Positions 1 through 64,000 of a DNA stretch of 64,000 bases are shown one piece after another (the stretch's first letter is position 1; each line of letters starts with the position of its first letter). Made by a program: the position numbers and the translations under genes. Below the pieces are notes generated by a model that was not told the origin of the DNA, made no database searches, and was given only the letters and a program-made list of their open reading frames with translations. The DNA comes from Burkholderiales bacterium RIFCSPLOWO2_12_FULL_61_40 (GTDB taxonomy: Bacteria > Pseudomonadota > Gammaproteobacteria > Burkholderiales > Burkholderiaceae_C). The stretch lies in NCBI GenBank assembly GCA_001770935.1, contig MESI01000001.1, forward strand, positions 1 through 64,000. Direction: 5' to 3'.

Positions 1-541
1 TGTAGGGGGTTTTGTGCAGGGCCAGCATGCGGGCCGAAGCCACGGTTTTGGACCGGCAGTACCAGTGGCAGCTGTGCTGCATCAAGAACAGTTCGGCAGA
101 CAAGGTGAAGGCCTTGTTTTTTTGGCTCTGGCCCAGCCTGTTTTCTGCGGCATGGGCCAATCCACGCGCATGGATACTCAAAACCTTGCGCATGTCAAAA
201 GTGGCATTGGGGAACAGCTTGTCGGCATAGGGAATGGCCAAGGGGAGTTTGCTGACCCGCGCATCGGCCTCGTCCACCTTGGAAAATTCGAGGACAAAAC
301 GGTTGAATTGCTCGCACAGCGTGACCTCGGCCGTGTCCAGCATGCTCCAGATCTGGGCCCTGCGCTCCAGGTCACCCTCGCCCAAGGCGCGCAGGTAACC
401 ATCGGTCAGGCTTTCCATCAGTTTTTCAATTTGGTACTGGGCGAGGTAGCCGCCCAGCAGGGCAATACGCCGCTTTTGCTCGCGCGATTTGATCAGGTAA
501 GCGCCAAAGGCCATCAGTGCCAGCAGGGTGAACAGGTTCAT
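1..541 (-). CDS. Conserved hypothetical protein, one N-terminal membrane segment (C-terminus cut by window edge)
   Basis: The minus-strand reading frame opens with ATG at 541 and runs without a stop to base 1, so about 180 residues are visible and the C-terminus is missing. The N-terminus (MNLFTLLALMAFGAYLI, residues 1-17) is a single hydrophobic segment followed by the basic stretch KSREQKRR, which suggests an inner-membrane anchor with a cytoplasmic body. The rest is a soluble, mostly helical-looking domain without motifs I recognise. It begins 41 bases after the stop of the diguanylate cyclase gene and may be cotranscribed with it. I do not recognise the family and assign no function. The existence of the gene is well supported by the long open frame and typical codon use; the exact start is less certain because no strong ribosome binding site is visible. 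Confidence 0.7.
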   Translation of the reverse strand, partial: MNLFTLLALMAFGAYLIKSREQKRRIALLGGYLAQYQIEKLMESLTDGYLRALGEGDLERRAQIWSMLDTAEVTLCEQFNRFVLEFSKVDEADARVSKLPLAIPYADKLFPNATFDMRKVLSIHARGLAHAAENRLGQSQKNKAFTLSAELFLMQHSCHWYCRSKTVASARMLALHKTPY

Positions 542-582
542 GGGTTCAAAGATTCGGGGTACGGTGTCAGGAGAAGACCGGG

Positions 583-2286
583 CTAGAGTGTAGTGGTCCA
601 AAAACAAACCGTATTGCGGCCCGCCTCTTTGGCCTTGTACATGGCCACATCGGCCCACTTCAGCAGGTCGTCCGCTCGGACCTCCTGGTTGGAAAACAGG
701 GCCACGCCAATGCTGACCGTGCAATGGTGTTCGACAACGGTATCGGCCTTGCCTTCGTTTTGAAGTGCCAGCGCATAGGGCTGTGACAGCGCGGTACGGA
801 TGTTCTGTGCCACGGCATGGGCCTGTGCGGTGGCCTCGGCCACGTCCGGGTCCAGGTGGCCCAACATCACCACAAATTCATCGCCGCCAAAACGCGCCAC
901 CGTGTCCATTTCACGCACGCAAGCCTGCAGACGCTGGGCCACCTCCACCAGCAGCAAATCCCCCACTTCATGCCCATGGACATCGTTGAGCGGCTTGAAG
1001 TTGTCCAGGTCCAGAAACATCAGCGCGCCAAAGTAGGCGCTGCGTTTGCTGGCCGCCATGGCCTGGCGCAGGCGGTCGTTGAGCAGGCGGCGGTTGGGCA
1101 GTTGGGTCAGCGCATCGTGGAACGCCAGGTTCTTGATCTCGTCTTCGGCCTGTTTGCGCAGCGTGATATCGGTCAGGGCGGCAACGTAGTTGGTGACCTC
1201 CCCCGACGCATCTTTCACCGAGGTGATCATCAGCCATTCGGGATACAACTCGCCGCTTTTGCGCCGGTTCCAGATCTCGCCCTGCCAGCGTCCGCTGCGC
1301 TGGAGGCTGTCCGCCATGGCGGCATAAAAGGCGGCATCCTGCTTGCCCGACTTGAACATGCGCGGATTTTGCCCCACCGCTTCTTCGGCACTGTAGCCCG
1401 TGATGGCGGAAAAAGCCCGGTTGACGCTCAGGATGTTGCGCTGGGCATCGGTCACAAACATGCCTTCTTGCGACTCAAAAGCCGTTGCGGCGATACGCTG
1501 CTGCAGGTCGGCGCGCTTGCGTTCGGTGATGTCGATGTAGGTGCTGACAAAACCACCCTCGGGCAGCGGCATGCCGCGAATTTCCAGCACCACCCCGTTG
1601 GGACGGACACGCTCGAACTTGTGCGGTCGAAACTCGCGTGCACGGGCCACGATGGCCGCTATTTGCCGCTCCGGGTCGCCGGGGCCGTAGTCGCCGCGCT
1701 GCGCGTTGTAGCGAATAAAGTCTTCAAAAGACAGATGGGGGTTCTGCAGCAGCGCTTCTGGGATGTCCAGCAACTGCTGGAACTGCTGGTTGTAGGTCAC
1801 CATGCGCAGGTCGGCATCCACCACGGAGACGGCGCCGGGAAAATTCTCAATGATGGCGCGCAGCATGTCGTTTTGCCGCAGCAACTGCTCCTGCATGCGC
1901 TTGCGTTCGGTGATGTCGCGCCAAACGCAATAAATCACCGGCCGGGAATTCAGTTGAATGGCGGAGAGCGTGACCTCGGCAACAAAGTTGGTCCCGTCGG
2001 CCCGTGTGTGTATCCATTCAAACCGGTGCAGGCCCTGCGCCTTGGCCAGCGCCATCATGCGCTCGGCCTTGGCATAGGAGTCTTCACCGTCGGCTTGCAC
2101 TGCGGGTGAAAGCTGGGAGGGGTGCACGTTCAGAAACTCTGCGCGGCTGGTGAACCCCAGGGTTTTGACCGCCGCTTCATTGCATTCCACAAACCGGTTG
2201 CCATCAATGATCCAGGTCGGATCGGGCGAAGACTCAAACAGCTGCTGGAAGCAACGGGGGTCAGACAGAGAGTCGAATTGGGGCAT
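583..2286 (-). CDS. Diguanylate cyclase with three PAS domains
   Basis: A 567-residue protein predicted to make cyclic di-GMP from two GTP in response to a signal sensed by PAS domains. Three PAS/PAC units are recognisable at about residues 5-130, 137-260 and 265-390; each ends in the typical DITERK or DITLRK element. The GGDEF domain fills about 390-565 and has the intact active-site motif RFGGDEF. Five residues upstream lies REMD, matching the RxxD inhibitory I-site, so product feedback is likely. There is no EAL domain and no membrane segment, so the protein should be cytosolic. It is followed after 41 bases by the truncated hypothetical gene. The input signal cannot be read from the sequence. 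Confidence 0.9.
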   Translation of the reverse strand: MPQFDSLSDPRCFQQLFESSPDPTWIIDGNRFVECNEAAVKTLGFTSRAEFLNVHPSQLSPAVQADGEDSYAKAERMMALAKAQGLHRFEWIHTRADGTNFVAEVTLSAIQLNSRPVIYCVWRDITERKRMQEQLLRQNDMLRAIIENFPGAVSVVDADLRMVTYNQQFQQLLDIPEALLQNPHLSFEDFIRYNAQRGDYGPGDPERQIAAIVARAREFRPHKFERVRPNGVVLEIRGMPLPEGGFVSTYIDITERKRADLQQRIAATAFESQEGMFVTDAQRNILSVNRAFSAITGYSAEEAVGQNPRMFKSGKQDAAFYAAMADSLQRSGRWQGEIWNRRKSGELYPEWLMITSVKDASGEVTNYVAALTDITLRKQAEDEIKNLAFHDALTQLPNRRLLNDRLRQAMAASKRSAYFGALMFLDLDNFKPLNDVHGHEVGDLLLVEVAQRLQACVREMDTVARFGGDEFVVMLGHLDPDVAEATAQAHAVAQNIRTALSQPYALALQNEGKADTVVEHHCTVSIGVALFSNQEVRADDLLKWADVAMYKAKEAGRNTVCFWTTTL

Positions 2287-2382
2287 TCACGCACCTTGTG
2301 GCATTGCCAGCATGATGCCACCGCAGCGGTCGTTGCGCAATTGCCGTAAGCCTCGGCCACCAGACCAAAACAGGCGCTGTTT

Positions 2383-4899
2383 TCAGCCCAATGGCGCCAG
2401 CAAGGCGTTGATGTCGTCCACGCTGAATTTGATAGCCGCCGCGCCGTCGACGCCCAGCACGCCCTCGGTCAGCGCCTGTTTGCGCGCCTGCAGCTCCAGC
2501 ATGCGCTCTTCAATACTGCCCTGGACCACAAGCTGGTAGACCAACACCGGCTGGTCCTGCCCGATGCGGTGCGCGCGCGCCGTGGCCTGCGCCTGCACGG
2601 CAGGGTTCCACCAGGGGTCCAGGTGGATGACAGTGTCGGCGGCGGTCAAATTCAAACCCACGCCACCGGCCTTCAGGCTGATGAGCAACACCGGCACCTG
2701 CTGGCTTTGGAACTGCTGCACCACGGCGCCGCGCTGCTGCGGCCGGATTTGGCCGGTGAGGCTGGCAAAGGGCAGATGCAGCGCCTCCAGCTGGCGTGCC
2801 ACCAGCGCCAGCATTTCGGTGAACTGGGAGAACACCAGCACCCGCCTGCCCTCTTCCACCAGCACGGGCAAGGTGTCGCCCAGCCACTCCAGCTTGGCGC
2901 GTTCCATGGGCTGGGGCGCTTTTTGGAACGTTTGGGGGCCTTTGAGCAAATAGGGGTCGCAGCAGACCTGGCGCAGCTTGAGCAAGGCGTCCAGAATGCT
3001 GATCTGCCCCCCAGGGAAGCCCTGGCGCTGGAGCACGCGGCGCACCTGCACATCGGCTGCGGCGCGCACGCCTTCGTACAGCTCGCGCTGCTGGCCTTGC
3101 AGTTGCACCCGCACGGTGGCTTCGGTCTTGGGCGGCAGTTCGGTGGCCACGTCCACCTTGCGCCGGCGCAGGATGAAGGGGCGCACGCGCTGGGCCAGCA
3201 GTTGGGCGCGCAGGGTTTCCCCGTTCTCTTCAATGGGCTTGCGCCAGGTACGGGCAAAGCTGCGCGCATCGCCCAGGAAACCGGGCATCAGGAAATCGAA
3301 CTGGGCCCACAACTCACCCAGGTGGTTTTCCAGCGGCGTGCCGGTCAGGCACAGGTGGTGCCGCGCGTGGATGCGGCGCAGGGCGCGCGCGCTTCGGCCC
3401 GCGGCGTTTTTCACCATCTGGGCTTCGTCCAATATGAGCAGGTGAAAGGCTTGTGCGGCCAGCGCGTCGATGTCGCGCCACAGCAGCGGGTAGGTGGTGA
3501 GCACCAGGTCGTGCCCGGCCATGCGGGCAAAGTCCGCCTCGCGCGCGGGGCCGTGCAGGGTGAGCACACGCAGGGTGGGCGCCATGCGGCTGGCTTCCTG
3601 CTGCCAATTGAAAATCAGCGAGGTGGGCAAGACCACCAGCGCGGGCAAGTCCAGCCGCCCGGCCTGCTTTTCCAGCAGCACATGGGCCAGGGCCTGCGCG
3701 GTTTTGCCCAGGCCCATGTCGTCGGCCAGAATGCCGCCCAGGTGCTGCGCCCGCAGGTACTGCAGCCAGGCCAGGCCCTGCAGCTGGTAGGGGCGCAACT
3801 GCACACCCAGCCCCTGCGGCGCCGCCACGCTCTGCGGTGCGCCGACGGTTTGCAGGCGCTGCGCCAGGCTGCGCAGGCCCAGGTCGCCCTGCAGTTGCCA
3901 TTGCTGGTGCAGTCCCACGCGCTGGCTGTCCAGCAGACCACAGCGCAAGGCGTCCAGGCGCTGGGCGTCCCAGGCGCTCAGGAGCAAGGGGCCTGCCGGG
4001 TCTTGGGCACGGCGCGGGTCGGTCAGCAAATCCAGCATGGCGCCCACAATGGCTTTGAGCGGCGCGGCGGTGGCCTCGATGCGTTTGCCGCCGGGGGCCC
4101 GCAGCAAGATGACCGCCATATCGTCGATCTGGGCGATCAACTGGGCACTGAGCCAGCGCGCGTCCCGGCGCAGCAAATCGGCCAGCATGGGCGCCAGGTC
4201 CAAGGTCTGGCCATCCACCTCAATGCCCAGGCTCAACAGCCAGGCGCCCTCGCGGGCCGGCAGATGCAGCTTGTCGATGCCCCGCTGCCGTGCTGGCAAA
4301 GGGCCGTCCAGCGCCTTGCCGACCATCTCGCCGGTGTCGGGGTCCACGATGAGCCGCCAGGCTTGCACCGGCACACTTTCATGGGCGAAGCCGGGCTTGA
4401 CCACCACGGCCCAGCCCTGGGCCTGCAGGCGCGGCACCTGTTCGGCCCAGAAGTCACCAAAAAACGCCTCTTGCGCCAGCGTCCACACGTCTTGCAAATG
4501 CGGTGCGCTCTGCGCGTGGCGCCACTGGAAGGCGTCCTGCGGCACCGGGCACAGGCCCAGCTCCCAGACCAGGTCCAGGGCGTCAGCCTCGGCGGCCAGG
4601 TCGCGCTGCATGTGCACCACGCGCCCGTCCAGGTCAATGAGCTCCTGCACGGGCGGCGGCCGGCTGTTGAGCACCGAGCTGGGCGCCGGGGTGTGCCACA
4701 GCGCGCCGGTGTCGGTGTGGTACGTCCAGTCCAACTGGGCCAAAGTCACACTGTCGCCGCGCGGACCCAGCTTGCCAAAGGGCTTGAGCCCCAGCAGGCC
4801 CTCGCCCCGGCCCAGGGTTTGCAGCGTCAAACGCGGGCGCAACCGCCCCGGCACGGTGGGAACGCCTGTGGAGCCGTCAGGATCGCAGTCAGAGAACAT
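2383..4899 (-). CDS. SNF2/HepA-family DEAD/DEAH-box helicase
   Basis: An 838-residue Snf2-type ATPase expected to translocate on double-stranded DNA or remodel protein-DNA complexes. The N-terminal third is not a domain I can name. The helicase core starts near residue 370 with LRPYQLQGLAWLQYL. Motif I is DDMGLGKTAQA (about 395), motif II is LILDEAQMVKN (about 490) and motif III is LTGTPLENHLGELW. The C-terminal RecA lobe has VFSQFTEML, LKAGGVGLNLT and the arginine-finger region AHRIGQDQPVLVYQLV (about 780), so all core motifs are present. The start is taken at ATG 4899, seven bases downstream of a GATAAT element; GTG codons slightly further in are possible alternative starts. It may act in repair or transcription recycling, as RapA and related proteins do, but this is not shown by context. 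Confidence 0.88.
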   Translation of the reverse strand: MFSDCDPDGSTGVPTVPGRLRPRLTLQTLGRGEGLLGLKPFGKLGPRGDSVTLAQLDWTYHTDTGALWHTPAPSSVLNSRPPPVQELIDLDGRVVHMQRDLAAEADALDLVWELGLCPVPQDAFQWRHAQSAPHLQDVWTLAQEAFFGDFWAEQVPRLQAQGWAVVVKPGFAHESVPVQAWRLIVDPDTGEMVGKALDGPLPARQRGIDKLHLPAREGAWLLSLGIEVDGQTLDLAPMLADLLRRDARWLSAQLIAQIDDMAVILLRAPGGKRIEATAAPLKAIVGAMLDLLTDPRRAQDPAGPLLLSAWDAQRLDALRCGLLDSQRVGLHQQWQLQGDLGLRSLAQRLQTVGAPQSVAAPQGLGVQLRPYQLQGLAWLQYLRAQHLGGILADDMGLGKTAQALAHVLLEKQAGRLDLPALVVLPTSLIFNWQQEASRMAPTLRVLTLHGPAREADFARMAGHDLVLTTYPLLWRDIDALAAQAFHLLILDEAQMVKNAAGRSARALRRIHARHHLCLTGTPLENHLGELWAQFDFLMPGFLGDARSFARTWRKPIEENGETLRAQLLAQRVRPFILRRRKVDVATELPPKTEATVRVQLQGQQRELYEGVRAAADVQVRRVLQRQGFPGGQISILDALLKLRQVCCDPYLLKGPQTFQKAPQPMERAKLEWLGDTLPVLVEEGRRVLVFSQFTEMLALVARQLEALHLPFASLTGQIRPQQRGAVVQQFQSQQVPVLLISLKAGGVGLNLTAADTVIHLDPWWNPAVQAQATARAHRIGQDQPVLVYQLVVQGSIEERMLELQARKQALTEGVLGVDGAAAIKFSVDDINALLAPLG

Positions 4900-4906
4900 G
4901 GCCGCG

Positions 4907-4912
4907 ATTATC
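4907..4912 (-). promoter_or_regulatory. Putative -10 element for a leaderless transcript of the SNF2 helicase
   Basis: On the minus strand GATAAT (five of six matches to TATAAT) lies 7 nt before the ATG at 4899. A start site about 7 nt downstream of a -10 box would fall on the start codon. No Shine-Dalgarno sequence is visible. The same arrangement recurs upstream of selO, rlhA, map and dapC in this window. Confidence 0.45.
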
Positions 4913-4944
4913 GTGCCCGTGCCGGTGGTGGTTCAAAACCGCAT

Positions 4945-4990
4945 TTGCTATGAATAACATAGCTACTCACGCACTGTTTATGCGGACAGA
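4945..4990 (+). repeat. Palindromic interspersed repeat, copy A (partial)
   Basis: The stem TTGCTATG...CATAGCT and the following TACTCACGCA match the head of the repeat family found at five other sites in this window (near 15.3, 30.6, 35.0, 41.4 and 43.8 kb). The tail is poorly conserved and merges into the 54-bp direct repeat that marks the island edge. It lies between the SNF2 helicase gene and the accessory island. Confidence 0.55.
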
Positions 4991-5024
4991 GCGGTGGAAT
5001 AGCCGTACAAACGTTCGGGCGCTG
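4971..5024. repeat. Left direct repeat of the accessory island, with remnant of an HD-GYP-like gene 3' end
   Basis: These 54 bases match 9369-9422 at 42 of 54 positions in the same orientation, with an uninterrupted 14-base identical core GAATAGCCGTACAA (4997-5010 and 9395-9408). Read on the minus strand (5022 to 4978) they encode APERLYGYSTALSA and a stop, against APERLYGYSAAPPA and a stop at the intact right end. Upstream of the alanine codon the similarity ends, so this is only the last 14 codons of a homologous gene. A displaced gene 3' end at the far side of inserted DNA is the classic footprint of site-specific integration into a gene end. However, 22 percent divergence is high for attL/attR and no integrase is present. 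Confidence 0.7.
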
Positions 5025-5531
5025 CATATTCCGGTGTGACTGATCACCTGTTCCGGAACTCATTGACCATCCAACTTCAATATTCCGGTAGGGCCCTACT
5101 TGATGGTTGCCAACTTCGGATTGGGCTGTCGACTGCACTGGGCCAGTTGCAGTCTTAGGCGAGTGGCAGGTATCTGGCGCTTGAAACATGAATGCGGGTT
5201 GGCCGTAGACCGGTTGTTCCCCGATGTCGGTTCAAGCCCGTAGCGGATGGCCACACGCATGCACTGGAGTGTCTGCAATGTGCAGTCGGATTTATCATTG
5301 CGATCTCGGGAAAGATGTATGTAAACAAGAGCGCAAAATCACTGATGTGCTATGTTGGGTTTGTTTTACATTGAACAATTTAATGATTGGCCGGGTCAAA
5401 AAAATTCATCTGCTGGTAACGAGTATCGCTTCGTGAGTGCGCGACAATTCTAGGAATAGGCGAGCGCATGTCCCATCACTATCGCGCTAGACCCGCGCAA
5501 CTGTAGACAGCGTCGTTAAGTGAGACATCCA

Positions 5532-7664
5532 ATGCTAAACATTATCTGGGGTTCGAACAAAGACAAGCCTGAGGCCGCTAAGGCCTTGGCGAGGCTATTG
5601 TCGGCAGACGCTTTCCATGCGAACGGCTACCTCTACATCGGCTATCCCATTATGGGTTCTCCGATTGGGCCTGTGAAATTCGATGCTTTGCTTCTAAGCA
5701 GGCAGTACGGACTAATCGCATTCGACCTAGTTGAGGGACTTGAATTCGTAGGCTTCGAACAAAGACTGGACGATATTGCATCCATGCTGGAGGTAAAGCT
5801 GAAGCCTTACCCAGCCTTAAAGGAAGGACGTAAACTCAAATTTGAGATTCATACGTTTACGTTTGCACCCGCTAAAAAGGCCCTCCCCGATAGCGCGGAA
5901 CCTTACGTATTGACTAACCGGGACAACCTGCTTGCGTCGGTGGAGAGCTGCCTAGGTCTTTCGGAGGTTCTCTTTACCAATCTTTTAGCTGCCATTCAGG
6001 TGGTGACATCGATTCGCTCAGGCAAACTCAAGCGAGAGCCTAAAAATGCAGCCTCTCGGGGGGCTCGTCTAAAAAGGGTTGAAGAATCCATAGCGAACCT
6101 TGATCAGCATCAGTCACGAGCCGTCATTGAGACAGTTGAGGGGGTACAGCGGATAAGAGGTCTTGCTGGCTCTGGGAAGACCATTGTTCTCGCATTGAAG
6201 GTCGCATATCTCCATTCGCAAAATCCTGACTGGAAAATTGCGGTTACCTTCAACACGCGGTCATTAAAGGACCAGTTCAAGCGACTTATCAACAGCTTCA
6301 CCATTGAGCAGACCAGCACCGAGCCGGACTGGGAAAGAATCGATATCCTTAATGCGTGGGGTGGGCCGGGTGACAAAGAACAAGACGGGATTTATCACAA
6401 GTTCTGTCGCGCGCATGGTATTGATTTCTTGGATTTCGGTGTTGCCAAGGGGCGTTTTGGATCAGGCGGTGCTTTCGGCGGAGCCGTGGCAGAGGCGTTG
6501 AAATTTTCCAGCACCATCAATCCACTGTACGACCTAATCCTCATTGACGAGGCACAGGATTTTCCGCCTGAGTTTCTCCGCCTGTGCCATCGATTCATCT
6601 CGGATCCTAAGCGTCTCGTATATGCCTATGACGAGTTGCAGTCGTTGACCGGAAACGCTGTGCTGCCGCCGGAGGAGCTTTTCGGCAGAGATGCCAGCGG
6701 GAAGCCAATTGTCGAGTTTGACTACTCGGAAAGTGCGATCCCCCGTCAGGACATCATTCTTGAAAAGTGCTATCGAAACCCGCGTCCAGTTTTGGCGGCC
6801 GCCCACGCCCTAGGGTTTGGAATCTATCGCACTGGTGGCCTAGTTCAGTTTTTTGATCAAAACGATCTGTGGACTGACGTCGGGTATGCAGTGTTGGAGG
6901 GGCAGTTGGAGTCCGGGCACGACGTCACTCTCGCTCGTACACCGGAAACGTCGCCATTGTTCCTTGAGGATCACTCTCCACTCGACGACCTTTTGAGCTT
7001 CGTCACATTTCCAGATGCCACAGCGCAGGCACAGTGGCTTTTCGAAAGTATCAAGAACGATATTGAATCAGAAGAACTCAGGCCTGAAGATATTGTTGTA
7101 ATTAATCCAGACCCGTTGAAGACGCAGGAAGCCGTTGGATTAGTGCGTAGACTACTCTTTGGCGCTGGTATAAATAGTGAGATTGCAGGCGTCAGCACCT
7201 CTCGCGACGTATTTAGTAAAGATGGTGCAGTTACATTCACGGGAATCTTTCGCGCGAAGGGGAATGAGGCTGGCATGGTCTATGTTCTTAATGCGCAGGA
7301 TTGCTACTCCGCATTCACCAAGTCTCAGCTCGCACTAATACGTAACCGACTCTTCACCGCCCTTACCCGCTCAAAAGGTTGGGTGAGGGTTCTAGGTGTA
7401 GGGCCGAGGATGGACGACTTGGCCTTAGAGTGGTCGCGGCTGAAGAGTCAGGATTACAAACTTAAGTTTAAGTATCCGACTGAAGAGGAGAAAAAACTCC
7501 TGCGTCTCATCAACATCGAGCCAACCGCTAAGCAGACGGCGCGCGAACGCAGGCTGCAACGGCAGCGTGACGAACTATTGCAGGCTATTCGTGACGGTGA
7601 TATCGACGTCAACCAGTTGCTTAGCGACTTCAGTTCTGCCAGCAAAGAAACGGGTAAAAAGTGA
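5532..7664 (+). CDS. Superfamily 1 (UvrD/Rep-like) DNA/RNA helicase of an accessory island
   Basis: A protein of about 710 residues with a complete SF1 helicase motor in its central and C-terminal parts. A Q-like motif LDQHQSRAV precedes motif I GLAGSGKTIV (lysine 216). Motif Ia is VTFNTRSL, motif II is LILIDEAQDF (first aspartate 339), motif III is YAYDELQSL and motif IV resembles EKCYRNPRPV. Motif V/VI regions are FRAKGNEAGMVYVLNA and RNRLFTALTRSKGWV. The first 150 residues contain a beta-rich stretch (FDALLLSRQYGLIAFDLVEG) placed like the core of a NERD or restriction-endonuclease fold but without a clear ExK. The tail is a charged helix (TARERRLQRQRDELLQAI). ATG 5532 is preferred over GTG 5520 because GTGAG lies at useful spacing before it. 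The gene overlaps the next one by 4 bases. AT-rich codon use and the flanking repeats indicate transfer. A defence role is inferred, not shown. Confidence 0.85.
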   Translation: MLNIIWGSNKDKPEAAKALARLLSADAFHANGYLYIGYPIMGSPIGPVKFDALLLSRQYGLIAFDLVEGLEFVGFEQRLDDIASMLEVKLKPYPALKEGRKLKFEIHTFTFAPAKKALPDSAEPYVLTNRDNLLASVESCLGLSEVLFTNLLAAIQVVTSIRSGKLKREPKNAASRGARLKRVEESIANLDQHQSRAVIETVEGVQRIRGLAGSGKTIVLALKVAYLHSQNPDWKIAVTFNTRSLKDQFKRLINSFTIEQTSTEPDWERIDILNAWGGPGDKEQDGIYHKFCRAHGIDFLDFGVAKGRFGSGGAFGGAVAEALKFSSTINPLYDLILIDEAQDFPPEFLRLCHRFISDPKRLVYAYDELQSLTGNAVLPPEELFGRDASGKPIVEFDYSESAIPRQDIILEKCYRNPRPVLAAAHALGFGIYRTGGLVQFFDQNDLWTDVGYAVLEGQLESGHDVTLARTPETSPLFLEDHSPLDDLLSFVTFPDATAQAQWLFESIKNDIESEELRPEDIVVINPDPLKTQEAVGLVRRLLFGAGINSEIAGVSTSRDVFSKDGAVTFTGIFRAKGNEAGMVYVLNAQDCYSAFTKSQLALIRNRLFTALTRSKGWVRVLGVGPRMDDLALEWSRLKSQDYKLKFKYPTEEEKKLLRLINIEPTAKQTARERRLQRQRDELLQAIRDGDIDVNQLLSDFSSASKETGKK

Positions 7665-8317
7665 ATTTCGATGACGTCAAGCTCCAGCTTGATACGGTTC
7701 TCGGACGAGCCATTGAAACCGGCGTGTCTGTCCAGCAGAACTTCCCAAAAGTTTCTCGTGATGGGGGGGGAATAACGTTGGGTACGATGGCAGGCTCCTC
7801 AATCGCGCTGAGGAATGTTGTCTACAAGGACATCTATACTGAAATCGAGTCCAATGAGCTATTCCACATCAAGCTGCCGGACGGTGGGCTTTTAATCTTC
7901 CAATACACGTTTCACACAGACGGCGTATTAAAGAAGCACCGGCTAGGTTTTTTTCCGTCACCTACGCTTCCCACCCTCGAAGAGGCGCCGGAACTTTACC
8001 GATACGATGAGCTTTACGGCGACATTCTTTCCAAGCAGATCGTGAGGTTTCCTATCAGGTTTGACTTCGATCCAAAAAATTATCGACCACGGTACCATCC
8101 GCACTCACATTTGACACTTGGGCAATTTGAGAATTGCCGTATTCCGGTTACGCACGCAGTGTCGCCAAATGGCTTCCTGCTATTTGTGCTCAGGAACTTT
8201 TACCATCAGCTATACATACGTCATACAAACGTCTTCGAGAAAAAAATCCCGTTGTGCATGACGGCCCTGTGCATCACAGCCAATGAAAGAGGCCTGCCTC
8301 ATTTCGGCTTCGCATAG
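7661..8317 (+). CDS. DUF2290-like protein coupled to the helicase
   Basis: A 218-residue soluble protein beginning with GTG at 7661, so that the start codon overlaps the helicase stop in a GTGA quadruplet. This strongly suggests coupled translation and a shared function. I tentatively place it in the DUF2290 family because of the region RYHPHSHLTLGQ followed by NCRIPVTHAVSP, about residues 147-173; this is recall, not a search result. It has no membrane segment, no nucleotide-binding motif and no nuclease motif that I can identify with confidence, although several histidines cluster in HPHSHL and RNFYHQLYIRH. A structural or sensor partner of the helicase is one possibility; an unrecognised enzyme is another. 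Confidence 0.75.
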   Translation: MNFDDVKLQLDTVLGRAIETGVSVQQNFPKVSRDGGGITLGTMAGSSIALRNVVYKDIYTEIESNELFHIKLPDGGLLIFQYTFHTDGVLKKHRLGFFPSPTLPTLEEAPELYRYDELYGDILSKQIVRFPIRFDFDPKNYRPRYHPHSHLTLGQFENCRIPVTHAVSPNGFLLFVLRNFYHQLYIRHTNVFEKKIPLCMTALCITANERGLPHFGFA

Positions 8318-8585
8318 CGCAGAAGGTGTGACGCAATTATTGTCGAACCACATGAAGTTTCCGGCGTTGGCATCAGCTTGTTGTCGATGACGGATGCCCA
8401 TTTTTGAAGATTAGTGTGCCTGCAAGCTGACATAGCGACCACGACTATCGCGATCTGCGAATGTCGGTTAACGGGCGCTTGATTCGAGGGACGCTAAGAC
8501 CGCAATGGGTCGGTTGCTGCTATCGCTTGGGGCCAATTGAGAGTAGTCGCCGATGACTGGTGTCGGGCATTCGGCTGGGCCACGC

Positions 8586-8795
8586 TCAATCCTTGAGGCT
8601 CACCCCCAGGGCGTCCAGCTTCTTTGCATACGAGTCCCTGCGTTTTGCGGCCTTTGCAGCTGCTTCGGCGGCCGCTTGGATTGCCTTGGGCCCCTTTTGC
8701 GCAGCAGCTTTGATCAATCCGAACTTGTGAGCAGCATCTGCCTGCGCCCGCTTGAAAGTGGCAATGAGTTCGGCATGGGCAACGGATGGATTCAC
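8586..8795 (-). CDS. Small alanine- and lysine-rich hypothetical protein
   Basis: The frame extends upstream to 8972, but that part overlaps the preceding gene out of frame and is not credible. GTG 8795 is the best start: AAGG lies just upstream and the preceding gene's stop is 8 bases away (GTG 8801 is an alternative). This gives 69 residues. The centre is a low-complexity amphipathic helix (AAAQKGPKAIQAAAEAAAKAAKRR), basic overall. It resembles small DNA-binding or coiled segments in composition only. It forms a two-gene unit with the 137-residue gene upstream. Function unknown. Confidence 0.45.
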   Translation of the reverse strand: MNPSVAHAELIATFKRAQADAAHKFGLIKAAAQKGPKAIQAAAEAAAKAAKRRDSYAKKLDALGVSLKD

Positions 8796-8803
8796 AGGCA
8801 CCC

Positions 8804-9217
8804 TTAAAGTTTGACGTTGGTGCGAAGCAAAGCTGTTCTCAATTCGCGAATTGCAGGTATTGAAACATCCACCTTTTGAACCGCCAGGTCGAACGATGAG
8901 CCTGGCCTGATGCTGGTTGGCAGTATCTTTTTTGCGGGATTCGCAGTGGGGTACGTGCCCTGACCCGGACACATGCGAACGGAAAACCCGAATTCTTCGA
9001 GTACGCCTTTCGCATACAACTCCGCCAATTGTTGAAACGTCACGAAGGCTGAGCGTTTAACTTCTTTGAACCCTGGCTCACGGATGTCACGAACGATCTC
9101 GAATTTTCCAAGCGTATCTCGCTGCGTATTGGTAAACGGATGCAGCAGATAAGTCTGACGAACCCCATTCTTTTTGGACACCCGCGTGTGCTCGACGGCG
9201 ATATCAGTTAACAGCAT
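8804..9217 (-). CDS. Hypothetical protein of the accessory island
   Basis: A 137-residue protein starting at ATG 9217 behind a GAGG ribosome binding site. It begins MLLTDIAVEHTRVSKKNG, has a mixed charged body with FVTFQQLAELYAKGVLEEFGF and ends RTALLRTNVKL. No signal peptide, membrane segment or catalytic motif was recognised. It is transcribed towards the helicase pair, and the small alanine-rich gene follows almost immediately. The body could be a small DNA-binding or regulatory fold, but I do not recognise it. Its position between the island genes and the right repeat makes it part of the transferred segment. Confidence 0.55.
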   Translation of the reverse strand: MLLTDIAVEHTRVSKKNGVRQTYLLHPFTNTQRDTLGKFEIVRDIREPGFKEVKRSAFVTFQQLAELYAKGVLEEFGFSVRMCPGQGTYPTANPAKKILPTSIRPGSSFDLAVQKVDVSIPAIRELRTALLRTNVKL

Positions 9218-9368
9218 ATTGTTTTCCTCACTTTTTCAAACCAAGCCACTGGGGAACCGATGGCCCTTGAGATGCGAGGTGCTCGACATGGGCAACCCTC
9301 ACCCTGAGGGCAAGGACTTTAACTGAACGACAGCAAATGGCAGAACCAACACCTGGACGCGGATCGGC

Positions 9369-9422
9369 GCAGTATTTATGCGGGCGGAGCAGCTGAATAG
9401 CCGTACAAGCGCTCGGGGGCCA
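9369..9422. repeat. Right direct repeat of the accessory island (native 3' end of the HD-GYP-like gene)
   Basis: Partner of 4971-5024, with 42 of 54 positions identical and a 14-base perfect core. Here the sequence is the functional end of the reading frame (APERLYGYSAAPPA and stop at 9376). Several of the differences in the coding part change only the third base of codons, as expected from two homologous gene ends that diverged under coding constraint rather than from a recent duplication. Confidence 0.7.
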
Positions 9423-10556
9423 GGCGTTTGAGCATGGCCTTGTCACTCACGCATTCCACAATGGCGAATCCGGCTTGCCCGGTATCGTGGCGCACTGTCT
9501 TGGCGACCGGGTGGCCCGCCGTGTCCGTGATGGAGGCGACGATGGGTGCGCGGGCGTTGGCGGTCCGTTGGACCACCACCCCAACTCGCCCGAGGCCAGC
9601 CGCACAAAATCCCCCGGGGGATAAATGCCGAACTCCTTGATCACGGCCGTGGACAATGCGCCGCCCTTGTCCTCCCTGTACAACTGGGTGATGGCCTCCT
9701 TGGGCAGCAGCGGAGCGCGCAAGGCGCGGGGGCTGATTTTTGCCATGAACACGTCGGCCACCCGCAGGGCAACGGCCATTTCGGAGAGGTCTTTTCGCCC
9801 TGCGGGGTAACCGGTGCCTTCCGCGCACTCGTGGTGCTGCGCAATCGCGCCCAGCCAGTCCGCATTGGTGACGCCGTTTTTTTCTAAAAGCTCTACCGCC
9901 TGCAACGGATGCTCGTGCAGCACCGCGCGTTGCTTGTCCCGCATGGGGGTGTCCTGCCCGGCCATTTGGCCCTGCAGCTCGAAAATCGTCATGTTCATGG
10001 TGAGTGCCGCCTTGACCAGACTCATCATGGATTCCTGGGGCCAATGCAAATGGCGGGAGATCAGCACCCCCACCATGGCCGTATGGATGGCATGGGTGTA
10101 GCCATAGTAAAAATGCTGGGCGTTGTCCTGGCGCACCGAACGGTAAATGGCGATGTCCGGGTTGATGTCAAAAATCTCGATGAGGTGCAGCGCAAAGGCA
10201 TGCAGGCGCGCGGGGAAATCGGGTGCACTCGCCAGATCGGTCAGCAGGGCCTTGAGTTCTTCCGTCGTCTGGTCCCACAGCGCAAAGACACTCAGCATTT
10301 TGCCCATGGACTTGAGGGGATCGCACCCCGAAATCAACAGTCCGCTGACCTTCTTGGCCTCTGCTGCTGCTGCCACCGCCGCCCTCACCTCTTCCTCCTC
10401 GACAAAGGCACCCCGCAAAAGCAGGGCATCCAACAGGTGCTGATCTACAAGCACATGGCCCTTGGCCAACAGCAAGTGGCAATGTTCATCACGCACATTC
10501 CACGGCAATTCGAGGCCCAGCCGGACTTGGGCGCGAGGCAGTCTGAGGAGTTTCAC
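9376..10556 (-). pseudogene. HD-GYP-like domain protein, frameshifted near its C-terminus
   Basis: The protein starts at GTG 10556 behind GGAGG. It reads MKLLRLPRAQ and an N-terminal DUF3391-like region, then an HD-GYP-like domain (about residues 140-310). The GYP half is intact (IAQHHE, EGTGYPAG, RVADVFMAKI). The position of the catalytic HDxGK dyad reads TMNMTIFE, so the metal-binding HD pair is absent and phosphodiesterase activity is doubtful. After SGELG the frame breaks at the C run 9579-9582. Read with one extra C, it continues as VVVQRTANARAPIVAS to SDKAMLKRLAPERLYGYSAAPPA. The product as written instead ends at 9447 with an unrelated tail. The shift could be real decay, a phase-variable tract or a sequencing error. 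Its 3' end is the probable integration target of the adjacent island. Confidence 0.8.
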
Positions 10557-10672
10557 GCGGGCATCGCCTCCAGCGGAATCTACACACCGACACCACCAAC
10601 GCTACACCAACGCAGACTCCGTCTTTTTTCAGTTTAGCCCTATCACCCTGGTTTGGATAGCACTTTTCGCGG

Positions 10673-12520
10673 CTAAAACGCCTCTTCGGGAAAGGATGCA
10701 CAGGTGGCATCCCGCGTCTGCACCACACCAAGCCAAGCACCAATTTTGGGTAGCTCGTAGTGGAAGAAATACTGCGCGGCCCCCAGGCGGCCCTGGGTCT
10801 GCATCTGGGCACGCTGCGGGTCCGCACCCAAAGCCGCCATTGCCACGTCCAGCCAGATCCAGGCCAGCACCGTGTGGCCGAAGGCTTGCAGATAGGGCAC
10901 GGCGTTGGCTAGCGCTTCCCCTGGGTTGCCGGTGGACCAGGCCAGTTGGGTGGCCGTGCCGATGTCTTTCAAGGCTTTGCCAAGCGCTTGTGCATGCGCT
11001 TCCAATCCAGGAACGCCTGCGGCGCGGGCCATGGTGGCGCCCATGCGGCTGGCCAGCAGTTGCAGGCCGCGGCCCTCCTCCATCAGGACCTTGCGGCCCA
11101 GCAGGTCCATGGCCTGGATGCCATGGGTGCCTTCGTGGATCATGTTCAGGCGGTTGTCGCGCCAGTACTGCTCCACCGGAAAGTCCCGCGTGTAGCCATA
11201 GCCGCCGTGCACCTGGATAGCCAGCGAGTTGGCCTCCAGGCACCACTCGCTGGGCCAGCTTTTGGCAATCGGGGTCAAGACCTCCAGCAGCAGCCGCGCC
11301 TCGTCCGCCGCCTGCCCGCCAGCCGTGTGGTGTTCATCCACCAGGCGGGCGCAGTACAGCTCCAGCGCCAGTGCACCTTCGCCGTAGGACTTTTGCGCCA
11401 GCAGCATGCGTTTGACATCGGCGTGTTCGATGATGCGGGTTTGGGGTTGCGATGCGTCCTTGCCACCCGCACCCACGGGCCGGCCCTGCGGCCGGTTTTT
11501 GGCGTAGTCCAGCGAGGCGTAATAACCCGCCAGGCCCAGCATGGTGGCGGCAATGCCCACACCGATGCGGGCCTCGTTCATCATGTGGAACATGCACTGC
11601 AGGCCCTTGCCGGGCTGGCCCACCAAATAACCCACAGCGCCCGCAGTGCCTTCCACCGGGAACTTGCCTTCGCCAAAATTCAGCAAGGTGTTCGTGGTGC
11701 CGCGCCAGCCCAGCTTGTGGTTCAGCCCGGCCAGCGCCACGTCGTTGCGCACGCCGGTCAGTTCACCCTGCGCATTCACCATTTTTTTGGGCACCACAAA
11801 CAGGGAAATACCCCGGGTGCCGGGCACCAGCTTGCCCTCTGCATCGGGGATTTTGGCCAGCACCAGGTGGATGATGTTTTCGGTGAGTTCGTGTTCGCCC
11901 GAGGAAATCCACATCTTGTTGCCCTTGAGGCGGTAGCGTGGGCCCAGGGCATCAGACGCGTAACCCTCACCGTCCGGCACGGCGCGGGTGGCCACATCCG
12001 ACAGGCTGGAGCCCGCCTGCGGCTCGCTCAGGCACATGGTGCCCGACCAGCGGCCGGAGAATTCGTTTTGGGCAAACACCTCTTTTTGCAAGGCCGTGCC
12101 ATGCGCCATCAGCAGATTGGCATTGCCCGTGGTCAACATGCCGGAACCGATGCTGACACTGGCGCAAGCAAAAAAACCGTTGGCCGCCGCCTCCACGCTG
12201 TAGGGCAGTTGCATGCCGCCCATTGCGTAGTCTTGCGCCGCGCTGAGCATGCCCGATTCGGCGTAGGCCTTTTGCGCATCCAGCGTGGCCGCAGGCAACA
12301 CCACCCGCAGGCTCCCATCGGGTTCGGTCACCGTATGGGGCTCCTGTACATCCACCAGCCGGTTGAACGGTGCGAACTTGTCCCGCGCAATACGCTCGCA
12401 GGTGTCGAGCACAGCGTCAAAGGTTTCACGCGAGTGGTCCGCAAAACGTTCCCGTTCGGCCAGGGCGGCGGTGTCGAGCCAGTCGTGGAGCAGAAAGTCG
12501 ATGGTGGTGCGTAGCGTCAT
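10673..12520 (-). CDS. Acyl-CoA dehydrogenase, DmdC-like large form
   Basis: A 615-residue FAD-dependent acyl-CoA dehydrogenase that would introduce the alpha-beta double bond into an acyl-CoA thioester and pass electrons to ETF. The order is that of the long form: a short N-terminal extension, the N-terminal helical domain, the FAD/substrate beta domain (MCLSEPQAGSSLSD, WISSGEHELTENI), the C-terminal helical domain with GYGYTRDFPVEQYWRD, and an extra C-terminal domain of about 120 residues. The likely catalytic base is the glutamate in MIHEGTHGIQ. Family members include 3-methylmercaptopropionyl-CoA dehydrogenases and broad fatty acyl-CoA dehydrogenases; the substrate cannot be read off. The gene stands alone between the HD-GYP-like gene and the AAA ATPase pair, but its function matches the beta-oxidation genes a few kilobases away. 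Confidence 0.9.
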   Translation of the reverse strand: MTLRTTIDFLLHDWLDTAALAERERFADHSRETFDAVLDTCERIARDKFAPFNRLVDVQEPHTVTEPDGSLRVVLPAATLDAQKAYAESGMLSAAQDYAMGGMQLPYSVEAAANGFFACASVSIGSGMLTTGNANLLMAHGTALQKEVFAQNEFSGRWSGTMCLSEPQAGSSLSDVATRAVPDGEGYASDALGPRYRLKGNKMWISSGEHELTENIIHLVLAKIPDAEGKLVPGTRGISLFVVPKKMVNAQGELTGVRNDVALAGLNHKLGWRGTTNTLLNFGEGKFPVEGTAGAVGYLVGQPGKGLQCMFHMMNEARIGVGIAATMLGLAGYYASLDYAKNRPQGRPVGAGGKDASQPQTRIIEHADVKRMLLAQKSYGEGALALELYCARLVDEHHTAGGQAADEARLLLEVLTPIAKSWPSEWCLEANSLAIQVHGGYGYTRDFPVEQYWRDNRLNMIHEGTHGIQAMDLLGRKVLMEEGRGLQLLASRMGATMARAAGVPGLEAHAQALGKALKDIGTATQLAWSTGNPGEALANAVPYLQAFGHTVLAWIWLDVAMAALGADPQRAQMQTQGRLGAAQYFFHYELPKIGAWLGVVQTRDATCASFPEEAF

Positions 12521-12689
12521 GGGGCGAATTGTTGCCCAGTTCTGCGCTTTGGAGGTGTCGGCCTTGTCGTCTTGGAGACCCTGTCCAAGCAGCCGACAAA
12601 CTGCTGGTCAGCCAGCGCGATCCGGCGATGGACGGGCTATCCGCACAGGTGTTGCCGCAGGCTGCGTGAGTTGGGACCGGAACCAGAAT

Positions 12690-12772
12690 TGCATCATTGG
12701 ACGATGCTAATATGCAAATATAGATGCATTGTCATAGTAACTATGGACGCTTATAGAATGCATAATTGGACG
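12690..12772 (+). promoter_or_regulatory. Promoter and direct-repeat operator candidate for the DUF4143 ATPase gene
   Basis: A strikingly AT-rich stretch before the ATPase contains TTGTCA (12729-12734), a 17-base spacer and TATAGA (12752-12757), a good sigma70-type promoter. It is bracketed by two copies of a 14-mer differing at one base, TGCATCATTGGACG (12690-12703) and TGCATAATTGGACG (12759-12772). The second copy overlaps the expected transcription start, as an operator would. Confidence 0.5.
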
Positions 12773-12797
12773 CAATTTTTCAGCACCCACCCCCACC

Positions 12798-14045
12798 ATG
12801 ACCACCTCTGCCGCGCTCATTGCCCGCCACCTGGCCCCCCGAGTGCAAGAGTCTTTGCAAGACACTCCCGCCGTGCTCGTCAATGGCCCGCGCCAGTGCG
12901 GCAAAACCACGCTCGTGCGGCAGTTTGCCGACGGCATGCGCTACTTCACACTGGATGATCCGGGCGTGCTTGCCGTCGCACAACAAGACCCCCTGGGGTT
13001 CGTGCGCAAACTTGACCGCGCCATCATTGATGAAGTTCAGCGCGCGCCGCAACTCATGCTGACACTCAAGCTGGTCATTGACCAGGATCGCCGCCCCGGC
13101 CGCTTCCTGCTGACCGGCTCAGCCAATCTGCTGGCATTGCCGCAGATCGCCGACAGCCTGGCCGGGCGCATGGAGATTCACACGCTGTTGCCACTGTCGC
13201 AAGCAGAACTGCAAGACAGGCCAAGCGACTTTCTGCAGCGCGCCCTCGCACAAGACTGGCCCATCAGCCACCCTGCCTGGACCATTCCCTCCATCGGCGG
13301 CAAGGCTGACCTGGTCGAACACGTCCTGGCCGGCGGCTACCCCGAAATGCGCCAGCGCACCACCGCCGTCAGGCGCCAAGCCTGGGCACGCAACTACATC
13401 CAGACCTTGGTGGAGCGGGACGTGCGCGACATTGCGCAAATTGAACACCTGAGCCAGATTCCCCGCTTGCTCGACGTTGCCGCAGCCCATTGCGGTCAGC
13501 TTTTCAACGCCTCTCAAACAGGTGGGCAACTCACTCTGGACACCCGCACGCTGGAAAAGTACCTCGGTATTCTCGAAAAACTCTTTTTGATTCAGCGCTT
13601 ACCGGCCTGGGGCCGCAACGAACTGGGCCGCCTGATCAAGACCCCCAAGCTGCACTTTCTGGATGCCGGCTTGCAAGCCACCTTGACCCGGCTAACGCCC
13701 GAGTTGCTATTCACCGAACGCACCCGCTGGGGCGCCACACTCGAAACCTGGGTGCATGCCGAGCTGCGTAAAGTGCTGACGCTCAGCCCCGAACCGTGGT
13801 ACCTCTCCCACTACCGCGACAAAGACCAGGTGGAGGTGGATTTCGTGCTCGAATCGCCCCAGCGCGACATCATTGGCATCGAAGTCAAGGCGTCCGCCAC
13901 CGTACAAGCGCAGGACTTCAAGGGCCTGCGCAAGCTTCAAAGCCAGACCGGCACCGCTTTTATCACCGGCATCGTGCTCTATGACGGCACCCATGCCCTG
14001 CCATTTGGCGACGGCCTCTGGGCCATCCCTCTTTCCGCACTCTAA
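12798..14045 (+). CDS. AAA ATPase with C-terminal DUF4143 domain
   Basis: A 415-residue protein of the widespread AAA_14/DUF4143 type. The P-loop is NGPRQCGKTTLV (about residues 30-41), Walker B is DRAIIDEVQRAP and the sensor region is LTGSANLLALP followed by LAGRMEIHTLLPLS. The C-terminal DUF4143 part ends in VEVDFVLE and IGIEVKAS. The D and ExK arrangement there is that of a PD-(D/E)XK-like fold. The biological role of the family is not well established; members occur in variable genome regions. The gene has its own AT-rich promoter region. It converges on a second ATPase gene, and the two stop codons share the four bases CTAA at 14042-14045. Confidence 0.88.
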   Translation: MTTSAALIARHLAPRVQESLQDTPAVLVNGPRQCGKTTLVRQFADGMRYFTLDDPGVLAVAQQDPLGFVRKLDRAIIDEVQRAPQLMLTLKLVIDQDRRPGRFLLTGSANLLALPQIADSLAGRMEIHTLLPLSQAELQDRPSDFLQRALAQDWPISHPAWTIPSIGGKADLVEHVLAGGYPEMRQRTTAVRRQAWARNYIQTLVERDVRDIAQIEHLSQIPRLLDVAAAHCGQLFNASQTGGQLTLDTRTLEKYLGILEKLFLIQRLPAWGRNELGRLIKTPKLHFLDAGLQATLTRLTPELLFTERTRWGATLETWVHAELRKVLTLSPEPWYLSHYRDKDQVEVDFVLESPQRDIIGIEVKASATVQAQDFKGLRKLQSQTGTAFITGIVLYDGTHALPFGDGLWAIPLSAL

Positions 14046-15199
14046 AAACAGGTGAGCAGTTTGCGCCGGTCTAGCCAGACTTTGCGCACAAAAGGGTCGG
14101 CAACGGTGTAGATGCCATGGCCGGGGCGGGCGATGAGGTTGGCGCTGATCATTTTGTCCGCCAGGTTTTGCACCTGCGGGGGTTGCACGGGGCCGCCGGT
14201 GCGCTTGGCGTAGGCGGCCAGCGCCTCTTCCCCAAACAGGCCGGAGACGCCCTCTTCGCTGCCTTCGGCAATGCGGGCAAAGATGGCCTGGCCCAGCTCG
14301 CCAAATTCTTCAATGGCGTGTAGTTCCACATCCGCAGCCACCGAGGCCAGTGTGGCACAGATGATGGGGAAGGCCTGATCCGCAGGGGCTTGCGCTGTTT
14401 GCAGTTGCACCAGGGCTTTGAGTAGTTCTTCCGGCCGGTGGCCCATGGCCTGAAACCCGGCCCACGCCACGTCCAGGCTGGGCAGCACCACGCCGGGCGT
14501 GCTGGCGATGCGATCTAGCTGCCACTGCACAAAGTCTTGGCCCAGCACCTGGTAGGCGGTGGTAAGCGCACCAGTGAATGGCTGGGAACGGCGGGTGGCC
14601 ATGTCGGTAATGAGCGACTTGTGTGAACCGGTACCCAGAAACAAAAAGTGGCCGGGTGTGCCAGGCCTGGAGTTGACGGCATCGCGCGCGGCCTTGAGGG
14701 CATGCAAAAGGCTGGAGCCGTCTTCGGTGCCCAGAGCTTGCTGGACTTCGTCCACGATGAGCACCACGTTGACCTGCGCCTTGGCCACCAGTTCGGCAAA
14801 GGCCTGCGCCAGCGTGGTACCGCTGGCCGTGCCCAGTGTGTCAAGCTGAAAGCCCAAACTTAGGCCTGCCGCGCCCAGGTTGAACCCTTTGAAGCGTTGC
14901 AACAAGCTGGAGCCAGGCGTTTGCAACTGCTGCAGCGTGGTGCGCACAGCGTCCAGCACCAGCGTGGCGGGGCTTTTGCTGCGGTCCGCCCACAGGTCCA
15001 CATAAATGACCAGGGCGCCCTTCGCTTCAAGCGCAGGAACCAGGTCTTGGCGTAAAAAAGTGGTTTTCCCCACGCGGCGTATGCCGGACAAAAAGACGCC
15101 AGAGCGCACGTTCATGTGCAGAGGCGAAGGCTGGAGCAGTTGCTGCGCCATCTGGTCTGCATAGGTCTTGCGGTGGAATACAGCATCTGCAGCGGTCAT
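14042..15199 (-). CDS. AAA family ATPase (archaeal-ATPase-like)
   Basis: A 385-residue ATP-binding protein. The P-loop is SGIRRVGKTTFLRQ (about residues 37-50), Walker B is NVVLIVDEVQQAL (about 143-155) and a sensor-like segment is LFLGTGSHKSL. The C-terminal third looks like a winged-helix or helical domain (ADKMISANLIARPGHGIYTVADP), typical of this ATPase group. No nuclease motif is obvious. It is convergent with the DUF4143 ATPase gene and shares its last bases with it. Whether the two act together is unknown. The function is not recognised beyond ATP hydrolysis. Confidence 0.82.
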   Translation of the reverse strand: MTAADAVFHRKTYADQMAQQLLQPSPLHMNVRSGVFLSGIRRVGKTTFLRQDLVPALEAKGALVIYVDLWADRSKSPATLVLDAVRTTLQQLQTPGSSLLQRFKGFNLGAAGLSLGFQLDTLGTASGTTLAQAFAELVAKAQVNVVLIVDEVQQALGTEDGSSLLHALKAARDAVNSRPGTPGHFLFLGTGSHKSLITDMATRRSQPFTGALTTAYQVLGQDFVQWQLDRIASTPGVVLPSLDVAWAGFQAMGHRPEELLKALVQLQTAQAPADQAFPIICATLASVAADVELHAIEEFGELGQAIFARIAEGSEEGVSGLFGEEALAAYAKRTGGPVQPPQVQNLADKMISANLIARPGHGIYTVADPFVRKVWLDRRKLLTCF

Positions 15200-15288
15200 G
15201 TTTAGCCTCGTTTAGTCATTACTGATAATTATCAGTTTCAGATAAACAGGTGTAAAGCAATTTCTTTCTGCCCCACTGCATTTGCAAT

Positions 15289-15324
15289 AAAAAAGCCGCG
15301 AAGCCCTTACGGAATCTGCGCGGC
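15289..15324 (-). terminator. Rho-independent terminator candidate behind the thiolase gene
   Basis: Read on the minus strand, GCCGCG (15324-15319), an 18-base loop and CGCGGC (15300-15295) are followed by six T residues. It sits about 50 bases after the thiolase stop. The hairpin lies within the interspersed repeat copy B, so the repeat tail appears to serve as the terminator. Confidence 0.55.
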
Positions 15325-15345
15325 CAGCTACTTAATTTGTAGCAA
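15289..15345 (-). repeat. Palindromic interspersed repeat, copy B
   Basis: On the minus strand the copy reads TTGCTAC, a 7-base loop, GTAGCTG, then GCGCAGATTCCGTAAGGGCTT. It matches the family order seen at 41.4 and 43.8 kb (palindrome, GCGCA, ATTCC, AAGGGCT). It is intergenic, between the thiolase and AAA ATPase genes. Confidence 0.65.
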
Positions 15346-15375
15346 TTTGCGATGCTGTGCCGGTGCGGCCCAGGC

Positions 15376-16551
15376 TTACAGCACCTCAAAAATCCCCGCT
15401 GCGCCCATGCCGCCACCGATACACATGGTCACGCAGACGCGTTTGGCGCCACGGCGTTTGCCTTCGATGAGGGCGTGGCCGGTCAGGCGCTGGCCGCTCA
15501 CACCGTAGGGGTGGCCCACGGCGATGGCGCCACCGTTGACGTTCAGGCGGTCGGCGGGGATGCCCAGCTTGTCACGGCAGTAGAGCACTTGCACGGCGAA
15601 GGCTTCGTTCAGCTCCCACAGGTCGATGTCGTTGACGGAGAGGCCCAGGCGTGCCAGGGCTTTGGGGATGGCAAACACCGGGCCAATGCCCATTTCGTCT
15701 GGCTCGCAACCCGCGACCGCAAAGCCCAGGAAACGGCCCAGGGGCTGCAGGCCCTTTTTCTCGGCCAGGGTTTCGCTCATCAGCACCATGGCGCCGCCAC
15801 CGTCCGAAAACTGGCTGGCGTTGCCGGCCGTGATCAGGCCGCCAGGAACGGCGGAGCGCAAACCGCTGATACCCTCTTTGGTGGTGCCGTCGCGGATGCC
15901 TTCGTCGTTGCTAACGGTGACTTGTTTGGTCATCAGGCCCATGACCTTGTCGGCCACGCCCATGGTGACGGTGATGGGCGCAATCTCGGCCTTGAACAGA
16001 CCGGCTTCCAGCGCGGCGCTGGCGCGTTGCTGGCTGGCTGCGCCGTATTCGTCCATGGCGTCGCGGCTGATGTTGTAGCGCTTGGCCACGTTCTCGGCGG
16101 TTTGCAGCATGTTCCAGTAGATCTCGGGCTTGTTCTTGACCAGCCAGGGGTCGGTCATCATGTGGGTGTTCATTTCTTGCTGCACGCAAGAGATAGCTTC
16201 CACCCCGCCAGCCACATAAATGTCGCCTTCGTTGGCGATGATGCGCTGTGCCGCCAGAGCGATGGTTTGCAAACCGGACGAGCAAAAGCGGTTGACCGTC
16301 ATGCCCGACACGGTGACGGGGCAGCCGGCGCGCAATGCCGCCTGGCGTGCGATGTTGGCACCGGTGGCGCCTTCGGGTGTGGCGCATCCCATGATGACGT
16401 CGTCCACCTCGCCCGCGTCGATGCCTGCGCGCTTAATGGCGTGCTCTACGGCGTGTCCACCCAGGGTGGCACCGTGGGTCATGTTGAAAGAACCTTTCCA
16501 GCTCTTGGCAAGCGGGGTGCGGGCGGTAGAAACGATTACAGCTGAGGTCAT
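15376..16551 (-). CDS. Acetyl-CoA C-acyltransferase (thiolase)
   Basis: A 391-residue thiolase that cleaves 3-ketoacyl-CoA with CoA to give acetyl-CoA and a shortened acyl-CoA, or runs the condensation. ATG 16551 is chosen because the protein then begins [15 protein letters not shown] and has AGGAAG just upstream; the frame is open further but unlike any thiolase. The nucleophilic cysteine is in [10 protein letters not shown], the histidine in [10 protein letters not shown] and the second catalytic cysteine in [11 protein letters not shown]. It follows the M20 peptidase and FadB genes on the same strand and should supply the last step of beta-oxidation. A terminator formed by a repeat lies just behind it. 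Confidence 0.95.
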
Positions 16552-16629
16552 GGTCTTACTTCCTAAAATATTGGGGACAGATCCTGCCGCTGCACGACTG
16601 CGGTCTGTTCCACAAGGCTTCAAAACAAT

Positions 16630-18132
16630 TTAAGGGATGGGCGCTTGGGCGCCCTGGGTTAATAGACGGTGATAGAAGCGGATCGCTTCGGCATAGTTAC
16701 CGGTCGAAATACGTTCGTTGGTGCCATGGAAACGCGGCAGGTCTTCGGATTTGGCGCGCACCGGCGAAAATTTGAAAATATGGTCACTGACTTCACCAAA
16801 GTGCATGGAGTCGGTGCCGCCAATCATCAGTCCCGGCGCCACCAGGGTGCCGGGAAATACTTCCCGAATGGTGCGGTTGAGCAGGGCATATTGGGCGGAA
16901 TCGGTGGGCGCCACCTTGGACGCATCGACGGCGCCGGGCAAGGCAAACAATTCAAAGGTGTCGCTGCCTGTGGCCTGCGCCACTTGCGTTTTCATGCGCT
17001 CCATGATTTGCACCTTGGTATCCCCCGGCAGCAGCCGGAAATTGACCGTGGCCTCGGCGCGACCGGGCAACACATTGTCCTTGTTGCCCGCATTCACCAT
17101 GGTCAAGGCGGTGGTGGTGCGCAGCATGGCGTTGGTGCTGGCACCGGCTTCCAATTGCTTTTGCACCACAGGCCCGAACAGCCACAGGTTGGACAGGGCC
17201 ACACGGGAAAAACCGCCCATCTCGGGCGCCACGGTGGCAAACATGTCTCCCGCCACTCCGCGAATGCCACCGGGCAGTTGCTCGTCATCCACCCGTTTGA
17301 GCGCGGCACTCAGCATGGCAATGGCACTGGTTCCCCTGGGCGGCGGCATGGAAGAGTGGCCTGGCGTGGCCCCCATTTTCAATACCACCGACAGGTAACC
17401 CTTTTCCGCCACGCCGATCAAGGCCGCGGGTTTGCTCAAGCCGGGCATGATGCCGTCTGTGATCAACAAGCCTTCGTCCAGCACAAAATCAAGCCGAACC
17501 TTGCGCTCTTTCAGCAGCGCTGCAATGCGCGCAGCGCCCCGCAATCCGCCCACTTCCTCGTCGGCGCCATAGGCCAGGTAGACGGTGCGCTCGGGTTTGA
17601 AGCCGCTGGCAACCAGCATCTCCACGGCCTCCATCTGCGACATCAGGTTGCCCTTGTCGTCCCATGCGCCCCGGCCCCACACAAACCCATCCTTGATCTG
17701 GCCGGAGAACGGCTCCACCGCCCAGTCTTTTTCGGTGCCGGGGGCCACGGGCACCACGTCCTGGTGCGCCATCAGCAAAATAGCTTGGGCCTGCGGGTTG
17801 GAGCCCGGCCAGGTGTACAAAAGACTCAAGTCCCCCACCACTTCGCGCTGGAGCACGGCATGGGCTTGGGGAAAGCGGGTCTGCAGCAAGGCATGCAACT
17901 GTTGGAACTGGTCCGCGTGCAGGGCGGCATCGTCCCGGGAAGAGATGGTGCGCAGACGCACCGCCTCTCCCAGCCGGGCCGCCACCGCGGCTTCGTCCAC
18001 CGGCAACACCGCCACCGCAGGCACGTCCAACTGACGTGAGCCCTGGCGCGCGGTATTCACCGCCAGGACCGCCGCCAATAACAGCAGCACCCCCAGCAGG
18101 CCGAACAGAAGTTTCTTGAGCATGGTGCGCAA
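16630..18132 (-). CDS. M20 family metallopeptidase, PM20D1-like, membrane-anchored
   Basis: A 500-residue M20 peptidase or amidase. Residues 5-25 (LLFGLLGVLLLLAAVLAV) form a signal anchor, so the catalytic part is probably periplasmic. The di-zinc site is complete: the histidine in LLMAHQDVVP, the bridging aspartate in GRGAWDDKGN, the catalytic glutamate pair in GADEEVGG and the late histidine in GGTDSMHFGEVSD. The order of domains (catalytic, dimerisation, catalytic) and the length match the mammalian PM20D1 and yeast Cps1-like group, which act on N-acyl amino acids or peptides. It sits between fadB and the thiolase gene, 9 bases after fadB, so an amide bond hydrolysis that feeds an acyl chain to beta-oxidation is a plausible but unproven role. 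Confidence 0.9.
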   Translation of the reverse strand: MRTMLKKLLFGLLGVLLLLAAVLAVNTARQGSRQLDVPAVAVLPVDEAAVAARLGEAVRLRTISSRDDAALHADQFQQLHALLQTRFPQAHAVLQREVVGDLSLLYTWPGSNPQAQAILLMAHQDVVPVAPGTEKDWAVEPFSGQIKDGFVWGRGAWDDKGNLMSQMEAVEMLVASGFKPERTVYLAYGADEEVGGLRGAARIAALLKERKVRLDFVLDEGLLITDGIMPGLSKPAALIGVAEKGYLSVVLKMGATPGHSSMPPPRGTSAIAMLSAALKRVDDEQLPGGIRGVAGDMFATVAPEMGGFSRVALSNLWLFGPVVQKQLEAGASTNAMLRTTTALTMVNAGNKDNVLPGRAEATVNFRLLPGDTKVQIMERMKTQVAQATGSDTFELFALPGAVDASKVAPTDSAQYALLNRTIREVFPGTLVAPGLMIGGTDSMHFGEVSDHIFKFSPVRAKSEDLPRFHGTNERISTGNYAEAIRFYHRLLTQGAQAPIP

Positions 18133-18141
18133 GCGGCTCGC

Positions 18142-20241
18142 TTAGTTGAAGGACTTGCCTTCGGCGGCGAGCTTGGCCAGCAGAGGCGCAGGCTGCCAGA
18201 ACTTGGCATCGTCCAGCGGGTTTTGGGCAAAGCGGTTCATGGCTTGCACCACGTTGAACAGGCCCACTTCGTCAGCGTAGTTCATCGGGCCACCACGGTG
18301 GGCAGGGAAACCGTAACCAAAGATGTAGACGATGTCGATGTCGCTGGCCTTGTTGGCAATGCCCTCTTCCAGAATGTGCGCGGCTTCGTTCACCAGGCTG
18401 AACACCAGGCGCTGCACAATTTCTTCGTCCGAAATCTTGCGGGGGGTAATGCCCAAAGATTTGCGGTGCTCTTCAATCATCTGCACCACTTCGGCATTGG
18501 GGATAGCGTCGCGTTTGCCAGCAACGTAGTCATACCAACCCGCGCCGGTTTTCTGGCCAAAACGGCCTTTTTCGCACAACAAGTCAGCGGTCTTGCTGTA
18601 TTTCATGTCGGGCTGTTCGCTGTAACGGCGCTTGCGGATCGCCCAGCCGATGTCGTTACCGGCCAGATCACCCATGCGGAAGGGCCCCATGGCCATGCCA
18701 AACTTTTCCATGGCCTTGTCGACCTGGGCAGGCGTGCAGCCTTCGTCCAGCAGGAAACCACCTTGGCGGCCGTATTGCTCGATCATGCGGTTGCCGATGA
18801 AGCCGTCGCACACGCCAGACACCACAGCGGTCTTGCGGATTTTCTTGGCCACGGTCATCACGGTGGCCATGACGTCCTTGGCGGTTTTTGCGCCGCGCAC
18901 CACTTCCAGCAGCTTCATCACGTTGGCTGGGCTGAAGAAGTGCAGGCCCACCACGTCTTGCGGACGCTTGGTGAAGGACGCAATCTTGTCCACGTCCAGT
19001 GTGGAGGTGTTGGACGCCAAGATGGCGCCGGGTTTCATCACGCGGTCCAGTTCCTTGAACACGGCTTCCTTGACACCGATTTCTTCAAACACGGCCTCAA
19101 TGACCATGTCGGTGCCGTTCAGCTCGTCGTAGCTCAGGGTGGTGGTCAACAGACTCATGCGCTGCTCGTACTTGTCTGCTTTTAGCTTGCCCTTTTTGAC
19201 CTGGGCTTCGTAGTTTTTGCGGATGGTGGCCACGCCACGGTCCAGCGCTTCTTGCTTCATTTCCAGCATCTTGACTGGAATGCCGGCGTTCAAGAAGTTC
19301 ATGGCAATGCCGCCACCCATGGTGCCCGCACCAATCACCGCTATGGAGTTGATAGCGCGTTGCGCTGTGTCTGCGGGGACATCGGGGATTTTGGAGGCTG
19401 CACGCTCGGCCAGGAACAGGTGACGCAGGGATTTGCTCTCAGCAGTCCACATCAGGTTGATGAAGATTTCGCGCTCAACCGCCATACCAGCATCAAACTT
19501 GCCCTTGGTGGCCGCTTCGACCGCATCCACACACTTGGCGGGCGCAGGGAAGTTTTTGGACATACCCTTGACCATATTGCGTGCGAACTGGAAGTACGCA
19601 TCGCCCTGGGGATGCTTGCATTTGAGGTCGCGCACCAGAGGCAAGGGACGCACATCCACCACCGAGCGGGCAAAGGCCAGGGCCTCTTCAGCCAAAGACT
19701 CTGCGGATTGAGCGATCTTGTCGAACAGTTTTTGACCTGGCAGCATCGCCAGCATTTCGCTCTTGACGGGTTCGCCCGAAACAATCATGTTCAAGGCAGC
19801 CTCCACACCCAACACACGGGGCAGGCGCTGTGTGCCGCCAGCGCCGGGCAGCAGGCCCAGCTTCACTTCGGGCAAGGCCACGCTGGTGCCAGGCGCTGCC
19901 ACGCGGTAGTGGCAACCCAGAGCCAATTCCAGCCCTCCGCCCATCACCACGGTATGGATGGCAGCGATCACGGGTTTGGAGGAGTTTTCCAGCACACCGA
20001 TGACGCTGTTGAGGTTGGGCTCCTGCATGGCCAGGGGGGAACCAAATTCCTTGATATCCGCACCACCGGAGAACGCTTTGCCAGCGCCCGTGATCACAAT
20101 GGCCTTCACCGCCGCGTCGGCGTTGGCCTGGGCCATGCCGTCGGCAATGCCTTGGCGGGTGGACAAACCCAAACCGTTCACAGGCGGGTTGTTCAGGGTG
20201 ATGATGGCGATGTCGCCATGAACTTGGTATTGGGCGGTCAT
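18142..20241 (-). CDS. fadB: Bifunctional enoyl-CoA hydratase / 3-hydroxyacyl-CoA dehydrogenase
   Basis: A 699-residue fusion in the order hydratase then dehydrogenase. The N-terminal crotonase domain (about 1-190) has the oxyanion-hole segments [11 protein letters not shown] and [12 protein letters not shown], with catalytic glutamates in GGLELA and [11 protein letters not shown]. The NAD-binding domain starts at [16 protein letters not shown] (about 297). The dehydrogenase histidine is in [10 protein letters not shown] and the C-terminal helical domain contains [11 protein letters not shown]. It performs the second and third steps of beta-oxidation; the thiolase is encoded two genes downstream. 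Length and layout resemble peroxisomal-type multifunctional enzyme 1 and FadJ more than the classical FadB. The promoter region has a TetR-type palindrome. Confidence 0.93.
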
Positions 20242-20266
20242 GTTTGCATTCCTTGAATGTAAAAAT

Positions 20267-20280
20267 AGAACGGTCGTTCT
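20267..20280. promoter_or_regulatory. TetR-type operator upstream of fadB
   Basis: AGAACG-GT-CGTTCT is a perfect inverted repeat 26 bases upstream of the fadB start, flanked by A and T runs. Such sites are typical of TetR-family repressors of fatty acid degradation; no such repressor gene lies in this window. Confidence 0.6.
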
Positions 20281-20309
20281 TTTTTGTGATTGTAGAAGGT
20301 TTTTAAAGC

Positions 20310-20333
20310 CTGCGGCAAGTCGATTTGTCGCAG
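20310..20333 (-). terminator. Hairpin behind livF, weak terminator candidate
   Basis: CTGCGGCAA and TTGTCGCAG form a nine-pair stem with one G-U pair and a six-base loop, 18 bases after the livF stop. On the minus strand it is followed by GGCTTT but not by a long T run, so it may only attenuate transcription between the liv genes and fadB. Confidence 0.35.
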
Positions 20334-20350
20334 TTGGGACAAGCCGGGGT

Positions 20351-21046
20351 CTAGACCTCCAGCCATTCCTTGCGGATATCGGTGTTGTTCAGCAACGCTT
20401 GCGGCGTACCTTCAAACACCACGCTGCCGTGTCCCATGACAAAACAGCGGTCAGAAATCTTCATGGCGATGGTGAGCTTTTGCTCGATCAACAGCACCGA
20501 AATGCCCCGTTTGCGCAGTTCCTGCAAATATTCGGCCACCAGTTCCACAATCTTGGGCGCCAGCCCTTCGGTGGGCTCATCGATGATGATCAGGTCGGGG
20601 TCGCCCATCAGGGTGCGGCACAGGGTGAGCATTTGCTGCTCGCCGCCCGACATCACGCCGGCTTCGGTGTGCTCGCGTTCTTTCAAGCGCGGAAACATGC
20701 GGTACATGTCTTCAAAGGTCCAGCGGGGCTTGGTTTTGCCCCGCTTTTGCCCCAGCAACAGGTTTTGGTGCACGGTCAGCTTGGGGAAAATATCGCGGTT
20801 CTCGGGAACATACCCAATGCCCAGATGGGCAATCTCGTAGGTTTTGGAGCCGCGTATTTCACGCCCCTTCCACTGCACCGAGCCCTGGCAATCCACCAGC
20901 CCCATGATGGCCTTGGCCGTGGTGGAGCGGCCCGATCCGTTGCGCCCCAGCAGGGCCACGATTTCACCGGGCCCTACATGCATGTCCACGCCATGGAGCA
21001 CATGGCTTTTGCCGTAGAAGGCATTGAGATTGGATACTTTCAACAT
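20351..21046 (-). CDS. livF: Branched-chain amino acid-type ABC transporter ATPase LivF, Walker A lysine replaced
   Basis: A 231-residue ABC ATPase of the LivF group. The P-loop reads GRNGSGRSTT, with arginine where almost all ABC proteins have the catalytic lysine. The signature MSGGEQQMLTL, Walker B LIIIDEPTEGLAP and the switch region LLIEQK are intact. It is the last gene of the liv set: LivG ends 2 bases before its start. Together with the altered signature in LivG this predicts an asymmetric pair of ATP sites. Energises import of a carboxylate or amino acid bound by LivK or by the second binding protein. The gene itself is certain; the arginine is read directly from codon CGC. Confidence 0.93.
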   Translation of the reverse strand: MLKVSNLNAFYGKSHVLHGVDMHVGPGEIVALLGRNGSGRSTTAKAIMGLVDCQGSVQWKGREIRGSKTYEIAHLGIGYVPENRDIFPKLTVHQNLLLGQKRGKTKPRWTFEDMYRMFPRLKEREHTEAGVMSGGEQQMLTLCRTLMGDPDLIIIDEPTEGLAPKIVELVAEYLQELRKRGISVLLIEQKLTIAMKISDRCFVMGHGSVVFEGTPQALLNNTDIRKEWLEV

Positions 21047-21048
21047 AT

Positions 21049-21843
21049 TCAGTGTCCTTGTGCCTGCGCGTCCGCCACCGACGAGCCCAGGTAGGCTTCT
21101 TGCACCTTGGCGTTGGCGCGCACCGCATCGGGGGTGTCAAAAGCGATGACTTCGCCATACACCACCACCGCAATCTTGTCCGCCAGACCAAACACCACGC
21201 CCATGTCGTGTTCCACCGTCAGCAGGGTTTTACCTTCGGTCACGGATTTGATCAGGGCGATAAACCGCGTGGTTTCGCTCTTGCTCATGCCCGCCGTTGG
21301 TTCGTCCAGCAAGATGACGCTGGCACCGCCACCAATGGTGATGCCGATTTCCAGCGCGCGCTGTTCGGCATAGGTGAGGTTGACCGCCAGCACATCGCGT
21401 TTTTTGTCGAGCTGGATCATCTCCATCAGTTCGCGTGCTTTCTGGTTGGCGTCATCCAGGTTCATCAAAAACTTCAGGAAGGTGTACTTGTAGCCCAGAC
21501 TCCACAGCACACTGCAGCGCAGATTCTCAAAGACGCTGAGCTGCGGAAAGATATTGGTGATCTGAAAGCTGCGCGACAAGCCCAGGCGGTTGATCTCGAA
21601 CGGCCGCATGCCATTGATGCGCTGTCCATGCAGCAGCACGTCCCCGCTGCTGGGCTCAAAACGCCCGCTGATCAGGTTGAACAAGGTGGACTTGCCCGCG
21701 CCATTGGGTCCGATCACGGCCACCCGTTCGCCGGAACGTACCGCCAGGTTGATGCCCCGAATGATTTCCGATTTACCGAAGTTTTTGCGCAAATCGCGCA
21801 GCTCCAGTGCCATCTCGCCGGAAGAGGTGTGGGTCGTGCTCAC
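21049..21843 (-). CDS. livG: Branched-chain amino acid-type ABC transporter ATPase LivG, altered signature motif
   Basis: A 264-residue ABC ATPase. Walker A is canonical (IGPNGAGKSTLFN), Walker B is VILLDEPTAGMS, and the H-loop LTVEHDMGVVFGLAD is present. The signature is LTYAEQRALEIG, where LivG proteins normally have YGEQ or YGQQ, so the key glycine is alanine. The start overlaps the livM stop by four bases. With LivF it forms the cytoplasmic motor of the importer. The two departures are complementary, because each ATP site combines Walker A of one subunit with the signature of the other. Confidence 0.94.
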   Translation of the reverse strand: MSTTHTSSGEMALELRDLRKNFGKSEIIRGINLAVRSGERVAVIGPNGAGKSTLFNLISGRFEPSSGDVLLHGQRINGMRPFEINRLGLSRSFQITNIFPQLSVFENLRCSVLWSLGYKYTFLKFLMNLDDANQKARELMEMIQLDKKRDVLAVNLTYAEQRALEIGITIGGGASVILLDEPTAGMSKSETTRFIALIKSVTEGKTLLTVEHDMGVVFGLADKIAVVVYGEVIAFDTPDAVRANAKVQEAYLGSSVADAQAQGH

Positions 21844-23111
21844 AGTGCTTCCCTTCGTTTGATTTCTTGTTCAATACTCTCCTGGACCACACTCCAGCGG
21901 CCCAGAAACTGACGGCGGCACAGCTCAAACAAACCCAGGCCCACGACCATGACCACACCCGCGCCCAGCCAAGCGCCAGGGCTTGCGGTATCCAGGCTGG
22001 CACCCAGAAAGTGCAACTCGCCCCCCATGGCGGCATTGAGCTGGCGGTGGTACACCATTTCCAGCAGGGCAGCCACACCCGCAAACCCCACCAGGCCCGT
22101 CAACACCAGCGCAGCGTAGTGCCTCAAAAGGCCTTTGAACTTGCCAAAACTGGCCACTCGCAGGTTCATCATCACCAGGCTGGCGATACCGCCGGGGGCG
22201 TACATCACCATGAACAGAAAAATGAAACCCAGGTACAGCAGCCAGGCCTTGGTCAACTCGCTAAGCACCACAAAGGCCAGCACCATCAGCACCGCGCCGA
22301 TGATGGGGCCAAAAAAGAAAGTGGCTCCGCCCAAAAAAGTGAACAGAAGGTAGGCCCCCGAGCGCCCTGCCCCCACCACTTCGGCCGTCACAATCTCAAA
22401 GTTCAGGGCCGCCAGACCACCTGAGATGCCCGCAAAAAAGCCCGCAATGATGAACGCGGTGTAGCGCACCCGCTGCGGGTTGTAGCCAATGAACTCGACC
22501 CGCTCGGGGTTGTCGCGCACCGCATTGAGCATGCGCCCCAAGGGCGTGCCGGTAAACGCAAACATCAGCGCCACGGCCACAAAGGTGTAGGCCGCAATCA
22601 GGTAATAAACCTGCACCGCAGGTGCAAACGTGATTCCCATGAAGGGCTGGCCAACCACCCGGTTGCTGGAGATGCCCGCTTCGCCCCCGAAAAAATCGGA
22701 AAACATCAAAGACATGGCAAACACCAGCTCCGCCATGCCCAGCGTGATCATGGCAAAGGTGTTGCCGGATTTGCGGGTGGTGACAAACCCCAGCAAAATG
22801 GCAAAACCCATGCCGGCCACGCCGCCCACGAGCGGCACCATGCCCACAGGCAAAGGCAGGCTACCCTGCCCCACTGCGTTGAGCGCATGGATGGCCATAT
22901 AGGCCCCCAGGCCTGTATACACCGCATGGCCGAAGCTCAGCATGCCGCCTTGGCCCAGCAGCATGTTGTAGGACAGGCAGGCAATGATGGCAATGCCCAT
23001 CTGGGACAGCATGGTGATGGACAAACCGCTGCCAAACACCTGCGGCGCCAGCACCAGCACCAGGGCAAACAGCCCCCAGACCAAGACGCGGCCTTTTTTT
23101 ATGGAAAACAT
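21840..23111 (-). CDS. livM: ABC transporter permease LivM
   Basis: A 423-residue permease with about ten hydrophobic segments. Recognisable family parts are YNMLLGQGGMLSFGHAVY near residue 50, and the coupling region with GRMLNAVRDNPERVEFIGYN (about 190-210). The C-terminal 90 residues are an extension beyond the usual LivM core that contains two more hydrophobic segments (LVLTGLVGFAGVAALLEMV and AGVVMVVGLGLFELC). The gene overlaps livG by four bases and starts six bases after livH. It forms the membrane channel with LivH. Confidence 0.93.
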   Translation of the reverse strand: MFSIKKGRVLVWGLFALVLVLAPQVFGSGLSITMLSQMGIAIIACLSYNMLLGQGGMLSFGHAVYTGLGAYMAIHALNAVGQGSLPLPVGMVPLVGGVAGMGFAILLGFVTTRKSGNTFAMITLGMAELVFAMSLMFSDFFGGEAGISSNRVVGQPFMGITFAPAVQVYYLIAAYTFVAVALMFAFTGTPLGRMLNAVRDNPERVEFIGYNPQRVRYTAFIIAGFFAGISGGLAALNFEIVTAEVVGAGRSGAYLLFTFLGGATFFFGPIIGAVLMVLAFVVLSELTKAWLLYLGFIFLFMVMYAPGGIASLVMMNLRVASFGKFKGLLRHYAALVLTGLVGFAGVAALLEMVYHRQLNAAMGGELHFLGASLDTASPGAWLGAGVVMVVGLGLFELCRRQFLGRWSVVQESIEQEIKRREAL

Positions 23112-23117
23112 ACGTAC

Positions 23118-24152
23118 TTAACCTTCCCGTTTACCCAACAAGCCCTTGGGCCGGAATATCAAAATCAAGACCAAAAACAGGTAGGGCAGGATCGGCGCTA
23201 CCTGCGACAGGGTCAGCTTGGCAACGGAGTTGTTGCGCGCCGCCTCGCTCAGCGTTACACCCAGATTGCCCAAAACGCTGATCAGGGAATAGTCGAAGGC
23301 AATGGCAAAGGTCTGAATGACACCGATCAGCAAGGAGGCCAAAAAAGCCCCCGACAAGGACCCCAAGCCACCCACTACCACCACCACAAAGATGATGGAG
23401 CCCACCGTGCCCGCCATGGACGGCTCGGTCACGTAGGTACTTCCGCCAATCACACCGGCCAGCCCGGCCAGGCCGGTGCCCGCGCCAAACACCAGCATGA
23501 AGACCCGGGGCACGTTGTGCCCCAGGGATTCGGCCATGTGGGGATGGGTCAGCGCCGCCTGGATCACCAGGCCGATGCGGGTATGGGTCAGCAACAGCCA
23601 CAAGCCCACCAGCATCAGCAGCGCCACGACCATCATGAAGCCGCGCGTCAGGGGAAAAGGAGAGCACACCACCCGCACCGCGGCGTCGGCCGCACTGCAG
23701 AGGTCGGCAGGCGCCGTCCCCCAGACCAGGCGCAGTCCGTCCACGGCATGGTTGACCAGGGTGAACGCCGGGCCTTTCAGGCTTTCGGGTGGGTTGAACT
23801 CCAAAGCGGTGCGGCCCCAGATGAGTTGCACCAGCTCCAAAACGATGTAGGACAGGCCAAAAGTGATCAACAACTCGGCGACATGGCCAAACTTGTGCAC
23901 ACGTCGCAAGGCAAGGCGTTCAAACAAGGCGCCCAGGCCGCCCACCAGCAAGGGCGCAATCACCAGTGCGGGCCAAAACCCCATGACGCCCGACAAGGTG
24001 TAGCCCACATAGGCACCCACCATATAGAAGCTGGCGTGTGCGAAATTGAGCACACCCATCATGCTGAAAATCAGCGTCAGCCCTGCGCTGAGCATGAACA
24101 GCAAGAGCCCGTAGCTCAAACCATTCAGCATCGAAATAATGAAGAACTCCAT
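23118..24152 (-). CDS. livH: ABC transporter permease LivH
   Basis: An approximately 344-residue permease. ATG 24152 is chosen so that the protein starts MEFFIISMLNGLSYGLLLFM as LivH proteins do; the open frame further upstream adds a hydrophilic stretch without homology. Family landmarks are MGVLNFAHASFYMVGAYVGY, RRVHKFGHVAELLITFGLS and the coupling loop ALTHPHMAESLGHNVPRVF, followed by GAGTGLAGLAGVIGG. An insertion of about 45 residues lies between the third and fourth hydrophobic regions (around VDGLRLVWGTAPADLCS), probably a periplasmic loop. Partner of LivM. Confidence 0.93.
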   Translation of the reverse strand: MEFFIISMLNGLSYGLLLFMLSAGLTLIFSMMGVLNFAHASFYMVGAYVGYTLSGVMGFWPALVIAPLLVGGLGALFERLALRRVHKFGHVAELLITFGLSYIVLELVQLIWGRTALEFNPPESLKGPAFTLVNHAVDGLRLVWGTAPADLCSAADAAVRVVCSPFPLTRGFMMVVALLMLVGLWLLLTHTRIGLVIQAALTHPHMAESLGHNVPRVFMLVFGAGTGLAGLAGVIGGSTYVTEPSMAGTVGSIIFVVVVVGGLGSLSGAFLASLLIGVIQTFAIAFDYSLISVLGNLGVTLSEAARNNSVAKLTLSQVAPILPYLFLVLILIFRPKGLLGKREG

Positions 24153-24263
24153 CAGCCGTTTACCTTTCACCCCCCAGGGAGCCGCAAGTACCATTCACAG
24201 AAAACAGGGCCCAATGCATAGCCTGCCATTGAGCCCTGCCACCGGTCACCGCTGGTGCGTGGA

Positions 24264-25493
24264 TCAGGGGCGCTTCATCTGGCAGCTGGTGGGGGTGCTG
24301 GCCACATAGGACGCATAGGTTTTCACCGGAGCCAGGGTCATGCCCGTGTTTTCCGGGCTGTAAGGGTATTTTTTGTCGGCCTTTTGCCAGGCCGTCAAGA
24401 ACAGCGGTTGTTGCAGCTGGTGGTCGGTTTTGCGCATTTCGACTTCACCGTTGAAGCTCTTGAACTTCAGGCCTTCCATGGCGGCGGCCACTTTGACCGG
24501 GTCGGTGGACTTGGCTTTGGCCATGGCGTCGCCCAGGATGTTGTAGATATGGATGACGGAGCCGGTATAGAAGTCGTCGTTGAATTTGGCCTTGAATTCG
24601 TTTTCCCATTTCTCCATCTGTCCACCCATGTTGTAGTGGTTGTAGGCAATCTGGTACACCCGGCCTGCGGCATTCGCACCCAAGGCGGTGGGTGTGCCGG
24701 TCACCCCTGTGTAGTAGGTGTAAAAGTTGCCGGTATACCCATTTTCGTTGGCCGCCTTGATCAGCAAGGACAAATCGGTTCCCCAGTTGCCGGTGATGAC
24801 CGTATCGGCGCCGGAAGCCTTGATTTTGGCAATGTAGGGGGCGAAATCGCGCACCTGGGCCAGAGGGTGCAAGTCCTCTCCTGCCACCTGGATATCCGGG
24901 CGCTTGCGGCCCAGGGTTTCCTTGGCAAAACGCGCCACCTGCTGCCCATGGGAGTAATTCTGGTTGATCAGGTACACCTTCTTGATGTCCTTCTTGTCGG
25001 TCATGAAGGTGGTCAGCGCTTCCATTTTCATGGAGGTGTCTGCGTCAAAGCGGAAATGCCAGTAGCTGCATTTGTTGTTGGTGAAATCGGGGTCCACCGC
25101 CGAATGGTTCAGGTAAACCACCTCTTTGCCTGGATTGCGTTCATTGTGCTTGTTGACCGCATCAATCAAGGCACCGGCCACCGCAGACCCACTGCCCTGC
25201 GTGATGTAGCGCACGCCCTGGTCGATTGCAGACTTCAAGGCATTCAGGCTCTCGGTGGGGCTGAGCTTGTTGTCAATTGCAAGCACTTCAAATTTGACAC
25301 CGGCAGGGTTGCTTTGGTTGAATTTTTCAGCAAAAAACTGGAAGCTCTTCAATTGGTTGGCGCCTACGGGACCCATCAGGCCCGACAGGGGATCGATGAA
25401 CGCGATTTTGACCGTCTCGCCCTTTTGGGCCATGGCGGTTTGCGCACACACAACAACCGCAGCGGCGGCAACGAACTTGAATCCGAATTTCAT
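24264..25493 (-). CDS. livK: Periplasmic substrate-binding protein of the Liv-type importer
   Basis: A 409-residue type I periplasmic binding protein (Peripla_BP_6). The signal peptide is MKFGFKFVAAAAVVVCAQTAMA, cleaved after AMA. The mature part begins KGETVKIAFIDPLSGLMGPVG, the usual opening, and has the segment VRYITQGSGSAVAGALIDAVN. ATG 25493 follows AGGAG at good spacing. The ligand is not readable. The neighbouring CoA ligase and beta-oxidation genes suggest an aromatic, dicarboxylic or other carboxylic acid rather than leucine. A perfect 20-base palindrome lies 33 bases upstream. Confidence 0.92.
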   Translation of the reverse strand: MKFGFKFVAAAAVVVCAQTAMAQKGETVKIAFIDPLSGLMGPVGANQLKSFQFFAEKFNQSNPAGVKFEVLAIDNKLSPTESLNALKSAIDQGVRYITQGSGSAVAGALIDAVNKHNERNPGKEVVYLNHSAVDPDFTNNKCSYWHFRFDADTSMKMEALTTFMTDKKDIKKVYLINQNYSHGQQVARFAKETLGRKRPDIQVAGEDLHPLAQVRDFAPYIAKIKASGADTVITGNWGTDLSLLIKAANENGYTGNFYTYYTGVTGTPTALGANAAGRVYQIAYNHYNMGGQMEKWENEFKAKFNDDFYTGSVIHIYNILGDAMAKAKSTDPVKVAAAMEGLKFKSFNGEVEMRKTDHQLQQPLFLTAWQKADKKYPYSPENTGMTLAPVKTYASYVASTPTSCQMKRP

Positions 25494-25525
25494 TTAATGT
25501 CTCCTGTAAATATCGATCCATGGAA

Positions 25526-25545
25526 GCGTACAAATATTTGTACGC
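25526..25545. promoter_or_regulatory. Perfect 20-base palindrome upstream of livK
   Basis: GCGTACAAATATTTGTACGC is exactly self-complementary and lies 33 bases before the livK start, between it and the ligase stop. It is a likely dimeric-repressor operator controlling the transporter genes; the regulator is not in the window or not identifiable. Confidence 0.6.
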
Positions 25546-25561
25546 GGTACCTCAAGGGTTT

Positions 25562-25594
25562 CCCCCAAGTCTTATCACCAATGCGACTTGGGGG
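25562..25594 (-). terminator. Strong hairpin directly behind the acyl-CoA ligase gene
   Basis: CCCCCAAGTC and GACTTGGGGG form a perfect 10-pair stem around a 13-base loop, 7 bases after the ligase stop. On the minus strand it is followed by AAACCC and not a T run, so it is not a standard intrinsic terminator. It could protect an mRNA 3' end or reduce read-through into livK. Confidence 0.45.
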
Positions 25595-25601
25595 CGTGCG
25601 C

Positions 25602-27230
25602 TCAGGTGGTGGGCAACTGGTAGTCTTTGAGCATTTCCCGCAATTTGACTTTTTGCATCTTGCCGGTCGCGCCCAAGGGGATTGCGTCCACAAACACCAC
25701 ATCGTCGGGAATCTGCCACTTGGCGGTCTTGCCCTCATAAAAAGCAATCAATTCCTCGCGTGTTACTTCTGCGCCGGGCTTCTTGAGCACCGCGATGATG
25801 GGGCGCTCGTCCCACTTGGGGTGCTTCATGCCGATGCACGCGGCCATGGCCACGGCCGGGTGGGCCATGGCAATGTTCTCCACGTCGATGGAGCTGATCC
25901 ATTCACCGCCGGACTTGATCACGTCCTTGCTGCGGTCGGTGATCTGCATGTAGCCATCGGGGTCGATGGTGGCCACGTCTCCGGTGGGGAACCAGCCATT
26001 GACCAGCGGTGCACTGCCCTCACCCTTGAAGTATTCGCTGATGACCCAGGGCCCTTTGACCAATAAGTCGCCATAGGCTTTGCCGTCCCAGGGGAGTTCT
26101 TTGCCCGCATCGTCCACAATCTTCATGTCGACGCCAAAAACACCCCGCCCCTGCTTGAGGCGCACCTTCATCTTGTCGGCGGAATCCATCGGCAAGTGTT
26201 TGTTCTTGAGCGTGCAAACCGTCCCCAGCGGCGACATCTCGGTCATGCCCCAGGCGTGCAGCACTTCAACGCCGTACTCGTCGTTGAACGCGGTGATCAT
26301 GGCCGGTGGGCAGGCCGAGCCGCCAATGACCGTGCGCTTGAGGGTGCTGAAACGCAAACCGCCGGCCTGCATATGGCCCAGCATCATTTGCCAGACGGTG
26401 GGCACACCGGCGGCAAACGACACCTTCTCGGTTTCAATCAATTCAAAGATGGACTTGCCGTCCATGGCCGGGCCGGGAAACACCAGCTTGGCGCCGGTCA
26501 TGGCCGCCGAGTACGGCAAGCCCCAGGCATTGACATGGAACATGGGCACCACCGGCAGCACGCAGTCGCGTGCGCTCATGCTCAAGGCGTCCGGCAAAGC
26601 GCCCGCCAGGGCGTGCAGCATGGTGGAGCGGTGGCTGTACAGGGCCGCCTTGGGGTTGCCCGTGGTGCCACTGGTGTAGCACATGCTGGAGGCGGAGTTT
26701 TCGTCAAAGCTGGGCCAGGTGTACTCGCTGGACTGCGCACCCATCCAGGCTTCGTAGCTTTGCAGCCCGGGAATGCCGGTGTCGGCGGGCAACTGGTCGG
26801 CGTCACACAGGGCAATGAAGTGTTTGATGGTGGTGCAGCGGCTGTGCACGGCCTTGACGATGGGCAGGAAGCTCATGTCAAAGCACAGCACCTGGTCTTC
26901 GGCGTGGTTGGCAATCCAGACAATCTGGTCGGGGTGCAGGCGGGGGTTCAGGGTGTGCAGCACCTTGCCCGAGCCGCTCACGCCAAAGTACAGCTCCAGG
27001 TGGCGGTAGCCGTTCCAGGCCAGGGTGGCCACCCGGTCACTGAACGCCAGATCCATTTGCTCCAGGGCATTGGCCACTTGGCGCGAGCGCACCGCCACAT
27101 CTTTGTAGGTGTAGCGATGGATATCGCCCTCAACCCGGCGCGAAACGACTTCGCCCTCGCCGTGGTGCCGTTCGGCAAACTCAATCAGTGACGAAATCAG
27201 CAGTTGTTGGCTTTGCATCAAACCGAGCAT
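25602..27230 (-). CDS. Acyl-CoA synthetase (AMP-forming), AlkK-like medium/long-chain type
   Basis: A 542-residue adenylate-forming ligase that activates a carboxylic acid with ATP and CoA. ATG 27230 is used because AGGAG lies five bases upstream and the protein then begins [20 protein letters not shown]; the longer frame has no homology. The P-loop-like motif is [17 protein letters not shown], the adenylation core is [12 protein letters not shown], the hinge region is [17 protein letters not shown] and the catalytic lysine is in [10 protein letters not shown]. The family acts on medium- to long-chain or related acids. It stands between two binding-protein genes and upstream of the Liv importer, so it likely activates the imported acid for the downstream beta-oxidation genes. 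Confidence 0.92.
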
Positions 27231-27331
27231 GGATTCTCCTAAGTGGGGTGGGTTGAAAGGATGGTGAAATTTCATGGTAGCCGCTTTTGGGTGGCCTCCC
27301 AAGGTCTCGGGTCGCCCCCAGGACCTCGGGG

Positions 27332-28483
27332 TTATTTGGTGAACCGTTCTCCGGGGCTGACGATGGTGAGCTCTACAAAGCGCGACCCTTGGTGGGAATC
27401 CTTGCCAAAGCCCACCACAAAACCTCCCAGATTGAAGGACTTCATACCCTCCAGCGCGGCGGTAAACCGCGCCCGGGTGAGGTCTTTGCCCGCCCGTTTG
27501 AGGCCCTCGACCAGTACCTTGGCGTTGATATAACTCTCAAAACCGAGAAACGACAGGTTGTCAAAGCCTGCTTTGCGCATGGTGTCCCGGTATTCCCGGG
27601 CCAAAGGGTTGCTATTGCTCCAGGGAAAGGGCACCACCGAGGTCACCACCACTCCCACGCCATCGGCGCCCAGCGCGCGCAAGGCAGACTGGGTGCCCAT
27701 GACCGAGAGCGTGTAAAAACGCATGCCCAGGCGCACTTTGTTATAGGCCTTGATGAAACTCACCGTGGGGGTGCCCGCCGTGATCATGATGATGGCTTCG
27801 GGTCTGCGCTCGTGCAAGGTGGCCACCGCTTTGTCGGCGTCCGAGCCATCGGGCTGGATGGAAGCCGTGGCAAATGGCTTGAGTGCGCGTTTTTGCATGG
27901 CTTTCTCAATGCCCGCCATGCCGTCCTTGCCCATGCCGTTGTTCATCCACAGCACACCCATGCGCTGCACACCGACGGTGCTCAAATGCTGCACCAGCTT
28001 CTCCAGCTCGTCGGCATAACTGGCCCGAATATGGAACACGTTGGGCATTTGGGGCATGCGAACCGCATCTGCTCCCGTGAAGGGCGCAAACATGGGCACC
28101 GGTGCAGGCCCCTTGGCCAGCAGGGGCAGAACACCCACCACATTGGCCGTGCCCGTCAGGCTGTACAAGGCAAAAACTTTGTCGTCATCAATCAAACGGC
28201 GTACCGTTTTTAGGGTGGTGGCCGGATCGTAGCCGTCGTCCAGCACCACCGTGCGGATCTTGCGGCCATACACACCGCCTTTGGCATTGACCGCATCAAA
28301 GTACGCTTTGGCGCCATTGGCAATGTCAGGGGCCATTTGCGCCAGCGGGCCGGTGATCCCCAGCGACTGGCCGAGCACAATTTCCTGCTCACCCACCCCG
28401 GTCTCTGCGGCGTGCAAGGGCGCGGTCCATCCGCCAAACAAGGCGCCTAAAAAGTACAGCAGGAAGCGTGAATATCTAAGCAT
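27332..28483 (-). CDS. Second periplasmic binding protein, Peripla_BP_6 family
   Basis: A 383-residue ABC-type binding protein, distinct in sequence from LivK. The signal peptide is MLRYSRFLLYFLGALFGGWTAPLHA. The mature protein opens ETGVGEQEIVLGQSLGITGP and has the usual IDDDKVFALYSLTGTANV and FLGFESYINAKVLVEGL segments. It is the first gene of the minus-strand block and diverges from the Crp/Fnr-type regulator gene. It may deliver a second ligand to the same LivFGHM importer or act as a sensor. Ligand unknown. Confidence 0.88.
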   Translation of the reverse strand: MLRYSRFLLYFLGALFGGWTAPLHAAETGVGEQEIVLGQSLGITGPLAQMAPDIANGAKAYFDAVNAKGGVYGRKIRTVVLDDGYDPATTLKTVRRLIDDDKVFALYSLTGTANVVGVLPLLAKGPAPVPMFAPFTGADAVRMPQMPNVFHIRASYADELEKLVQHLSTVGVQRMGVLWMNNGMGKDGMAGIEKAMQKRALKPFATASIQPDGSDADKAVATLHERRPEAIIMITAGTPTVSFIKAYNKVRLGMRFYTLSVMGTQSALRALGADGVGVVVTSVVPFPWSNSNPLAREYRDTMRKAGFDNLSFLGFESYINAKVLVEGLKRAGKDLTRARFTAALEGMKSFNLGGFVVGFGKDSHQGSRFVELTIVSPGERFTK

Positions 28484-28627
28484 GGAGGCCTCCGGTATAA
28501 AAACTTGCGCCCAGGCTTCGTATCATCGGGGCCTGCAAAGTGCGCGGATTGTGAAGGGACACCCAGCCCCTTGCAACAGCTGTCGCTTAGCCAACAAATA
28601 GTCAGTATTTACCCGTATACGTCCGCC

Positions 28628-29329
28628 ATGTTTCCCGGTACCGCCTCACCCACCTTGCGTTTTCTCGCCACCCAGCCCTGGTTCACCTGCTTGCCGCTGG
28701 CCACCCAGGAGCATGCTCACGCCAGCCTGCTGCACATACCGGCGAAAAAGGGCGAGATGATGCTGCAGGCCGATACCCCCGTGGAGGGCTGGTACGCCGT
28801 GTTAAGCGGCCTGGTCAAGCTGCAAAGTGTGCCCATCAAGGGGCGTTCATCGACCTTCTTGTGTGTGGCCTCGGGCGACTGGTTCGGGGAAGGCTCTGCC
28901 CTGAACATTGAGCGGCGCCGCTACGAGGTGGTGGCCCTGCGCGACTCCGAACTGCTGTGCCTGCCGCACGCGGTTTTTCACCAATTGCGCGCCACCAGCA
29001 TCGAGTTCAACCAATTTTTGGTCAAACAGCTCAGTATTCGGGTGAGTCAGGCCATGGCGCTCATCGAGTCGGGGCGCCTGCGCACGCCCGAACAACGCGT
29101 GGCGCTGTCCCTGAGCCGCCAGTTCTGGGGCCGGACCCGCAAACTCAGCCTGTCGCAAGACGAGTTGGCCAATCTGGTGGGAATCTCCCGCCAGACGGTC
29201 AACCAGGCGCTCAAGTCCCTGGCGCAGCGCGGCCTGGTCACGCTGGAATTTGGCCGGGTGGACATTCCCGACGACGAAGCGCTGACCCACTTCATTTTCA
29301 CCAGCCCGGAGCCACCATCCGAGGCCTGA
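28628..29329 (+). CDS. Crp/Fnr-family transcriptional regulator
   Basis: About 233 residues with ATG 28628 as start (the open frame extends upstream without homology). The N-terminal cyclic-nucleotide-binding-like beta barrel (about 30-140) has [20 protein letters not shown] and [11 protein letters not shown]. The C-terminal winged helix contains [19 protein letters not shown] followed by [12 protein letters not shown]. No N-terminal cysteine cluster as in Fnr is seen, and the residues for cAMP contact cannot be judged without alignment. It is divergently placed next to the binding-protein, ligase and transporter genes, which are its most likely targets. Confidence 0.9.
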
Positions 29330-29381
29330 CTCGCGCCCCCAGCGGATAACCCTGCCGACGCCGTGTTCGACGGTCCTGCGG

Positions 29382-29387
29382 GACAAT
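29382..29387 (+). promoter_or_regulatory. Putative -10 element for a leaderless selO transcript
   Basis: GACAAT ends 6 bases before the selO ATG at 29394. No Shine-Dalgarno sequence is present. It fits the pattern seen for four other genes in the window but is the weakest match to the consensus. Confidence 0.35.
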
Positions 29388-29393
29388 GCCGCC

Positions 29394-30881
29394 ATGAACA
29401 CGGCCCTCAACAGCCAAGAAGGCCTCCATGTGGGCTTGGCTTGGAACAACAGCTTCGCCCATTTGGGCACAGATTTCTACGCACCCTTGGCGCCGCAGCC
29501 CTTACCGGCGCCGTACTGGGTCGGACGCAGCACCACCGTCGCCCAAACGCTGGGACTGGACCCCGCCGCGCTGGGATCGCAAGAATTGCTGGAAGCGCTC
29601 AGCGGCAACCGCCCCATCTCGGGCACCCAAACCTTGGCCAGTGTCTACAGTGGCCACCAATTTGGCGTGTGGGCCGGGCAACTGGGCGACGGGCGGGCTA
29701 TTTTGCTGGGCGAGACCTCGGGCCAGGAAGTGCAGCTCAAGGGCGCGGGCTTGACGCCTTTTTCGCGCATGGGTGATGGGCGCGCCGTGCTGCGCAGCAG
29801 CATTCGGGAGTTTTTGTGCAGCGAAGCCATGCACGGCCTGGGCATTCCCACCTCGCGCGCCCTGTGTGTGACGGGCTCTGACGCCCCGGTGCGGCGTGAA
29901 GAGATGGAGACCGCTGCGGTCGTGACCCGGGTGGCGCCCAGTTTCATTCGATTCGGACATTTCGAGCATTTTTGTCACCATGACCAGCATGGGCAATTGA
30001 AAATACTGGCCGACTATGTGATTGACCGCTTTTACCCACAATGCCGGACCGACAACAGCCTGGTGGGTGGCAATCCCTACGCGGCGCTGCTGCAGGCGGT
30101 GACCGAGCGCACCGCAACGATGGTGGCGCTGTGGCAGTCGGTAGGGTTTTGCCACGGGGTGATGAACACCGACAACATGAGCATCCTGGGGCTCACCATC
30201 GATTACGGGCCTTTCCAGTTTCTGGATGTCTATGACCCAGGCCACATCTGCAACCACTCGGACACCCAGGGGCGTTATGCCTTTTACAAGCAGCCCAACG
30301 TCGCGTACTGGAACCTGCTGTGCCTGGGCCAGGCCCTGATGCCGCTGATCGAGAAACAAGAGCTGGCCATGGCTGCCTTGGAGCACTTTAAGACCGCATT
30401 CCCGCAAGCCCTCGCCCAACGCATGGCGATGAAGCTGGGTTTTGCGCAATCGCACGACAAACACCAGCGCCTGACCGAAGATGTGCTGCGCTTGCTGGTG
30501 GAGGGACGGGTGGACTACACCATCTTCTGGCGGCGTTTGAGCCTGTGGGCGCGGGAACGGCGCACCGACGATTCTTCCGTGCGGGACTTGTTCATGGATG
30601 CCTCTGGCATTGACCCCTGGTTGCTACACTATTCGGAGCTGCTTGCGCAACAACCACAAGGGTTAGCGGCTGATTTGATGCTAAAAACCAATCCCAAATT
30701 TGTGCTGCGGAACCATTTGGGAGAACTGGCCATCCAAGCCGCCAAGACCAAGGATTTCACGTTGGTTCACCAGTTATTGCAGGTATTGGAGCGCCCGTTT
30801 GACGAGCACCCCGCCTTTGAATCGTTTGCCGCCTTCCCCCCCGATTGGGCGGGAGGCATCGCCATCAGCTGCAGTTCTTGA
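29394..30881 (+). CDS. selO: Protein adenylyltransferase SelO (YdiU family pseudokinase)
   Basis: A 495-residue SelO protein. Family members transfer AMP from ATP to Ser, Thr or Tyr of target proteins, with a flipped nucleotide in a kinase-like fold, and respond to redox state. Landmarks are [59 protein letters not shown], the catalytic-loop-like [13 protein letters not shown] and the metal-binding [10 protein letters not shown]. The C-terminus ends ISCSS, keeping the conserved redox cysteine. Residues about 410-430 are encoded by an inserted palindromic repeat copy, in frame. The gene is followed closely by msrB, a fitting partner in oxidative stress. Confidence 0.95.
30621..30685 (+). repeat. 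Palindromic interspersed repeat, copy C, inside selO
   Basis: TTGCTACACTATTCGGAGCT, then GCTTGCGCA, CAACCACAAGGGTTAGCGG and CTGATTTGATGCTAAAA follow the order of the repeat family. The palindrome arms are partly eroded, so this is an old copy that has become coding sequence without breaking the frame. Confidence 0.55.
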
Positions 30882-30917
30882 AACAAAGCACTTGTGCCAC
30901 CACCTGGAGTCCGAGCC

Positions 30918-31328
30918 ATGACCTACAAAGTGCAAAAAACCGACGAAGAATGGAAAGCGCTGTTGCGCGCCAGGGAGGCCGAGCCGCTGGCGTTTGCGGT
31001 CACCCGCCAGGAAGCCACCGAAAAGGCCTACTCCGGCAAATTGGAGAGCAACAAGGCCGCGGGCGTTTACCGTTGTATCTGCTGCGGCAAACCGCTGTTT
31101 GATTCAAGCGCCAAGTACGAATCCGGCTCGGGCTGGCCCAGCTACTTTCAACCCATTGATGCAAGCGCCATTGGCACCAAAGTGGATGGCATGTTGTGGA
31201 TGAAACGCACCGAGGTGCATTGTGCGGACTGCGGCGCCCACCTGGGCCATGTGTTTGAAGACGGCCCCGCACCCACCGGCCTGCGTTATTGCATGAACTC
31301 GGCATCGTTACACTTCACCCCTGCATGA
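30918..31328 (+). CDS. msrB: Peptide methionine (R)-S-oxide reductase MsrB
   Basis: A 136-residue enzyme that reduces methionine-R-sulfoxide in proteins. ATG 30918 is chosen over the upstream open frame because GGAG precedes it and the product then begins [16 protein letters not shown]. The zinc-binding cysteines are in CICCGKPLF and CADCGAHLG. The substrate region is [12 protein letters not shown] and the catalytic cysteine is in [12 protein letters not shown]. No signal peptide is present, so it is cytosolic. It overlaps yciB through ATGA and follows selO by 36 bases. Confidence 0.96.
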
Positions 31329-31879
31329 AAATACTGATCGACTTTTTCCCCATCGCGCTTTTCTTTGGCGCCTTCAAGCTGTACGACATCTACATCGGCA
31401 CCGCCGTGCTGATGGCGGCCACCACCGTGCAAATGGCGCTGATCTATGGCATAGACCGCAAACTGCAGGCCATGCACAAGATCACCCTGGCCCTGGTGCT
31501 GGTCTTTGGCGCCTTGACACTGACCCTGCACGACGACCGTTTCATCAAGTGGAAGCCCACGGTCTTGTATGCCGCCATGGCCATTGGACTGGCAATAGCG
31601 GTATGGGTCATGCGCAAGAACTTTCTCAAGCTGCTGCTGGGAAGCCAGCTTGAATTGCCAGATCCCATTTGGCACCGCCTCAACGTGGTCTGGGTCTTGT
31701 ACTGTGTTTTCATGGCCTTGATCAATGCCTATGTGGTGCTGTACTACAGCACCGAGGCCTGGGTCAGCTTCAAACTGTGGGGCTACGCTTTCCCCCTGGC
31801 CTTCCTCATTGGCCAAGGGTTTTACATTGCACCCCACATCAAAGCCAATGATTCTCCAACCGAAGGACCTACCCCATGA
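31325..31879 (+). CDS. yciB: Inner membrane protein YciB (septation protein A family)
   Basis: A 184-residue integral membrane protein with about five hydrophobic segments, beginning [25 protein letters not shown], which is the hallmark N-terminus of the family. Other landmarks are [19 protein letters not shown] and [15 protein letters not shown]. The family is linked to cell envelope and septation processes; the molecular role is unclear. Its ATG overlaps the msrB stop, and its own stop overlaps the start of the BolA-like gene, so the three are translationally coupled. Confidence 0.95.
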
Positions 31880-32178
31880 GCCTTGGCCCCAGCGCAACAC
31901 AACTGGAACACCGCTTGCAGGAACGTTTGGCCCCCACCCGCCTGGAAGTGCTGGATGAAAGCTACCAGCACAACGGCCATGCAGGCGCCAACGGCAGCGG
32001 TTTTGGCACCCATTTTCGGGTGCGAATCGCTTCACATCTATTTACCGGCAAGAGCCGCGTAGCCCGCCATCGCCTTGTGTATGATGCGCTGCAAGATTTC
32101 ATTGACCAGGGCTTGCATGCGCTGGCCATCGAAGCCGAAAACGCATCCTCCGAAACCACTACTATTGAAGCACCTTGA
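31876..32178 (+). CDS. BolA-like protein
   Basis: A 100-residue BolA-family protein with the class II KH-like fold. The recognisable core runs from [15 protein letters not shown] through [20 protein letters not shown] to [10 protein letters not shown]. BolA proteins partner monothiol glutaredoxins in iron-sulfur handling or act in envelope stress. The start overlaps the yciB stop through ATGA. The context yciB-bolA-ppiC is common in betaproteobacteria. Confidence 0.93.
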
Positions 32179-32188
32179 GGGAATCTGA

Positions 32189-32974
32189 ATGAAGAAGCAA
32201 ATTTTGACCGCGCTTGCCGCCGCCACCTTGATGGCCGTGTTGGCACCTGCAGCACTGGCCCAAAATGTGGCGGTCGTCAACGGCAAGGCAGTGCCCAAAG
32301 CCCGGATCGATGCGCTGGCACAGCAATTGGCGCGTTCAGGCCGTCAGATCACTCCTGAGATGCAGGGGCAGCTCAAAGAAGCGGTGATCTCGCGTGAAAT
32401 TTTTGCCCAGGAAGCCCAGGCCCGTGGCCTGGACGCCACCGAGGAATACAAAACCCAGGTGGAGTCTGCACGCCAATCCATCCTGATCAATGAACTGTTC
32501 ACGGACTTCCAGAAAAAGAACCCCGTGTCCGATGCCGATGCCCAGGCCGAATACGACAAATTTGCCGCGGCCAACGCGGGCAAAGAGTACCGCGCCCGCC
32601 ACATCCTGGTGGAAAAAGAAAGCGAAGCCAAAGCCATCATCGCGCAGCTGAAAAAAGGCGCCAAGTTTGAAGCGATCGCCAAGAAGTCCTCCAAAGACCC
32701 CGGCTCCGGCGCCAATGGCGGCGACCTGGATTGGGCCAACCCCAGCAGCTACGTGAAAGAGTTTTCGGAAGCTCTCACCGGCCTGACCAAGGGCAAGATG
32801 ACCGAAACCCCGGTAAAAACCCAGTTTGGTTACCACATCATTCGCCTGGATGACGTGCGCGAGGCCACGCTGCCCAAGTTTGAAGAAGTCAAACCCCAGA
32901 TCACGCAGCAGTTGACCCAACAAAAAATGGCCAAGTTCCAGGAAGAATTGCGCACCAAGGCAAAAATTGAATAG
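32189..32974 (+). CDS. Periplasmic peptidyl-prolyl cis-trans isomerase, PpiC/parvulin type
   Basis: A 261-residue secreted foldase. The signal peptide is MKKQILTALAAATLMAVLAPAALA. A SurA/PrsA-like helical region (about 25-130) precedes the parvulin domain (about 135-230) with YRARHILVEKESEAKAII, GANGGDLDWANPSSYV and QFGYHIIRLDDV. It helps fold exported proteins. It ends the selO-msrB-yciB-bolA-ppiC run and is followed after about 20 bases by a strong terminator. Confidence 0.93.
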   Translation: MKKQILTALAAATLMAVLAPAALAQNVAVVNGKAVPKARIDALAQQLARSGRQITPEMQGQLKEAVISREIFAQEAQARGLDATEEYKTQVESARQSILINELFTDFQKKNPVSDADAQAEYDKFAAANAGKEYRARHILVEKESEAKAIIAQLKKGAKFEAIAKKSSKDPGSGANGGDLDWANPSSYVKEFSEALTGLTKGKMTETPVKTQFGYHIIRLDDVREATLPKFEEVKPQITQQLTQQKMAKFQEELRTKAKIE

Positions 32975-32993
32975 GTTTTAAAATCGCCCCCTC

Positions 32994-33022
32994 AAAAAAC
33001 GCAGCCTTGGCTGCGTTTTTTT
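32994..33022 (+). terminator. Rho-independent terminator after ppiC
   Basis: AAAACGCAGCC, the loop TT and GGCTGCGTTTT form an 11-pair stem followed by T residues. It closes the plus-strand cluster and is the clearest intrinsic terminator in the window. Confidence 0.9.
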
Positions 33023-33108
33023 ATGGTGACAGTGGTATTGCGGTGGAGAAATTTCGCTGAAAGTGCTATGGTCATTTGCATCCAGGCAATGACTGGGGGT
33101 TCTTGGCA

Positions 33109-34710
33109 ATGGACATCATCGGCATTTCAATCATTGAAACCGGCGGGCAAATATTCTTGCGTGGGCAGCCGCACAGTGCAAGGCCACCGGTTGACGTAGC
33201 CGCCTTGCATGCCCTGCTGGTGCAAGGCGGGTGTGGTGAGTGCGCCTTCGATGAAGACGCTATCAGCAATGCCGCGCAGTATTGCAATACCCTGCAGACC
33301 CCCTTCGTGGCGCAGGTCGCGGAAAGACGCGACGCACACATCGCAGTCCACATTGCGGCCGATGACATGAGTGCTGAGGTCAGCATCACCCCCGCATTCG
33401 GAGGCAAAGCGCCAACCCTGGGCGACCTGATCCAGGCGCTGACGGAGTCGGGGGTTCAATTTGGTATCGACGATGAAGCGCTGTTGTTGGCATGTGAACA
33501 AACTGGCGCAAGCCGCATCCCCATCGCCCGGGGCGTTCTTCCCGAAGAAGGACACAACAGCATCTTCGAAGAATTGGTCACGCAGGCGGCAGACCGATCC
33601 CCCAAGCTGGACGAAAACGGCCTGATCGACTACCGCGAGCATGGCACCACCAAAGTCGTAAATGCGGGTACGCCACTGATGCGCCGCATACCCGCCACCG
33701 CAGGCGTGGAAGGCCGCACAGTGCGGGGCCGTAGTTTGCCCGCCCGCCCAGGCCACGATGAGCCCTTTTCCACACCGCTGGCCGGGACGCAGGTCGCCAG
33801 CGACGATCCCAACCTGCTGCTGGCGTCGGTCACAGGGCAGCCCGTGCGGGTCAAAGCGGGTGTCACGGTGGAGCCCATCTTGCATGTCGGAGAGGTCAAT
33901 ATGGCCACCGGCAATGTTCACTTCAACGGCACCGTGCAAATCAAGGGGGATGTAGTGCAAGGCATGGTGGTCCAGGCTAGCGGGGATATTGTGGTGGGTG
34001 GCATGGTGGACGGCGGCGTACTCGAAGCGGGCGGAGATATCCGAATTGCGGGCGGGGTGATCGCCCATGCCAAGGTCACGGCGCGCGGATCGGTCAACGC
34101 CCGTTTTGCGCAAGCCGTACAGATACATGCCGATGCGGTCCTCGCTTTGGCCGATATGGCGCTGGACTGTGAGCTCAGCGCACTCAACCAGATCATCATC
34201 GGCGCCGACACTCCGGGACGCGGACGGCTGGTGGGAGGGACCGCCACCGCCATGATGCTGGTGCGCGTGCCCCTGTTGGGCTCCGCCAAGGGCGCACTGA
34301 CCAAGATGGTGCTGGGCGCGAACGCAGGGCTCACTGCGCAATACGCAGCGCTGGAAGAACGCATTCACAAAGAAAAGGAAACCGAAGAAAACCTGGACAA
34401 GCTGGCAAAGCAAGTGGCTGCCGCTCATGACCCCAAAGGCATGCTGCCGCGCATCAAAGCCTCATGGCACCACGCGATTCAGGTCTGGAGCCAATCACTG
34501 CTCGAACGCGACGCGCTCTGCCAGCAAATCGCGCTGGCACTCGGTGCCAGGGTGGAGGTGGGTTCCGGTGTTTCGGGGTCCGTGGATATCTCCATTGGCA
34601 GCCACACGGCCAGGTTGCGCCAGGAGTTCGGCGCCGGCGCATTTTCCCTAGACTCGGAAGGCAACATCCTCTTCACCGACACCGAGGGACTGGCCGTACC
34701 CGCCGTCTAA
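33109..34710 (+). CDS. FapA (DUF342) family protein
   Basis: A 533-residue protein of the FapA/DUF342 family. ATG 33109 is preferred; the frame could begin with TTG 33076, but that adds residues without family character. The N-terminal half has the small FapA domain (DENGLIDYREHGTTKVVNAGT, RRIPATAGVEGRTVRGRSLP). The middle is the beta-helix repeat region with the glycine-rich pattern VVQASGDIVVGGMVDGG and EAGGDIRIAGGVIAHAKV. A coiled segment (about 410-450, HKEKETEENLDKLAKQV) follows. FapA-like proteins occur with flagellar and polysaccharide assembly genes and in isolation; no clear mechanism is known. It is convergent with the DUF1624 gene and shares four bases with it at the stops. Confidence 0.88.
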   Translation: MDIIGISIIETGGQIFLRGQPHSARPPVDVAALHALLVQGGCGECAFDEDAISNAAQYCNTLQTPFVAQVAERRDAHIAVHIAADDMSAEVSITPAFGGKAPTLGDLIQALTESGVQFGIDDEALLLACEQTGASRIPIARGVLPEEGHNSIFEELVTQAADRSPKLDENGLIDYREHGTTKVVNAGTPLMRRIPATAGVEGRTVRGRSLPARPGHDEPFSTPLAGTQVASDDPNLLLASVTGQPVRVKAGVTVEPILHVGEVNMATGNVHFNGTVQIKGDVVQGMVVQASGDIVVGGMVDGGVLEAGGDIRIAGGVIAHAKVTARGSVNARFAQAVQIHADAVLALADMALDCELSALNQIIIGADTPGRGRLVGGTATAMMLVRVPLLGSAKGALTKMVLGANAGLTAQYAALEERIHKEKETEENLDKLAKQVAAAHDPKGMLPRIKASWHHAIQVWSQSLLERDALCQQIALALGARVEVGSGVSGSVDISIGSHTARLRQEFGAGAFSLDSEGNILFTDTEGLAVPAV

Positions 34711-35444
34711 AAAACGGCCCACAGCCACAGCCCCCCCAGCAACACGGGCTGGTGCAGCATGTAGTAGCTCAGGCTCCAGCGCCCCAGCACGACCACGGGG
34801 TTCAGCATGCGGGGCACGGGGGGGGAACTTCGGGCCTTTGCCATCCACCACATGCCCGCGGCCATGCCCCACCACATCACGCCCAGCCAGGGGACGATGG
34901 GCACATAGTCTTCGGTGATGGGTTTCACACTGATCAGACCCAGCCAATTGAACATTCTTTCATTAAGAAAATCGGCTTTTCCGCCCGTGGTTATTGCGTA
35001 AGCAGCTATTATTTTGGTAGCAATAGCCAGGGCACCCAATGGCCAGAGCCACCCCCCCCACCCCGCCGTCAGCCGCACAATCACCAGCATCACGGCCATG
35101 CCGTGCAAGACCCCGAAGTAAATAAAACTGTGGGGAAACATCCATGCCGACCCCACCGTCACCAGCAGTGCGCACCCGGCAATTTGCGCCCAGCGCCGCC
35201 CAAACTGCCGCCAGCTTTGCCCTTGCTGCAAGGCAATCGCCTGGCTGAAGCCCGCGCACAACAAAAACAGGCTCAGGATGCAGGTGCGCTGCCAGGTCCA
35301 CAGCGGATCGGCGTAGAAGTTCTGGTGGAGATAGCCTGCCTGGTTCAGGTCAAAGCAAAAATGGAAAACCGTCATCCACAGCATGGCCAGGCCTCGCATC
35401 AGGTCGACTGCGTCCATCCGCTGTACATGGGTGCTCTTTTTCAT
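34707..35444 (-). CDS. DUF1624 / heparan-alpha-glucosaminide N-acetyltransferase-like membrane protein
   Basis: A 245-residue membrane protein with about seven hydrophobic segments. The N-terminus RMDAVDLMRGLAMLWMTVFHF is the characteristic opening of the family, in which an acetyl group is moved across the membrane in the eukaryotic relatives. The substrate in bacteria is unknown. Later landmarks are IYFGVLHGMAVMLVIV and VPWLGVMWWGMAAGMWW. Residues about 141-159 are encoded by an inserted repeat copy (copy D) that reads ATKIIAAYAITTGGKADF in frame. Divergent from the RlhA-like gene. Confidence 0.88.
   Translation of the reverse strand: MKKSTHVQRMDAVDLMRGLAMLWMTVFHFCFDLNQAGYLHQNFYADPLWTWQRTCILSLFLLCAGFSQAIALQQGQSWRQFGRRWAQIAGCALLVTVGSAWMFPHSFIYFGVLHGMAVMLVIVRLTAGWGGWLWPLGALAIATKIIAAYAITTGGKADFLNERMFNWLGLISVKPITEDYVPIVPWLGVMWWGMAAGMWWMAKARSSPPVPRMLNPVVVLGRWSLSYYMLHQPVLLGGLWLWAVF
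34969..35023 (-). repeat. Palindromic interspersed repeat, copy D, inside the DUF1624 gene
   Basis: On the minus strand the copy reads TTGCTACCAAAATAATAGCT, then GCTTACGCAATAACCACGGG and CGGAAAAGCCGATTTT. It aligns base by base with copy E in purL (AATAGCTGCTT, CGCA, CCACGGG). It lies in frame in a loop between membrane segments. Confidence 0.65.
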
Positions 35445-35490
35445 GGCGTGAGTTTAAGCAAATGGCAGGGCAGCGAAAGCTGCCACCTGC

Positions 35491-35499
35491 TGGGATAAT
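35491..35499 (+). promoter_or_regulatory. Extended -10 promoter for a leaderless rlhA-like transcript
   Basis: TGGGATAAT is an extended -10 element (TGn followed by GATAAT, 35494-35499) ending 6 bases before ATG 35506. No ribosome binding site is present. The predicted start site falls on or next to the start codon. Confidence 0.5.
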
Positions 35500-35505
35500 C
35501 CGCGG

Positions 35506-37506
35506 ATGTCCCTGCACGACCACCCACTCGAACTCCTGGCCCCGGCGCGTGACGCCGATATCGGCATCGAAGCCGTCAACCACGGCGCCGACGCCATTTA
35601 CATCGGCGGCCCCTCCTTTGGCGCCCGCACCAGCGCCGACAACAGCGTGAGCGAGATCCGCCGCCTGGTGCGCCACGCGCACCGTTTCAACAGCCGCGTC
35701 TTCGTCACCATGAACACCATTTTGCGAGACGACGAACTGGAGAGCGCCCGCAAGCTGGCCTGGCAGTTGTACGACGCGGGGGTGGACGCGCTCATCGTCC
35801 AGGACATGGGCCTGTTGAACATCGACCTGCCGCCCATCCAATTGCACGCCAGCACCCAGACCGACATCCGCACGCCCGAAAAGGCGCGTTTTTTGCAGGA
35901 CGTGGGCCTGTCCCAGATCGTGCTGGCGCGTGAGCTCACGCTGGAGCAAATCCGGGCGGTGCGCCAGCAGACCGACTGCACGCTGGAGTTTTTTGTGCAC
36001 GGCGCACTGTGCGTGGCCTACAGCGGCCAGTGCTACATCAGCCACGCCCACACCGGGCGCAGCGCCAACCGGGGCGATTGCAGCCAGGCCTGCCGCCTGC
36101 CCTACCAGGTGATGGACGCAGCAGGCCGCTTTGTGGCGCACGACAAACATGTGCTGTCCATGAAGGACAACAACCAGAGCGACAACCTGGCCGCGCTGGT
36201 CGATGCGGGCATTCGCAGCTTCAAGATCGAAGGCCGCTACAAGGACATGGGCTATGTGAAGAACATCACCGCCCACTACCGCACACTGCTCGATGCACTG
36301 ATCGAAGAGCGCCAAGGTTCCGCCTATCCGCTGAGCCGGGCCTCCAGCGGCACCACCTGCTTCAGCTTCACGCCCGACCCCAACCAGAACTTCAACCGCG
36401 AGTTCACCGACTACTTCGTCCAAGGGCGCAAGGAAGACATAGGCGCTTTTGACACCCCCAAGAATCCGGGCCAGGCCATTGGTTTTGTCACCAAAGTGGG
36501 CCCCGACTGGGTGGAGCTGGAAACCACCTCGGCACAAACCATCCTGCACAACGGCGACGGCCTGTGCTACTACGACCTGCAAAAAGAACTGGTGGGCCTG
36601 GCCATCAACCGGGCCGAGCCAGCCAATGCGCACAGCGTGGGGCTGTGGCGGGTCTACCCAAAAGACCCCATGGCGGGGTTCAAGGACTTGCGCAAAGGGG
36701 TGGAGGTCAACCGCAACCGCGACAGCACCTGGGTGCGCGCGCTGGACAAAAAATCCAGCGACCGGCGCATCGCCGTCTGGGCCAGCCTGGACGAAACCCC
36801 ACAAGGTTTTGCTCTGACCCTGACCGACGAGGACGGCACCACGGCCACCGCCACCCTGGCCGCCGCCAAGGAAGTAGCCAAGCACCCCGAGCAGGCCCAG
36901 GCCAGCTTGCGGGAGAACCTGGCGAAGTTTGGCAACACAGTGTTTGAGCTGGCCACCGCGCCCGAACACATCACCTTGAATCTGAGCCAGCCCTGGTTTG
37001 TGCCCGCCTCGCTCATCAACCCCTTGCGCCGCGACGCGGTGGAGCAACTGGAAGCCGCCCGCTTGGCCGCTTACACCCGCCCTGCCCGCTCGGCGCCAGT
37101 GCAGCCGCCCGTGGCCTACCCTGAGGACACCCTGAGCTACCTGGCCAATGTGTACAACGCCAAGGCGCGCGACTTCTACGCCCAGCACGGCGTGAAGGTC
37201 ATCGCCGCCGCCTACGAGAGCCAGGAAGAGGAAGGCGAAGTCAGCCTGATGATCACCAAGCACTGCGTGCGCTTCTCCATGAGCCTGTGCCCCAAACAGG
37301 CCAAGGGCGTGACCGGCGTGCAGGGCACAGTCAAGGCCGAACCGCTGACCCTGGTCAACGGCAAAGACAAGCTGACCCTGCGTTTTGACTGCAAGCCCTG
37401 CGAGATGCATGTGGTGGGCCGCATCCGCCCCTCGGTGCTGCAAAACAGCCCCACCGCCCACCATGGCACGCCGATGCGGTTCTACCGCACGCGGCCTCAC
37501 ACCTGA
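35506..37506 (+). CDS. U32 family protein, RlhA (YdcP)-like 23S rRNA hydroxylation protein
   Basis: A 666-residue member of peptidase family U32. Its length and the C-terminal DUF3656-type half match the E. coli RlhA group, which is needed for 5-hydroxycytidine at C2501 of 23S rRNA, rather than the shorter TrhP. The TIM-barrel part has ELLAPARDADIGIEAVNHG, DAIYIGGPSFGAR and the cysteine motif HGALCVAYSGQCYISH, with SANRGDCSQACRLPY. More cysteines lie in the C-terminal half (MSLCPKQAKG, RFDCKPCEMHVVG); these sets are candidate Fe-S ligands. Preceded by a close extended -10 element; divergent from the DUF1624 gene. Confidence 0.88.
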   Translation: MSLHDHPLELLAPARDADIGIEAVNHGADAIYIGGPSFGARTSADNSVSEIRRLVRHAHRFNSRVFVTMNTILRDDELESARKLAWQLYDAGVDALIVQDMGLLNIDLPPIQLHASTQTDIRTPEKARFLQDVGLSQIVLARELTLEQIRAVRQQTDCTLEFFVHGALCVAYSGQCYISHAHTGRSANRGDCSQACRLPYQVMDAAGRFVAHDKHVLSMKDNNQSDNLAALVDAGIRSFKIEGRYKDMGYVKNITAHYRTLLDALIEERQGSAYPLSRASSGTTCFSFTPDPNQNFNREFTDYFVQGRKEDIGAFDTPKNPGQAIGFVTKVGPDWVELETTSAQTILHNGDGLCYYDLQKELVGLAINRAEPANAHSVGLWRVYPKDPMAGFKDLRKGVEVNRNRDSTWVRALDKKSSDRRIAVWASLDETPQGFALTLTDEDGTTATATLAAAKEVAKHPEQAQASLRENLAKFGNTVFELATAPEHITLNLSQPWFVPASLINPLRRDAVEQLEAARLAAYTRPARSAPVQPPVAYPEDTLSYLANVYNAKARDFYAQHGVKVIAAAYESQEEEGEVSLMITKHCVRFSMSLCPKQAKGVTGVQGTVKAEPLTLVNGKDKLTLRFDCKPCEMHVVGRIRPSVLQNSPTAHHGTPMRFYRTRPHT

Positions 37507-37516
37507 GGTATCGCCC

Positions 37517-40156
37517 ATGACGCCCCCCTCCGATTGGCATTTGCGCGAAGCGCACGAACTGGTACGGGAACACGGAGTGGACCCCGTTCACGGCCTGCCG
37601 GAGGCCGAAGCCCAGCAGCGCGCGCAGGTCCATGGGGCCAACGAATTGCAGGCGGTGGGCCAGCGCAGCCTCGTGGGCCTGCTGATCGAGCAGTTTCGCG
37701 ATTTCATGGTGTTGGTGCTACTGGCGGCAGCGGTCATTTCGGGGATGATTGGCGACCTGACCGACACCCTGGTGATTCTCGTCATCGTGGTGCTCAACGC
37801 CGTGATCGGTTTTGTCCAGACCTGGCGCGCCGACCGGGCGATGCTGGCGTTGCGCCAGTTGGCGGCTGCACAGGCCACCGTGCTGCGTGGAGGCCAGGTA
37901 CAAATGCGGCCCGCCAGCACACTGGTGCCGGGCGATATTGTGCTGCTGGAAGCGGGCAACCAGGTACCGGCCGATTTGCGCCTCATTGAGATCGCCCAGT
38001 TGCAAGTGGACGAATCGGCACTGACCGGTGAATCCGTCACCACCAGCAAACACACGGCGGCCCTGGCTGCCGATGCCCCTTCTGCATTGGGTGACCGCCT
38101 GAACATGGCCTTCAAAGGCACCACCGCCACCCATGGGCGCGCCCGCGGGCTGGTGGTCGCCATTGGCATGTCTACAGAACTGGGGAAGATCGCCCGGCTA
38201 CTCGACAGCGAAGACCGCAGCACCCCCCTGCAACTGCGGCTGGCCGCTTTCGGCAAACGCCTGGCCGTGGTGGTGCTCGCCATCTGCGCAGTGATATTTG
38301 CCGTGGGCGTGCTGCGCGGAGAAACACCATTGCTGATGGCGCTCACGGCCATCAGCCTGGCGGTAGCCGCCATCCCGGAGGCCTTGCCCGCCGTCGTCAC
38401 AATTTTGCTGGCACTGGGCGCGCGACGCATGGTGGCGGTAAATGCCCTGGTACGGCGCCTGCCATCGGTAGAAACACTGGGCTCCATCACCACCATTTGC
38501 TCCGACAAGACCGGCACACTCACCCAAAACCGCATGCATGCGGAGTTGGTTCTGGCGCAGAGCCAGCCATGGGTTCCGGGCGACCCGCTCCCCGGTGAAG
38601 TACATGCGCAAACCCTGCGCGCCGCCGCGCTGTGCAACGATGCCAGCCCCACGGACGATGGCCTGTGGCAAGGGGACCCGACGGAAACCGCCCTGGTGCT
38701 GGCAGCCCGCAGCGCACAACTGGACAAAGCGGCGCTGGATGCGGCCTGGCCCCGCGTACAAGAACAGCCGTTTGACGCCGAGCGCAAGCGCATGACCACC
38801 TTCCACCACCCGGTGGCCGGGCAAGCCGAGGGGTATGTCGCCTACACCAAGGGTGCGCCGGAGTCGGTATTGCCCTGCTGTGTGGCCCAGTGGACACCCT
38901 CAGGCCCCGAGCCTCTGGACCCGCAGGCACTGCTGGACGCCGCCAACACCCTGGCCGCCCAGGGCCTGCGCGTGCTGGCGCTGGCACGGCGCAGCTTCGA
39001 CCGCCTGCCCGACACCAATGCGCTGGCGTCGGTGGAGAGCCAGCTCGAACTGCTGGGCCTGATCGCGCTGATCGATCCGCCGCGTCCCGAAGCCATGGCG
39101 GCCGTGGGCGACTGCATCAGCGCAGGCATCACGCCGGTGATGATCACCGGCGACCACCCCGCCACCGCACGCGCCATTGCCCAACGGCTGGGCATTGTGG
39201 ACAGCGCCGATGCACCGGTTTTAACCGGAGTCGACCTGAGCGCCATGGACGACGCGCAACTGCAGGCGCGAGTGGAACAGGTCCGCATTTATGCCCGTGT
39301 GGACCCGGCGCAAAAAATCCGCATCGTCGCGGCCCTGCAGGCGCAAGGCCAGTTTGTGGCCATGACGGGTGACGGTGTGAACGATGCCCCGGCCTTGAAA
39401 CGCGCCGACATTGGCGTGGCCATGGGCAAAGGCGGAACCGACGTCGCCCGCGAGGCCTCCAGCCTGATTCTGCTGGACGACAACTTTGCCACCATCGTGG
39501 CGGCGGTGCGCGAGGGCAGGCGCATCTACGACAACATCCGCAAGTTCGTGCGTTACACCATGACCAGCAATTCAGGCGAGATCTGGACCATCTTTCTCGC
39601 CCCGCTGTTCCTGCTGCCGATCCCCCTGCTGCCTATCCACATCCTGTGGGTCAACCTGGTGACCGACGGCCTGCCGGGTCTGGCACTGGCCGCCGAGCCG
39701 GCCGAACGCGGCATCATGCAGCGCCCGCCCCGCGCCCCCTCGGAGAGCATGTTCGCCCAGGGCATGTGGCAGCATATTTTGGGCGTGGGTCTGCTGATTG
39801 GCGCGCTGTGCCTGGGTGTGCAGTACTGGGCCATCACCACGGGGAACGCCCATTGGCAAACCATGGTGTTTACCGTACTGACCCTGTCCCAAATGTTCCA
39901 TGTGCTGGCGATTCGTTCGGAACAACTGCCGCTGTGGCGCATCGGTCTGCGCAGCAACCTTCCCTTGTTGGGGGCGGTGCTGTTGACGTTTACCCTGCAG
40001 ATGCTGCTGATTTACGTTCCCGCACTGAACCCGATTTTCAAAACCGAAGCCCTGGGTGCACTGGAGCTATTGCTGTGCCTGGCCGTTTCCAGCATCGTCC
40101 TGCTGGTGGTGGAGCTGGAGAAATACTGGCGGCGCAAACATGGGCCGACGGTTTAA
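37517..40156 (+). CDS. P-type cation-transporting ATPase (Ca2+-type, PacL-like)
   Basis: An 879-residue P2-type ATPase, starting at ATG 37517 behind GAGG. The actuator loop is DESALTGESVTTSK, the phosphorylation site is ICSDKTGTLTQN (aspartate about 331), the nucleotide domain has YTKGAPESVL and the hinge is TGDGVNDAPALKRADIGVAM. About ten membrane segments fit the topology. The fourth segment reads VAAIPEALPAVVTI, where most calcium pumps have IPEGLP; the cation is therefore uncertain (Ca2+, Mn2+ or monovalent). It follows the RlhA-like gene by 10 bases and may be cotranscribed. Confidence 0.92.
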   Translation: MTPPSDWHLREAHELVREHGVDPVHGLPEAEAQQRAQVHGANELQAVGQRSLVGLLIEQFRDFMVLVLLAAAVISGMIGDLTDTLVILVIVVLNAVIGFVQTWRADRAMLALRQLAAAQATVLRGGQVQMRPASTLVPGDIVLLEAGNQVPADLRLIEIAQLQVDESALTGESVTTSKHTAALAADAPSALGDRLNMAFKGTTATHGRARGLVVAIGMSTELGKIARLLDSEDRSTPLQLRLAAFGKRLAVVVLAICAVIFAVGVLRGETPLLMALTAISLAVAAIPEALPAVVTILLALGARRMVAVNALVRRLPSVETLGSITTICSDKTGTLTQNRMHAELVLAQSQPWVPGDPLPGEVHAQTLRAAALCNDASPTDDGLWQGDPTETALVLAARSAQLDKAALDAAWPRVQEQPFDAERKRMTTFHHPVAGQAEGYVAYTKGAPESVLPCCVAQWTPSGPEPLDPQALLDAANTLAAQGLRVLALARRSFDRLPDTNALASVESQLELLGLIALIDPPRPEAMAAVGDCISAGITPVMITGDHPATARAIAQRLGIVDSADAPVLTGVDLSAMDDAQLQARVEQVRIYARVDPAQKIRIVAALQAQGQFVAMTGDGVNDAPALKRADIGVAMGKGGTDVAREASSLILLDDNFATIVAAVREGRRIYDNIRKFVRYTMTSNSGEIWTIFLAPLFLLPIPLLPIHILWVNLVTDGLPGLALAAEPAERGIMQRPPRAPSESMFAQGMWQHILGVGLLIGALCLGVQYWAITTGNAHWQTMVFTVLTLSQMFHVLAIRSEQLPLWRIGLRSNLPLLGAVLLTFTLQMLLIYVPALNPIFKTEALGALELLLCLAVSSIVLLVVELEKYWRRKHGPTV

Positions 40157-40192
40157 TTTTTGCGTGAACAGTGCGTGCCCAGGGCATGCCTG

Positions 40193-40504
40193 TCATGCCG
40201 ACATGGGCGCAACTTCCTTCTCGATCTTGCGTGCCAACGCCTTTTGCGCCACCTTGACCTCAAACGCCGTTTGCAAATTCATCCAACTTTGCACGTCACC
40301 GCCAAAATAGCGCACCAATCGCATGGCGGTATCCACCGTCACACCACGGCGCTCCAGCACGATGTCATTGACGCGCGACGCTGGCACTTTAAGCGCCAGA
40401 GACAGGGCGTTGGCACTCATGCCCAGCGGTTTGAGGTAGTCCTCACGCAAAATTTCGCCGGGATGAATGGGGCGAAGACCATTTTTGGGGGCTGCGATGG
40501 TCAT
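40193..40504 (-). CDS. higA: HigA-family antitoxin (XRE helix-turn-helix), orphaned
   Basis: A 103-residue addiction-module antitoxin. ATG 40504 is used because AGGAG lies just upstream and the product starts MTIAAPKNGLRPIHPGEIL. The HigA signature is intact: PIHPGEILREDYLKPLGMSA, then SLALKVPASRVNDIVLERRG and LVRYFGGDVQSWMNLQ. It would neutralise an HigB/RelE-type mRNA-cleaving toxin and repress its operon. Directly upstream, where higB should be, only the last 23 codons of a toxin gene remain before purL. The antitoxin may persist as a transcriptional regulator or as an anti-addiction protein. Confidence 0.92.
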   Translation of the reverse strand: MTIAAPKNGLRPIHPGEILREDYLKPLGMSANALSLALKVPASRVNDIVLERRGVTVDTAMRLVRYFGGDVQSWMNLQTAFEVKVAQKALARKIEKEVAPMSA

Positions 40505-40520
40505 AGCGAACTCCTGCACT

Positions 40521-40592
40521 TCAGTGGTAATCCACAATTTTGACTTCATGGGCGCCGTCGGGAGCCCAGACAAAACACAAACGAAACTGATC
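40521..40592 (-). pseudogene. higB: Remnant of HigB toxin gene (last 23 codons)
   Basis: Upstream of higA on the same strand, in a different frame from purL, the sequence encodes [16 protein letters not shown] and VKIVDYH followed by TGA at 40521. This is the conserved C-terminus of HigB/RelE-type toxins (usual forms end in a similar VEIVDYH). The similarity stops at the purL stop codon (40591-40593), so the first three quarters of the toxin gene have been lost at this junction. Confidence 0.75.
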
Positions 40593-43500
40593 AACCCACC
40601 CACTTGCGGGCGTTGTGCCAAAGCTGCATCCAGGGGCTGTGGGCATTGGGGTCCAGATCGGTCCAGCTCATCTGGATGTTGCGGAACACCCGCTCGGGGT
40701 GCGGCATCATGGCGGTGAAGCGCCCGTCCGCCGTGGTCACCGCCGTCAGGCCACCGGGGCTGCCGTTCGGGTTGAACGGGTAAGCCTCGGTGGCCGCACC
40801 GTGGTTGTCGGTGAAACGCATGGCGGCAATGGCCTGGTCGGCGTTGCCCCGGTACTTGAAGTTGGCAAAACCTTCACCGTGCGCCACGGCAATCGGCAAG
40901 CGGGCGCCCGCCATCCCGGCGAAGAACAGCGAGGGGGACTCCAGCACTTCGACCATGCTCAGGCGCGCCTCGAAGCGTTCGCTCTGGTTGGTGGTGAAGC
41001 GCGGCCAGTCTTGTGCGCCGGGGATGATGTCGGCAAGCTCGGCAAACATCTGGCAGCCATTGCACACGCCCAGCCCGAAGGTGTCGGTGCGGCCAAAGAA
41101 GGCCTTGAACTGGTCTGCCAGTGCGGCATTGAAGGTGATGGAGCGCGCCCAGCCAATGCCGGCGCCCAGGGTGTCGCCATAGCTGAACCCCCCGCAGGCC
41201 ACCACGCCCTGGAAGTCCGCCAGTTTGGCGCGGCCGCTTTGCAGATCGGTCATGTGCACGTCATAGGCCTCAAAACCGGCCTCGGTGAAGGCGTAAGCCA
41301 TCTCCACATGCGAGTTGACGCCCTGCTCGCGCAACACGGCCACCTTGGGGCGGCTCAGGTTCAAAGCCGGAGTTGCTATTGATTTAATAGCTGCTTGCGC
41401 ATATTCCACGGGGGCTAGAGCACTATTTGGCACTGAAATAGTGGCCTGTGGACGGTAAATATGCAGGCCCGGATCGCCCAAGGCGCCAGCGGCCGCGTGT
41501 TCGGCATCGGCACAGGCGGGGTTGTCGCGTTGCTGGCAAATTTTCCAGCTCACGCTGTCCCACACCTGGTGCAGGTCGCTCAAGGAGGCGCTGAAGATGG
41601 ACTTGGCATCGCGCCAGATTTGCAATTCGCCCTTGCCGGCCGCGATTTCGCTGGTGGCGGGACGGGTCTTGCCAATGAAATGGCTGTGTTTGGCCAGACC
41701 ATGGTCACGCAAAGTCTGCATCACCTCACTGCGCTGGGCGGTGCGCACCTGCAGCACCACACCCAGTTCTTCGTTGAACAGGGCTTTGAGCGTCAACTCT
41801 TCCCGGCGCGCGCTGACCTGCCCTGCCCAGTTTTTGCTGTCGCCCACATCCATGCGGCTGTCGGTGATGCCGTCGCCTTCCAGCACCAGCATGTCCACAT
41901 TCAGCGCCACACCCACACGTCCGGCAAAGGCCATCTCGGCCACTGCGGCCAACAGGCCACCGTCGCTGCGGTCGTGGTAGGCCAGCAGCTTGCCCTGCGC
42001 ACGCAAGGCGTTGACGGCGTTGACCAGGTTCACCAGGTCTTTCGCTTCGTCCAGGTCAGGCACTTGGTCGCCGACCTGGTTGAGCGTTTGCGCCAGAATG
42101 CTGGTGGCCATGCGGTTTTTGCCGTGGCCCAGGTCGACCAGCACCAGGGTGGTGTCTTCAGTGGCATTCAACTGGGGGGTCAGCGTGCCGCGCACATCCT
42201 GCAGCGTGGCAAAGGCGGTGACGATCAGGGACACCGGGCTGGTGACCTTTTTGGCTTCGTTCTCATCTTTCCACTGCGTGCGCATGGACAGTGAATCCTT
42301 GCCCACGGGAATGGAAATACCCAGCGCCGGGCACAGCTCCAGGCCCACGGCCTTGACCGTGGCGTACAGCGCGGCGTCTTCACCGGGTTCGCCGCACGCG
42401 GCCATCCAGTTGGCCGACAGCTTCACGCGCGGCAAGTCAAAGGGCGCGGCCAGCAGGTTGGTAATGGCTTCGGCCACCGCCATACGGCCCGAGGCCGGGG
42501 CGTCGATGCTGGCCAATGGCGTGCGTTCACCCATGGCCATGGCTTCGCCGGCAAAGCCTTTGTAGTCAGCCAGGGTGACGGCGCAGTCCGCCACCGGCAC
42601 CTGCCAGGGTCCGACCATCTGGTCACGGTGGGTCAGGCCCCCCACGGTGCGGTCGCCAATGGTGATGAGGAAACGTTTGGACGCCACGGTGGGGTGGGCC
42701 AGCACGTCAATCACGGCTTTTTGCAGGTCGACGCCGGTCAAATCCAGCGGCGCAAAGCTGCGCTCCACCGTCTTCACATCGCGGTGCATCTTGGGCGGCT
42801 TGCCCAGCAGCACGTTCATGGGCATGTCGACCGGTGACTCAGCACCCTTGTCGACCAGTTCCAGTTGGCGTTCTTCGGTGGCGACACCAACCACCGCATA
42901 CGGGCAGCGCTCGCGCTCGCACAGGGCTTTGAACATCTCCAGGGACTCGGGAGCGATGGCCAGCACATAACGCTCCTGGCTCTCGTTGCACCAGATTTCC
43001 TTAGGCGCCATGCCGGACTCTTCCAGCGGCACACCGCGCAGATCAAAGCGTGCGCCACGGCCCGCGTCGTTGGTCAGCTCGGGGAAGGCGTTGGACAAAC
43101 CACCGGCACCGACGTCATGGATCGCCAGAATCGGATTGGCGCGAACACCGTCGCTCCCGCTACCGTCAGGGGCCACACCATTACCCAGCATCCAGCACTG
43201 GTTGATCACCTCTTGCGCCCGGCGCTCGATCTCGGGGTTGCCGCGCTGCACCGAATCAAAGTCCAGCTCGGCGGCGTTGGCACCCGTGGCCATGGAACTG
43301 GCCGCGCTGCCACCCATGCCGATGCGCATGCCAGGGCCGCCCAGTTGAATGAGCAAACTGCCCGCGGGGAATTCAATCTTGTGGGTTTGGGTGGCGTCAA
43401 TCACGCCCAAACCGCCCGCGATCATGATGGGCTTGTGGTAGCCGCGCTGCACCGTGTCTTGCCCGCTGACCACGGATTGTTCGTACTCGCGGAAGTAACC

Positions 43501-44691
43501 CAAGAGGTTGGGCCGGCCAAACTCGTTGTTGAAGGCTGCGCCGCCCAACGGGCCTTCGACCATGATTTGCAGCGGGCTGGCGATGTGTTCGGGCTTGCCG
43601 AAAGCGGGCACGCCATCCTGCGGCCAGAGTTTGGACACGGTAAAGCCGGTCAAACCGGCCTTGGGCTTGGAGCCACGGCCGGTAGCACCTTCGTCGCGAA
43701 TCTCGCCACCTGCGCCGGTGGAGGCACCGGGGAAGGGGGAAATGGCGGTCGGGTGGTTGTGGGTTTCCACCTTCATCAAAATATGGTTGGTTTCGCTATG
43801 CTTTTCATAGCTGGCTGCGCTTATTCCATAAGGGCTAGAGGCCGATTTGGCAGTGAAACGCTCGACCTGCACACCTTCCATCACCGAGGCGTTGTCCGAG
43901 TACGCCACCAGCATGTGCTGCGGGTGGGTCTGGTGCGTGTGCCGGATCATGCTGAACATGCTGCCATCCTGTGGCGCACCGTCAATCGTGAACTGGGCGT
44001 TGAAAATCTTGTGGCGGCAGTGCTCGCTGTTGGCCTGCGCAAACATCATCAGCTCCACGTCGGTGGGGTTGCGCTGCAGCTGCGTGAAGGCGGTCACCAG
44101 GTAGTCAATTTCGTCAGCCGCCAGTGCCAGACCGAACTGGGTGTTGGCGGTTTCCAGCGCCGCCTTGCCACCCCCCAGCACATCCACATGGGCCATGGGC
44201 GCGGCTTGCAGCACGTTGAACAGGCCTAAAGCCTGCTGGCGCGAGAACATGGCGCTTTCGGTCATGCGGTCGTGCAGCAGGGCGGCCACCTGCTCCAGTT
44301 GCGCAGGCGTCAAGGTGGTTTTGGACAGCAAGCCGTGTTTCAGGGTCAGCCGGTATTCCACCAGCCGTTCGATACGCTTGACCGCAAAACCACAGTTGTG
44401 CGCAATGTCGGTGGCTTTGGAGGCCCAGGGCGATACGGTGCCGAACCGGGGCGTCACCACAATCAGCGGGCCGTCGGCAGGGCCCGCGTAGGGATCACCA
44501 TAGGTCAGCAAGGCGTCCAACTGGGCTTGCAGGGCTTCACTGGGAACGGTTTCGCAGGCCACCAGGTGCACAAACCGGGCGGACACCGCCGTAATTTTGT
44601 CGTGAATGCCTTGCAGGGCGGGCAAAAGTTGTTGAACGCGAAAGCTGCTCAGGGCGTTGCTGCCCTCGAATTGGGATATGTGCAGGGTCAC
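40591..44691 (-). CDS. purL: Phosphoribosylformylglycinamidine synthase, single-chain
   Basis: A 1366-residue enzyme of purine synthesis that converts FGAR, glutamine and ATP to FGAM. GTG 44691 is chosen as start because the protein then begins [17 protein letters not shown], as in relatives; the longer frame would run into the divergent ParD gene. The order is the N-terminal PurS-like region, linker, two AIR-synthase-like halves ([50 protein letters not shown]) and the C-terminal class I glutaminase with cysteine in [13 protein letters not shown] and HGEGFANF. Two repeat copies are translated in frame, at residues about 279-300 (before the [13 protein letters not shown] region) and 1085-1107 (linker before the glutaminase), both likely surface loops. 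Confidence 0.96.
41373..41437 (+). repeat. Palindromic interspersed repeat, copy E, inside purL
   Basis: TTGCTATTGATTTAATAGCT is followed by GCTTGCGCATATTCC, ACGGGGGCTAGAG and ATTTGGCACTGAAA. It is one of the two best-preserved copies. It lies in the linker between the synthase and glutaminase parts and is translated on the other strand as an alanine-rich segment ([16 protein letters not shown]). Confidence 0.75.
43793..43857 (+). repeat. Palindromic interspersed repeat, copy F, inside purL
   Basis: CGCTATGCTTTTCATAGCTG is followed by GCTGCGCTTATTCC, ATAAGGGCTAGAGGCCGATTT-like sequence and GGCAGTGAAA. The 3' half is nearly the same as in copy E. On the coding strand it gives [20 protein letters not shown], an insertion just ahead of a conserved PurL motif. 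Confidence 0.75.
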
Positions 44692-44816
44692 TGTGGGGCC
44701 TGATAAGTGGGCTGGCGGAGTTGGCAGAAGGCGCCAATCGAAGAGCGGAATTTTACCAGTGCGCAAAGGTGGGCTCAGGCGTAACAGGGGCCTATCCAAT
44801 ACGGGCTTCGCCTCTT

Positions 44817-44837
44817 GATTGGCATAATATGCCAATC
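44817..44837. promoter_or_regulatory. Perfect 21-base palindrome, ParDE autoregulatory operator candidate
   Basis: Two 10-base arms, GATTGGCATA and TATGCCAATC, surround a central A, 23 bases upstream of the parD start. The centre contains CATAAT-like -10 sequence, so binding of the antitoxin dimer would block the promoter. Confidence 0.75.
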
Positions 44838-44860
44838 GCGGTTCTTGCAGAAAGATCATC

Positions 44861-45139
44861 ATGCCGACTAAAAATGTGGTTCTCACCGACCATCAAGCGC
44901 ACTTTGTGGACGATTTGGTGACATCCGGTCGCTACCAAAACGCCAGTGAGGTGCTGCGCGAAGGGTTGCGATTGATCGAGCGCCGGGAAACCGAAGACCA
45001 GTTGCGATTGACTGCGCTCAAAGAAGCGGCGCGTATGGGTATCGCTGACATCCATGCTGGGGCGTTTAGCAGCTTTGATTCACCTGCCGATTTGAAACAG
45101 CATTTATCAGCATTGACAGTCAAAGTGCTTGGTGCGTAG
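44861..45139 (+). CDS. parD: ParD-like ribbon-helix-helix antitoxin
   Basis: A 92-residue type II antitoxin. The N-terminal ribbon-helix-helix part is [20 protein letters not shown] and [19 protein letters not shown]; the C-terminal half (about 50-92) should wrap the toxin. Starts at ATG 44861 downstream of a perfect palindrome and ends by sharing one base with the start of the toxin gene. It is divergent from purL. The pair appears intact and functional. Confidence 0.93.
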
Positions 45140-45495
45140 TGGGTGCCCGCAGTTGGCGTGTACGTCTTGCAGCAACAGCGCTAGAAGACTACCAGGACAT
45201 TTTGCAGTGGACGGCCGATCAATTTGGGCCTGACCAAGCGCGTACGTATGCCGAAACATTGTCCACAGCCCTTGAAGACTTGTGTGCTGGCCCTGGGATT
45301 GTGGGCGCCAAGGCGCGCAGTGAAATTGGGCCCAACCTGTATACCTTGCATATCGCCCGGAAGGGCCGCAAGGGGCGACACTTTGTGATGTTCCAAGTCG
45401 GCCATGCGCAAGGCGCCGATGTCATTGATGTTCTGCGGATTTTGCACGACAGCATGGATCTGGAGCGGCATCTGCCGGTAGACGATTTGCATTAG
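45139..45495 (+). CDS. parE: ParE/RelE-family toxin
   Basis: A 118-residue toxin with GTG start at 45139, the last base of the ParD stop. The RelE/ParE fold is recognisable in WRVRLAATALEDYQDILQW, GQ-like helix DQARTYAETLSTALEDL, the strand YTLHIARKGRKGRHFVMFQV and the end VIDVLRILHDSMDLERHL. ParE toxins inhibit DNA gyrase, whereas RelE relatives cleave mRNA; ParD pairing favours the former. Complete and directly coupled to its antitoxin. Confidence 0.93.
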   Translation: MGARSWRVRLAATALEDYQDILQWTADQFGPDQARTYAETLSTALEDLCAGPGIVGAKARSEIGPNLYTLHIARKGRKGRHFVMFQVGHAQGADVIDVLRILHDSMDLERHLPVDDLH

Positions 45496-45575
45496 CACTC
45501 TGGCAGCTATGGACGGCGTAGCGATCAAAGCCTGGGAAGGTATCAATCCCTGGCCGCACAAGCCTATTCGCCCAA

Positions 45576-45584
45576 TGGGATAAT
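45576..45584 (+). promoter_or_regulatory. Extended -10 promoter for a leaderless map transcript
   Basis: TGGGATAAT (TGn plus GATAAT at 45579-45584) ends 7 bases before ATG 45592, with no ribosome binding site between. It is almost identical to the element in front of the RlhA-like gene. Confidence 0.5.
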
Positions 45585-45591
45585 TACAACC

Positions 45592-46413
45592 ATGACTATC
45601 ACTTACAAAGACGCCCAAGGCATTGCTGGAATGCGCATTGCCGGCAAACTCACCGCCGAAGTCCTGGACTATCTGACGCCGTTCGTCAAACCCGGTGTAA
45701 CCACCAACGAAATCGACAAGCTGGCGCACGACTACATCACCCAGGTGCAGCACGCCATTCCCGCGCCCCTGAACTACACCGGTGGCGGCAATACGCCCTA
45801 CCCCAAGTCCATCTGCACCTCGGTCAACCACCAGGTCTGCCATGGCATTCCGAATGACAAGCCGCTCAAAAAGGGCGACATCGTCAATGTCGATGTGACC
45901 GTTATCAAGGATGGCTGGCACGGTGACTCCAGCCGCATGTTCCATGTGGGCGAGGTGTCGATCGCGGCCAAGCGCCTGTGCACCCTCACCTACGAAGCCA
46001 TGTGGCAAGGCATCATGATGGTTAAACCGGGCGTTCATTTGGGCGACATTGGCTTTGCCATTCAGAAATTCACCGAAGGCCAGGGCTTTAGCGTAGTGCG
46101 TGAGTTTTGCGGCCACGGCATTGGCCAAGGCTTCCACGAAGAGCCCCAGGTGCTGCATTACGGCCGCCCCGGCACTTTGGAAAAGCTCGTGGCTGGTATG
46201 ACTTTCACCATTGAGCCCATGATCAACGCGGGCGCCAAGGAAATCAAGGACGGCCCCGAGAAAGACGGCTGGAGCATCGTCACCAAGGACCGCTCCCTGT
46301 CCGCCCAGTGGGAACACACGATTTTGGTCACCCCCACCGGGTATGAGGTGCTGACCCTGTCGGCCGGCAGCCCGCCCATTCCTGCCTTTGTACCCGCACA
46401 AACTGCAACTTAA
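45592..46413 (+). CDS. map: Methionine aminopeptidase, type I
   Basis: A 273-residue enzyme that removes the initiator methionine after deformylation. All metal ligands are visible: the aspartates in IVNVDVTVIKDGWHGDSS, the histidine in EFCGHGIGQGFHEEP, and the glutamates in FTIEPMINAG and QWEHTILVT. The substrate-pocket histidine is in HQVCHGIPND. It is followed after 32 bases by glnD. Peptide deformylase, the enzyme acting just before it, is encoded elsewhere in this window. Confidence 0.96.
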   Translation: MTITYKDAQGIAGMRIAGKLTAEVLDYLTPFVKPGVTTNEIDKLAHDYITQVQHAIPAPLNYTGGGNTPYPKSICTSVNHQVCHGIPNDKPLKKGDIVNVDVTVIKDGWHGDSSRMFHVGEVSIAAKRLCTLTYEAMWQGIMMVKPGVHLGDIGFAIQKFTEGQGFSVVREFCGHGIGQGFHEEPQVLHYGRPGTLEKLVAGMTFTIEPMINAGAKEIKDGPEKDGWSIVTKDRSLSAQWEHTILVTPTGYEVLTLSAGSPPIPAFVPAQTAT

Positions 46414-46445
46414 GCCACTTCAGCGTCCCCTAAAGAACCACCGCC

Positions 46446-49043
46446 ATGACCCATCTGCAGGCGCTGCGCGCTGACTACCGTGCGCAAAAAGCACTACTCC
46501 TGCAATCCATCGGTGCTCCAACCGCCAATGCGCGTTCGGTGCGCAAAACGCTGCACCGGCTGGCCCAACTGGCCGACAGCTTGCTGATCCAGCTGTGGAC
46601 ACTGGCCGGTCTGCAAGAGCCGTTTGCCCTGTTGGCCGTGGGGGGTTTTGGCCGGGGCGAGCTGTTTCCCTACTCCGATGTGGACGTGCTGGTCCTGTTG
46701 CCCGACGGCTTTTCAACCGAGTCCGACACCGAACTCAAGGGCCGCATCGAGGCCTTTATTGGCAGTTGCTGGGACGTGGGTCTGGAAATAGGCTCCAGCG
46801 TGCGCACCCTGGGCGACTGTCTGGCGGAAGCCGAGAAAGACGTCACGGTACAAACCGCATTGCTGGAATGCCGCCTGATCACGGGCAACGCGGCATTGGT
46901 GCAGCAGTTTCAAACCGCTTTTTTTGCGGCCATGGACCCGCAGGCTTTTTTTGTGGCCAAAATCCTGGAATTGCGCCAGCGCCACACCAAGTTTGAAGAC
47001 ACGCCCTATGCACTGGAACCCAACTGCAAAGAGTCTCCCGGCGGCCTGCGCGACCTCCAGGTGATCCTGTGGGTGGCCAAGGCGGCGGGGTACGGCGACG
47101 ATTGGGACGCACTGGCGGCCGGTGGTCTGGCAACGCCGTTTGAGGTCCAGCAAATTCACCACAACGAATCGCTGTTGTTTTTGATCCGTGCACGCCTGCA
47201 CCTGCTGGCCAAGCGACGCGAAGACCGCCTGATTTTTGACATGCAAAACGCGGTGGCCGAGTCTTTCGGCTACACCTCCGCAGCCCCCACTGCCAACTCC
47301 CGCTCGGTGGTGCGCGCCAGCGAACAGTTGATGAAGCGCTACTACTGGGCAGCCAAGGCGGTCAGCCAGCTCAACCAGATTTTGCTGATGAATATCGAGG
47401 AGCGGCTCAACCCCTCCACCCATGCGCCCCACCGCATCAATGACCACTTCAACGACAAGGCGGGCATGATCGACGTGGTAAGCGACGACCTGTACCAGCG
47501 CGAGCCCCATGCCATTTTGGAAACCTTTTTGGTGTACCAGACCACCGTCGGGGTCAAAGGCCTGTCGGCCCGCACCTTGCGGGCGCTGTACAACACCCGG
47601 GAACTGATGGATGCGCGCTTTCGCAGCGACCCGGTGAACCGCGAGACGTTTCGCAAAATCCTCATGGAGCCCGAAGGTATTACCCATGCCATGCGGCTGA
47701 TGAACCAGACCTCGGTGCTGGGGCGGTATCTGTGGGTGTTCCGCAAGATCGTGGGACAGATGCAGCACGACCTGTTCCACGCCTACACCGTGGACCAGCA
47801 CATTCTGATGGTGCTGCGCAATATGCGGCGCTTCTTCATCGTGGAGCACGCGCATGAGTACCCGTTTTGCTCGCAACTGGCCTCCGGTTGGGACAAGCCC
47901 TGGCTGCTCTACATCGCCGCCCTGTTCCACGACATTGCCAAAGGCCGGGGTGGCGACCACTCCGCACTGGGCAGCGTGGAGGTGCGGCGTTTTTGCAAGC
48001 AGCATGGCATTGCGGCGGAAGACGCGCAGCTGATCGAGTTTCTGGTGCATGAGCACCTGACCATGAGCCGCATCGCACAAAAGTCCGACCTGAGCGACCC
48101 CAAGGTGATTGCCGACTTCGCCCAGCGGGTGGGCAACGAGCGCCAACTGACCGGGCTGTACCTGCTCACCGTGGCCGATATCCGCGGCACCTCGCCCAAG
48201 GTGTGGAATGCCTGGAAAGGCAAGCTGCTGGAAGACCTGTACAAATACACGCTACGCTCTTTGGGCGGCCGCGCTCCAGACCCGGACGCAGAAGTGGAAC
48301 TGCGCAAGCGCGAAGCCCTGGTGATGATTGCGCTGTACGCCATGCCCTTTGAGGCCCACAAGCCCCTGTGGAATACACTGGACGTGAGCTACTTCATGCG
48401 CCACGACGCAGCCGACATTGCCTGGCACACCAAACAGTTGTCACGCCATGTGGCCACGCAGCAACCCATCGTGCGCTGCCGCCGCTCCCCCGTGGGTGAG
48501 GGGCTGCAAGTGCTGGTGTACACCCAGGACCAGCCCGATTTGTTCGCCCGCATTTGCGGCTATTTCGACCAGGGGGGCTTCAGCATTCTGGATGCGCGGG
48601 TGCACACTACCGTCAAGGGTTATGCGCTGGATACGTTTCAGGTGGTCACCAGCATCGACATGGACGAACACTACCGCGAGCTCAACAGCATGCTGGAAAA
48701 CGGGCTGAGCCAGGCCATCGCGACCGCAGGGCCGCTGCCAGCCCCCAGCCGGGGACGGGTGTCGCGCCGGGTCAAGAGTTTCCCCATCGCCCCACGGGTC
48801 ACCTTGCGCCCGGACGAGAAGGCCCAGCTGTGGTTGCTCAATATTTCCGCCAGCGACCGCGTGGGCCTCTTGTATTCGGTGGCACGGGTGCTGGCCCGCC
48901 ATGGCATTGCGGTGCAGCTGGCCAAAGTAGCGACCTTGGGAGAACGCGTGGAAGACACCTTTCTCATCCATGGCCCCCAGTTGCAGCACAACCGGGCCCA
49001 GATCGAGATTGAAACCGAGCTGCTGGACGCCTTAGCGGCTTAA
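46446..49043 (+). CDS. glnD: Bifunctional uridylyltransferase/uridylyl-removing enzyme GlnD
   Basis: An 865-residue nitrogen sensor that uridylylates PII proteins when glutamine is low and removes UMP when it is high. The nucleotidyltransferase core is [20 protein letters not shown] (about residues 62-81). The middle GlnD-specific region contains [14 protein letters not shown]. The HD domain has [16 protein letters not shown] (about 492-507). Two C-terminal ACT domains follow ([19 protein letters not shown] and [19 protein letters not shown]). The domain set is complete. The map-glnD order is common in betaproteobacteria. Its end overlaps the convergent amidotransferase gene by 12 bases. Confidence 0.96.
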
Positions 49044-49817
49044 CACGCGCTGGCGGCAGGCCTCGCCAAAGGCCTGGTACATCCGAATAGAAAACGGGTT
49101 TTGCGCCGCCCGCCATTCGGGGTGCCATTGCACGCCCAGGGTGAACTGCGGCATGGCGGGCAAGTGGACCGCTTCCACCAAACCATCCTCGGCATGGGCG
49201 AGCGGCTGCAAGCCCGTGCCGAGTTGATGGAGTCCTTGCCCATGCAGGGAATTCACCGGGATACTGTCTTGCTGCATCAGCTTGGCAAACCAGGTGTTGG
49301 GCACCAGATGCACGGAGTGAACGTCGGCATACTGCTGTGGCACCGCATCGGCACCGTTTTCGCGGTGGTCATTGAAGCCTGGCATGCTGTAAACCTTCTG
49401 GTGCAAGCTGCCCCCCAGCGCCACATTCAACTCCTGCATGCCCCGGCACACGCCAAACAAGGGCAAGCCCCGCTCCAGCGCAGCGTGAATCAGCGGCACA
49501 TCAAACAGGTCGCGGCTGCGGTCCAGCTCTTTGTCTGGCGCCAGATTTTCCTGGCCGTACAGGGCGGGATCGATATTGCTACCCGCACCTGTGAGGTAGA
49601 CGCCGTCCACCATGGACAGGTACTGGTCCAGGTCGCCGCTACCAAAGCAGGTGGGCACCAGCACCGGCACGCAAGCTGAAAATTCGACCAGGGGGCTGAT
49701 GTATTTTTGGGTCATCACCTGGTAGTCATGCCCTTTGCGCGCCTGGGCGCCCATGGACATCAGCACCACGGGCTTGCGCGAACCCTTGGCGGGTGTTTCG
49801 CTGTGTCTATCAATCAT
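49032..49817 (-). CDS. puuD: Class I glutamine amidotransferase-like hydrolase, PuuD type (peptidase C26)
   Basis: A 261-residue hydrolase expected to cleave gamma-glutamyl-GABA to glutamate and GABA in the Puu pathway of putrescine breakdown. The nucleophile cysteine is in [16 protein letters not shown] and the catalytic histidine and glutamate are in LGVQWHPEW. The N-terminal region [19 protein letters not shown] and [18 protein letters not shown] are typical of the family. The symbol is by similarity; other gamma-glutamyl hydrolases are possible. It diverges from the puuB-like oxidoreductase gene, which supports the assignment. Confidence 0.87.
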
Positions 49818-49888
49818 GTGTCACCTTGGAGCCGCGTCCATGCGGCCATTGCGCCCGCGGCTGTTGTTGCAGAGCCGCCAGTATCCCC

Positions 49889-49972
49889 CAACTGGCCGTG
49901 TGAACCGGTGCCATATAGCCCCTTGGGAAAGGAGCCACGCACAACTGGTTCTTTCGGCAACGGGCCAACTGG
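49889..49972. promoter_or_regulatory. Triple CAACTGG motif in the puuD/puuB intergenic region
   Basis: CAACTGG occurs at 49889, 49942 and 49966, all in the same orientation, within the 213-base divergent promoter region; a related CCAGCTG follows at 49990. The repeats may be sites for a regulator of both genes. The rest of the region has no gene. Confidence 0.3.
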
Positions 49973-50030
49973 CTCCGGGCTACAGGGGCCAGCTGCAGTA
50001 CCTTACGCACTCACTTTTTGACCATGTACC

Positions 50031-51314
50031 ATGCCAGTTATTCCGCACGCACCGTCCTACTACGCAGCATCCGCCAATGCCTCCCCCCAACGGCCCCCAC
50101 TCCAGGGCCAAGTGGATGCGGATGTCTGCATTGTGGGCGCGGGCTACACCGGCCTTTCTGCGGCCATCGCCCTGTCCGAGGCGGGCTACAAGGTGGTGGT
50201 GCTGGAGCAGGCCCAGGTGGGCTGGGGTGCATCCGGGCGCAACGGCGGCCAGATCGTGCACAGCTACTCGCGGGACATTGATGTCATAGAGGCCCATTTC
50301 GGCAGTGCGGTCGCCCAGCCACTGGGCCAGATGATGTTTGAGGGCGCGCAGATCATCCGTGAACGGGTGGCCAGATACAACATCGCTTGCGACCTGAAAG
50401 ACGGCGGCGTGTATGCCGCCATGACCCGCCGCAAAGTCCACGCCCTGCAAGAGCAAAAGAGCCTTTGGGAAAAGTGGGGGCACCGTGGACTGGCCCTGAT
50501 CGACACCCCAGCCGAGGTACGCAAAGTTGTGAACAGCGACCGCTACCAAGGCGTTTTGGTAGACAAAACCGGGGGGCATTTCCACCCACTTAACCTCACC
50601 CTGGGCGAAGCCGCCGCACTGGAGCACAACGGCGGCGTCATTTATGAAAATTCCGGGGTCACCCGCATTGACCGGGGCACCCAGGCGGTAGTCCATACGG
50701 TACAAGGGCAGGTCAAAGCCCGCTTTGTCATTGTGGCGTGCAATGCCTACATTGGAGAGCTGGAGCCCAAGCTGTCCAGCATGTCCATGCCCTGTGGTAC
50801 CCAGGTGATTGCGACCGAGCCCCTGGGCGCACTGGCCGATACGCTGATTCCTTCGGACTATTGTGTGGAAGACAATAATTTTCTGCTGGACTACTTCCGC
50901 CTGTCGGGGGACAAACGCCTGATTTACGGCGGCGGCGTGGTGTACGGCGCGCGGGACCCCGAAAAGGTGGAATCCATCATCCGCCCCAAGATGCTCAAAA
51001 CGTTTCCCCAGCTTCAAAACACCCGCATCGAATTTGGGTGGACCGGCAACTTTTTGCTCACTTTGTCGCGCTTGCCCGAGGTGGGCAAGTTGTCGGACAA
51101 CATCTACTATTCCCAGGGTTGCTCAGGCCATGGCGTGACGTTTACCCACCTGATCGGCCGCCTCTTGAGCGAGGCCATCCGTGGCGACGCGGAGCGTTTT
51201 GGCGCGTTTGCCCGCCTGCCCCACTACCCGTTTCCGGGTGGACGCCACTTTCGGGTCCCGTTCACAGCCCTGGGGGCACTCTGGTACGAGATGCGTGATC
51301 GCTTGGGGGTGTGA
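50031..51314 (+). CDS. puuB: FAD-dependent oxidoreductase, PuuB (gamma-glutamylputrescine oxidase) type
   Basis: A 427-residue DAO-family flavoenzyme. The dinucleotide-binding fold is CIVGAGYTGLSAAIALSEAG (about residues 34-53). The region GWGASGRNGGQIVHSYS is typical of PuuB/OrdL proteins, and the late FAD segment is YYSQGCSGHGVTFTHLIG. It would oxidise gamma-glutamylputrescine to the aldehyde with release of ammonia and peroxide. It diverges from the PuuD-type hydrolase gene. PuuA and PuuC are not in the window. Confidence 0.88.
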   Translation: MPVIPHAPSYYAASANASPQRPPLQGQVDADVCIVGAGYTGLSAAIALSEAGYKVVVLEQAQVGWGASGRNGGQIVHSYSRDIDVIEAHFGSAVAQPLGQMMFEGAQIIRERVARYNIACDLKDGGVYAAMTRRKVHALQEQKSLWEKWGHRGLALIDTPAEVRKVVNSDRYQGVLVDKTGGHFHPLNLTLGEAAALEHNGGVIYENSGVTRIDRGTQAVVHTVQGQVKARFVIVACNAYIGELEPKLSSMSMPCGTQVIATEPLGALADTLIPSDYCVEDNNFLLDYFRLSGDKRLIYGGGVVYGARDPEKVESIIRPKMLKTFPQLQNTRIEFGWTGNFLLTLSRLPEVGKLSDNIYYSQGCSGHGVTFTHLIGRLLSEAIRGDAERFGAFARLPHYPFPGGRHFRVPFTALGALWYEMRDRLGV

Positions 51315-51317
51315 ATT

Positions 51318-54300
51318 TCAATCGCGGCCCAGGGTCAGCCATGCCGCTTCATGGGTCCAGCGGGTGGACCAGTCCGCGAACTGCGCGGCGGGCATGGGGC
51401 GCGCAATGCCGTAACCTTGGGCCAAACGGCAACCCATGCGCAGCAGGGCACCACCATGTTCCAGTGTCTCTACGCCCTCGGCAATCACCTGGCGGTTGAA
51501 TGCGCCAGCCAGACGGATCACCCCCTCCACAATGCCAAGATCTTCCACATCGTCAAGCATGGCGCGAACGAAACTCTGGTCGATTTTCAGGATATCCACC
51601 GGCAATTTGCGCAGGTGGGTGAGCGAAGAATAACCCGTGCCAAAATCGTCCAAAGCGAAACGCACGCCCAATGCCCGGCAACGGCACAGCACATCCACCG
51701 CCTGGTCAATATCCGCGATCGCGGCCGTCTCCAATATTTCCAACTCAAACCTGGACGCGATATCGTGCGGGTAGCTGGCCAACGCAGCGCGCAAGTGCTC
51801 AAAAAAATCGGGCTGCAAGAGATGGTTGGCACTGATATTGGCGCTGACGCACACCTTCAATCCCAAGGCGCTCCAGGCGACTGACTGGGCCAGGGTCGTC
51901 CTGATGACCCACTCCCCCACAGGTTTTTCAAGATCACTGCCATTGATATGGGGGAGAAATTCCATAGGAGGAATCAATCCGCGTTCTGGATGTTGCCAGC
52001 GCAGCAGCGCCTCCACACCCACAATTTCACCACTCACCAAATCCACCTTGGGCTGGTAATACAACACAAACTCTTGTTGCTCCAACGCGGTACGCAGGCG
52101 GTCGAGCTGTTGACGGTGTTTCTGGGCCTTGCGATCACTTTCCGGGTCAAACAAATGGTAGCGATTTTTGCCCGCCTCCTTGGCCAGGTACATCGCCTGG
52201 TCCGAATGGCGTAAGAGGGTATCGGCATCCACATCGTCTTCAGGAAACAGGCACACACCAATGCTGGCCGATACACTGACTTGCATGCCTTCAATCAGAA
52301 TCGGGCTGCTGGCTGCGTGGAGCACCCGGTCCAGAATTTGGGAGCATTCTTCCGGCGAGGCAATGTCCGCCAACAACAGCACGAATTCATCCCCCCCCAG
52401 CCGTGCCAGCGTATCCTCCGCGCGCAACACCTGTTTGAGGTTCCCGGTGATGCCGACCAACAACTGGTCGCCAGCCGGATGCCCGTATTGGTCATTGACG
52501 GCCTTGAAGCCGTCCAGATCCAGGTAACAAACGGCCAGTGAGGTCCCGTTGCGTGTGGCCCTTAAAGTGGCCTGACCGAGGCGGTCCGCCAGCAAACGCC
52601 GATTGGGTGAACCGGTCAAGGGATCGTAATGCGCAATGCGGTCCAATTCGGCTTCGTGCGCCTTGAGCTGGCTGATATCCGAAAAAACACCGACATAGTG
52701 CTGCACCACGCCACCGGCGTCCCGCACAGTCGAAATCGACAGCAATTCAGCAAACACCTCGCCATTTTTTCGGCGGTCCCAAATTTCCCCGCGCCAAAAA
52801 TCATGCGCATGCACAGAATTCCACAACTCTGCGTAAAACGCCGCCCCGTGCAGCCCCGACGAAAGAATTTTGGGCGATTGACCAATGGCTTCTTCCGCTG
52901 AATAGCCCGTGATCCGCGTAAATGCCGGATTGACCTTGGTGATCAGTTGTTCAGGGCTGACCACCATGATGCCTTCATAACTGCTGGTAAATACCGTCGC
53001 AGCTTCCCGCTGCGCCAGCTCAAAAATCTTGTGTTCAGTGATATCGGTGTGCGTGCCCGACATGATCAAGGGCTTGCCGTCGCTGCTGCGTTCCACGATG
53101 CGCCCGCGTGACAAGATCCAGCGCCAGCTTCCTGCCTTGGTGCGGCAACGCACCTCCACCTCTATATTTTGCGACTCACCCTCAACATGCCGACGGATGG
53201 ACTCCATGGTCACGGCAAAATCGTCCGGGTGAATGAGTTGGGGCCAACTGTCTACCGTGGCATGGCTCTCACCCGTCTCATACCCCAGCATATTCTCCCA
53301 GCGGGCACTGACGTCAAAGGCGTTGGTCACCAGGTTCCATTCCCAGTACCCCTGCTCAGACCCGTCCATCACACGCACCAGTTGCCGCTCACGCTCACGC
53401 AAGGCGGCTGCAGTCAATTTCTCCTGCGTGAGGTCGCGCCCGAATGCCATGTAGCGGCCATCCTGCATGCGTTCGGTGGTGAGTTCGACGCTGACCACGC
53501 GACCATCCTTGTGGTTCAGCGTCCACTCCCGGCGAATGAATTTTTCGGTTTGCAAACGCTGCAAATGCAGCACCAGTTCATCATGGCATTGCTCATGCAC
53601 CAGATCCGGAATATGCATGCTTCGCAATTCTTCAAGACTGTGACCCGTGAGCTTGCACGCGGATGGGTTGGCAAACGTGTACAGACCTTGCGAATCGGAA
53701 ATCCAGATTGCGTCGCCTGCTTCATTCAGCACAAACCGAAGGTCCTCGTTGGTGCGTTTGCGTTCGGTGATGTCTTGTACCGTGCCGTGTAACCGGATAA
53801 CTTTGCCTTCTGCATCATGGGATGCCTGGCCACGGGCGGTGATCCAGCGGTGAGAGCCATCAGGACGCACCACCTCCGCGTCACATTCGTAAGAGCCGCC
53901 ATCCGACAGGCATTTTTCGACGGCTTGCGCCATGGTGGCCCAGCTCTGCGGCGTGAAAAACTGCCTGGACTCGGGGTACACGGCAGGCGGTAACGCAGAG
54001 TCACAGCCGTAAATACGATAAATTTCCTCCGACCAGGTGTGCACTCCAGTGCTCAGATCCCAGTCCCAATTGCCCACACCGGCCAGGCGCTGCGCAAGCC
54101 GCATTGCGGACTCACTGCTTCGGATCGCAGCCTGCGCTTGCTCACGCTCTGTGATATCACGCGCAATACCAAACAATCCGGTGATCTGTCCAGCCTCACC
54201 CAACACCGGTCCTTTGGTCACTAAAAATACCACCTCTTTGCCGTCGTGGGTGGTAACCCGCTCCTCCAGCGTCTGGGTTTGCCCATTCGCCATGATCAGC

Positions 54301-55100
54301 CGGTCCCTGTCTATAATTTTTCGTGCGATTGCCTCTGGAAAAAGAAAATAGTCGTCCCGCCCAGCGATGGTGTTGAATGGCCTGCCCACCAACCTTGCTA
54401 CGGCCTTGTTGTGCAGCTGGTAGCGCCCCTGCAAGTCCTTCACGAACACCGCATCTGGCGTCCCGGATACCACGGCATCCAACAAGCGGCGGTTGATTTC
54501 AGCCTTCGCCAGGGTCCGACGCAACAATCCACTCAATACGCTGACCGCCACACCATTGACGATCAAAAAGGCCCATTGCAACACATCGTGGCTGGCAGCA
54601 ATGCGAAAGCTGTACCTGGGCGGAATCCAGAAGTAATCCACCCCCAGTGCTGCCACCGCTGTCGCCAGGAGCCCTGGTCCCACCCCGCCAAACAAGGCGC
54701 TGAGGATAATCGGAAACATGAACAAAATGAGCATGGGCCGATCACCAAAGTCCACTGCCATGCTCTGGCGCACATACAACATGGCGATGGTGATCACCAG
54801 CGTAAACGCGTAGGTCAGCCAGCGCGGCTGTCCGCCGTGTACCGTGCCCAAGGCCAGTGAATCAAGTACCGTCTCCCGCCCACCCGCATCAGCGGGTGGA
54901 ACCGCATGCAATGCAAAAAAGAACAGCCCGGCCGTTGCGACCACAAAAAACACACCTTTTGCCGTGGACAGCCACACCATGGAATCGACGTCCGTGAACA
55001 TCGCCAATAACTGGTCGGACAAGAAAATCCAGGCAAGCGCCAACACCGCATAACTTGCGGTGGTCAACACAATAAAGCGTCTGCGCGCAGTATTTGCCAT
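51318..55100 (-). CDS. Membrane-bound DUF4118-PAS-GGDEF-EAL protein, bifunctional c-di-GMP enzyme
   Basis: A 1260-residue signalling protein. ATG 55100 (MANTARRRFIVLTTASYAV) is preferred over ATG 55130 because the extra ten residues have no character; either is possible. The N-terminal 230 residues have about six membrane segments, of which the last four resemble DUF4118 (FDYW-like VDYFWIPPRYSFRIA). Five PAS/PAC units follow, each ending in DITE-, DLTQ- or DISQ-like elements. The GGDEF domain has LARLGGDEFVLLL with an I-site RAED five residues upstream. The EAL domain is apparently active: VGVEALLRWQHPERG, LDDFGTGYSSLTHL and EGVETLEHGG followed by AQGYGIARPMPA. Both synthesis and hydrolysis of c-di-GMP are possible; which dominates is not readable. 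It ends 3 bases from the puuB stop. Confidence 0.93.
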   Translation of the reverse strand: MANTARRRFIVLTTASYAVLALAWIFLSDQLLAMFTDVDSMVWLSTAKGVFFVVATAGLFFFALHAVPPADAGGRETVLDSLALGTVHGGQPRWLTYAFTLVITIAMLYVRQSMAVDFGDRPMLILFMFPIILSALFGGVGPGLLATAVAALGVDYFWIPPRYSFRIAASHDVLQWAFLIVNGVAVSVLSGLLRRTLAKAEINRRLLDAVVSGTPDAVFVKDLQGRYQLHNKAVARLVGRPFNTIAGRDDYFLFPEAIARKIIDRDRLIMANGQTQTLEERVTTHDGKEVVFLVTKGPVLGEAGQITGLFGIARDITEREQAQAAIRSSESAMRLAQRLAGVGNWDWDLSTGVHTWSEEIYRIYGCDSALPPAVYPESRQFFTPQSWATMAQAVEKCLSDGGSYECDAEVVRPDGSHRWITARGQASHDAEGKVIRLHGTVQDITERKRTNEDLRFVLNEAGDAIWISDSQGLYTFANPSACKLTGHSLEELRSMHIPDLVHEQCHDELVLHLQRLQTEKFIRREWTLNHKDGRVVSVELTTERMQDGRYMAFGRDLTQEKLTAAALRERERQLVRVMDGSEQGYWEWNLVTNAFDVSARWENMLGYETGESHATVDSWPQLIHPDDFAVTMESIRRHVEGESQNIEVEVRCRTKAGSWRWILSRGRIVERSSDGKPLIMSGTHTDITEHKIFELAQREAATVFTSSYEGIMVVSPEQLITKVNPAFTRITGYSAEEAIGQSPKILSSGLHGAAFYAELWNSVHAHDFWRGEIWDRRKNGEVFAELLSISTVRDAGGVVQHYVGVFSDISQLKAHEAELDRIAHYDPLTGSPNRRLLADRLGQATLRATRNGTSLAVCYLDLDGFKAVNDQYGHPAGDQLLVGITGNLKQVLRAEDTLARLGGDEFVLLLADIASPEECSQILDRVLHAASSPILIEGMQVSVSASIGVCLFPEDDVDADTLLRHSDQAMYLAKEAGKNRYHLFDPESDRKAQKHRQQLDRLRTALEQQEFVLYYQPKVDLVSGEIVGVEALLRWQHPERGLIPPMEFLPHINGSDLEKPVGEWVIRTTLAQSVAWSALGLKVCVSANISANHLLQPDFFEHLRAALASYPHDIASRFELEILETAAIADIDQAVDVLCRCRALGVRFALDDFGTGYSSLTHLRKLPVDILKIDQSFVRAMLDDVEDLGIVEGVIRLAGAFNRQVIAEGVETLEHGGALLRMGCRLAQGYGIARPMPAAQFADWSTRWTHEAAWLTLGRD

Positions 55101-55235
55101 AGGCTTTCGCAGTGTTTCACAAGGAAACACAAAAAATTTACGGGACGTGAGGATGACGCGTTTTTACCCCTTGATACGGGGTTGGGTCCATGTATACCAG
55201 AGAATCCGCCATTCGCAATGGGGCTCTGGCGCGCA

Positions 55236-58898
<3,663 letters not shown>

Positions 58899-58916
58899 TT
58901 TGTATTAGGCCGGGTA

Positions 58917-61900
58917 TTAGGCCAGTTCAGCCAGGCGCACAGCCGACTCCATGTCCACCGCAACAATGCGCGATACGCCTTGCTCTTGCATGGTCACGCC
59001 AATCAGTTGCTCGGCCATTTCCATGGCGATCTTGTTGTGGCTGATGAATAGAAATTGGGTCTCCTTGCTCATGCTGGACACCAGTTTGGCATAACGCTCG
59101 GTGTTGGCATCGTCCAGCGGCGCATCCACTTCGTCCAGCAGACAAAAGGGCGCCGGGTTGAGTTGAAAAATCGCAAACACCAGCGCAATGGCGGTCAGCG
59201 CCTTCTCGCCGCCCGACAGCAGGTGGATGGTCTGGTTTTTCTTGCCCGGAGGTTGGGCGATGACCTGCACGCCAGAGTCCAGGATCTCGTCGCCGGTAAT
59301 CACCAGCCGGGCATTGCCGCCGCCAAAAAGTTCTGGAAACATCCGGCCAAAATGGTCATTCACCTGGTTAAAGGTGCCGGAAAGCAACTCGCGTGTTTCC
59401 GCATCAATCTTGCGAATGGCGTCTTCCAGCGTGTTCATGGCCATGGTCAGATCGCTGTTTTGCGAATCCAGAAACTGCTTGCGCTCACGCGCAACTGCAA
59501 GCTCATCCAAGGCCGCCAAATTGACGGCCCCCAAGGCCGCAATATCGCGGTGAATGCGGTCAATTTCGCTTTGCATGCCCAGCAGGCGCACATTGCCGTC
59601 CTGGATGCTTTGGGCAATGGCCTCCAAATCCGCTTGCGCGTCCACCAGCTGCGCTTCAAATTGCTCAAACCCCAGCCGTGCGGCCTGCTCTTTGAGCTGA
59701 AATTCGGTGATGCGCTGGCGCAAGGGGTCGAGTTCACGCTCCAACTGCATGCGGCGCTCGTCACTGGAACGCAGCTTGGCCGTGAGGTCGTCGTATTCGC
59801 TGCGTTTGGCCCCCAAAGCCTGTTCACGGTCCAGCTTGAGCGCCAGGGCATTCTGCAAGCCAGCCTGCGCGGCGGCGTCGGTCAAACGGGCCAACTCGTC
59901 GCGCGCCCGCTGCTCTTCGGCCAGGATGGACTGGGTTTGCTGGCTGGCCGTGTCAATGGCCCGGGCCAATTCGGCGTTGCGCGCCTGCAGGCTGCGCTGC
60001 GCAAAAGTGGCTTCCTGGGCCTGGCGCTCCAAACTGCGTTGCTGCTCGCGGCATTGGGCCAACACGCGCTGGGCACCAATGACATGTTCGTCCAACTCCG
60101 CATGGCGCTCCTGGCTCTCGGCCAAGAGCATGTCCAGTTCTTCAAAACGCGCTTCCGCCGTGGCTCGGCGCTCCTGCAAGTCGTCCAATTGCGCCACCAC
60201 CTCCGCCATGTCGGACGCAATCTGGGCGCCACGCGCCCGGGTTTGCTCGGCTATTTGCGACAGGCGCAGCGTTTCCACCTGCAGTTCATGGCTGCGGTTC
60301 TGGGCCTCGGCCGCTTCACGCCGCACCCCCACCAGCCGCTGGGCGCTTTCTGCATAGGCAGCCTCGGCGCGCACCAAGGCGGTGCGGGACTCATCCGCGA
60401 TGAGCGACTGGGCACGCAGCTCTTTTTCCAGGTTTTCAATTTCCTGTGCCCGCGCCAGCAAACCGGCCTGTTCGGAATCCTGGGCATAAAAACTCACGCT
60501 GTGGGCAGTGACCACATGGCCCGACTTGACGTAAATGCATTCGCCGTGCCGCAGCTTGTCGCGTTGGGCCAGTGCATCTTCAAAGCTGGAGGCGGTGTAG
60601 CAGCCCTGCAGCCAGTCCACCAGCACGGCCTTTTGACCTGCATCGTTGATGCGCAGCAAATCGGCCAGGCGTGGCAGACCCGATGCACTCTCGGGCACAG
60701 AAGCCGATGGGGTGCTATAAAAAGCCAGTTTGGCGGGTGGCACGTCATTGGCAAAGGCGCGCACCATTTCCAAGCGCGAGACCTCCAGCGCCCCCAGGCG
60801 CTCGCGCAAAGCGCCTTCCAGTGCGTTTTCCCAGCCTTGCTCGATATGAATGCGGCTCCACAGCCCTTGCAAACCGTCCAGACCGTGTTTGGCAAGCCAG
60901 GGGCGCAGCTTGCCATCGGTCTTGACCTTGTCTTGCAGTGCCTTGAGTGCTTCCAGGCGTGCAGACAGATCTGCCTTGCGGGCGGATTCGGTGTTGACGG
61001 CGTGCTGCCGCAGGCGCCTGGACTCGTCCAGCTGCGGTACGGACTCCTGCAAATCCTGCAAGCGGGCATCCGCCACCTGGGCGGCCTCTTGCAAATCTTC
61101 CAATTGCTGTTGCAAGTGGAGCAGTCGGTCCTCATCCGGCGCGGCCAGTGCATTGCGGTCCGCACTGAGGCGTTCACGCCGTGTGGACAACTGGCGAGAC
61201 TGTTCTTCAATACTGCGCTGCTCCGCCGCCAGCACCTGTATTTGCTGTTGCACCTGCATGACACCGCCACGCTGGTCGTTGGCTGCCGATTGGGCGGCGT
61301 TCAATGCATCCTCCAGATCGGGAAGCTGTTGGGCCTGCTCCTCCACCTGTGCCGCCAGCAACTCGGTTTGCTCCTCACCCAGCATGGCGAGTTCAGCCAG
61401 GCGCTCCACTTCCGCCAGGGCATCGTCCTTGCGCGTGGCCCATTGCCCGATCTGCTCTTTCAGCGTGACCAGGCGCTGCTCCACACGCTGGCGGCCTTCG
61501 ACCACAAAGCGGATTTCGGCTTCCAGGCGCCCCACGTCGGTACTGGCCTCGTACAACAGGCCCTGCGCCTGGTTGACCTGGTCACCCGCAGCGTAGTGGG
61601 CCTGGCGTACGGTTTCCAAATCAGCCTCGATGCTGCGCAAATCGGCCATGCGGCTCTCCAGGGCGTTAACAGCCCCTTGTGCGTCCGCCCGCACGCGCGA
61701 TTGGTCCGCCAACGCGTCTGCACGTTTCAAAAACCATTGTTGGTGCTGTTTGCGGGTGACATCCGCTTGCAAGGCGTTGTATTTTTGCGCCACCTCGGCC
61801 TGCTTTTCCAGCTTCTCCAGGTTGGTGTTCAGTTCCCGCAGAATGTCTTCGACGCGTGTGAGGTTTTCACGGGTGTCGCTCAAGCGGTTTTCCGTTTCCC

Positions 61901-62432
61901 GGCGTCGCTCTTTGTATTTGGAAACACCGGCCGCCTCTTCCAGAAACAGGCGCAACTCTTCAGGTTTGGATTCGATGATGCGGCTGATCGTGCCTTGCCC
62001 AATGATCGCGTAGGCACGCGGCCCCAGGCCCGTGCCCAAAAACACGTCCTGCACATCGCGGCGGCGCACCGGTTGGTTGTTTAAAAAATAACTGGAAGTA
62101 CCGTCGCGGGTCAGCACCCGGCGCACCGCAATTTCACCAAACTGCCCCCATTGCCCGCCCGCCCGGTGGTCGGAGTTGTCAAACACCAGCTCCACGCTGG
62201 AGCGGCTGGCAGGCTTGCGGGTGGTGGTGCCATTGAAAATGACATCCTGCATGGACTCGCCGCGCAGTTCACTGGCCTTGCTTTCTCCCAAAACCCAACG
62301 TACGGCGTCCATGATGTTGGACTTGCCGCAGCCATTGGGCCCCACCACGCCGATCAACTGCCCCGGCAACAGGAAGTTGGTAGGCTCGGCAAACGACTTG
62401 AACCCGGATAACTTGATGGAATTGAGACGCAC
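58917..62432 (-). CDS. smc: Chromosome segregation protein SMC
   Basis: A 1171-residue condensin ATPase. The N-terminal head has Walker A VVGPNGCGKSNIMDAVRW and the start of the first coil near residue 165. The central hinge is at about 500-640 and contains GLQGLWSRIHIEQGWENAL. Long coiled coils flank it. The C-terminal head has the signature LLSGGEKALTAIALVFAIF and Walker B PFCLLDEVDAPLDDANTER. The layout is complete and the length normal. It is followed by zipA after 18 bases. It loads near parS and organises the chromosome with ScpA and ScpB, which are not in this window. Confidence 0.97.
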   Translation of the reverse strand: MRLNSIKLSGFKSFAEPTNFLLPGQLIGVVGPNGCGKSNIMDAVRWVLGESKASELRGESMQDVIFNGTTTRKPASRSSVELVFDNSDHRAGGQWGQFGEIAVRRVLTRDGTSSYFLNNQPVRRRDVQDVFLGTGLGPRAYAIIGQGTISRIIESKPEELRLFLEEAAGVSKYKERRRETENRLSDTRENLTRVEDILRELNTNLEKLEKQAEVAQKYNALQADVTRKQHQQWFLKRADALADQSRVRADAQGAVNALESRMADLRSIEADLETVRQAHYAAGDQVNQAQGLLYEASTDVGRLEAEIRFVVEGRQRVEQRLVTLKEQIGQWATRKDDALAEVERLAELAMLGEEQTELLAAQVEEQAQQLPDLEDALNAAQSAANDQRGGVMQVQQQIQVLAAEQRSIEEQSRQLSTRRERLSADRNALAAPDEDRLLHLQQQLEDLQEAAQVADARLQDLQESVPQLDESRRLRQHAVNTESARKADLSARLEALKALQDKVKTDGKLRPWLAKHGLDGLQGLWSRIHIEQGWENALEGALRERLGALEVSRLEMVRAFANDVPPAKLAFYSTPSASVPESASGLPRLADLLRINDAGQKAVLVDWLQGCYTASSFEDALAQRDKLRHGECIYVKSGHVVTAHSVSFYAQDSEQAGLLARAQEIENLEKELRAQSLIADESRTALVRAEAAYAESAQRLVGVRREAAEAQNRSHELQVETLRLSQIAEQTRARGAQIASDMAEVVAQLDDLQERRATAEARFEELDMLLAESQERHAELDEHVIGAQRVLAQCREQQRSLERQAQEATFAQRSLQARNAELARAIDTASQQTQSILAEEQRARDELARLTDAAAQAGLQNALALKLDREQALGAKRSEYDDLTAKLRSSDERRMQLERELDPLRQRITEFQLKEQAARLGFEQFEAQLVDAQADLEAIAQSIQDGNVRLLGMQSEIDRIHRDIAALGAVNLAALDELAVARERKQFLDSQNSDLTMAMNTLEDAIRKIDAETRELLSGTFNQVNDHFGRMFPELFGGGNARLVITGDEILDSGVQVIAQPPGKKNQTIHLLSGGEKALTAIALVFAIFQLNPAPFCLLDEVDAPLDDANTERYAKLVSSMSKETQFLFISHNKIAMEMAEQLIGVTMQEQGVSRIVAVDMESAVRLAELA

Positions 62433-62573
62433 AGATGGAGGTGACTTAGAACTTCAGCGGTTGATTTCATTGCTTTTTGGCCCAAACCAGCAATGAACCC
62501 AGACCTTCGATGATACCGTGTGCCACCCGTGCAAGCTCGGTGCCAAGCCCGTACGGTCACCTCTCAAGCACTG

Positions 62574-62957
62574 CTAACGCAAAGCGTTCTCAATTTTCGT
62601 CGCAAGTGCACTCAACGCAGGTGGCTTGACAATGTAGCCTGACACGCCCAAAGGCATGGCCTCACCCACCGTGGCCATGCTGGAGTCTGCACTCAGAAAA
62701 ATGACTTTGGTGTTGCTCAGCTGGTTATTGGGCAAAGCGCGCAGTTGACGAACAAATTCAAGCCCCCCCACGGGTTGCATGTGAATGTCCGTCAATATCA
62801 GGTCCGGCTTGAGTTTGATGACTTCACGCAATGCGCTTGCACCATCCTCAAACGCATACAAGTCAAGTATCCCCAAACGCCGCAGGCTGTTCAGGATAAA
62901 CATGCGCATGATGTTTTCATCATCGACCACCACCACGCGCGCTGATTTGATGTCCAT
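62574..62957 (-). CDS. Single-domain response regulator (CheY-like)
   Basis: A 127-residue receiver domain without an output domain. The acidic pair is D12-D13 (VVVVDDENIMRMF), the phosphoacceptor is D57 (LILTDIHMQP), the conserved hydroxyl is S89 (FLSADS) and the switch lysine is K111 (GYIVKPPA). GGAG lies at proper spacing before ATG 62957. It follows the Hpt gene by 56 bases, and the two probably form a phosphorelay pair. No histidine kinase is in the window, so it may couple to a distant hybrid kinase. Confidence 0.92.
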   Translation of the reverse strand: MDIKSARVVVVDDENIMRMFILNSLRRLGILDLYAFEDGASALREVIKLKPDLILTDIHMQPVGGLEFVRQLRALPNNQLSNTKVIFLSADSSMATVGEAMPLGVSGYIVKPPALSALATKIENALR

Positions 62958-63013
62958 TTCAAGACTCCGTTACGAAACACGTGATGGTGCTGCCACTGGT
63001 GCGCTGACGTATA

Positions 63014-63376
63014 TCACCCCAGGTGCGCATCGATTTCGGTCTGCAATTGCACCAGCTTCGGGCTCAACAGCGCATAGGCGGTCTCCACTTCGGCAGCGCT
63101 GCCAGATTTGCTGAGCTGCTCCACCTGCGCAACGTGGTCGCACAGCGCATCCACACAAAAAATAGGAATGAATCCTTTGAGCGAATGCAGCAATCGATTG
63201 GCGGCGCTGACGTCATGCGCCGCCAAACACTGGAAAATTTGGGGAATATCGCGGTCCAGCGCGGTCTGCAGCATATCCAGCATTTCATGCAATGCCGTCG
63301 AATCCCCTATCTGCTCCAGGGCGCGCGCAGGGTCCAAATAGATAGGCGCATGGCCAGGCGAGTAATCGGTCGGCAT
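63014..63376 (-). CDS. Hpt-domain phosphotransfer protein
   Basis: A 120-residue stand-alone histidine phosphotransfer domain. The phosphorylated residue is H64 in RLLHSLKGFIPIF, the typical HxLKG setting. The N-terminal 20 residues (MPTDYSPGHAPIYLDPARAL) lead into the four-helix bundle. A strong ribosome binding site AAAGGAG stands before ATG 63376. It precedes the CheY-like gene on the minus strand and diverges from dapC. It would shuttle phosphoryl groups between a hybrid kinase and the neighbouring receiver. Confidence 0.9.
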   Translation of the reverse strand: MPTDYSPGHAPIYLDPARALEQIGDSTALHEMLDMLQTALDRDIPQIFQCLAAHDVSAANRLLHSLKGFIPIFCVDALCDHVAQVEQLSKSGSAAEVETAYALLSPKLVQLQTEIDAHLG

Positions 63377-63451
63377 TGTTAGCTCCTTTGGAGTCTAGGA
63401 ATGGAGAGGGTCGCAAATATGCGTTGCCACACAGTTTAACGGTCACTCGGG

Positions 63452-63457
63452 GATAAT
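63452..63457 (+). promoter_or_regulatory. Putative -10 element for a leaderless dapC transcript
   Basis: GATAAT ends 8 bases before ATG 63466 and is preceded by CGGG. No ribosome binding site is present between it and the start codon. Confidence 0.4.
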
Positions 63458-63465
63458 CGCTGCCC

Positions 63466-64000
63466 ATGAATCCGAATTTGTCACGTTTGCAGGCCTATCC
63501 GTTTGAACGCCTGCGCCAATTGTTTGCGTCCGTTACTCCCAACCCCGCCTATCGCCCCATCAGTCTGGGCATTGGCGAGCCCCGCCACCCTGCGCCCCAA
63601 CTCATCAAACAGGCCTATTGCGATGCCATCATGGGCACGGGCGGTGGCCTGAGTGTGTATCCGGCCACGGCAGGCGACATCAGTTTGCGCAAGTCCATTG
63701 CGCAATGGCTGCAGCGCCGCTACGGTCTGGCCGTAGATATGGCCACACAAATTTTGCCGGTGAACGGTTCGCGCGAAGCCCTGTTTGCATTTGCCCAGAC
63801 CGTGGTCAACCCTGCCAAGCTGGGTCCTGCGGGCGAGCGCCCCCTGGTGGTTTGCCCCAACCCGTTTTACCAAATCTACGAAGGTGCCGCGCTGCTGTGC
63901 GGCGCTGAACCCTATTTTGTGCCCTCAGATCCGCAACGCAACTTTGCCCAGGACTGGGACAGCGTGCCACCCGAAGTCTGGGCACGCACGCAACTGCTGT
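63466..64000 (+). CDS. dapC: Succinyldiaminopimelate transaminase, N-terminal part (cut by window edge)
   Basis: The first 178 residues of a class I/II PLP aminotransferase of the DapC type, which converts N-succinyl-2-amino-6-ketopimelate in lysine and peptidoglycan synthesis. Visible landmarks are MNPNLSRLQAYPFERLRQLF, PISLGIGEPRHPAP, the segment YPATAGDISLRKSIAQWL, PVNGSREALFAFAQ and CPNPFYQIYEGAALL. The PLP lysine lies beyond the end. The position divergent from the smc block agrees with gene order in this family. The start is ATG 63466. Confidence 0.9.
   Translation, partial: MNPNLSRLQAYPFERLRQLFASVTPNPAYRPISLGIGEPRHPAPQLIKQAYCDAIMGTGGGLSVYPATAGDISLRKSIAQWLQRRYGLAVDMATQILPVNGSREALFAFAQTVVNPAKLGPAGERPLVVCPNPFYQIYEGAALLCGAEPYFVPSDPQRNFAQDWDSVPPEVWARTQLL

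Follow-up and report, generated by a model that had tools for sequence, protein, structure and literature searches.

Two overlapping genes at 5532–8317 of the window, the whole stretch of 64,000 nucleotides that was analysed, raise the question of what an SF1 helicase and a DUF2290 protein do together, and which of the two would act against foreign DNA. A sequence-only reading had taken them for a candidate two-gene defence or DNA-processing system and knew of no described mechanism. Defence was the right call and "candidate" was too cautious, because a relative was tested in 2022 and the pair is listed in PADLOC. According to the passages on this system in PMC9122126 (Rousset et al. 2022), an ATP-dependent helicase and a DUF2290 protein specifically inhibit T7; the tested pair was among the systems of P4-like satellites, and the system also occurs in Vibrionales and Bacillales prophage hotspots. 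The lack of a mechanism still holds within the literature searched for DUF2290, in which the available text gives none for the pair, and the part of PMC10952713 concerned states that the role of the helicase domains was not explored.

The gene pair and its genomic setting

The UvrD-like SF1 helicase is encoded on the plus strand at 5532–7664 when translation starts at ATG 5532 (710 amino acids); a GTG at 5520 would give 714 amino acids with the same stop at 7664, and the alignment of relatives begins at about the residue corresponding to ATG 5532. The DUF2290 protein, a proposed effector subunit of 218 amino acids, is encoded on the same strand at 7661–8317. Its GTG start lies within the four-base GTGA at 7661–7664 that also contains the helicase stop codon, as the sequence-only reading had noticed, and because the two reading frames overlap the proteins are probably made together. 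The helicase matches the PADLOC Helicase model PDLC03002 with E 9.7e-280 over residues 5–706 of the 714-residue form (positions 1–698 of the 707 in the model) and the Pfam families UvrD-helicase (1.1e-6) and UvrD_C_2 (1.4e-7), both over the cut-off. The second protein matches the PADLOC DUF2290 model PDLC02999 (E 5.1e-65) and Pfam PF10053 (E 1.5e-46). Sequence searches of the PDB with the helicase returned three PcrA sequences over 69 residues (E 3e-4 to 8e-4) and a t-SNARE at E 0.31, and with DUF2290 a single chain at E 0.68. With a full-length match to the helicase model and an adjoining DUF2290 gene both found, the pair is, by its sequence, a new copy of the already described Helicase+DUF2290 phage-defence system.

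The pair has a GC content of 0.506, lower than the 0.608 of the remainder of the window, and 5001–9000 comprises the four lowest-GC kilobases among the 64. A direct repeat of 53 bases with 81% identity is found at 4970–5022 and 9368–9420; ARAGORN found no tRNA in the whole window. In a near relative, the left flank reaches to about position 5154, close to the end of one contig, and the right flank runs from 9370, near the beginning of a second contig, the sequence beyond being different. The segment at 5155–9367 has no BLAST match in either flank locus of this relative. The "apparent island" of the sequence-only reading is a fair description, supported by the low GC and by flanks in the near relative that lack 5155–9367, but it is not proven, as the two flanks lie on separate contigs and a clean empty site was not seen there. 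Two small minus-strand reading frames at 8586–9217, considered as a third component, gave no tblastn match (E <= 0.01) in the other fetched loci.

Conserved linkage and patchy distribution

The two families are linked from whichever side the search is started, and the absence of conserved linkage that the sequence-only reading had named as a refutation is thereby contradicted. From DUF2290, a helicase lies directly upstream in 25 of 26 fetched loci, the exception stopping at a contig edge. From the helicase, DUF2290 lies downstream in 76 of 80 loci; these 80 ranked best among 499 confirmed loci, and they lean towards the system since the search alignment was built from DUF2290-linked helicases. 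Two of the other four end at the helicase and two are without DUF2290, giving 76 of 78 loci that have sequence beyond the helicase. In these best 80 of 499 loci, 75 of the 76 pairs are spaced by -100 to +50 bp, the outlier having a shortened helicase frame; DUF2290 is within 50 bp of the helicase in 75, and an overlap of exactly four bases recurs in 33 of the 76. A few loci (e.g. L081 and L120) have one of the genes disrupted or truncated at a contig end. A mirror-tree comparison of the 70 pairs (of 76) that passed length filters, from the same best 80 of 499 loci, gave a correlation of 0.88 with a maximum of 0.11 in 1000 permutations, a value to which shared species history also contributes. 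The helicase alignment also found 19 viral contigs, and DUF2290 is present in all 15 that have downstream sequence; a search of viral contigs with a single DUF2290 protein matched none, and none of 50,697 phage records carried DUF2290.

Carriage of the pair is sporadic. Genomes with PF10053 numbered 1 in a sample of 100 from the genus, 6 in 399 from the family, 4 in 369 from the class and 9 in 398 from the phylum; the samples partly overlap, and the window's own genome is counted in every one of them. Record titles of the helicase loci (best 80 of 499) name Proteobacteria, Planctomycetes, Cyanobacteria, Firmicutes, Latescibacterota, Chlorobaculum, Spirochaetia and others. Among 72,556 plasmid records, 14 carry DUF2290, with a helicase-type gene directly upstream in all 11 inspected. 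A plasmid copy of the pair has DNA-level matches in 5 of 5,426 E. coli genomes, three of them over most of its length; of the three E. coli loci inspected, two have trb genes and a recombinase gene next to the pair, and in the third the pair belongs to an SPI-7-type ICE and has replication genes as neighbours.

The neighbours of some copies are defence-related: the pair lies between BREX genes in Thioflavicoccus, adjoins type I restriction genes and a DarT-like gene in Nostoc, and is about 5 kb from AbiEi/AbiEii genes in Mycobacterium gordonae. A check for enrichment of defence genes was suggestive only. It compared a random draw of 143 of 768 reading frames within 8 kb of the pair in 65 loci with 64 control frames from the window and four loci of its genus, organisms other than those of the neighbours. 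Type I specificity proteins were matched by 7 of 143 neighbours and 0 of 64 controls, which is not significant (Fisher two-sided p 0.10, one-sided 0.07); a type I methyltransferase model matched 4 of 143 neighbour frames. Families were taken from the top 25 of 194 for neighbours and the top 25 of 31 for controls; with one UvrD-like frame removed, all 4 families of the remaining 63 controls were listed and type I was absent among them.

Conserved residues of the helicase and DUF2290

The full set of helicase motifs seen by the sequence-only reading is present. K216, T217, D339, E340, Q342, D343, Q370, Y414-R415-N416, K576-A580 and R613 are invariant in 24 diverse sequences. Residues 210–217 (6159–6182, plus strand), which hold K216 and T217, and the DEAQD at residues 339–343 (6546–6560, plus strand) are what we take to be the Walker A motif and motif II of SF1 enzymes. 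Because the SF1 motif residues are invariant across these 24 members, the helicase should be an active ATPase.

The N-terminal domain of the helicase (residues 1–191, 5532–6104, plus strand) is less easily placed. Its AF2 model has a pLDDT of 89.6, and the best Foldseek match has E 2.5e-3, none reaching 1e-3. About 40 of the top 50 rows are presumably PD-(D/E)XK-type nucleases, in which we count R2 endonuclease, BspD6I, Card1, Can2, McrBC, Bax1, SduA and EndoMS; the remaining rows include Schlafens, Rab and a ribosome factor. Alignment by hhalign with a NERD profile of 11 domains (3 of 14 matches, short or stop-containing, were left out) scored 22.4 with P 0.0074 and an hhalign probability of only 5%; none of 100 column shuffles reached that score, the highest being 16.4. 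Pfam NERD matches 2 of 81 helicase members, with a best E of 0.036. The hhalign register places D51 opposite the NERD aspartate and D65-L-V67 opposite the E-x-K. In an alignment of the window's helicase with 80 of 96 helicase N-termini (81 rows), position 65 is D in 39, N in 19, H in 8 and S in 7 (73 of 81), and position 67 is V in 47 and I in 24 (71 of 81), with K in one; in this register the domain has lost the catalytic E-x-K. D51 (76 of 81), E68 (70), D80 (79), K/R89 (78) and R100 (74) are nearly invariant, and only G60, L96 and D191 are fully so. With moderate support from sequence and model, the domain appears to be a degenerate nuclease domain of the NERD type that retains D51 and is without the ExK lysine. 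Another, rearranged active site is possible because D51, E68, D80, K/R89 and R100 are so nearly invariant.

The DUF2290 alignment combined the window's protein with 97 others, 88 of the 89 that passed a length filter (one near-duplicate was dropped) and 9 of a further 23. D74 (7880–7882, plus strand), R133, H146, H150, R160 and F172 are invariant in 98 of 98 proteins, and position 135 holds D in 95 of them and E in the other 3. Most of these residues fall in a core block, R133-F-D135...H146-P-x-x-H150-x-T...R160, encoded at 8057–8140 on the plus strand. In the structural model (pLDDT 88.4, pTM 0.86), an N-terminal helix precedes strands at 77–85, 89–98, 132–136, 149–153 and 161–163, and a further helix spans 169–180. 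The invariant polar residues are in, or a few residues from, the modelled strands, which suggests that they could form one active site. Foldseek with the DUF2290 model gave no match at or below 1e-3: among 255 PDB matches the lowest E was 0.36, and among 451 in BFVD it was 0.13. Nuclease families searched against the 98 members reached at best E 0.14 (PvuII, one member).

Mechanism and relation to known systems

The most likely division of labour has the helicase as sensor and motor and DUF2290 as effector, which we infer from the invariance within DUF2290, the loss of ExK in the helicase N-terminus and the analogy with Hachiman. The division also leans on an analogy with Gabija. Under this scheme, the helicase would scan DNA or translocate along it at the expense of ATP, and would recognise structures that arise when foreign DNA replicates fast (that of T7 for the tested relative, and possibly that of small plasmids). 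The N-terminal nuclease-fold domain, its usual catalytic lysine lost, may bind DNA or hold the partner. The helicase would keep DUF2290 off until triggered, and DUF2290, with its conserved D/R/H/H/R set as active site, would then act, probably as a nuclease, and destroy the nucleic acid of phage or host in the infected cell. Against a nuclease effector stands the want of any fold match that shows a nuclease, and against the division itself stand the two loci without DUF2290 among the best 80 of 499. Taken together, that the pair is horizontally acquired anti-phage cargo, with a helicase that senses foreign DNA replication and DUF2290 as the effector, is a reading to which we give slightly better than even confidence.

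The same evidence can be arranged with the helicase as both sensor and effector, its N-terminal PD-(D/E)XK-fold domain cutting through a rearranged set of D51, E68, D80 and K/R89, and DUF2290 serving as a regulator or DNA-binding adaptor. The fold of that domain, the near-invariance of these residues and of R100, and the two helicase loci without DUF2290 would all agree with such a role, but the ExK positions are given over to D/N/H/S and V/I in most rows, and full invariance in the domain is confined to G60, L96 and D191 as against D74, R133, H146, H150, R160 and F172 of DUF2290, so that it appears rather unlikely. If DUF2290 were instead a growth-stopping toxin of the TumE (DUF6516) kind, held by the helicase and freed when phage disturbs it, the order of short motifs seen by eye (KYRLAY / HRLAF, RYDN / RFDF, HRH / HLT) and a weak Pfam TumE match to 1 of 98 DUF2290 members (E 0.082) would find an explanation. 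The comparison with 19 TumE-type sequences did not support kinship: hhalign gave P 0.077, at a score reached by 12 of 100 column shuffles, and for a divergent subset of 12 it gave P 0.18, with 11 of 100 shuffles as high; a first alignment comparison found nothing. The fold search of DUF2290 could not decide the matter because no PDB chain beats E 0.88 against the TumE profile. A toxin-antitoxin arrangement of this sort thus seems improbable.

The least probable reading is that the pair is a module for DNA processing or for plasmid or island maintenance and has no part in immunity. It would suit the 14 plasmid records with DUF2290 and their upstream helicase-type genes, the E. coli loci near trb, recombinase or replication genes, and the fall in plasmid rep expression on loss of PA1372 in Pseudomonas aeruginosa PAO1 that is described in the relevant part of PMC4410645; it sits badly with the inhibition of T7 by a relative (PMC9122126, in the passage cited above) and with the Thioflavicoccus pair between BREX genes. 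The PAO1 work bears on the sensor–effector reading as well, and the genes PA1372 and PA1371 are now predicted as a Helicase+DUF2290 system, according to the text available of PMC11637435. By the account in the sections available of PMC4410645, loss of PA1372 abolishes the cost of plasmid pNUK73 and its SOS response, loss of either of two unrelated kinases (PA4673.15-16) has the same effect, the cost is ascribed to raised rep expression, four other plasmids have no such effect in PAO1, and the rep construct was placed only in plasmid-free parental PAO1 and not in the strain lacking PA1372. These observations fit a system that responds to the replication of small foreign DNA; the published explanation differs, and the rep account, the two kinases and the four unaffected plasmids, as reported there, argue against plasmid sensing. 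A bolder form of the sensor–effector reading, which is speculative and which we hold to be doubtful, makes DUF2290 an effector enzyme whose fold is not yet in the PDB and whose active site is D/R/(D)/H/H/R; an SF1 helicase with a disarmed NERD-type domain would gate it. Such a system would react to phage and to small-plasmid replication alike, and the pNUK73 cost in PAO1 would be its autoimmune-like firing. Phage defence and the PAO1 plasmid cost, already linked in the portion available of PMC11637435, could then be one mechanism.

That Helicase+DUF2290 inhibits T7 was already known from PMC9122126, as far as its text on the system goes. What is added here is the apparently degenerate NERD-type N-terminus, the six invariant residues of DUF2290, and a confident DUF2290 model without a fold match in the PDB or BFVD. 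They reduce the problem to residues that can be tested, namely those invariant in DUF2290 and the ExK that the helicase domain lacks, and the chemistry of DUF2290 is the point most worthy of specialist attention.

Several described systems pair a helicase with a partner. Hachiman (HamAB) and AbpAB are also two-gene systems of this kind, and the Hachiman helicase is a sensor of DNA damage; in the part of PMC12278908 that concerns it, HamB senses and HamA cuts. The helicases of these systems are described as Ski2-like, whereas the window's is UvrD-like with DUF2290 as partner, and at E <= 1 neither of its two proteins matched a PADLOC model named for Hachiman or AbpAB. Gabija (GajAB) has a UvrD-like helicase and an effector partner, but the best GajB model matches the window's helicase at E 1.6e-8, far less well than the Helicase model does (9.7e-280), and in place of the OLD-type nuclease GajA the partner matches only DUF2290 models (PADLOC and Pfam, E <= 1). 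STM2767 and STM2766 (NCBIfam NF053713 and NF053714) are by name a helicase and a helicase-associated protein; the window's helicase matches the STM2767 family at E 3e-35, and NF053714 has weak matches to 10 of the 98 DUF2290 members (best E 0.0014). The window's own two proteins fall far short of the curated cut-offs, the helicase with 121.8 of 550 bits and DUF2290 with 12.9 of 70 bits. As a bridge family, STM2766 was matched in 0 of 200 genomes of the phylum, a count that does not show absence because the control genomes also gave 0. PA1371-PA1372 of P. aeruginosa PAO1, a Helicase+DUF2290 pair by published prediction, lies in a low-GC island and is present in 3 of 18 genomes according to the relevant part of the published paper; it differs in having been studied for plasmid cost. 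The window's copy differs from the Helicase+DUF2290 system of Rousset et al. (2022) and PADLOC in host and locus, and shares with it both proteins, their adjacency and a mobile setting.

Direct repeat at the edges of the low-GC segment

The low-GC segment that holds the helicase gene (5532-7664, +) and the DUF2290 gene (7661-8317, +) is bracketed by a 53-base direct repeat, whose copies at 4970-5022 and 9368-9420 of the window are 81% identical. The left copy lies within a 211-base stretch (4944-5154) that has 95% identity to its counterpart in a near relative (L200), which carries the flanks of the segment on two different contigs. On the right, the repeat shares bases with the 3' end of a minus-strand open reading frame at 9376-10044.

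Genes adjoining the pair and the apparent island

Two small overlapping open reading frames on the minus strand (8586-9217) adjoin the helicase-DUF2290 pair. Family searches with them gave no match at E ≤ 0.01, and no fetched locus other than the window's own contained a homologue. The gene beside the apparent island (9376-10556, -) looks HD-domain-like by eye. This gene looks frameshifted, since its four closest relatives cover only about residues 1-326 of the 368-residue long frame and its C-terminal part seems to continue in the adjacent frame, at 9376-10044.

Relatives of the helicase and settings of the pair

Two full-length helicases of the same family as the window helicase (L070 and L115, from the 80 loci found by helicase similarity) have no DUF2290 gene downstream. 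The annotation of the Acinetobacter plasmid pMS32-3 (L007, 2950-3619) splits the DUF2290 gene into two overlapping parts, and a related plasmid has it as a single gene. BrnA or BrnT/BrnA toxin-antitoxin genes adjoin the pair on four Acinetobacter plasmid records (L007, L014, L016 and L187). On a Thioflavicoccus plasmid (L011, 5756-8684), the pair has a methyltransferase gene on one side and, on the other, the PglZ gene belonging to a BREX cluster.
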